Source: a virus
Direction: 5' to 3' (one strand)
IMG/VR virus record: IMGVR_UViG_3300022200_003117
Coordinates: 1 to 24,028 of that record
Length of the DNA stretch: 24,028 nucleotides
In this document: positions 1 to 24,028 of the stretch, piece by piece
How the letters are laid out: each line of letters opens with the position of its first letter
Numbering within the stretch: position 1 is the stretch's first letter
Notes under the pieces: model-generated
What the model saw: only the letters and a program-made list of their open reading frames with translations
What the model was told of the DNA's origin: nothing
Database searches by the model: none
Program-made: the position numbers and the translations under genes

Positions 1-56
1 ATTAGATTACGATCTCGGTGCCACTGTGCAATCATTTCAATCATCATATCATACAT
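1..56 (-). CDS. MazG-like nucleotide pyrophosphohydrolase, N-terminal fragment
   Basis: Only the first 18 codons are present; the gene runs off the left edge. The visible product is MYDMMIEMIAQWHRDRNL. The pattern of a short helix followed by a WHxDRNL motif is how many phage MazG-like proteins begin; members of that all-alpha family hydrolyse nucleoside triphosphates to monophosphates and pyrophosphate. The gene starts 20 bp after the phosphoesterase stop and reads in the same direction, so it would be the next gene of the replication operon. The SD is poor for the first ATG (an AGAGA abuts it), and the methionine at position 47 could be used instead. The assignment rests on one short motif and is tentative. 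Confidence 0.4.
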   Translation of the reverse strand, partial: MYDMMIEMIAQWHRDRNL

Positions 57-76
57 TCTCTAAGTTGTCAAGTAAA

Positions 77-790
77 TTACAGTATAACCTTATCCCAACG
101 ACCGCGTTTGTTCAGTACCATTGGTAATGTTACAGGGAATCCTCCCAAAGAATCAAACCAATGCTCTTTCTTCCACTCCCATGTATTTGCTGTATCGTAC
201 ATCTTGTTATAATCCGCTAGGATACTGGTAGGAAGTCCAACAGATTTTAACTTACGTTGTGGTATAGCATCGTGATTACCTTCCGTGATTACCATACTAG
301 GGAAGATTTCTTGTAGTGTATGTGCTGCTTCCCATGCAGCTCGGTACTCTTCCTCTTCTCCCAGTGCATCAGGCTCTGCCTCGTGATAACTTCCACGGTG
401 ATGATCGTACAGATCGCCTACATTCAGTACCTGTTTGAAGTCGTACTTCTGTTTCATGGCGTACAAGAAGTCGAAGGAGTCCCTGTGCTGGTAAGGTAAG
501 TGCATATCAGAGATTACTAACGTGTTTCCACGCTCACTGAACAGAGCACCTATGCCAAGGATAGGTCTACGCAATACAGCCCGCTGCATGTATCTAGCTG
601 CGGGTGAGTGGGGATCGAGTAAGCAGCCTACTGTCATTGACCAGCGCAGCATACCCTTATCGGCGTAGCGTTCAACTCCTAACAATGAGTGGTGATGTCC
701 TTGGATACTATTGTGTGAGAATCTCTGAGCATTAGCTAGGGTGCTACCGGAGATACTGTGTACCATTAACGTGTCTGGTTTATTTTTCAT
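77..790 (-). CDS. Calcineurin-like metallophosphoesterase with circularly permuted motifs
   Basis: The 237-residue product has every metal-binding motif of the calcineurin-like phosphoesterase fold, but in permuted order. H11 and G31-H32-H33-H34, normally the last two motifs, come first, followed by a stretch ending RRPILGIGA (74-82) that normally closes the protein. Then come the usual first motifs: D95-x-H97, G125-D126-x-x-D129 and G171-N172-H173-D174. The chain ends where the usual H/GHxH segment would begin. All expected metal ligands are kept, so activity is plausible, for example on phosphodiesters or nucleotides. The likely substrate is unknown. The ORF is closed by a stop at 77 and nothing upstream could supply a missing piece. 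The SD is weak. It is the penultimate gene in view of the leftward replication operon. Confidence 0.8.
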   Translation of the reverse strand: MKNKPDTLMVHSISGSTLANAQRFSHNSIQGHHHSLLGVERYADKGMLRWSMTVGCLLDPHSPAARYMQRAVLRRPILGIGALFSERGNTLVISDMHLPYQHRDSFDFLYAMKQKYDFKQVLNVGDLYDHHRGSYHEAEPDALGEEEEYRAAWEAAHTLQEIFPSMVITEGNHDAIPQRKLKSVGLPTSILADYNKMYDTANTWEWKKEHWFDSLGGFPVTLPMVLNKRGRWDKVIL

Positions 791-840
791 AATTAATTAC
801 CGTATTAAGAATACCTGTAGCCTGTATAATGTTGTTTGCA

Positions 841-1287
841 CTATTCCTCATCTTGGAGTTCCTGTATTAATTTTAGTAAACGGGCTTTAGTAGCCGGACG
901 CTTCGCTCTCCTTAATCTTTTACGTAGTCCCTTAGCCTTAGCCTCTGTAGGAGATCTATGATTAGGGTGTAACGGGTTTCCTGTGTAGTCAACATCCCAG
1001 TACTCGAGTAGATTCTTCAAGAACACAGCGGGAGAACAGCCTGATCTCCTTGCCCAGTGAAGAATACGTCCCTCTACGCTGTTACAGTTCCTGTGCAGCG
1101 TTCTACGAATCAACCCAGTAGTATGGTCATGATCCAGTGCAGCCTCGTGAGGAAGGATTCTACGAGCGCACAGAGGGCATGTGTTATTTTGCTTCTTTAG
1201 GAAACGTTCACGCCATTCTGCTACCTCTCGTGGTTTTAAACGGCTAGCTCCGGTGTCCATACTTGGTTCGGTTTTCTTCTTAGCCAA
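841..1287 (-). CDS. Recombination endonuclease VII-like HNH nuclease
   Basis: The product (148 aa from a TTG start) fits the T4 endonuclease VII family, which cleaves Holliday junctions and branched DNA before packaging. Visible motifs are the zinc pair C37-P-L-C40, the catalytic D52-H53-D54-H55, then L64-H65-R66-N67-C68-N69. The second zinc pair is normally CxxC; here the first ligand appears to be His65. The basic C-terminal tail (about residues 115-140) probably binds DNA. The start is uncertain: TTG at 1287 gives a 52-bp overlap with the exonuclease gene, while ATG at 1260 would shorten the product by nine residues, and neither has a strong SD. Its position next to the 5'-3' exonuclease matches the T7 arrangement, where gp3 and gp6 degrade host DNA and resolve junctions. 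Confidence 0.8.
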   Translation of the reverse strand: MAKKKTEPSMDTGASRLKPREVAEWRERFLKKQNNTCPLCARRILPHEAALDHDHTTGLIRRTLHRNCNSVEGRILHWARRSGCSPAVFLKNLLEYWDVDYTGNPLHPNHRSPTEAKAKGLRKRLRRAKRPATKARLLKLIQELQDEE

Positions 1288-2045
1288 AGTAATTGTCCCA
1301 TTAAGTTAAAATAGTTCTCGTCGTGTCCGAGTTCTAGGTACTTCTGATACACTACATCTGCCAAGTTGTTGCACCAAGGGGGTGGGTCATTGATAAGTTT
1401 ATCTGCAGTCTTTGGCCCAACTCCTGCTAAACATGGTATATTATCTGAAGTATCTCCAGTAAGCATCTGGTGCCAGAAATGTTCATTAGCTGATTCCAAT
1501 GATACCTGCTCAAGAGTACCCTTGTCGGGATTCAAATGATGTCCGGGAGTTCCCCATAGATCTTTATCAATTCCTACTATAGTTGTGCCTTCAGGATCAG
1601 CACAACACAAATAGGACACTACATCATCAGCCTCTTCCCCATCACATACAGTAGCTTTGTGGGTACGTATTAAATAATCACGAAGTTCTTGCTCATGTAT
1701 AGGACGAGAAACAGGATCTCGTGTGCCCTTGTAATCAGGATACAAAGCATATCTGAAGTTCCCTTTTCCACCTATGAATAACTCTGCACTAGTATGGCGA
1801 AGCATGTCACGTATCTTATCCAGTTGCTGCTTCATGTTTCCTAGTGAGTGGCTTAGATCACCCGCTCGTTTAGTGAATACAATTTCTAACGAAACATCCT
1901 CTCCTACATAGGAAGTAGCCTCCGCTTTGTACTGGCATGAGTGGACGACAATCCCTGTCTCCTTGTCCTGTATTAAGTACTCTCTTGTCTCATTAGCACA
2001 ACCTGCTTTGTAGATAAGAGAATCAGCATCAATTAATAGTTTCAT
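1236..2045 (-). CDS. 5'-3' exonuclease / flap endonuclease
   Basis: This 269-residue protein is a FEN-family nuclease like T5 D15 and the 5' nuclease domain of Pol I, expected to remove RNA primers and digest DNA from 5' ends. Landmarks are the N-terminal LLIDADSLIY (metal ligands D6 and D8), GEEADDVVSY near 136-145, GIDKDLW near 158-164, and LTGDTSDNIP with the adjoining GVGPKTADKLI near 195-220. The last is the helix-three-turn-helix that grips duplex DNA. The family A polymerase encoded upstream has no 5' nuclease domain, so this protein probably supplies that activity in trans. The start overlaps the preceding small gene by 17 bp, consistent with translational coupling. Confidence 0.9.
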   Translation of the reverse strand: MKLLIDADSLIYKAGCANETREYLIQDKETGIVVHSCQYKAEATSYVGEDVSLEIVFTKRAGDLSHSLGNMKQQLDKIRDMLRHTSAELFIGGKGNFRYALYPDYKGTRDPVSRPIHEQELRDYLIRTHKATVCDGEEADDVVSYLCCADPEGTTIVGIDKDLWGTPGHHLNPDKGTLEQVSLESANEHFWHQMLTGDTSDNIPCLAGVGPKTADKLINDPPPWCNNLADVVYQKYLELGHDENYFNLMGQLLWLRRKPNQVWTPELAV

Positions 2046-2244
2046 CTACAAGTGTTAACCTCGGACCCGTACCACCCAGCTGGTCATTCAGTTGATCCGT
2101 TAATGAACGGCATACCATGATAGCTGTCGGTAGTGAGAATGTTTTATGTTCAATAGTTCCGTACGCTGTATGACGTACTGCCCAGCAGTATTCCTCTGCA
2201 TCATTTTCTAATTGAATGACTTCGTAATATTTAGTTCCGAACAT
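2029..2244 (-). CDS. Hypothetical protein, 71 aa
   Basis: No family is recognised. The 71-residue product has alternating hydrophobic and polar residues, which suggests a small alpha/beta protein, with no membrane segment or metal-binding cluster. Its reality is supported by a clear SD (TGGAG, seven bases before ATG), by its place in an uninterrupted minus-strand gene series, and by a 17-bp overlap with the exonuclease start. That arrangement would couple translation of the two. The 153-bp gap upstream means its transcript carries a structured leader. Confidence 0.65.
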   Translation of the reverse strand: MFGTKYYEVIQLENDAEEYCWAVRHTAYGTIEHKTFSLPTAIMVCRSLTDQLNDQLGGTGPRLTLVDETIN

Positions 2245-2397
2245 TAGTATCTCCAGTTAAAGTGTACGGGCTTACCGCCTAACGTCCCCGCTTGAGTGCC
2301 CTATCAGCACTGCCCGATTACCGCCTACTGTACCTCAGGTGGCAGAACCTGTAGCGTAATCCCTGAGTGTGGGTTCAGTCACATAGCTCAGCCAGTC
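2245..2397 (-). other. Non-coding gap with direct repeat and small hairpins
   Basis: This is one of the few real gaps inside the tightly packed leftward operon. It has no ORF with a plausible start. On the + strand the 10-mer TTACCGCCTA occurs at 2272-2281 and again at 2318-2327. On the minus strand two short stems can form: CAGGT-tctgcc-ACCTG and AGTGC-tgatagg-GCACT. No T-run follows either, so they do not look like terminators. They could be RNA-processing sites, a small RNA or a protein-binding leader ahead of the 71-aa gene. Function is unknown. Confidence 0.45.
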
Positions 2398-2862
2398 TTA
2401 TTGCTGGGGTACAAGGTCTTCCAAAGTACACCCACCATTCTGTACTACATCACGTGTCTTAATAAAGAACTGTACAGTATAGTCCTCTACTAGTGCTTGT
2501 ACTGCGTCGCACTGATCTCCTTTCTTTGCAGGCAGAGCCACTAACTGATTGGCTAGTAGTACCCCTACAAAAGCAATAGCATCCTTACGGCAGGACTGGT
2601 ACAGGATTGAATTATCCTTGTCGACCCATACTTGTGGATCGGGTTTACCTGCCGGTGCAGCGGCTACTGTGCCCTGTGCAGCACTACCAAGAACCTTTGC
2701 CTTATCAAGATTCTTGAACTTCCCGTTCATACGGATATCAAATTCCAGTACGTCCCCCTCGTTGAATTCAGGTTTATCGAAACCAGCACCGTACCACGTA
2801 CCATTGATCTCTGCTGAGTAGGCTTTACCATTGAAGTTAATTTTATTTACTGTGCCTTGCAT
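2398..2862 (-). CDS. Probable OB-fold single-stranded DNA-binding protein
   Basis: The 154-residue product has an N-terminal beta-rich half (about 1-60) with alternating strands such as GTVNKINFNGKAYSAEI and GDVLEFDIRMNGKFKNL, which looks like an OB fold. An Ala/Gly/Pro linker (about 60-72) follows, then a helical C-terminal half (about 75-150). That organisation and its location between DNA polymerase and exonuclease suggest a ssDNA-binding or replication accessory role; no SSB is otherwise visible. There is no typical acidic SSB tail (the end is LEDLVPQQ), so the role is inference. Its ATG overlaps the preceding stop (TAATG), which implies coupled translation. Confidence 0.6.
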   Translation of the reverse strand: MQGTVNKINFNGKAYSAEINGTWYGAGFDKPEFNEGDVLEFDIRMNGKFKNLDKAKVLGSAAQGTVAAAPAGKPDPQVWVDKDNSILYQSCRKDAIAFVGVLLANQLVALPAKKGDQCDAVQALVEDYTVQFFIKTRDVVQNGGCTLEDLVPQQ

Positions 2863-3134
2863 TATACACTCTCTCCATTAATAAGATTTTCTACTAGCTT
2901 TGCGTAACCAGCAATATCATGCCAACTGTCTGCATAATTAGGATCACCATTCACAATACGCCCAATTTTATGGACAATCATTTCAAGAGCTTCCTTATGC
3001 TGGTGTTCCAAAGTATACCAACCCGGATTACGGACCATTGCTAGTTTAAGTTCTTGGGTAATCTTGGCATGGTTTTCGAATAGACCGTACCGTTTACCCC
3101 GTTCTGCTAAAGTAGCATCAACTTGGTTCAACAT
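2862..3134 (-). CDS. DUF6378 domain protein, 90 aa
   Basis: A small, mostly helical phage protein. It matches my memory of the DUF6378 family: an N-terminal RGKRYGLFENHA-type motif, a Trp-containing middle (PGWYTLEHQHKEALEMI), HKIGRIVNGDPNY, then SWHDIAGYAKLVENL. The conserved acidic and His residues on helices resemble all-alpha nucleotide-binding or pyrophosphohydrolase folds, but no activity is established and I assign none. It lies between DNA polymerase and the OB-fold gene, overlapping the polymerase end by 17 bp and the next start by 1 bp. Co-translation with replication genes fits a nucleotide-metabolism or replication accessory role. Confidence 0.75.
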   Translation of the reverse strand: MLNQVDATLAERGKRYGLFENHAKITQELKLAMVRNPGWYTLEHQHKEALEMIVHKIGRIVNGDPNYADSWHDIAGYAKLVENLINGESV

Positions 3135-4911
3135 TTAGTTTCTCCTCTTTTCCTTCTGACCAGTGGGTACCGAACTTAGAACCAATACCAAGCGGTACAT
3201 TAAAGATTATATTGTATACTGATTTAAGGTAATTATACACTGAATGTGTAAAGCTGTCAACCCCTAAATCCTTGATTACATTGACTTCATCCGGGTGTAC
3301 CTCCATAATTACTGAGTCGTGAATTGTATTCACCATGAATGATTGCAGCTTTGCTGCTTTCATGCGGTGCCATAAGTACACTACTGCTATTGGAATAATG
3401 TCAGCAGTAGCAAAAGATTGTACCGGGTAATTACAAATACTACTGGTGTTGTCAACGTAGCCAGAGCGTGACATCTTGGTACGAGGCCAGAAGAATTCAA
3501 AGCCAGTGCACGTTCTAAGTTTTCCGTTTCTAAGTACCTCGTCTATCCAACGTTGTTGCGTATCCGCTATTCCTGAATACTTCTGTTTGAATGCTTCATA
3601 GTATGCCTTCTCTGCCGCAGTACCCGACGAACCTCCATACAGAGGTTTAAATGTATGAGCTTTTGCTTCTTGTCTAGTAGTATCCTGCCCAGCCGAAGTG
3701 ATCGTACTAGCGGTGAAGGTATGTACATCAACATCATCACGCAGGTCAGCCACAGCCACTGCATCCTGTCCAAGAAACGCTGCCACACGGAATTCAAGTT
3801 GTGCTCCATCCTGCTCTCCTACTAACCAATCATCGTGTCGTGCCTTGAATAACGATTTGTATTCACGGGCCATGTTTTGGAACTGTATCTTGTACTTAGT
3901 ACCGGAAGAACTCAGGCGGTGTGTTTTTGTAATAGTCTGGTTGAATCTAGCATGAAGTACTCCCTCATTCTCACAGCATAGTTTAAGTTTAGTTAAGAAT
4001 TTAAGTTTAGTACTCAGGGTAGCTTCTTCTAGTATCAAGGCTTGAAGTTCTTTCTGTGCCTTTGTCCTGCACTTCAATGCAATGATAGTAGGTGCATCCG
4101 CTTTACGCCCGCCTCCGGGAGTCTTAATTACATTGCCACGTACATCGGTAACCTCCTTAAATTTTAGTACATCGTACAATAAAGTAGCTACTTGCTGTGG
4201 AGAATTCCAATTAACATCAGGATATTGTTTAAGTAGTTCTGTGCTAATAGCATCGTGCTGATCCCTTACTTCTGTATACGCAGGTAGCACCTTGGCAGGA
4301 TCAGGAATCATTCCACTGGATTCTATATCAGCAAGAACTGGGGTAAGTAAACAACGAGTTAGAATAACGCCGAGCTTGCCCTCCTGTACAGCACGTTGGT
4401 ACTGCTTCTTAAATATCTGTTCTGTTACGTACACATCGTAACGACAGCGCCTAGCTAAGAAACTCTTAGGTATATCAGAAGGATCTACTCCTCCTTTGAT
4501 GCAGCGTTCGACGAAGCTCTCTTTTCCCGGAAGACCGTAACGAGCGGCCACGTCACCAAGTCCAAGAGTAATGCCAGTGTTGCCAGCAAAGACATACTCA
4601 GCAACCATAGTGTCCCACACCATAGCCCTAGTAAGATCCATGCCCGCTCTTGCCAGCCACTGCAGTTCAAACTTAGCATTGTGCGCCACCAGAATACGCT
4701 CTTCACATTGCTGAACGATGTCATGGATGCTGTACTCCGATCCGAATCTATGGTTAACATTATTCCCAGTACTCCAAGCACTCAGTACAATAGAGTTATC
4801 TGGATTAAAGGGGTTCCCTTTTTCTACGCTGTTAGTCTCGAAGTCAAGAACAATATAGTCCTGAGAATACACAGCTGTAGTTGGTGCTTCTAAAAATTTT
4901 AGTACGTCCAT
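3118..4911 (-). CDS. Family A DNA polymerase with proofreading exonuclease
   Basis: This 597-aa protein is the replicative polymerase. The DnaQ-like 3'-5' exonuclease has Exo I D23-x-E25 (LDFET), Exo II around N78 (VAHNAKFEL) and Exo III around D159 (RYDVYVTEQ). The polymerase domain has KTHRLSSSG (329-337), motif A D368-GAQLEFR, motif B R413-xxx-K417-xxx-F421-xxx-Y425-G and motif C H531-D532-S. Phe at 421 is the E. coli Pol I state (F762) rather than the Tyr of T7, predicting discrimination against dideoxynucleotides. Lys-Pro follows F421 where Pol I has Gly. No 5' nuclease domain is present; that activity is encoded separately downstream. The ATG has no SD at normal distance; the strong AAGGAGAT upstream instead serves a nine-codon ORF overlapping the start. 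Confidence 0.95.
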   Translation of the reverse strand: MDVLKFLEAPTTAVYSQDYIVLDFETNSVEKGNPFNPDNSIVLSAWSTGNNVNHRFGSEYSIHDIVQQCEERILVAHNAKFELQWLARAGMDLTRAMVWDTMVAEYVFAGNTGITLGLGDVAARYGLPGKESFVERCIKGGVDPSDIPKSFLARRCRYDVYVTEQIFKKQYQRAVQEGKLGVILTRCLLTPVLADIESSGMIPDPAKVLPAYTEVRDQHDAISTELLKQYPDVNWNSPQQVATLLYDVLKFKEVTDVRGNVIKTPGGGRKADAPTIIALKCRTKAQKELQALILEEATLSTKLKFLTKLKLCCENEGVLHARFNQTITKTHRLSSSGTKYKIQFQNMAREYKSLFKARHDDWLVGEQDGAQLEFRVAAFLGQDAVAVADLRDDVDVHTFTASTITSAGQDTTRQEAKAHTFKPLYGGSSGTAAEKAYYEAFKQKYSGIADTQQRWIDEVLRNGKLRTCTGFEFFWPRTKMSRSGYVDNTSSICNYPVQSFATADIIPIAVVYLWHRMKAAKLQSFMVNTIHDSVIMEVHPDEVNVIKDLGVDSFTHSVYNYLKSVYNIIFNVPLGIGSKFGTHWSEGKEEKLNVEPS

Positions 4912-4928
4912 ATCATGTGACCATTCAT
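4899..4928 (-). CDS. Candidate nine-residue leader peptide before DNA polymerase
   Basis: The strongest SD in front of the polymerase gene (AAGGAGAT) lies at ideal distance not from the polymerase ATG but from an earlier, out-of-frame ATG. That ATG opens a nine-codon ORF, MNGHMIWTY, whose TAA stop lies inside polymerase codons 4 and 5. The polymerase ATG itself has no SD in the normal window. Ribosomes terminating on the short ORF would finish about ten bases beyond the polymerase start and could reinitiate there. Translation coupling or attenuation is therefore inferred; there is no direct evidence that the peptide is made. Confidence 0.4.
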   Translation of the reverse strand: MNGHMIWTY

Positions 4929-4952
4929 GGTATCTCCTTAAGAGTTCTTGTA

Positions 4953-5198
4953 CTAATCATCCGCTGCTACGGGCAGAGTAATCCGGGTACCAAGCTCAGG
5001 ATTAAGTATACTAGTAAAACGAGTAGCAGTTGTTACTCGGTACTTACCTGATGCTTGTCTACGTAATACTGTAAACATGGGTACTAGTGTGACAGTCGTA
5101 GGGCACTGCAAGACTCCAGAGCTCGCTAGCGTACGCATTAGTTCACACCATGTACTGGATGTCAAATGTCCTGTTTGAAAATACACCATGTCACGCAT
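4953..5198 (-). CDS. Hypothetical protein, 81 aa
   Basis: No family is recognised. A longer reading from 5255 exists, but the start at 5198 is preferred: a GGAGG SD sits at correct distance, and the helicase stop (TAG at 5200-5202) falls immediately before it, giving TAGTATG. The SD is formed by the last Gly-Gly codons of the helicase. The 81-residue product has a helical N-terminus, then beta-like segments rich in Thr and Val (TTVTLVPMFTVL, SGKYRVTTATRF). It ends in an acidic ADD. The location between helicase and polymerase suggests a replication accessory protein, without direct support. Confidence 0.65.
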   Translation of the reverse strand: MRDMVYFQTGHLTSSTWCELMRTLASSGVLQCPTTVTLVPMFTVLRRQASGKYRVTTATRFTSILNPELGTRITLPVAADD

Positions 5199-5199
5199 A

Positions 5200-6393
5200 C
5201 TATCCTCCATATACTTTAGAAATACTAGGATCAATGTTAATAGGAAAGTTATCATGGTTGCCGGATAACTTATTCTTAGTAATACAAATCATTCGTTTAT
5301 TTTGTTGGTCGTACGCAGCATCCATACCAATACCAATCATAACATCCATCTGTCCCTGAACACCTACGTTGGAGTAGTACATATCATTCTTCTGAACGAA
5401 TAGATTTCCGTACGCAGAGTCGGATGCTTGGTGCAGGATTACTGTTACTATACTATGCTTCTTAGCAAGTTCCCGTAGACGTACACTAAGATACTCGTTC
5501 TTCTCTGTCTTAGTGAAGTTAGCACTGGTACCCATGTTAGCCATCTGATCCACGAATACAATGTCAGGCTTGTGTCGCTCAACCTGTCTCGAAATTTCCG
5601 AGATATTACCCGGGGACATCTCAAAGAAAATTAAATTACCGAAGCCATTATTGTAAGCAATCTCCTTAGCACGCTGTGGTGCTGCCATCATACTAGCCTT
5701 ATCCATTTCCGATAAGCAAGCATAGAAACGTAGCAGCATTGCTTTGGCTGGATCTTCGTTGCCACAGTACAGTACCTTCTTGCCGTTGCGTAACATACCA
5801 CACGCCATGTTAATTGCGAACAGAGATTTACCTACCTCTGTCGGGGCGTACACCGCAATCTGTGTACCGGGAATAACACCACCATCGAGACGATCATTCA
5901 ATTCAGACGGCACAATAGGGATTAGATTCTCTTTCTTATGTACTGCTAGTATGTCCTCAATGTCAGCATCCACGAATACATCATCAGTGTCCGTAGCTGT
6001 TGCGTAATCTTTATAGTAGCTGTACTTCTCGAAATAAGAATTGATCCCTGTCTGATCGTTGGCTAGGATACTAGCAGCTAAGTGCTGTGCTGCTGTCTCC
6101 ATCTTCAGTGTGCGGAACTCCTGAAGTATATTAGGTACAGATACTGGTGCGAGTTCATCTATACTTGAGCGGAAGCGTTCAACAAAGCGGGGATACGCAC
6201 GAGTGAGAGCATCAATAAGAAATACTTTATCCACTGCCCCTGCATGCGGATCGTTGGTATAGTACTCCGTGATACTACAAATAATAAGCCATGCTAGTTC
6301 AGAGAAATCTTCCTCGTCCATTAATCCAGATACGGATTCCCAAGCGTGGCGTGAACTCATTACTGCTGATAGAACTCTTTGTTCTCGATTCAT
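5200..6393 (-). CDS. DnaB-family replicative helicase
   Basis: The 397-aa protein has the two-part build of DnaB-type helicases: a helical N-terminal domain (about 1-125) and a RecA-like ATPase core. Walker A is A183-P-T-E-V-G-K189-S190, Walker B is PDIVFVDQ with D282, and a glutamine/histidine sensor-like HQASDSAYG segment lies near residues 325-335, followed by DVMIGIG and an arginine-rich tail. It would unwind DNA at the fork as a hexameric ring and work with the separate primase encoded upstream, unlike T7 where both are fused in gp4. The start has an AAGGA SD. The product ends in Gly-Gly because the downstream gene's GGAGG SD overlaps its last codons. Confidence 0.9.
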   Translation of the reverse strand: MNREQRVLSAVMSSRHAWESVSGLMDEEDFSELAWLIICSITEYYTNDPHAGAVDKVFLIDALTRAYPRFVERFRSSIDELAPVSVPNILQEFRTLKMETAAQHLAASILANDQTGINSYFEKYSYYKDYATATDTDDVFVDADIEDILAVHKKENLIPIVPSELNDRLDGGVIPGTQIAVYAPTEVGKSLFAINMACGMLRNGKKVLYCGNEDPAKAMLLRFYACLSEMDKASMMAAPQRAKEIAYNNGFGNLIFFEMSPGNISEISRQVERHKPDIVFVDQMANMGTSANFTKTEKNEYLSVRLRELAKKHSIVTVILHQASDSAYGNLFVQKNDMYYSNVGVQGQMDVMIGIGMDAAYDQQNKRMICITKNKLSGNHDNFPINIDPSISKVYGG

Positions 6394-6401
6394 ATTATTC
6401 C

Positions 6402-6626
6402 TTAGACGGGTGTGTTAGGTAAATATACTGAAAGATAGCCCTGTTGTAGGTCAGCTAGAGGATGTCCTACATAAACCGTACTGGTGCTGGTATCTATTAC
6501 CATCCTAGTAAGTCTGGCACCTGCTCTGCGCCAAATGAGAAACTTAAGTTTAGTAGCCAGCACCTCTGCTAGAGATTCTAACTGCTCCTCAGTTAACCTT
6601 CCTATATTACATATTACGTACTGCAT
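6402..6626 (-). CDS. Hypothetical protein, 74 aa
   Basis: A small protein of unknown function between primase and helicase. The start is well supported by GGAGG six bases before ATG, and the gene overlaps the primase end by 20 bp, so the two are probably co-translated. The product opens with a beta-like MQYVICNIGRL, then an amphipathic helix (TEEQLESLAEVLATKLKFLIW), then strands (RMVIDTSTSTVYVG). No metal cluster, signal peptide or membrane span is visible. By position, a helicase-primase accessory role is possible. Confidence 0.65.
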   Translation of the reverse strand: MQYVICNIGRLTEEQLESLAEVLATKLKFLIWRRAGARLTRMVIDTSTSTVYVGHPLADLQQGYLSVYLPNTPV

Positions 6627-7377
6627 GTACAGCCTCCGTCAAAGATACTAGCTGTTCGTGTGACATATCTTTAGGATCTACTACACACGGTACAGCAGTA
6701 GCGGTAAAATCAGTACGATACTTTAATGCTTCTAGCACTGCCTTGCTGGTAGCATCCTCATCAAGACAGAACGTAACTAATCGTATCCCTTTAGTGTGTA
6801 GGTACGTCGCCTGATCTGCTGATAGGGATGCTCCGCAAAGAGCTGCTGTTGGTATGTACGGTGCTAGGACTTCAGCTGATATAATATCCTCAACTAACAC
6901 CAGTGCCGTACAGGGTGTACTCAGATACGGAAAGTGCAGCCTACAATAATTAGGACAATCAGTCAACGCTTTTGGTTGCAGTGTCTCCGACCTGTGCACA
7001 TAACCCCGTAGAACCCTGTCATAGTCCCGTATCTCCATAGATATCCTATCAGAATGGGATGTCTGTAGATGCACGGGCCATGATAGTATCGTCTGGAGAT
7101 TCTTCTGAGCTGCTGGAAGTTCGGGTAGTCCCGCTGTATGCCCCTCCCGGTGATCCTGCTGAGATATTCTCCCCGCTTGAGCTTCCTCTAGGTGGATGGA
7201 TACTCTGGCTCGAGGCGCTAGACGACCCCGCAATTGGCAGCTCGCCCTGTGGCATAGGTACATGCCCGTCTCTAAGTTCACGTAGAAGCTCTTCCGTGCG
7301 TGGTGGCACTTCGGGCATATGGCCCTCGCCTCCACTCCACGTATCTCTAGCTTCTCTAGACTCTCCAAGGAGAACAT
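6607..7377 (-). CDS. DNA primase (zinc finger + TOPRIM)
   Basis: The 256-aa protein has the minimal parts of a bacterial/T7-type primase. An N-terminal zinc finger has C21-x2-C24-x17-C42-x4-C47 for template recognition. The TOPRIM catalytic core has E163 (LVLVEDIISA), D206-x-D208 (CLDEDAT) and a downstream DPKDM (234-238) that resembles the third acidic motif. The link between them (about 50-110) is Arg/Gln/Ala-rich and looks disordered. It would lay RNA primers for the DNA polymerase and act with the separate helicase two genes downstream. The start at 7377 has a GGAG SD about nine bases upstream. The first 329 bases are also covered by an upstream ORF in another frame. Confidence 0.85.
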   Translation of the reverse strand: MFSLESLEKLEIRGVEARAICPKCHHARKSFYVNLETGMYLCHRASCQLRGRLAPRARVSIHLEEAQAGRISQQDHREGHTAGLPELPAAQKNLQTILSWPVHLQTSHSDRISMEIRDYDRVLRGYVHRSETLQPKALTDCPNYCRLHFPYLSTPCTALVLVEDIISAEVLAPYIPTAALCGASLSADQATYLHTKGIRLVTFCLDEDATSKAVLEALKYRTDFTATAVPCVVDPKDMSHEQLVSLTEAVHAVRNM

Positions 7378-7573
7378 TTATAGGTACTCCACAGTTCGTT
7401 GGTCTGCAAAACAGTATGCCGTCATCCCTGCCGAATTCGTAGCAGGAGCTTGCGATGGGTTGTACTACTGGTTGCATATAGTCCACGTACATACCTCTAC
7501 GAGCCAGTGCTCCTAGTAGGGAGCTCAGCACAGCAGTAGAGGGGCTTCCGATATCAATAAATAAGCTGGTCAT
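7049..7573 (-). CDS. Hypothetical protein overlapping the primase N-terminus
   Basis: An ORF of 174 codons starts at 7573 with an excellent SD (TAGGAG, five bases before ATG) and reads through 329 bp of the primase gene in a different frame. Its unique first 65 residues look like a folded alpha/beta segment (MTSLFIDIGSPSTAVLSSLL, then a Cys-containing DDGILFCRPTNCGV). The overlapping second half is low complexity, rich in Ser, Gly, Pro and Glu, and faces the variable linker and zinc finger of the primase. The N-terminal part is needed to explain the 200 bp before the primase start, so I think the gene is real. Whether the overlapped tail is functional or merely tolerated is unclear. Function unknown. 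Confidence 0.55.
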   Translation of the reverse strand: MTSLFIDIGSPSTAVLSSLLGALARRGMYVDYMQPVVQPIASSCYEFGRDDGILFCRPTNCGVPINVLLGESREARDTWSGGEGHMPEVPPRTEELLRELRDGHVPMPQGELPIAGSSSASSQSIHPPRGSSSGENISAGSPGGAYSGTTRTSSSSEESPDDTIMARASTDIPF

Positions 7574-7581
7574 ATGGACTC

Positions 7582-7758
7582 CTATTCATATACTGGATCG
7601 CCCCAAGGATTGCAGGGCGGATCATTGAAATCAAGTTCCTGTGTACAGGACATATTGAAATCTGGATTGCATTGCTGACAGGCAGGCTCTCCATCAATGT
7701 GTTTTACATTAGTACTGCATTCTGTACAGTAGATGTACTCAACATTTTCTGATGACAT
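7582..7758 (-). CDS. Small zinc-ribbon-like protein, 58 aa
   Basis: The product starts MSSENVEYIYCTECS and carries two cysteine pairs, C11-x2-C14 and C27-x2-C30, the spacing of a small zinc ribbon, followed by an acidic, Pro/Asn-rich tail ending DPVYE. A longer reading from 7821 would add an AT-rich artefactual N-terminus; the ATG at 7758 is chosen because it has AGGA at correct distance. It is the first gene after the promoter at 7900-7928, so it begins the replication sub-operon. Small zinc ribbons in this position are often transcription or replication modulators, but no target can be named. Confidence 0.65.
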   Translation of the reverse strand: MSSENVEYIYCTECSTNVKHIDGEPACQQCNPDFNMSCTQELDFNDPPCNPWGDPVYE

Positions 7759-7821
7759 GTTAATTCCTATGTTTATATGTAATGATATTATATTGATATA
7801 TAGATATGTATAGATATACAT

Positions 7822-7875
7822 ATAGATATATATAAATATATAGATATATATACATAGATATATATAAATATATAG
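7822..7875. repeat. 22-bp AT-only direct repeat in AT-rich tract
   Basis: Two identical copies of a 22-bp sequence (ATAGATATATATAAATATAT plus AG) start 32 bp apart, at 7822-7843 and 7854-7875. They sit within an almost pure AT tract of about 110 bp (roughly 7765-7876). The tract forms the 5' leader between the -10 box of the minus-strand promoter and the zinc-ribbon start codon. Easily melted AT-rich repeats of this kind are typical of DNA-unwinding elements, and the helicase and primase genes lie just downstream, so an origin is possible. It could equally be a bent-DNA or binding region. Confidence 0.6.
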
Positions 7876-7899
7876 TTAACCTCACCCAACCACAGGCTG

Positions 7900-7928
7900 A
7901 GTTTAGCATACTTCAGTGAAAGTGTCAA
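7900..7928 (-). promoter_or_regulatory. Sigma-70 promoter for the replication genes
   Basis: Reading the minus strand, a perfect -35 box TTGACA (7923-7928) is separated by 17 bp from TAAACT (7900-7905), with an upstream TGC giving an extended -10. Transcription would start near 7893 and run through a roughly 130-nt AT-rich leader into the zinc-ribbon, primase, helicase and polymerase genes. It divides the leftward arm into an upstream cassette and a downstream replication group. The -10 region shares TATGCTA with the rightward promoter at 15930. Host RNA polymerase is the likely user. Confidence 0.65.
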
Positions 7929-7951
7929 GAGATATTTCTAAAATATTTCTA

Positions 7952-8296
7952 TCAGTACACTCCTGAAGTATTCTCCTTAGTTCCTTGTGGTGCTTCTTGC
8001 ACTTTATAAATCTCTGCGAGTACAGTACCGTCAGCTAGTACAACCTCAGTAGGCTCCCGGCGGTACCATCTAGGGTGTCCCTCCAAAGAATCAATACTAT
8101 CTAGTTCTGTACTAGGTACCTTGTATACTTCCACCTCAATAGAGTAATCAGATGTGTCATCCTTTACTACGTAAGGGATTCCTGACTGGTACAAACGGTG
8201 TCCCTGAATATGCCCAGTACCCACCAAGGTACAATTCTGCAGGAGTCGGCTATTGCCATAACCAGATTTTAGTGTTCCGTAAACTGCAATAAACAT
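7952..8296 (-). CDS. Gamma-glutamylcyclotransferase-like (AIG2/GGCT fold) protein
   Basis: The 114-aa product begins FIAVYGTLKSGYGN, the substrate-binding loop typical of the AIG2/GGCT fold, and has the conserved acidic residue E72 in LEGHPRWYRR. Strands GHRLYQSGIPYVV and YSIEVEVYKV complete a small beta barrel. Family members cyclise and release gamma-glutamyl groups from amines or peptides as 5-oxoproline, or act on isopeptide-like side-chain amides. It is the last gene of the cassette that also encodes ATP-grasp, glutamine amidotransferase and two COOH-NH2 ligases, so it may trim or reverse a gamma-glutamyl linkage made by them. AGGA precedes the ATG by seven bases. The fold is confident; the substrate is not known. 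Confidence 0.85.
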   Translation of the reverse strand: MFIAVYGTLKSGYGNSRLLQNCTLVGTGHIQGHRLYQSGIPYVVKDDTSDYSIEVEVYKVPSTELDSIDSLEGHPRWYRREPTEVVLADGTVLAEIYKVQEAPQGTKENTSGVY

Positions 8297-8350
8297 GCTA
8301 GTATCCTATTGTGATTATCGTTCAAGGGAGCAGGCTCCGAGTGGATTGTG

Positions 8351-8644
8351 TTATGCTGTACGTACACTTCGGCGAACCCCTAGAAGTGCTGCTCTAATAG
8401 CCTCCTGTCTCTTCATCTCAGAAAGAATCTTTTTAGTAGTAAGTACAGTATCCTCCGGAAGTTTTCCCACGAGGCTGGTGGAAGATTCTCCAATCCGTAC
8501 GCAGCTACGTCCGCTGGGATGAATTTTATACACAGCAATACTTTTGGTATCTCTACGGGAACCCAGTATCCTTGCAAAACCCCTACTAGTAAGAACCTGT
8601 GTAAGATTTTCAGCCTCTTCTACTGATGCGCACTTGATAATCAT
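8351..8644 (-). CDS. Hypothetical protein in the amide-ligation cassette, 97 aa
   Basis: No family is recognised. The product has an alpha/beta start (MIIKCASVEEAENLTQVLTS, then GFARILGSRRDTKSIAVYKI) that could be a ferredoxin-like or ACT-like sandwich, and a strongly basic helical C-terminus (KKILSEMKRQEAIRAALLGV, then RRSVRTA). The start is fixed by the SD TAGGAGA, which is embedded in the last codons of the upstream gene; stop and start form TGACATG. Such tight coupling to the tail-bearing 162-aa protein suggests the two act together. It lies between that gene and the cyclotransferase. Confidence 0.65.
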   Translation of the reverse strand: MIIKCASVEEAENLTQVLTSRGFARILGSRRDTKSIAVYKIHPSGRSCVRIGESSTSLVGKLPEDTVLTTKKILSEMKRQEAIRAALLGVRRSVRTA

Positions 8645-8645
8645 G

Positions 8646-9134
8646 TCATTCTCCTAGCTGTGCAATAATATAATCAGCTAGTACTTCAACAGAAGTAGAT
8701 GCTGGCTTATCTATTTTTATATCTGGTAAGTCAGGAACGCCACGGTTCTCTTTCTTAGAAACGCACCACACATCAGTAAAAATAACTAGCTTATTGCCAG
8801 TGTTTGGATTCCATCCTGATTGTACTTCCTCGAAGCCCACTGCCCTGCACATATTAAGTAAGGACATTACCTCACCCTTTCTTGAACTGCCTGTACCCGC
8901 AGTCCAGCCACTATTTTCAGCAAAAGGATCCGCATCTATTGCTGTCCATATATGCGAGGATACGTCACGCAGTTTCCTGTATAAATCCACGTACAAATAC
9001 ATACGTTCGTCCTCTGTTAGCAGAGAATCATTGCCCTGAACTGCAAAATCCTGCAAGGATCTGGCACCACAGCACCCATTGGTACCTGCTAAGTTCACAG
9101 CAATCTCTACACCTTTAATATTAACGCTTCTCAT
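8646..9134 (-). CDS. Hypothetical cassette protein with shared C-terminal tail, 162 aa
   Basis: No known domain is recognised. The N-terminal half starts with a beta-like VNIKGVEIAVNLAG, then GTNGCCGARSLQDF with a vicinal Cys pair, then helical segments. A second beta region is LVIFTDVWCVSKKE. The last 23 residues (KIDKPASTSVEVLADYIIAQ, then LGE) are 15/23 identical to the end of the amidoligase encoded at 11075-11971, and the DNA is also very similar. This is the clearest sign that it belongs to the same system. The GGAGG SD overlaps the end of the ATP-grasp gene (TAACATG). Possible roles are substrate carrier, scaffold or modified target of the ligases; none is proven. Confidence 0.7.
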   Translation of the reverse strand: MRSVNIKGVEIAVNLAGTNGCCGARSLQDFAVQGNDSLLTEDERMYLYVDLYRKLRDVSSHIWTAIDADPFAENSGWTAGTGSSRKGEVMSLLNMCRAVGFEEVQSGWNPNTGNKLVIFTDVWCVSKKENRGVPDLPDIKIDKPASTSVEVLADYIIAQLGE

Positions 9135-9135
9135 G

Positions 9136-9888
9136 TTAGCCTCCGAAGGCAGTCAAGTAATTAGTAAGAGTGGTACCAGTTAAACCCGGAGCAGTGTTAA
9201 CTTCTAGTACGTAGAACGTTTCTCCATGCTCGTTGTAGATCATATCCACTGCACCGAAGTCAAGACCCAGTGCCTGTACGGACTTAACTGCTTCCTCCTT
9301 TGTCCGTTCATCGAGAAATACATCCTCTCGTCCGAACACAAACCCATTGCTGTGATTACGGATACGCCAGTTAATCGCATCATCCGGTATGGATGTATTA
9401 CGCATCTTACGCTGTATATCTATAACCGTATCTTTGTATACATGCACACGGTACTCGTGTACCTTCTTTACGTACAGTACATACAGCGGTGCATCAGGTA
9501 GGATATCCTCTGGACCCACGTCCACAATACCACGACCGGAATGAGCACGTAGCAGAGTACGAGCAAACACACGCTTGCCCTGCTGCAACCACTCTTCCGC
9601 AGCCTGCTTGCTAGTGGTATACAGGGGAATATTAATATCAGCGCGTCGTAAACAATTAAAAGCATCAAGTTTATTGGCTGCTTTATTTACTGCATATGGA
9701 TTATTTAGCACGGACTGTACTGGAATTGTACTAGGCCACCCAGCGGTACTGTGACCCCAGTTGATGACAACATCACTCGTTCGTGGTACGTATCTAGAGC
9801 CGCTGAGTTTAACACGCTTACCACCTAAACCCTCGGCTAATAACTTAGCTGAATTACTTGCACCGTAAGGTACTACACGTACTCTCAT
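9136..9888 (-). CDS. ATP-grasp ligase
   Basis: The 250-aa protein has an ATP-grasp catalytic domain. The N-terminal part (1-60) is a compact pre-ATP-grasp domain. Nucleotide-binding elements include K72 (NKAANKLDAF) and the hinge segment YVKKVHEYRVHVYKDTVID (139-157). Mg-binding residues are D215 (FGAVDMIY) and E229/N231 in YVLEVNTAPGL. These enzymes join a carboxylate to an amine through an acyl-phosphate; RimK-like members add amino acids or ligate peptides. At about 250 residues it is short but complete. Tight junctions on both sides (AACTAGGAGAATACTATG upstream, a GGAGG in its own last codons downstream) lock it into the cassette. It probably makes an amide bond on a small molecule, peptide or protein. 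Confidence 0.9.
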   Translation of the reverse strand: MRVRVVPYGASNSAKLLAEGLGGKRVKLSGSRYVPRTSDVVINWGHSTAGWPSTIPVQSVLNNPYAVNKAANKLDAFNCLRRADINIPLYTTSKQAAEEWLQQGKRVFARTLLRAHSGRGIVDVGPEDILPDAPLYVLYVKKVHEYRVHVYKDTVIDIQRKMRNTSIPDDAINWRIRNHSNGFVFGREDVFLDERTKEEAVKSVQALGLDFGAVDMIYNEHGETFYVLEVNTAPGLTGTTLTNYLTAFGG

Positions 9889-9897
9889 AGTATTCTC

Positions 9898-11073
9898 CTA
9901 GTTCGCCATGTCTGTATTGAATGCTACCATGCAGTCATTGTGGATACGCTCGTTTCCAAACCAAGAAACACCACCACTCGCTGCTTCCTCTTTGGTAATC
10001 TCAGCATTGCACCATCCGCAAAGATTTCCTGTCAAAGATTGTTGCTTGTTGCGTACTACAGCAAGATTTGTCGTACCCCTTGATGCCTTTACAGACCAAG
10101 GAGCTACGTGTATTGTACTTGTATCCTCGATGTTCAGTACCTTGGCCCTGTACTTACCTCCTACACGGAAGGTGGGGGACTGTGAGGTAGTATACAATTC
10201 TAGATCTTTTCCCTCCATAGGTGTACTGTGTTCTGGGCTTGTCGTATTAACTGTAGCAAAGACCTGAGTGGATACAATAGAATCCACAGTGAATTCTACT
10301 GTCATGTTTTGTGGGTACACATAGTTTTTAGAAGCCCGCCCACCTTGGTAGAAAGTACCGTGACCAGTGGCAGGCCGCTGCTTTACCGTAAAGGGGGTGG
10401 TCTCCAGAGCTAGGGTAGTAGTATCAATGGATACTAACTTGCCGATAGGTACTTCACCATCCTCCACTATTGTAAAGCCTCCACGAGAGATAGCCCACAC
10501 ACCCAGCTCTTTCTCAGAAGAGAATACTATACTAGGTGCAGCATTAACAGAGCGCTGGATAGAAAACCAATGCAAAGGACGTTCATCATTCTTTGCTAGG
10601 TACACAATACCATCCGAGTGCACCCAGATTAGGGCATACGCCCCTTCTAAAGATTCCAGTACAGGAATCGGGTCATCCGTAAGGCTCAGATTGTACGCAA
10701 CAGCCTCTGAGTCCGTTGCAAAAGTAGTACCTTTAGTAAGCGCATTCTTATTGGTAAGCGTGCCATTATGTACTAGTGCAATGTCCCCATGTACAAAGGG
10801 GTGTGCATTACTGGAAGTCTTTGCACCAAAAGTAGCATGCCTGTTGTGTCCAATCATTGCATCCAGTGCCCTATCAATAACAGCATTCGCACTTGGCAGC
10901 TCGAGGAAATCGTACGACGGCATGGCCTTTTTGTATACCTCAATACCAGTTGATGTCATTACTGCAACACCTGTTGAGTGCGCTCCCCGCACTACGTCCG
11001 CTAATAACATTTCACGGAACAGCGTTCGCTCCTTTGCTGTAATACTACCTATAACTCCTACTAATCCGCACAT
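9898..11073 (-). CDS. Class II glutamine amidotransferase (Ntn hydrolase)
   Basis: The 391-aa product starts MCGLVGVIG, so Cys2 becomes the N-terminal nucleophile after methionine removal. Other class II motifs are R29-G30-AHSTG, G75-H76-N77-R78-H79, N89-AHPF and H102-N103-G104. It would hydrolyse glutamine and release ammonia or transfer the amide. The N-terminal domain spans about 1-215. A beta-rich C-terminal part follows, with a zinc-knuckle-like end: C352-x2-C355 and H378-x2-C381. No synthetase domain is fused, so ammonia is probably handed to a partner; the amidoligases and ATP-grasp enzyme next to it are the obvious acceptors. Its SD (GGGAGA) lies in the last codons of the upstream amidoligase gene. 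Confidence 0.92.
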   Translation of the reverse strand: MCGLVGVIGSITAKERTLFREMLLADVVRGAHSTGVAVMTSTGIEVYKKAMPSYDFLELPSANAVIDRALDAMIGHNRHATFGAKTSSNAHPFVHGDIALVHNGTLTNKNALTKGTTFATDSEAVAYNLSLTDDPIPVLESLEGAYALIWVHSDGIVYLAKNDERPLHWFSIQRSVNAAPSIVFSSEKELGVWAISRGGFTIVEDGEVPIGKLVSIDTTTLALETTPFTVKQRPATGHGTFYQGGRASKNYVYPQNMTVEFTVDSIVSTQVFATVNTTSPEHSTPMEGKDLELYTTSQSPTFRVGGKYRAKVLNIEDTSTIHVAPWSVKASRGTTNLAVVRNKQQSLTGNLCGWCNAEITKEEAASGGVSWFGNERIHNDCMVAFNTDMAN

Positions 11074-11074
11074 A

Positions 11075-11971
11075 TCATTCTCCCAGCTGTGAAATAATGT
11101 AATCAGCCATAGCCTCTACCGGAGTAATTTCTGGCTCATCAATGTTAATAGTATCCCAATGCAGTACATCACATGCGTTCAGGTAACTGTTAGAAAAGAA
11201 AGTATTGTAATTATCACAGATAATTTTATCAGTAAGTGGGCCGAATACGGTATGTGCAAAGGCAGTAGCCCCCTGTTCCGCAGCATCCTGCACAATTTCA
11301 GACGGGTGTTTACCAGTAGTCCACATTTTGAGACGATCCAGTACCTGCAACCACTCAGTAATCTCAGTAACACTGGCAGTACCCCGGTGTGTACGTATTT
11401 CTACACTACCATAACGTGCTAACGCTGCTAAATTAACTCCGGAGTAGCGCGGCCAGCTATCAAGTACTCGTACCACTTGGTCCCGCGTTGTAGCCTTGAG
11501 TAATTTGTGTGCGGATCTTACAAGTGCATGGTATTGGTTAGCTCCCGGACAATAGATATTCGAGTACCGGGATTTTCCAGAAATTGTGTACATGCTGGAC
11601 TCAAACAGCAACCAGCCCACATAGAAAGATACTACATCTTGTAGTGTACTGCTACGAAAATCCAAATGACAATGCACACTACAACGATCATTGGCTACCC
11701 ACTGGGGGTTCTTTAGAAACGCAGCAGCTAATTCATCCAACGCATCCTCGAGATCAAGCCCTCCTACAGGGTGTGGTACTACTAACTCAGCACCATTATT
11801 TCTAAGAGAATGATCGTTCTTCCACTGCCATAGTTGCATTTCAGGACGCTGTACTACATTCTCTAACTCAATTTCTATTCCTACTAGAAAGGAGTTACAA
11901 AAACTACCCGGAAAAATTCTCCGGTTATCTGGATGGTGTCCTACTACATCACAAACATTCAATGTACTCAT
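11075..11971 (-). CDS. Amidoligase (COOH-NH2 ligase, glutamine-synthetase-like fold)
   Basis: The 298-aa protein carries the marks of the amidoligase family, relatives of glutamine synthetase and gamma-glutamylcysteine ligase that couple a carboxylate to an amine with ATP. They are G31-I-E33-I-E35-L-E37 in the first strand, NDHSLRNNGAELVVP (52-66), the H100-x-H102 strand (CSVHCHLDF), SGVNLAAL (177-184) and YGSVEIRTHRG with E191, R193 and R196. The ATG at 11971 is preferred over GTG at 11977 because AGGAG is seven bases upstream. The final 23 residues (NIDEPEITPVEAMADYIISQ, then LGE) closely match the end of the 162-aa protein at 8646. The amidotransferase immediately downstream is translationally coupled and may feed it ammonia. 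Confidence 0.88.
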   Translation of the reverse strand: MSTLNVCDVVGHHPDNRRIFPGSFCNSFLVGIEIELENVVQRPEMQLWQWKNDHSLRNNGAELVVPHPVGGLDLEDALDELAAAFLKNPQWVANDRCSVHCHLDFRSSTLQDVVSFYVGWLLFESSMYTISGKSRYSNIYCPGANQYHALVRSAHKLLKATTRDQVVRVLDSWPRYSGVNLAALARYGSVEIRTHRGTASVTEITEWLQVLDRLKMWTTGKHPSEIVQDAAEQGATAFAHTVFGPLTDKIICDNYNTFFSNSYLNACDVLHWDTINIDEPEITPVEAMADYIISQLGE

Positions 11972-11973
11972 AC

Positions 11974-12486
11974 TCACTCTCCTAACATGGTTCCGATGTA
12001 CGTGGCAACATGCCTTGCCGTTACCTTATCCAGATCCTGTACTTTACAGACACGTAAACCGCGGTAGTAGTACACGTCATTTACACGGCAGGCAAAACGT
12101 GCCACTGCGTTGCTGTATTCTGGATTGTACACCTTTTTCAAAAGTGTTCGGCAGAAATCACTACGGGTTTCCCTTAGATTTCCTGATCGTCCAGTAGCAG
12201 CATCGTAGTACTTGAAAAGATTAGGGCGTACTCCACGAATGTACTGTCGGGCAGGCTCCCGCTCACACCACAGAACCCCCTGAGAGGTACTGATGTACCC
12301 CAGATCTGGATAATCGTACACTATAGTAGGATCTTGATAGTGCAGTACCTGATCGTTGTCTATGAATTCCTTGTCGGAAGTAACATGCGCTACAAAGAAA
12401 GGAGTAATACTCCCGTCCTCATTACGCACCCCCAGCCATGACCCCTCGTAGGATCGTTGTAAATCTTCACGTGACATATCATCCAT
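11974..12486 (-). CDS. Hypothetical cassette protein with related C-terminal tail, 170 aa
   Basis: No known family is recognised. The start at 12486 is chosen because AAGGAG lies six bases upstream, formed at the stop of the preceding gene; a TTG at 12510 would only add residues encoded by the SD region. The product is rich in Tyr, Arg and Asp: GSWLGVRNEDGSITPFFVAH near the N-terminus, GVLWCEREPARQYIRGVRPN in the middle, VNDVYYYRGLRVCKVQDLDK late. It ends VTARHVATYIGTMLGE, a diverged form of the tail on the adjacent amidoligase and the 162-aa protein. The TGAGTATG junction couples it to the amidoligase, so a partner or substrate-presenting subunit is plausible. Confidence 0.7.
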   Translation of the reverse strand: MDDMSREDLQRSYEGSWLGVRNEDGSITPFFVAHVTSDKEFIDNDQVLHYQDPTIVYDYPDLGYISTSQGVLWCEREPARQYIRGVRPNLFKYYDAATGRSGNLRETRSDFCRTLLKKVYNPEYSNAVARFACRVNDVYYYRGLRVCKVQDLDKVTARHVATYIGTMLGE

Positions 12487-12496
12487 AGTGGACTCC

Positions 12497-12748
12497 TTAT
12501 ATTTGTTCAAGGGTTAGGGGATTTATAGTAATGTAATTCTCTACAGTACGAGGAATAGCATTATTCCCCCAGCTAATAGAACCGTGTCTTACAAACCAAA
12601 ATTTAGAGGTAGCAAAACCTGATTTTTCAAACAGTGCTTCGGGTACGTGCGTCCATGCTTCCGCGCCCCGTTTATTAAGAGTATAAAAAAGCGCCTTCTT
12701 AGTCGACATGTCCTTCACAAAATACATAGCAACAATCACGCAGTCCAT
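12497..12748 (-). CDS. Hypothetical cassette protein, 83 aa
   Basis: An unknown protein between the phiEco32-type ligase and the 170-aa gene. The ATG at 12748 has a perfect AGGAG five bases away, formed at the stop of the ligase gene; the longer reading from 12772 is not needed. The product begins with a hydrophobic beta strand (MDCVIVAMYFV), continues with ALFYTLNKRGAEAWTHVPEA and KFWFVRHGSISWGN, and ends in VENYITINPLTLEQI. Aromatic residues and short strands suggest a small beta-rich domain. Its own stop overlaps the SD of the next gene. Membership of the cassette is clear from spacing; function is not. Confidence 0.65.
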   Translation of the reverse strand: MDCVIVAMYFVKDMSTKKALFYTLNKRGAEAWTHVPEALFEKSGFATSKFWFVRHGSISWGNNAIPRTVENYITINPLTLEQI

Positions 12749-12756
12749 ATGTACTC

Positions 12757-13545
12757 CTATAATGCTTTGCAATAAGGAAGGGCTCGTATGCTGTCCTCAA
12801 TACGTTGGCACACTGTTACATCATAAGAATCTATAGCTGCGCGTAATACTTCTGACGGCGCTATGCTGTACAACAGAGCAGGGTTAGCAGCAAATTCAAG
12901 AGCGAGCTGTGTGCGTTTGTACACTTGCTCAATTAAATTAGCATCGTCAATCCAAAAGTTCGACAGTGCGCGATACTCCCCCCCGTAATCTTTTATGCGA
13001 CAAGATCCAGCTTTTCCATACAGCTCTCGTCGTTCTCGGTCGGTGTCCATCAGAACTGACCATGCCCCTAGCAGGTAGTCCATCATCTGAATAATCGCGA
13101 GAGTCTTTTCGAGGGTGGGATTGTCGTAACTGAAGTGAATATGTGCCCCCGCGGACCGCAGTTCTGTGAAGGGGGACGGTGCTGGTATTGTTTCCCCTGT
13201 CCATGCTTGTACCTCAGATGAACAGCCGAATCGCAAAGCGTTACTCCCGCAAGACATTAGGAAGTCCTGAGTATAGCGATTAGTGGCTTTGGTTACTAAA
13301 GAGTAGCCCGCTGGAAGAGCCTGTAATAGCTCACTATTCAGGCCGTGAATAGTACTAAGGAACATCTCAAAGGAATCACAGGGATGTGTTGCTGCTTCAG
13401 CGAGCACATTATCCTCCTGTAAATTACCATTTTTTACCCACACTGGGGCGTCCTTTGAGCCACCTATTAAACCTATACTTGAGCTGATCGTGCTGCCATC
13501 ATGCACGAACTTCTCAAAATCTGTCGCTATCTTGTCCAGTTTCAT
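12757..13545 (-). CDS. phiEco32-type COOH-NH2 ligase (second amidoligase)
   Basis: The 262-aa product matches the phage family named after phiEco32: GLIGGSKDAPV (25-35), LQEDNVLAEAA (42-52), FGCSSEVQAW (106-115), LRSAGAHIHFSY with H135 and H137 (129-140), then a signature block with LMDTDRERRELYGKAGSCRI (165-184) and YGGEYRALSNFW (187-198). These enzymes belong to the glutamine synthetase/gamma-glutamylcysteine ligase superfamily and are predicted to form amide bonds using ATP. The first metal motif, usually GxDPE, is altered here to ATDFE (7-11), keeping the Glu. It is the first enzyme of the cassette. Its ATG has only a weak AAGG, but an 11-codon ORF with a perfect SD ends right at it. Confidence 0.87.
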   Translation of the reverse strand: MKLDKIATDFEKFVHDGSTISSSIGLIGGSKDAPVWVKNGNLQEDNVLAEAATHPCDSFEMFLSTIHGLNSELLQALPAGYSLVTKATNRYTQDFLMSCGSNALRFGCSSEVQAWTGETIPAPSPFTELRSAGAHIHFSYDNPTLEKTLAIIQMMDYLLGAWSVLMDTDRERRELYGKAGSCRIKDYGGEYRALSNFWIDDANLIEQVYKRTQLALEFAANPALLYSIAPSEVLRAAIDSYDVTVCQRIEDSIRALPYCKAL

Positions 13546-13546
13546 A

Positions 13547-13582
13547 TCAATTACCTTTGCTGTATCGTTGAGTAAAGGACAT
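13547..13582 (-). CDS. Candidate 11-residue leader peptide before the phiEco32-type ligase
   Basis: A perfect SD (TAGGAG, six bases before ATG) opens an 11-codon ORF, MSFTQRYSKGN, whose TGA stop sits one base from the ligase ATG (TGATATG). The ligase start has a much weaker SD of its own. This repeats the arrangement seen before the DNA polymerase: strong SD, very short ORF, then an enzyme gene depending on coupling. It may be a translational relay, or the remnant of a decayed gene. Expression of the peptide is unproven. Confidence 0.4.
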   Translation of the reverse strand: MSFTQRYSKGN

Positions 13583-13591
13583 AAATTTCTC

Positions 13592-13780
13592 CTAATCTTT
13601 TGACTTGGGTTTCCCGTACAGTTTAAGCCACCATGTACAAGGATCAGCAGCGCGCTCCTCCGGGCTATCTTCGGTGGCCTTAACTCCTGCTTTGATTGTA
13701 TTCAGTTGTATTTTAGTTGCGTGGGAATCCTCCACGAATTGTTTATTCAGGTTCTGGATTAACTTCTGGATGTTATTCAT
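13592..13780 (-). CDS. Hypothetical protein, 62 aa
   Basis: An unknown small basic protein. The ATG at 13780 is chosen because AGGTGG lies five bases upstream; a GTG at 13789 would place that SD inside the gene. The N-terminal half is a long amphipathic helix (MNNIQKLIQNLNKQFVEDSH), followed by an acidic linker and a compact end with Trp-Trp (CTWWLKLYGKPKSKD). It is encoded just before the ligase cassette and its stop overlaps the SD of the micro-ORF, so it is transcribed with the cassette. No function can be assigned. Confidence 0.6.
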   Translation of the reverse strand: MNNIQKLIQNLNKQFVEDSHATKIQLNTIKAGVKATEDSPEERAADPCTWWLKLYGKPKSKD

Positions 13781-13802
13781 GCCGACCACCTATTAGTTAT
13801 TC

Positions 13803-14006
13803 TCAATCGTCTGTACCGCATACTGGTTTCCGGTGCTTAAAATCCGGCCACTGTTTAGCGCATACCATATCCGTGTAATGCGCCGCCTCGCGCTGCTCTT
13901 CCACGGAATCCTGTGTAGTTGCCCACAGCACACCACAGATTATCGCCGCTATTATTAACAGCTTGCTTATACCGGGCAGCCGGAGTTCGTCGCGATGGGA
14001 GTTCAT
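13803..14006 (-). CDS. Small single-span membrane protein, 67 aa
   Basis: The product has a basic N-terminus (MNSHRDELRLPGISK), one hydrophobic span of about 17 residues (LLIIAAIICGVLWATTQ, about 16-32), then an acidic and charged C-terminal part with two cysteines (C49 and C63). By the positive-inside rule the N-terminus is cytoplasmic and the Cys-containing end periplasmic. It overlaps the preceding gene by four bases (ATGA), which implies coupled expression. It lies in the early leftward arm, far from any lysis genes, so a superinfection or host-membrane role is more likely than a spanin, but this is a guess. Confidence 0.6.
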   Translation of the reverse strand: MNSHRDELRLPGISKLLIIAAIICGVLWATTQDSVEEQREAAHYTDMVCAKQWPDFKHRKPVCGTDD

Positions 14007-14230
14007 GGTGTGTACTTCTTAGCAGGGAATTTTGATTGTACTCGCCTGATTACTGCCTTCGGGAAGTACTCCCTGAGATAGTCAATTGAGAATCTGTTAG
14101 CGTCCCAATAGGAGACCTGTGATTTTTCCTGTACTTTCCATAATCCCTTCTTTTCGTCGATTACAGTTGCACTGGATAGAGTGAGATTTGAGGCGCAAGC
14201 GCCGTAACGTCGTGCTATTTTATCTTTCAT
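14003..14230 (-). CDS. Hypothetical protein, 75 aa
   Basis: No family is recognised. A good SD (GGAG, six bases before ATG) supports the start. The product is basic, with an N-terminal MKDKIARRYGACASNLTLSS, a central beta-like segment (ATVIDEKKGLWKVQEKSQVS) and a helical, Arg/Lys-rich end. It overlaps the membrane-protein gene by four bases. The gene is the first after the pair of hairpins at 14271-14346, so its expression depends on readthrough from the upstream promoter or on an unseen promoter. Confidence 0.6.
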   Translation of the reverse strand: MKDKIARRYGACASNLTLSSATVIDEKKGLWKVQEKSQVSYWDANRFSIDYLREYFPKAVIRRVQSKFPAKKYTP

Positions 14231-14270
14231 GGAATTCTCCGGGTATCTGACGGTGGGTTAATTGGGTACA

Positions 14271-14309
14271 AATAAAAAATAAACGAGATTACCCTCAATT
14301 AAGAGGGTA
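14271..14309 (-). terminator. Rho-independent terminator-like hairpin
   Basis: On the minus strand TACCCTC and GAGGGTA (14290-14296 and 14303-14309) form a 7-bp stem with a 6-base loop. A T-rich stretch (TTTATTTTTTATTT) lies about seven bases downstream, on the far left. The T-run is not immediately adjacent, so termination may be partial. It separates the first early gene from the rest of the leftward arm. Confidence 0.5.
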
Positions 14310-14330
14310 CTAGGGTACTGGATTGTATAA

Positions 14331-14346
14331 GGGGGCTTTCGCCCCC
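14331..14346 (-). terminator. GC-rich hairpin with GAAA tetraloop
   Basis: Six GC pairs (GGGGGC/GCCCCC) close a four-base loop that reads GAAA on the minus strand, a very stable tetraloop. It lies seven bases after the stop of the 163-aa gene. Only a short TTATA follows, so it may act as a weak terminator or a 3'-end stabiliser working with the second hairpin about 20 bases further on. Confidence 0.55.
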
Positions 14347-14352
14347 CTTGGT

Positions 14353-14844
14353 TTAAGCGATAACTGTTACCTGTACGGCGTCCAGCATCTCCTTGCACTC
14401 CTGTAACTGAGCCGCTGTTACTTTTCCTTCAGCGTATTGACTTTTGAATTTGTTGATAAAGGATTGAAGAGCATTTTCGGGCTTCCACTCTTTCTGTTCT
14501 GTGTCCACTTTTTCCCAGAAGGGGTGCAGCATTGCCTCTTCAATATGAACAGTACGCTCCGCATCCTTAGGGTTTTTCACAAAGCCACCTGTACCAGCGT
14601 ATGCTTTTTTGTCCCACTGAACATTAGCGTATTTAGTAACCCAGTACTTCAAAGCGTTACCCCGTCCTGATTTTGGCATAGCATGCGCCAGCTCAGTCAA
14701 CAGTGTACCGTCGCCATGCTCATGGTAATGCGCCATAGCAGAACAACCGGCCTGATGGATACGTTCATCCAGCTTCTTACCACTTGTGGCGATCAGTTTG
14801 ATTGTATTGCGTGTATCTTTTTCGTTCAGAATTACGATAGTCAT
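14353..14844 (-). CDS. First early leftward gene, unknown function, 163 aa
   Basis: No family can be named. The product is soluble and mixed alpha/beta: an N-terminal strand MTIVILNEKD, then RNTIKLIATSGKKLDERIHQ, a His-rich AMAHYHEHGDGTLL, a Lys/Trp-rich centre and a helical C-terminus (ALQSFINKFKSQYAEGKVTA, then AQLQECKEMLDAV). The ATG at 14844 is used because AGGTG lies six bases upstream; GTG at 14853 overlaps that SD. It is the gene closest to the leftward promoter at 14896 and is followed by two hairpins. This arrangement would favour strong early expression of this gene alone, fitting a host-takeover protein, by position only. Confidence 0.7.
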   Translation of the reverse strand: MTIVILNEKDTRNTIKLIATSGKKLDERIHQAGCSAMAHYHEHGDGTLLTELAHAMPKSGRGNALKYWVTKYANVQWDKKAYAGTGGFVKNPKDAERTVHIEEAMLHPFWEKVDTEQKEWKPENALQSFINKFKSQYAEGKVTAAQLQECKEMLDAVQVTVIA

Positions 14845-14863
14845 GATATTCACCTGTAATTGA

Positions 14864-14891
14864 GTTAATGGTGTAGTTGGTTAATGGTGTA
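14864..14891. repeat. 12-bp direct repeat in early leader
   Basis: GTTAATGGTGTA occurs at 14864-14875 and 14880-14891, starts 16 bp apart, between the early promoter and the 163-aa gene. The position suggests a tandem binding site for a regulator or a translational control element in the 5' leader. Confidence 0.5.
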
Positions 14892-14895
14892 ATGT

Positions 14896-14924
14896 ACTAT
14901 AACAAGGGATTACCCTTGCCATAA
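14896..14924 (-). promoter_or_regulatory. Leftward early promoter with spacer palindrome
   Basis: On the minus strand an extended -10, TGTTATAGT (14896-14904), is 17 bp from a weak -35 (TTATGG, 14919-14924). The spacer contains the perfect palindrome CAAGGG-ATTA-CCCTTG (14903-14918), so a bound dimeric repressor would block the promoter. Transcription would start near 14889 and enter the 163-aa gene. No better promoter was found for the whole upstream half of the leftward arm. The -35 is poor, so confidence is moderate. Confidence 0.45.
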
Positions 14925-15677
14925 TGCACTAGCATTATTCGATTTTGTACCGCCTTTCGGCTCAGTTCACGCTCCACTGCCCTATGGATCACCGGTTATC
15001 GTATGGGTTCCAGCCACTTAGATTCCGATACATTTAAGCGCGTATCTTACGAGCTCGCTGCAATTGTCTAAAGGGTGGTTAATCCCTCCGTTGCACCTTC
15101 GCACCGCTATGGGATTACTCCCGGTCGCGGCTTGCCTATCTTCATGCGCGGTATTCTGGGTTATTGAATGGTCTGTGCGTCCACTATCCTTTCTCGCTTC
15201 AGGAGACACAAATGATAATGATTCTCATTCGCGTACTTCCTGAAACAATCCATTCTGTGGCCAGCTCCAAAACCCCAGCCTACTATTACCCGCTGGCGTG
15301 TGCAGTACTCTCGCACTTGAACTGCCCGGCGTCGCGCCCATTCCATAGGCAAAGCTCGTACCATCTTGTTTATGCCATGCTTCCGCCCCAAGGGGCGCGG
15401 TGCAATAGGGAAAGATGTCCACCCGAAAACCATGCACACATAATGGCCCGCTGGTACAAAGTATTGAAATTGTATTTTTCTATACAGAATCCGGTATCAA
15501 TAGGTTTTAACTATACGAGGCGTGAATGACAGCCTTCGCGAGTATCAGATAATGGCCCTGATGTCAAGCATTTAATTCATACGCGGAGTATTAAGTACAT
15601 GTATAAAGTACATATAAAGGATCACTATCAATCACACACATCCAATAAATAAAATCTATACAAGCTGTATCGCGGAT
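14925..15677. other. Gene-poor segment between the divergent arms
   Basis: About 750 bp with no gene I can support. ORFs exist on both strands (for example 15212-15529 on + with AGGAG before its ATG; 15161-15439 and 15018-15209 on minus), but their products look unlike folded proteins and overlap one another antisense. The left two thirds (to about 15560) is clearly more GC-rich than the surrounding sequence; the rest is AT-rich and holds the near-duplicate TACATGTATAAAG/TACATATAAAGG around 15596-15620. No tRNA could be folded. The segment contains a Fur-box-like site and borders the iteron array, so an origin or control role, or foreign DNA, is possible. Confidence 0.5.
15214..15232. promoter_or_regulatory. 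Fur-box-like 19-mer
   Basis: GATAATGATTCTCATTCGC; its reverse complement matches the 19-bp Fur consensus GATAATGATAATCATTATC at 16 of 19 positions. It begins on the last base of the ATG (15212-15214) of the 105-codon + strand ORF at 15212-15529, directly after an AGGAG. A chance match this good is not expected in 24 kb. Binding by host Fur is untested. Confidence 0.4.
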
Positions 15678-15827
15678 CATGTGATTATGTACATCATGTG
15701 GATGTATACACCATGTGATTCTATACAGCATGATAATATATACAGTATGTACATGTATACAGCATGTGATTGTATACAGTGGGTATGCATGCAGCTGTGA
15801 TTGTATCCAGTATGTATAGATGTCCAG
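15678..15827. repeat. Nine tandem degenerate 17-bp repeats (iteron-like)
   Basis: The consensus is CATGTGATTGTATACAG. Six exact-length units run without gaps at 15678-15694, 15695-15711, 15712-15728, 15729-15745, 15746-15762 and 15763-15779. Two slightly short units (15780-15794 and 15795-15810) and a final 17-bp unit (15811-15827) follow. The units have no unique spacers, which rules out CRISPR. Arrays of 17-22 bp direct repeats beside an AT-rich segment are the hallmark of iteron origins bound by an initiator, and this array lies in the divergent control region. A regulator-binding array is the alternative. A C-rich tract (two C runs) follows at about 15834-15846. Confidence 0.75.
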
Positions 15828-15929
15828 TATAGCACCCCCCACCCCCTTACCATTCAAGCTGTGGGAGCCGGGAAGGGTAACTCCTCTCTCTGCCGGAGAA
15901 ATTAAATTCCTTGGATCATAAAATACTTC

Positions 15930-15958
15930 TTGACTTTCAGTCAAAAATATGCTATAAT
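15930..15958 (+). promoter_or_regulatory. Rightward promoter with operator palindrome over -35
   Basis: TTGACT (15930-15935), a 17-bp spacer ending TGC (extended -10) and a perfect TATAAT (15953-15958) make the best sigma-70 promoter in the window. Transcription would begin near 15965 and run through a leader of about 175 nt into the packaging and head genes. The -35 box is the left arm of a perfect palindrome, TTGACT-TTC-AGTCAA (15930-15944), so a repressor dimer could compete directly with RNA polymerase. Confidence 0.75.
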
Positions 15959-15998
15959 CAGCACTTATAAAACAGTACATAAATACATACATTACTAA

Positions 15999-16014
15999 GG
16001 TGTCCTAAGACACC
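15999..16014 (+). promoter_or_regulatory. Leader hairpin GGTGTC-CTAA-GACACC
   Basis: A perfect 6-bp stem with a 4-base loop lies about 35 nt into the predicted rightward transcript, flanked by CATA tetranucleotide repeats. There is no T-run, so it is not a terminator. It may stabilise the 5' end of the late mRNA, be a processing site, or act as DNA operator. Confidence 0.45.
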
Positions 16015-16061
16015 ACATACATACATACATTAATACTGAATCGGCGTATCTATTGTCTGTC

Positions 16062-16076
16062 GTGTCAGACTGACAC
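16062..16076. promoter_or_regulatory. 15-bp palindrome GTGTCAG-A-CTGACAC
   Basis: Perfect 7-bp arms around a single central base, in the late leader about 60-75 bp before the small-terminase start. The one-base centre is too tight for an RNA hairpin loop, so this looks like a site for a dimeric DNA-binding protein. It shares a TCAG/CTGA-type core with the palindrome over the -35 box (AGTCAA/TTGACT). Confidence 0.4.
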
Positions 16077-16138
16077 TGTATACTACAATCAGTACAACTA
16101 CAGTCAGTACACAACACCTCAGCTACCAAGGGTTACTA

Positions 16139-16582
16139 TTGGATATTACTCAGCTAAAGAAAACAGAACCAGATCTAGAGGATGTACCCGACCAGAGACT
16201 TCAGTTCTTTGATTTGTACATTAACTCAGGTGATGCTCGTTCAGCTTGGATAGCTGCTGGCTACTCAACCAGCAACGCTGGTAAAGCTATGTCCCTCATT
16301 AGAGATAACTGGAGAGTTATCGAGAAGATGATTCGTACTAGGATTGGTACACACGTACCTATGGCTTTGAATGGTATCATCCAGTTAGCACAAGAAGCTA
16401 AACAAGAATCAGTACGTTTGAAAGCTCTTCAGGATATTCTTTCAAGAGCAGGCTATGATGGTGTGATGAAGATTGAGCACACTGATAAAGCAGCTGATGA
16501 GCTCAACAACTCAGAACTTGAACAGGAACTTCAGAAACTACTTAAGAGATCCAATGATGAGTACAATAAAGAACTGCACTAA
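16139..16582 (+). CDS. Terminase small subunit
   Basis: The 147-aa product fits phage small terminases, which recognise the packaging start on viral DNA and load the motor. After an acidic lead-in, the N-terminal helix-turn-helix is visible: QRLQFFDLYINSGDARSAWI, then AAGYSTSNAGKAMSLIRDN. A central helical region follows (IIQLAQEAKQESVRLKALQD, then ILSRAGYD), which is the usual oligomerisation zone. The C-terminus is acidic and then mixed (ELEQELQKLLKRSND), suited to contacting the large subunit. The start codon is TTG with AAGGG six bases upstream. It is the first gene after the rightward promoter and leader, with the large subunit 0.4 kb downstream. Confidence 0.85.
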   Translation: MDITQLKKTEPDLEDVPDQRLQFFDLYINSGDARSAWIAAGYSTSNAGKAMSLIRDNWRVIEKMIRTRIGTHVPMALNGIIQLAQEAKQESVRLKALQDILSRAGYDGVMKIEHTDKAADELNNSELEQELQKLLKRSNDEYNKELH

Positions 16583-16700
16583 GGGGAAGCATCGTGGACT
16601 ACCCTCAATTATTAGCACTGCTTTGTTTATTGGTGCTACTATATCGGTGGTAATCCTGAGTGGATGCACCACCTCTTTGTCTTTTGTACCACTCGTGTAA
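16557..16700 (+). CDS. Small lipoprotein, 47 aa
   Basis: The ORF overlaps the end of the small-terminase gene in another frame. From the ATG at 16557 (or the adjacent ATG at 16554) it encodes a basic N-terminus (KGKHRG), a hydrophobic core (IISTALFIGATISVVIL) and a lipobox L34-S-G-C37. Processing would leave an 11-residue lipopeptide (CTTSLSFVPLV). Without Asp at +2 it should be sorted to the outer membrane. Phage lipoproteins of this size are known as superinfection-exclusion proteins (T5 Llp) or outer-membrane spanins (Rz1), though this one lacks the Pro-rich Rz1 tail. Start choice is uncertain; SD is weak (AAGAGA). Confidence 0.5.
   Translation: MSTIKNCTKGKHRGLPSIISTALFIGATISVVILSGCTTSLSFVPLV
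16594..16653 (+). CDS. Nested hydrophobic micropeptide, 19 aa
   Basis: A GTG start with AAGGGGA seven bases upstream, right after the small-terminase stop, opens MDYPQLLALLCLLVLLYRW. A 14-residue Leu-rich core is capped by Tyr-Arg-Trp. It lies wholly inside the lipoprotein ORF in a different frame. A single-span membrane micropeptide is possible; the SD is better than that of the lipoprotein. Short ORFs can arise by chance, so confidence is low. Confidence 0.3.
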   Translation: MDYPQLLALLCLLVLLYRW

Positions 16701-16726
16701 CCCCCCGTGTAACCACTAGGTAGCAT

Positions 16727-16882
16727 ATGAAAACCGTGAACAAGCAACGTACCTCTCAGAACACAGCACCTCGGACACCGTTGTACAACAAGCCAGTGCG
16801 TGCTATTGATGTAGCAACAGAGGTATTCATTCCGGTAATGAAGCCCGGTAATAAGCAACGCAAAGGATCCAATAACAAATGA
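16727..16882 (+). CDS. Small basic protein, 51 aa
   Basis: Starts MKTVNKQRTSQNTAPRTPLY and ends KPGNKQRKGSNNK. It is Lys/Arg/Asn/Gln-rich with one hydrophobic stretch (AIDVATEVFIPVM). The ATG has only TAGG as SD. It overlaps the next small gene by four bases (ATGA), which supports it as translated. The composition suggests a nucleic-acid or capsid-associated peptide, but no family is recognised. Confidence 0.5.
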   Translation: MKTVNKQRTSQNTAPRTPLYNKPVRAIDVATEVFIPVMKPGNKQRKGSNNK

Positions 16883-17055
16883 GCGACGTAAAAGTAAATG
16901 GTCAGCCTGTAGGCCGCATGGTTTACAATGCGGATAACTTCCGCAGGCTACAGGATGAAGTGCTTTCTTTGTATGAACTGGTAACTAAACTCAATGCCGA
17001 ACTCAGCATCAATACAGCAAAAGCCAGATCAGCTAAACGAAACGCTAACGACTGA
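16879..17055 (+). CDS. Hypothetical helical protein, 58 aa
   Basis: The product begins MSDVKVNGQPVGRMVYNADN and continues as a long amphipathic helix (FRRLQDEVLSLYELVTKLNA, then ELSINTAKARSAKRNAND) with a heptad-like pattern, suggesting a coiled coil. It is coupled to the 51-aa gene by an ATGA overlap and overlaps the large-terminase start by 62 bases in another frame. Short coiled-coil proteins occur between terminase subunits in many phages; a role in packaging is only inferred from position. Confidence 0.55.
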   Translation: MSDVKVNGQPVGRMVYNADNFRRLQDEVLSLYELVTKLNAELSINTAKARSAKRNAND

Positions 17056-18496
17056 GGACAAGGTACGCTTAGTAGAGCTTCTAAGAGAAGCAGAAGCTAG
17101 GCGTAAGTACAACAAGCTAGCGCACTTCACTCCGTACGAGTGGCAGGTTAAACTAGCGAACTCCAGCTCCAGTAATAAACAGATGCTGGCTATGTGCGCT
17201 AACCAGATTGGTAAGTCCACAGCGGGTGCTTTTATTACAGCGTGTCACCTAACAGGGAAATACCCTGAATGGTACACAGGACATAGGTTCGACAAGCCTA
17301 TATACTGCTGGGCTGCAGGGGTATCAAACGATACAACCCGTGATATTATCCAGACTGAGTTATTCGGTCTAGCAGAATCAGCGGACGAGTGGGGTACCGG
17401 CATGGTACCTAAGAGTGATATCAGGGATTGTACACGGAGACGTGGAGCAACAGGTAACACCTTCGACTCAGTACTAGTACAGCATTACAATGCTGCAGGT
17501 GAACCGGATGGTGTATCTCGTATAGGCTTCAAGTCCTACGAAATGGGTGAAGAGAAGTTCTACGGCAGACCCGTTGATTGGATCTGGATGGATGAACAAC
17601 CACCTTCAAATATTTATACGCAGTGCATCACACGTACCGTAGCTACGAAAGGGTACACTATGATGACGTTCACTCCAGAAGATGGTGTGACGCCAGTAGT
17701 ACACCAGTTCATGCACGACAGGAAGCCGGGACAGTTCTTATTGCAGGCATCATGGGATGATGCACCGCACTTGGATGAGGCTACTAAAGAACAGTTGTTG
17801 TCTCAGTACCCACCACATGAACGAGAACTACGTTCTAAGGGTATTCCAGTATTTGGTTCAGGTTTAGTATTTCCTGTATCAGAGGATGTTATATCAGTAC
17901 AACCATTCATTATACCGGATGCGTGGCCCCGCATAGCGGCTATTGACTTCGGATGGGACCACCCTACTGCAGTAGTATGGATGGCTCACGATACTGAAAC
18001 AGACACCGTGTACGTGTACGATGTAGCCTGTCAGAACAACACCACAGCGGCAACGTTCGCGGGAGTGATTAATTCAAGGGAACGATGGATTCCTTTGGCA
18101 TGGCCTAAAGACGGATTACAGTCCGACAAAGGCTCAGGAGTGTCGCTCGCAGACCAGTACAGGCAAGCAGGTGTTAACATGCTGCATGACTGGGCGAGAA
18201 ACCCGATAGCACCGGGAGACACGTCCAAAGGAAATAATCACATAGAGCCGGGAATCATGGACATGCTTCAGCGAATGGAGTCAGATAGATTCAAAGTGTT
18301 CGCCCATTTACAGCAGTGGTTCTTGGAGTTCCGAGGATATCACAGGAAGGATGGTAAGATAGCACCAGTCAATGACGATATAATGTCAGCAACTCGATAC
18401 GGTGTTATATCCTTGCGCTTTGCTCGTACAGGAGATTCATCCAACAACGGATTCAATATGAAAAAGATTAATATACAAAACTGGAGCTGTGTTTAA
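16994..18496 (+). CDS. Terminase large subunit
   Basis: The 500-aa packaging motor has both domains. The ATPase has Walker A A69-N-Q-I-G-K74-S-T, Walker B WIWMD200-E201-QPP and the coupling motif TFTP (225-228). The RNase H-like nuclease has D318 (IAAIDFGWDHPTAVVW) and a late acidic pair D461-D462 (PVNDDIMSATRYG). It would cut concatemeric DNA and pump it through the portal. The ATG at 16994 lies inside the preceding 58-codon ORF and has no clear SD; no better in-frame start precedes the conserved HFTPYEWQ segment, so translation may depend on coupling. The stop overlaps the next start (TAATG). Confidence 0.92.
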   Translation: MPNSASIQQKPDQLNETLTTEDKVRLVELLREAEARRKYNKLAHFTPYEWQVKLANSSSSNKQMLAMCANQIGKSTAGAFITACHLTGKYPEWYTGHRFDKPIYCWAAGVSNDTTRDIIQTELFGLAESADEWGTGMVPKSDIRDCTRRRGATGNTFDSVLVQHYNAAGEPDGVSRIGFKSYEMGEEKFYGRPVDWIWMDEQPPSNIYTQCITRTVATKGYTMMTFTPEDGVTPVVHQFMHDRKPGQFLLQASWDDAPHLDEATKEQLLSQYPPHERELRSKGIPVFGSGLVFPVSEDVISVQPFIIPDAWPRIAAIDFGWDHPTAVVWMAHDTETDTVYVYDVACQNNTTAATFAGVINSRERWIPLAWPKDGLQSDKGSGVSLADQYRQAGVNMLHDWARNPIAPGDTSKGNNHIEPGIMDMLQRMESDRFKVFAHLQQWFLEFRGYHRKDGKIAPVNDDIMSATRYGVISLRFARTGDSSNNGFNMKKINIQNWSCV

Positions 18497-18702
18497 TGTG
18501 GTGGAATTCTAAAAAAGTAGCTACTACACCCGCAGAACAGGTACTCGCACGCTTCGTAGCTCTAGTAGATTTTCATTGTGAGGAACTACGATCCTCTTAT
18601 GTAACAGGACAAGTGTACTTTCTTAGAGAAGGTAATACTAAACTAGAAGTCACGATGCGTGAGTGGCTGGCCTCTGGTAAAATTAAACTTTTGGAGGATT
18701 GA
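18496..18702 (+). CDS. Hypothetical protein, 68 aa
   Basis: An unknown small protein coupled on both sides: its ATG overlaps the terminase stop, and its TGA overlaps the next ATG (TGATG). The sequence has a central helix (AEQVLARFVALVDFHCEELR) and a beta-like segment (TGQVYFLREGNTKLEVTM), ending in an acidic KLLED. It is read with the packaging genes and might be a head-completion or packaging accessory protein. No family is recognised. Confidence 0.6.
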   Translation: MWWNSKKVATTPAEQVLARFVALVDFHCEELRSSYVTGQVYFLREGNTKLEVTMREWLASGKIKLLED

Positions 18703-19085
18703 TGGCTACTACCCATACTACAGCAATACGAAACGGTCTAGCTGATTACGCAGTTGATTCTATTGACACCGGTACTGGGGATGCTACGGGTGATCTGGTG
18801 TTTATGACAGCAGGCGACGTTACTGTTGCTACCTTGGCGTTTTCTAATCCAGCATACGGTGATGCCTCAGTTGGTGTAGCTACAGCAGCAACTATCTCAT
18901 CCGATCCTAGTGCTGTTGGCGGCACCGTTGCTCTGTACAAAGTACAGAATCGAGATAATACTGAAGTATTCCGGGGATCAGTAACCGCAACAGGTGGGGG
19001 TGGGGATATTGAACTCTCCTCTGTTGCAGTAGGTGCTACAGATACAGTGTCAGTCTCCTCTTTAACATACACTGCACCGAACTAA
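18702..19085 (+). CDS. Beta-rich probable virion protein, 127 aa
   Basis: The start at 18702 is supported by a GGAGG SD. The product has an N-terminal TTHTTAIRNGLADYAVDSID, then a run of beta strands rich in Thr, Ala, Gly and Val: GDLVFMTAGDVTVATLAFSN, ATISSDPSAVGGTVALYKVQ, VFRGSVTATGGGGDIELSS, ending TVSVSSLTYTAPN. I have seen proteins of this layout (TTAIRN start, TYTAP end) in many phage structural clusters, but know no proven function. A capsid decoration or fibre-like virion protein is the likely role, given its place between terminase and portal. Confidence 0.65.
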   Translation: MATTHTTAIRNGLADYAVDSIDTGTGDATGDLVFMTAGDVTVATLAFSNPAYGDASVGVATAATISSDPSAVGGTVALYKVQNRDNTEVFRGSVTATGGGGDIELSSVAVGATDTVSVSSLTYTAPN

Positions 19086-19088
19086 TCT

Positions 19089-20210
19089 ATGGCTCAATTC
19101 TTAAGACCTGATGGTAATATAACCCAGACAGGGTTCACCAACGGTTTTGCTGAAATTGATGAGAGTACAGCATCAGATGCTGATTATGCGTACACTGCTA
19201 ATAGTACGAACGGTGTACTAGAAGTAAGTTTAACTAACCCAGCAGCTACTCCGGATACAGGATCCTCAACTATACGTGTACGAGCAGTACAGATAGATGA
19301 AGATTCTACTACATATCCATCACATACTCCCGATAATAGTGGAACAAGTACATCAGTATCCGCTATAGAAATATTTGAAGGAGCTACCAGTAGGTACAGT
19401 AACACTACTGGGTGGGCTACTAATAGTACTTCGTGGGTTGATATAGCTCTAACAAGTGCTGACCTATCATCTGTTGTTGATTGGACGGATGTTAGATTAC
19501 GTATAAGCACTATAGGTGGTGGCGGCTCTCCTGCTAAAAGACGGGGAGTAGCAGTATCTTGGGCAGAGGTAGAAGTACCCTCAGCTGCACCAAATACTGG
19601 TACTGGTGATACCGCTGCTTCAAGTTCCACTGCAGTAGGCGCTGGTGTTATAGGTAGAAAAGCTACAGGTAGTACTGTAGCTAGTACTAGTACTGTTGTA
19701 GGAGTTGCTGTACGTACAATTACTGGTGCTGGGGATGCTATTTCTAGCGACAGCTTGGTAAGTGGTACAGGATCAGCTGGTGCTGGCATTACTGGGGACG
19801 GCTCAATTGTAGCAGGAGCTGTTATAGTAATAGGAACGGGCATCAGGAGTATTCAAGGAACAGGTTCTGTAATTTCTACGGATAGTATTACTCTCGGCAC
19901 TGGCAGTATTCAAGGAAGTGTAGAGGCAGTAGGTGCTACCGTTGCTAGTTCCTCAGTAGTTGCAGGAATAGGTACTAGGGTAATTACAGGATCAGCAGTA
20001 ATTACTTGTAGCGAGATTACTACTATAGGAGTAGGTACTAGAATTATTACAGGCTCCGGTACCATTGTATCAGATCCAGCTATTACTCGAGGTAGTGAAG
20101 AGGTAATAGTAATCCCGTCATTTAGACCAGAAGTACTAATGAGACTAGTTAGTCGAGTTATTAAAATAGGAAGGGAAAATGCCCAACATTACCACCACCG
20201 GGACTTATAG
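19089..20210 (+). CDS. Repeat-containing probable virion protein, 373 aa
   Basis: Residues 1-170 form a beta-sandwich-like domain ending VSWAEVEVPSAAPNTGTG, of the kind found in phage adhesion or decoration proteins. Residues about 172-335 are roughly eight degenerate repeats of 19-25 residues, each ending in a turn like GTRVITG or GTGIRSIQG followed by a Ser/Val strand (TVASSSVVAG). This is the pattern of a beta-solenoid or fibrous shaft. The basic C-terminus (RPEVLMRLVSRVIKIGREN) is different in character and overlaps the next gene by 32 bases. It has no SD and is probably coupled to the gene before it. Likely an exposed, fast-evolving head or neck fibre. Confidence 0.6.
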   Translation: MAQFLRPDGNITQTGFTNGFAEIDESTASDADYAYTANSTNGVLEVSLTNPAATPDTGSSTIRVRAVQIDEDSTTYPSHTPDNSGTSTSVSAIEIFEGATSRYSNTTGWATNSTSWVDIALTSADLSSVVDWTDVRLRISTIGGGGSPAKRRGVAVSWAEVEVPSAAPNTGTGDTAASSSTAVGAGVIGRKATGSTVASTSTVVGVAVRTITGAGDAISSDSLVSGTGSAGAGITGDGSIVAGAVIVIGTGIRSIQGTGSVISTDSITLGTGSIQGSVEAVGATVASSSVVAGIGTRVITGSAVITCSEITTIGVGTRIITGSGTIVSDPAITRGSEEVIVIPSFRPEVLMRLVSRVIKIGRENAQHYHHRDL

Positions 20211-20454
20211 TAGTAGCACTGATGGGTTTGAATTTCTAACCCCTTTGCGTGAAACTAGAGTACTATTATTCTCTAGTGGTACTTTGCCCACAACTTTAGA
20301 AGTACAATACATTGATGACACTGGTGTAGCAAGAACCTTGGAGGGTGGTACTATTACTACGCTACCTACTAGTCTCTTGTTGTGGCCTTTTAATAGACCT
20401 TTGCAAATAAAAGTTACTGGCGGTACTCCTAATTTTAATGTATGTGAAGGTTAA
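20179..20454 (+). CDS. Hypothetical probable virion protein, 91 aa
   Basis: The start is supported by a purine-rich SD (AGGAAGGGAAAATG). The product is beta-rich: MPNITTTGTYSSSTDGFEFL, ETRVLLFSSGTLPTTLEVQY, LEGGTITTLPTSLLLWPF, ending LQIKVTGGTPNFNVCEG. Small all-beta proteins next to the portal are often head-decoration or adaptor proteins. It overlaps the repeat protein by 32 bp and stops two bases before the portal start, so it belongs to the head operon. No family is recognised. Confidence 0.6.
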   Translation: MPNITTTGTYSSSTDGFEFLTPLRETRVLLFSSGTLPTTLEVQYIDDTGVARTLEGGTITTLPTSLLLWPFNRPLQIKVTGGTPNFNVCEG

Positions 20455-20456
20455 GA

Positions 20457-22406
20457 ATGAAGATAACTGAGGAAGATTTAGGAACGCTGGTATCCAAAGA
20501 ATTGGATGCGGCTACATCGTGGATGGATGCCGACCTTGCAGACCAGCAAGCAGACAACCTGAAATACTATTACGGAGAACCCTTCGGTAATGAAAAGGAT
20601 GGCTTCTCTCAGGTAGTTACTAGGGATGTTATGGAGGGCGTGGAAGGTATCATGCCGGAGCTTATGAAGATCTTCACATCAGGAGATAACTTTGTTGAGT
20701 TCGAACCAGAAGGACCTGAAGATGTAGAACAGGCTGCGCAAGAAACTGACTACATTAACTATATATTCCAACGTAGATGTGATGGCTTCACAGTACTGTA
20801 CAACTGGTTCAAAGATGCGCTACTTATGCGCAACGGTATCGTTAAGGTTGGTTGGACTGAGGAAGATTCTACAGAGATTATCAATTTCGATAATATGTCC
20901 CAAGAGGACATAGATATTCTGGAAGAAGATCCAGAAGTAGAAGTACTCGAAATCGAAGAACACGACTCTGATGATTCTGATGATAGTTTGTTTGAGGTGC
21001 GTGTTAAGCGTACTGCTAAAAAAGGCAGACCCTTTGTTGATTGCATCCCGTCGGAAGAGTTTCGTATACGGGAACGCAGTACCAGCATTAAGGATTCTAA
21101 CTTCGTAGCGCACGTAACTAAAAAGACGCTAGGAGAATTAGTAGAGCTAGGCTTAGATGAAGATGATGTTGTTCTAGCAGTCTCACGTACTAGCACCTCC
21201 AAGGTAAAAGAGGCGCGGTTCTCTGACCCAGAGGAAGGTTCCAGCATTACGGGTCTTGATGAAGAGACGGAAGTAATTGATGCGTACGTACGGGTGTACG
21301 ATGATGCTACCAGCTCAACTAAACTGTTCCATGTTATACAGATTGGTAAAGAAGTTCTGGAATACGAAGAAGTATCCAGCATTCCTTTTATAAATCTGTC
21401 ACCTATTATGATGCCGCACAAATTTACTGGCATTGGTATTGCTGATCTTCTTAGAGATATCCAACAGATCAGATCACAGCTTTATCGTAGTACTCTGGAC
21501 AACCTAGCCCTTGCTAATGCGGGCAGGTATGCTGTACTGGACCAGCAAGTTAATCTCCAGGATCTGATTGATAATAAAATTGGTGGTATTGTTAGGGAGA
21601 AGATCCCGAATGCTGTCAGACAATTAGATACACCGCAACTTGGACAGGCTACTTTCCCATTCCTCAAGGAGTTGGAGCAGGAGAAGGAAGAGCGTGTAGG
21701 TGTATCAAGAATGACACAAGGTCTGGACCCTAACGCACTGACTAGTAACACCGCAGCTACTGCTGTGAACCAGATTATGACAGCCGCACAGCAAAAGATT
21801 CTACTGATTGCACGTGTATTTGCAGAGACAGGGGTCAAGCAACTGTTCTTGGAGCTGCGTAAGCAGACCCGTACACACCAAGTAAAAGAAGATATAGTTA
21901 GATTACGTGGTAAGTTCGTACAAGTGAATCCTTTTGACTGGTCGGATCGTTACGATATGGTAGTAACGGTTGGTATTGGTAACGGTAACAAGGATCAGCA
22001 ACTGTACCACCTATCAAATATTACTAATGTACTTGATCGTGTAGCTAGTACACCTTACTCGTACCTTATCTCTCCTGAAAATGTACATAATCTTGTAGCA
22101 ATGTACATCAAGAACGCAGGTTACAAGAATACTGAGCTGTTTATTTCAGATCCTAGTACTGTACAACCACCTGAACCACAGCCGTCTGTAGATATGCTAA
22201 AAGTACAAGCACAAATGCAGAAGGATCAGAATGATGCACAGTACAAACAGCAAGAACTACAGTTAAAAGCACAACAACAGCAGCTAGAACAACAGCAGTT
22301 CATGCTGGATCAGGCTAAGTTCGAGTGGCAGAAGCGTATCGAAGCAGCAGAACTTGCTGTAGAAGGTTCACAAGGACGGCCCGTGGGTATAGGAGACGGT
22401 AAATGA
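20457..22406 (+). CDS. Portal protein
   Basis: The 649-aa product forms the dodecameric ring through which DNA enters and leaves the head. It resembles the P22/SU10-like portal families: an N-terminal SWMDADLADQQADNLKYYYG and DVMEGVEGIMPELMKIFT, an acidic insertion (about 150-180, rich in Glu and Asp), KGRPFVDCIPSEEFRI in the wing region, then GIGIADLLRDIQQIRSQLYR and GRYAVLDQQVNLQDLI in the stem. A Gln-rich coiled coil (about 590-635, QQQLEQQQFMLDQAKFEWQK) ends the chain and is the probable barrel. Position after terminase and before scaffold and capsid is classic. The start lies two bases after the preceding stop. The end overlaps the next gene by four bases. Confidence 0.9.
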   Translation: MKITEEDLGTLVSKELDAATSWMDADLADQQADNLKYYYGEPFGNEKDGFSQVVTRDVMEGVEGIMPELMKIFTSGDNFVEFEPEGPEDVEQAAQETDYINYIFQRRCDGFTVLYNWFKDALLMRNGIVKVGWTEEDSTEIINFDNMSQEDIDILEEDPEVEVLEIEEHDSDDSDDSLFEVRVKRTAKKGRPFVDCIPSEEFRIRERSTSIKDSNFVAHVTKKTLGELVELGLDEDDVVLAVSRTSTSKVKEARFSDPEEGSSITGLDEETEVIDAYVRVYDDATSSTKLFHVIQIGKEVLEYEEVSSIPFINLSPIMMPHKFTGIGIADLLRDIQQIRSQLYRSTLDNLALANAGRYAVLDQQVNLQDLIDNKIGGIVREKIPNAVRQLDTPQLGQATFPFLKELEQEKEERVGVSRMTQGLDPNALTSNTAATAVNQIMTAAQQKILLIARVFAETGVKQLFLELRKQTRTHQVKEDIVRLRGKFVQVNPFDWSDRYDMVVTVGIGNGNKDQQLYHLSNITNVLDRVASTPYSYLISPENVHNLVAMYIKNAGYKNTELFISDPSTVQPPEPQPSVDMLKVQAQMQKDQNDAQYKQQELQLKAQQQQLEQQQFMLDQAKFEWQKRIEAAELAVEGSQGRPVGIGDGK

Positions 22407-22606
22407 GCAAGGTGCATGATGCTGAGGAGTTATTAGATAACCCAGCCTTTCAATACGCGATAGAGGAGTACTCAAAGCAACTAGTAACACAGTGGTCCTT
22501 TGCCGCTACAGCAGCTGAACGTGAAGCACTGTGGTATCAGCAGCGAGCTGTTACTACAGTAGTAAATAAACTAAAATCTTTCGTAGATGAATACCTAATT
22601 AGATAA
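22403..22606 (+). CDS. Hypothetical protein between portal and scaffold, 67 aa
   Basis: A small, mostly helical and acidic protein (MSKVHDAEELLDNPAFQYAI, then EEYSKQLVTQWSFAATAAER), translationally coupled to the portal by an ATGA overlap. Small proteins of this kind are common between portal and scaffold in phages with SU10-type capsids. It probably helps head assembly. No function is known. Confidence 0.65.
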   Translation: MSKVHDAEELLDNPAFQYAIEEYSKQLVTQWSFAATAAEREALWYQQRAVTTVVNKLKSFVDEYLIR

Positions 22607-22620
22607 CTGGAGACTACCCA

Positions 22621-23649
22621 ATGGGCGTCCAAGATACAACAAGTGTACGATATGCCGCAGCACAACTTATCAATACTCAGAAACCGGAAGGTGATGAGCA
22701 AATTGAGGAGTCCACGCTAGAGCAAGAAAGTCCTGAAGAGGCGCAGGAACAGGATGTTCTTGAAGGCTATGAGGAAGTAGCTGACCAAGATGATGGAGTA
22801 GATGAGGAGTATGAGGAGCCTGATGACGAAGGCCGTGATGCTGATGACGGAGACGCTGGTGATGAGCCGATGTATTCCGTCAAGGTGGATGGTACTGAGT
22901 ACGAGGTAAACCTACAGGAACTTATCAAGGGTTATCAACTTGAGAAGAATACTACCAAGAAGAGCCAACAACTTTCAGATGAACGTAAGCAATTACAGGA
23001 ACTGAAACAGGATCTCGAAGCCCAACGAACCCAGTACTTGGAATACACCTCTACGCTAGCTAATCAACAATACGCCGGAGTAGAGAAAGCCAAAGAACAG
23101 TTGAAGGGAATTGATAGGGAAGATGATCCTATTGGTTATTTGACAAAGCAAGCAGAGATCGCTGACATGGAGCGAGCACTGCAAGGCCAAGTTGAACAAT
23201 ACCAACGCGCTCAGGCGGAACAGCAGGAGCAGTTCAATGCACAAAGGCAGCTCTTTATGCAGGAGCAGGCAGCAATTCTTGCGCAGAAACTAGATGACTG
23301 GAATGATCCAGAGAAATCAGTATCCCTGCGTAAGCATATTGTTGATTACGCTACTCGTGAAGGCTACAGTGCAGCAGAACTTGCTAATGTCGTGGATGCT
23401 AGAGATATTGTAGTTCTTAATAAGGCACGATTGTACGATGAACTTATGGCGAAACGTGGAGCTATTGCTAATAAGAAAGCACCGGCAAAACCACGGGTTC
23501 AGATTAAGTCAAGTGCTAGTCCCTCTAACAGTACTAAGAAAGCTAGGGCTGTAAAGGAACGTCGTGATACACTTACAAGAACAGGAAAGCCCAAAGATGC
23601 TGCAGCACTAATGCTGGAGCTAATGCAAAATAGATCAACTAAGAGATAA
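22621..23649 (+). CDS. Capsid scaffolding protein
   Basis: The 342-aa product has the usual scaffold build: an intensely acidic N-terminal third (about 25-85, runs of Glu and Asp), a short beta segment (MYSVKVDGTEYEVNLQELIK), a long Gln/Glu/Lys-rich coiled coil (about 105-220), then a basic C-terminal region (about 275-342, KKAPAKPRVQIKSS and TKKARAVKERRDT) suited to binding the inner surface of the capsid protein. It would organise procapsid assembly and leave before maturation. The start has TGGAG upstream. It sits directly between portal and capsid genes, as expected. No protease motif is visible. Confidence 0.85.
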   Translation: MGVQDTTSVRYAAAQLINTQKPEGDEQIEESTLEQESPEEAQEQDVLEGYEEVADQDDGVDEEYEEPDDEGRDADDGDAGDEPMYSVKVDGTEYEVNLQELIKGYQLEKNTTKKSQQLSDERKQLQELKQDLEAQRTQYLEYTSTLANQQYAGVEKAKEQLKGIDREDDPIGYLTKQAEIADMERALQGQVEQYQRAQAEQQEQFNAQRQLFMQEQAAILAQKLDDWNDPEKSVSLRKHIVDYATREGYSAAELANVVDARDIVVLNKARLYDELMAKRGAIANKKAPAKPRVQIKSSASPSNSTKKARAVKERRDTLTRTGKPKDAAALMLELMQNRSTKR

Positions 23650-23651
23650 TT

Positions 23652-24028
23652 ATGACTGTACCAACTAGTACTTTTGAAACTTATAGCGCCGTCGGCATCC
23701 GTGAGGATCTGGCCGATATTATCACTAACATTTCACCAACCGAAACACCGTTCATGTCGAACGTTGCTAAGGGCACTTCTGATGGTACTTACCATGAGTG
23801 GCAGATTGATGCACTGGCAGCTGCTGCTGACAATGCTAAGATCGAAGGCGATGATGCTACTAACGTAGCTCTGACCCCTACTACTCGTGCAGGTAACTAT
23901 ACCCAGATTGCTGACAAAGTTATCCAAGTATCCGGCTCTGATCGCGCTGCTAACAATGCAGGACGTGCTGATGAAATGGCATACCAGATGGCAATGAAGG
24001 GTCTGGAACTCAAGCGCGATATGGAGAC
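23652..24028 (+). CDS. Major capsid protein, N-terminal part (SU10-type)
   Basis: The first 125 codons are present; the gene continues beyond the right edge. The sequence MTVPTSTFETYSAVGIREDL, followed by ADIITNISPTETPFMSNVAK, then GTYHEWQIDALAAAADNAKI and TTRAGNYTQIADKVIQVSGS, is typical of the SU10 major head protein family (DUF5309), an HK97-fold capsid protein. ETPF marks the end of the N-arm; the following strands form the E-loop and the beginning of the P-domain. It begins two bases after the scaffold stop with an AAGAGA-type SD. Family assignment is firm; nothing can be said of the missing C-terminal part. Confidence 0.88.
   Translation, partial: MTVPTSTFETYSAVGIREDLADIITNISPTETPFMSNVAKGTSDGTYHEWQIDALAAAADNAKIEGDDATNVALTPTTRAGNYTQIADKVIQVSGSDRAANNAGRADEMAYQMAMKGLELKRDME

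Follow-up and report, generated by a model that had tools for sequence, protein, structure and literature searches.

A divergent phage amidoligase cassette with candidate partner proteins and a predicted gamma-glutamyl intermediate

The enzymes of the phage amidoligase cassette were reportedly first predicted by Iyer et al. in 2009. The genes are known as a "peptidoglycan modification cassette" from RIO-1, CW02, PA11, LUZ24/PaP3 and phiEco32-like phages (PMC5498523, PMC11945000, PMC3890496); the description for RIO-1 is that of Hardies et al. 2013 (see PMC5498523). A demonstrated product of the cassette was not found in the literature. The module occurs in Zobellviridae, Bruynoghevirus, Kuravirus, Moazamivirus, Lahexavirus and one crAss-like phage, again with replication genes adjoining.

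The locus described here lies in IMG/VR record IMGVR_UViG_3300022200_003117, where the window analysed is 24,028 nucleotides long. From the letters of the DNA it had been predicted to hold amide-ligation genes like those of phages such as phiEco32. This is correct, and the cassette is one already described (PMC5498523, PMC11945000, PMC3890496). Judged by its sequence, the gene set is a divergent version of that cassette and not a new system. As in the RIO-1-type cassette, a gamma-glutamyl(amine) cyclotransferase (GGCT), a class II glutamine amidotransferase (GATase), two glutamine-synthetase-like amidoligases and a RimK-like ATP-grasp ligase form one block beside replication genes. Unlike that cassette, this virus has ligases with only about 25-50% identity to database phages, and it adds a tailed accessory protein, 8646, and two orphan ORFs. 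With the LUZ24/PaP3-like (Bruynoghevirus) and phiEco32-like (Kuravirus) phages it shares the core order COOH-NH2 ligase, protein of about 180 residues, Amidoligase_2, GATase, ATP-grasp, GGCT and primase/helicase, but homologues of 8646, 8351 and 12497 were not detected in those cassettes. New here are the 11974 protein as a core partner, the replaceability of GGCT, the tail shared by 8646 and the amidoligase, and clusters of tailed proteins in other cassette phages.

Gene content and distribution

Nine minus-strand ORFs were confirmed at or near the positions originally predicted, between 7952 and 13545. The starts used are the best supported, each an ATG behind a Shine-Dalgarno site (12748 for ORF 12497, 12486 for ORF 11974 and 11971 for Amidoligase_2). 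With these starts, only 1-10 nt separate neighbouring cassette genes, and GGCT is preceded by 54 nt. The nine consecutive genes therefore stand, but the overlap that had been claimed for most of them is tight packing, and to call the four non-enzyme genes of the note "translationally locked" to the enzymes is too strong. A replication module with primase, DnaB-like helicase and DNA polymerase (7377-3118) adjoins the cassette.

Five of the ORFs encode intact-looking enzymes. All five exceed their Pfam cut-offs (GGACT, GATase_6, Amidoligase_2, COOH-NH2_lig and, marginally, RimK), and the PHROGs assignments agree. The catalytic motifs noticed in these genes are thus borne out by domain matches and by the active-site residues that they keep; the catalytic and invariant residues are present in all three ligases.

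The COOH-NH2 ligase type 2 (PF14395; 12757..13545, 262 aa) is a glutamine-synthetase-like amidoligase (30.9 bits against a cut-off of 25; phrog_3815, E 1.7e-59). It keeps the invariant residues D9, E11, H135, H137, R172, R183, E190 and R192, and 304 phage records match it. The second glutamine-synthetase-like ligase, Amidoligase_2 (PF12224; 11075..11971, 298-300 aa), scores 32.4 bits against 22 (phrog_7469, E 1.6e-51) and keeps E35, E37, E39, D55, R59, E64, H102, H104, R137, Y178, E193 and R195. The RimK-like ATP-grasp ligase (9136..9888, 250 aa) matches the RimK Pfam family marginally (21.6 against 21 bits) and phrog_2599 with E 5e-80. The best PDB matches of its profile are the RimK-type glutamate ligases 5zct/4iwx (E 1e-7); its invariant residues are kept, and 309 phage records match. 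The Ntn-type GATase (9898..11073; GATase_6, 37.9 bits against 27; phrog_4736, E 3.8e-60) has Cys2 in the motif MCGLVGVIG and a zinc-ribbon-like C-terminal end, CxxC...HxxxC. A match of the COOH-NH2 ligase profile to 8fjg was isolated and weak, and was left aside.

Each ligase has matches in about 300 GenBank phages. Sequenced phages with the cassette, likewise about 300, include PaP3, LUZ24, phiEco32 and P. aeruginosa phages under consideration as therapeutics. Among 48 full-context loci selected by ATP-grasp alone, Amidoligase_2 and GATase are found in all 48, and the COOH-NH2 ligase and the 11974 family in 47 each. IMG/VR contains about 470 cassette loci; single proteins of this virus gave no match there, and alignments were needed as queries.

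Predicted gamma-glutamyl-cleaving enzymes

The GGCT (7952..8296, 114 aa) belongs to the AIG2/GGACT family (PF06094, 73.2 bits against 22.8; phrog_2520, E 2e-21) and has the motifs YGTLKSG and DSLEG. Other cassette phages carry an unrelated C26 protein, with the PuuD-type motif G(I/V/S)CRGxQ in 35 of 36 cases and HHQ in most; no C26 hydrolase was seen in the 24 kb available for this virus. Across 50 near-complete records of at least 40 kb, 11 have GGCT only, 22 have C26 only, 15 have both and two have neither. The two enzymes are anticorrelated (Fisher p = 0.009, n = 50, uncorrected for relatedness). On the ATP-grasp tree, about 17 changes account for the four states, but the well-supported branches force only a few of them.

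From these patterns, GGCT is evidently replaceable by the unrelated PuuD-type gamma-glutamyl hydrolase (GICRGxQ). The 15 records with both enzymes mean that GGCT and C26 are not strict substitutes, and the C26 proteins could supply ammonia instead of acting as hydrolases. Because at least one of the two enzymes occurs in 48 of the 50 records, and because they are anticorrelated, the data support a scheme in which a gamma-glutamyl bond is first made and afterwards removed. The anticorrelation of GGCT with this second gamma-glutamyl-cleaving enzyme also supports the proposal that the GGCT-like protein trims or reverses the bond that the ligases form. The near-universal presence of one enzyme or the other predicts a gamma-glutamyl intermediate that mass spectrometry could trace.

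Candidate partner proteins

The four remaining genes had been expected to co-occur with the enzymes, and they differ widely in this respect. The 11974 protein (11974..12486, 170 aa; phrog_4877, E 3e-10) is near-universal. Its family is always found with the ligases and lies, in the full-context loci, nearly always between the COOH-NH2 ligase and Amidoligase_2. Because it accompanies the ligases and GATase in 47 of 48 loci, the family is, by its distribution, a core cassette partner. The structure model (pLDDT 86.6) predicts a small beta-barrel-like fold; it has no match in the PDB at E <= 0.001 and matches proteins of CW02 and other phages in BFVD. The evidence for its role as a partner consists entirely of co-occurrence and gene order.

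The orphan ORFs 12497 (12497..12748, 83 aa, ATG behind AGGAG) and 8351 (8351..8644, 97 aa) have no homologues in 96 cassette loci or in 50,697 phage records. The fourth gene, 8646 (8646..9134, 162 aa, with CCG and NPNTGN motifs), encodes an occasional accessory, with homologues in 11 loci, usually placed between ATP-grasp and GGCT. It possibly has a GNAT-like fold: its model (pLDDT 73) matches GNAT folds with a probability of about 1 and a TM-score of only 0.38-0.45. None of the 11 members of the family matches GNAT or any other Pfam family.

Amidoligase_2 and 8646 end in a common tail. The amidoligase tail VEAMADYIISQLGE (11078..11119) and the 8646 tail VEVLADYIIAQLGE (8649..8690) are identical at 11 of 14 positions, with pS 0.50 against pN 0.12 over 13 codons. 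Matching tails on the amidoligase and the 8646-family protein are found in three lineages (this virus, L018 and L022/L023), and the tail sequence differs from one lineage to another. The shared ends of L018 and L022 are identical or nearly so in DNA, so gene ends are also copied, and recently. A near-identical end peptide on the two proteins suggests that they work together. The 11974 protein was not accepted as a third carrier of the tail in this virus, because its LGE end contains GGAG, which serves the following gene as ribosome-binding site.

Proposed mechanism, alternatives and precedents

The locus is probably a divergent copy of a conserved phage amidoligase cassette that works in the order GATase, three ligases, GGCT, with 11974 and 8646 as partners. 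In the cytoplasm during infection, the class II GATase would take amide nitrogen from glutamine. Using ATP, the RimK-like ATP-grasp enzyme and the two glutamine-synthetase-like ligases would then join one amide bond after another to a single acceptor, and at least one of these bonds would be gamma-glutamyl. GGCT would later release the gamma-glutamyl group as 5-oxoproline; this group would therefore be a transient handle or protecting group that does not remain in the product. The 11974 protein may be an obligate non-catalytic partner coupling both amidoligases, and 8646 an optional one, held to Amidoligase_2 by the matching tail. We infer this reaction order, the gamma-glutamyl intermediate and the complex; what is observed is the gene content, the intact active sites, the conserved co-occurrence and the shared tail. 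The acceptor may be a peptidoglycan precursor, as others have guessed, a protein or a soluble peptide.

Alteration of peptidoglycan precursor peptides, by amidation or by extra gamma-glutamyl or peptide links that would change the wall once infection has begun and might, for instance, block superinfecting phages, is a possible if somewhat doubtful alternative. Such a role was proposed for RIO-1-like phages (PMC5498523), a LUZ24-like phage (PMC11945000) and OM43 phages (PMC10580990), and the enzyme classes suit amide chemistry on peptides. However, measurements of wall chemistry are absent from the papers found, Pfam and PHROGs assign no Mur ligase, Fem or MurT/GatD among the nine genes, and a lytic cycle is short for rebuilding the wall.

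It is unlikely that proteins receive amino acids or amides at their C-termini or side chains from the RimK-like ATP-grasp enzyme and the ligases, with the tails as tags or acceptors. In favour of this, the ATP-grasp enzyme is nearest to RimK-type glutamate ligases, which use a protein C-terminus, and the tail common to the amidoligase and 8646 is not the only one. Seven other cassette phages each have 4-14 small ORFs around the cassette with a common, phage-specific C-terminal tail, and a de novo genome-wide search of these genomes again gave one main tail cluster each, around the cassette. The position near the cassette is significant within the seven genomes, a result biased by the clusters having first been found in cassette loci. 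Where tested (L090, CW02 and L019), the tails are conserved as protein, with pS 0.63-1.07 while the peptide holds. This high synonymous change rejects a DNA repeat in these three, but not in L018 and L022. Paralogy is mostly rejected, the bodies being largely unrelated (3 of 66 pairs related in L019); the tailed proteins of L026, whose bodies are related, are an exception.

Against protein modification, a tail cluster is detectable in only 7 of 94 cassette loci, so tails are not a general property of cassette phages. The excess over matched non-cassette loci (1 of 48) is not significant at the level of loci (p = 0.27), although that over all controls is (p = 0.011). One phage without the cassette has a small cluster. 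The tails also have no reactive residue in common. The last residue is Glu in this virus, G002 and W08 but not in CW02, G041, G017, G034, G008, L018 or L023, and LysW-like amino-group carriers, which need a constant C-terminal Glu, were rejected.

No published description of such tails was found in the literature. They could be tags on otherwise unrelated proteins, read by the amidoligase system in a virus-encoded, tag-directed protein modification, an idea we put forward with little confidence. The tag would then be either a docking site for the enzyme complex (this virus, L018 and L022/L023, on the amidoligase and 8646) or a ligase acceptor (G002, CW02 and others, on 4-14 small proteins). 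Recognition of the tails by the ligases, if it occurs, would make this a kind of tag-based system not yet described in viruses. The phage-specific tails single out a small, defined set of proteins as candidate partners or substrates.

A part in auxiliary nitrogen or amino-acid metabolism, scavenging ammonia or recycling gamma-glutamyl compounds for host or phage, is distinctly unlikely. Nitrogen metabolism is claimed for Phage-ZRK32, which has the same gene order (locus L017), but the growth effect is not linked to these genes by deletion in the available part of that paper (PMC10945688). A five-gene ligase block with its 11974 partner also exceeds the needs of scavenging. Some phages decorate their DNA bases with amino acids. 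Despite this precedent and the adjoining replication genes, modification of DNA bases with amino acids or ammonia is very improbable, since HaeIII cut the DNA of phage tf, which has an amidoligase and a GATase (PMC3517423), and none of the scanned genes of this virus was recognised as one for base hypermodification.

The preferred scheme, in which GATase, three ligases and GGCT act in turn, has precedents. In the PuuA/PuuD putrescine route and in BtrJ/BtrG butirosin synthesis, an ATP-dependent ligase adds a gamma-glutamyl group that a hydrolase or cyclotransferase later removes. The cassette differs from these routes in having three ligases and a separate GATase, with no carrier protein identified, but the same addition and later removal is proposed here. 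RimK acts on a protein C-terminus. Compared with RimK and LysX/LysW, the cassette has no identified LysW-like carrier and its tails have no constant C-terminal Glu, but its ATP-grasp enzyme is RimK-like, and these systems provide a precedent for ligation to the C-terminus of a protein.

Gene block and its conserved partner

All nine minus-strand genes of the original prediction are present in the window, between 7952 and 13545. Their tight packing is confirmed, but the predicted overlap is not. The genes abut if read from the ATG starts that ribosome-binding sites favour (12748 for ORF 12497, 12486 for ORF 11974 and 11971 for Amidoligase_2). Starts supported in this way leave gaps of 1-10 nt, and 54 nt before GGCT. 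The predicted enzyme domains also hold up: COOH-NH2_lig (12757..13545), Amidoligase_2 (11075..11971), GATase_6 (9898..11073) and GGACT (in GGCT, 7952..8296) exceed the Pfam cut-off, RimK (in the ATP-grasp gene, 9136..9888) is marginal, and PHROGs are strongly concordant. The solved structures nearest to the ATP-grasp profile are RimK-type glutamate ligases, and alignment shows that the three ligases retain residues invariant across 10-17 diverse homologues. The GATase C-terminus (9898-10020) contains a CxxC...HxxxC stretch; a conserved zinc-ribbon end is suggested, since CxxC pairs are found at the ends of many homologues as well. On both sides the block is flanked by genes for phage replication, packaging and heads. 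The record itself is a virus contig of 24,028 bases.

The four remaining genes had been expected to co-occur with the enzymes. The test applied iterated profiles to 96 loci; 80 IMG/VR loci were fetched by ATP-grasp alignment only, and 16 annotated phage loci were chosen by ATP-grasp or, in a few cases, by COOH ligase. Among the 48 full-context loci (at least 6 kb either side, some of the annotated loci included), Amidoligase_2 and GATase occur in 48, COOH ligase and the 11974 family in 47 each, GGCT in 18 and the 8646 family in 5. The expectation is borne out for 11974, applies occasionally to 8646, and fails for 8351 and 12497, which have no homologue in the 96 cassette loci or in 50,697 phage records.

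Since its family is found in 47 of 48 loci, 11974 is a core member of the cassette, nearly always placed between the two amidoligases. Its predicted structure is good (pLDDT 86.6, pTM 0.80). Against solved folds the model has no match at E <= 0.001, with SH3/Tudor-like matches weak only; its clear matches are uncharacterised phage proteins, one from phage CW02. In the loci that have it, the 8646 gene is usually found between ATP-grasp and GGCT, the position it takes in the window, and members of its family have CCG and NPNSGN motifs in common. A moderate model of 8646 aligns with GNAT acyltransferases at TM 0.38-0.45, a likeness that is suggestive only.

Elsewhere in the window, a 17-bp repeat (CATGTGAATGTATACAG) recurs in about eight imperfect copies at 15678-15815 and 15915-15958. 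The copies adjoin divergent promoter-like sites (plus strand TTGACT-17-TATAAT, minus strand TTGACT-18-TATGAT) where the two gene arms diverge, and may mark a control region or origin. The gap between GGCT and the primase gene holds AT-rich tandem repeats (7790-7928) and a minus-strand promoter-like site, TTGACA-17-TAAACT (7928-7900). Between the genes for terminase and portal, an ORF of 373 aa (19089-20210) has no PHROG match at E <= 0.01.

GGCT and C26

A class I GATase-like Peptidase_C26 protein (C26) lies upstream of the cassette in 36 of the 48 loci. G(I/V/S)CRGxQ is found in 35 of these 36 proteins, usually with HHQ, a combination that agrees more closely with PuuD-type gamma-glutamyl hydrolases than with GATases that supply ammonia (GxCLGxQ). 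Whole records of 40 kb or more contain GGCT only (11), C26 only (22), both (15) or neither (2; Fisher p = 0.009). On the ATP-grasp tree these states imply about 17 changes, few of them forced by well-supported branches. We read this pattern as GGCT and C26 providing two unrelated routes for removing a gamma-glutamyl group. GGCT is present in the window, and a C26 gene is not seen within its 24 kb. In 24 of the 48 loci, the region upstream of the cassette also encodes a protein of about 310-360 aa with no assigned function (L003:961-1893 and relatives).

Shared C-terminal tails

In the window, the amidoligase and 8646 end in a common short peptide, or tail: VEAMADYIISQLGE in the former and VEVLADYIIAQLGE in the latter, identical at 11 of 14 residues (phmmer E 1e-4), with pS 0.50 and pN 0.12 for the pair. 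The last residues coincide with the next gene's ribosome-binding site. This overlap accounts for the weaker LGE end of 11974 and leaves the remainder of the tail likeness unexplained. At L018 and at L022/L023, the amidoligase and an 8646 relative also share tails, of different sequence (NVEEILAALDAAVRAASA; DIESILAELDNFI).

Seven other cassette phages, from roughly five lineages, have 4-14 mostly small ORFs around the cassette with a common phage-specific tail: LENE (L019/G002), LEENV (CW02, L002/L098), MENE (L009/L115), FKGNK (L039/G017), FKGN/FRGN (L074/G034), ELPYDPxQQPDEEDDI (L090/G041) and EDKxII (L026/G008). The bodies of these ORFs are largely unrelated to one another; many resemble small SH3-like "GDxV" proteins. 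In the multi-member sets tested, the peptide holds despite high synonymous change (pS 0.63-1.07, pN 0-0.17), with synonymous freedom partly limited by ribosome-binding sites for LENE, LEENV and FKGN.

In a de novo genome-wide search, each genome yielded a single main tail cluster, located around the cassette. In the seven genomes the tail is on 44/64 small ORFs near the cassette versus 10/141 elsewhere, a difference partly biased by cluster discovery. Tail-sharing ORF pairs number 74/24,580 in cassette loci, 1/8,024 in 80 random viral loci and 7/14,043 in 48 cassette-free loci matched by DNA polymerase. Counted by locus, cassette loci do not significantly exceed this matched control (p = 0.27). 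In the phage contig L294/G047 (72666-75760), where no cassette was detected, three ORFs with a common NGLF tail adjoin DNA polymerase; shared tails are therefore not exclusive to the cassette. A literature search found no published description of such tails.

Proposed mechanism and known cassettes

Glutamine would feed the system, and two glutamine-synthetase-like ligases and the RimK-like ligase would form successive amide bonds. GGCT would take off a transient gamma-glutamyl group, with 11974 as an obligate partner and 8646 as an accessory docked via its tail. The analysis directly demonstrates the identities of the domains, their intact motifs, the co-occurrence of the genes and the tails; from these we infer the order of chemistry and the formation of a complex. 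Candidate acceptors are a peptidoglycan precursor (as guessed in the literature), the C-termini of proteins or a soluble peptide.

With tblastn, 304 of the 50,697 phage records matched COOH ligase, 309 ATP-grasp and 321 Amidoligase_2, every one below 60% identity. The same block is annotated in Zobellviridae (CW02, O4, 172P1, oyster metagenome phages) and in PaP3, phiEco32, Salmonella phage 7-11, an Aeromonas phage and a crAss-like phage; in annotated relatives it usually adjoins primase/helicase and DNA polymerase. In the literature the block is named a seven-gene "peptidoglycan modification cassette", conserved in RIO-1, phiEco32, 7-11, PA11, tf, LUZ24, PaP3 and CW02 (PMC5498523), and a LUZ24-like phage has a similar module (PMC11945000; also PMC3890496). 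One paper infers a role in nitrogen metabolism (PMC10945688). A partial "Poriferisphaera phage ZRK32" record (L017, OP650935), from what is described as a chronic planctomycete phage, has the cassette in PaP3 gene order. No experimentally shown cassette product was found in the publications located.

What is new, and can be tested, is the almost universal presence of the 11974 partner, the relation between GGCT and C26, and the sharing of tails. The cassette itself is real, well conserved and previously described, and the window carries a divergent variant of it.
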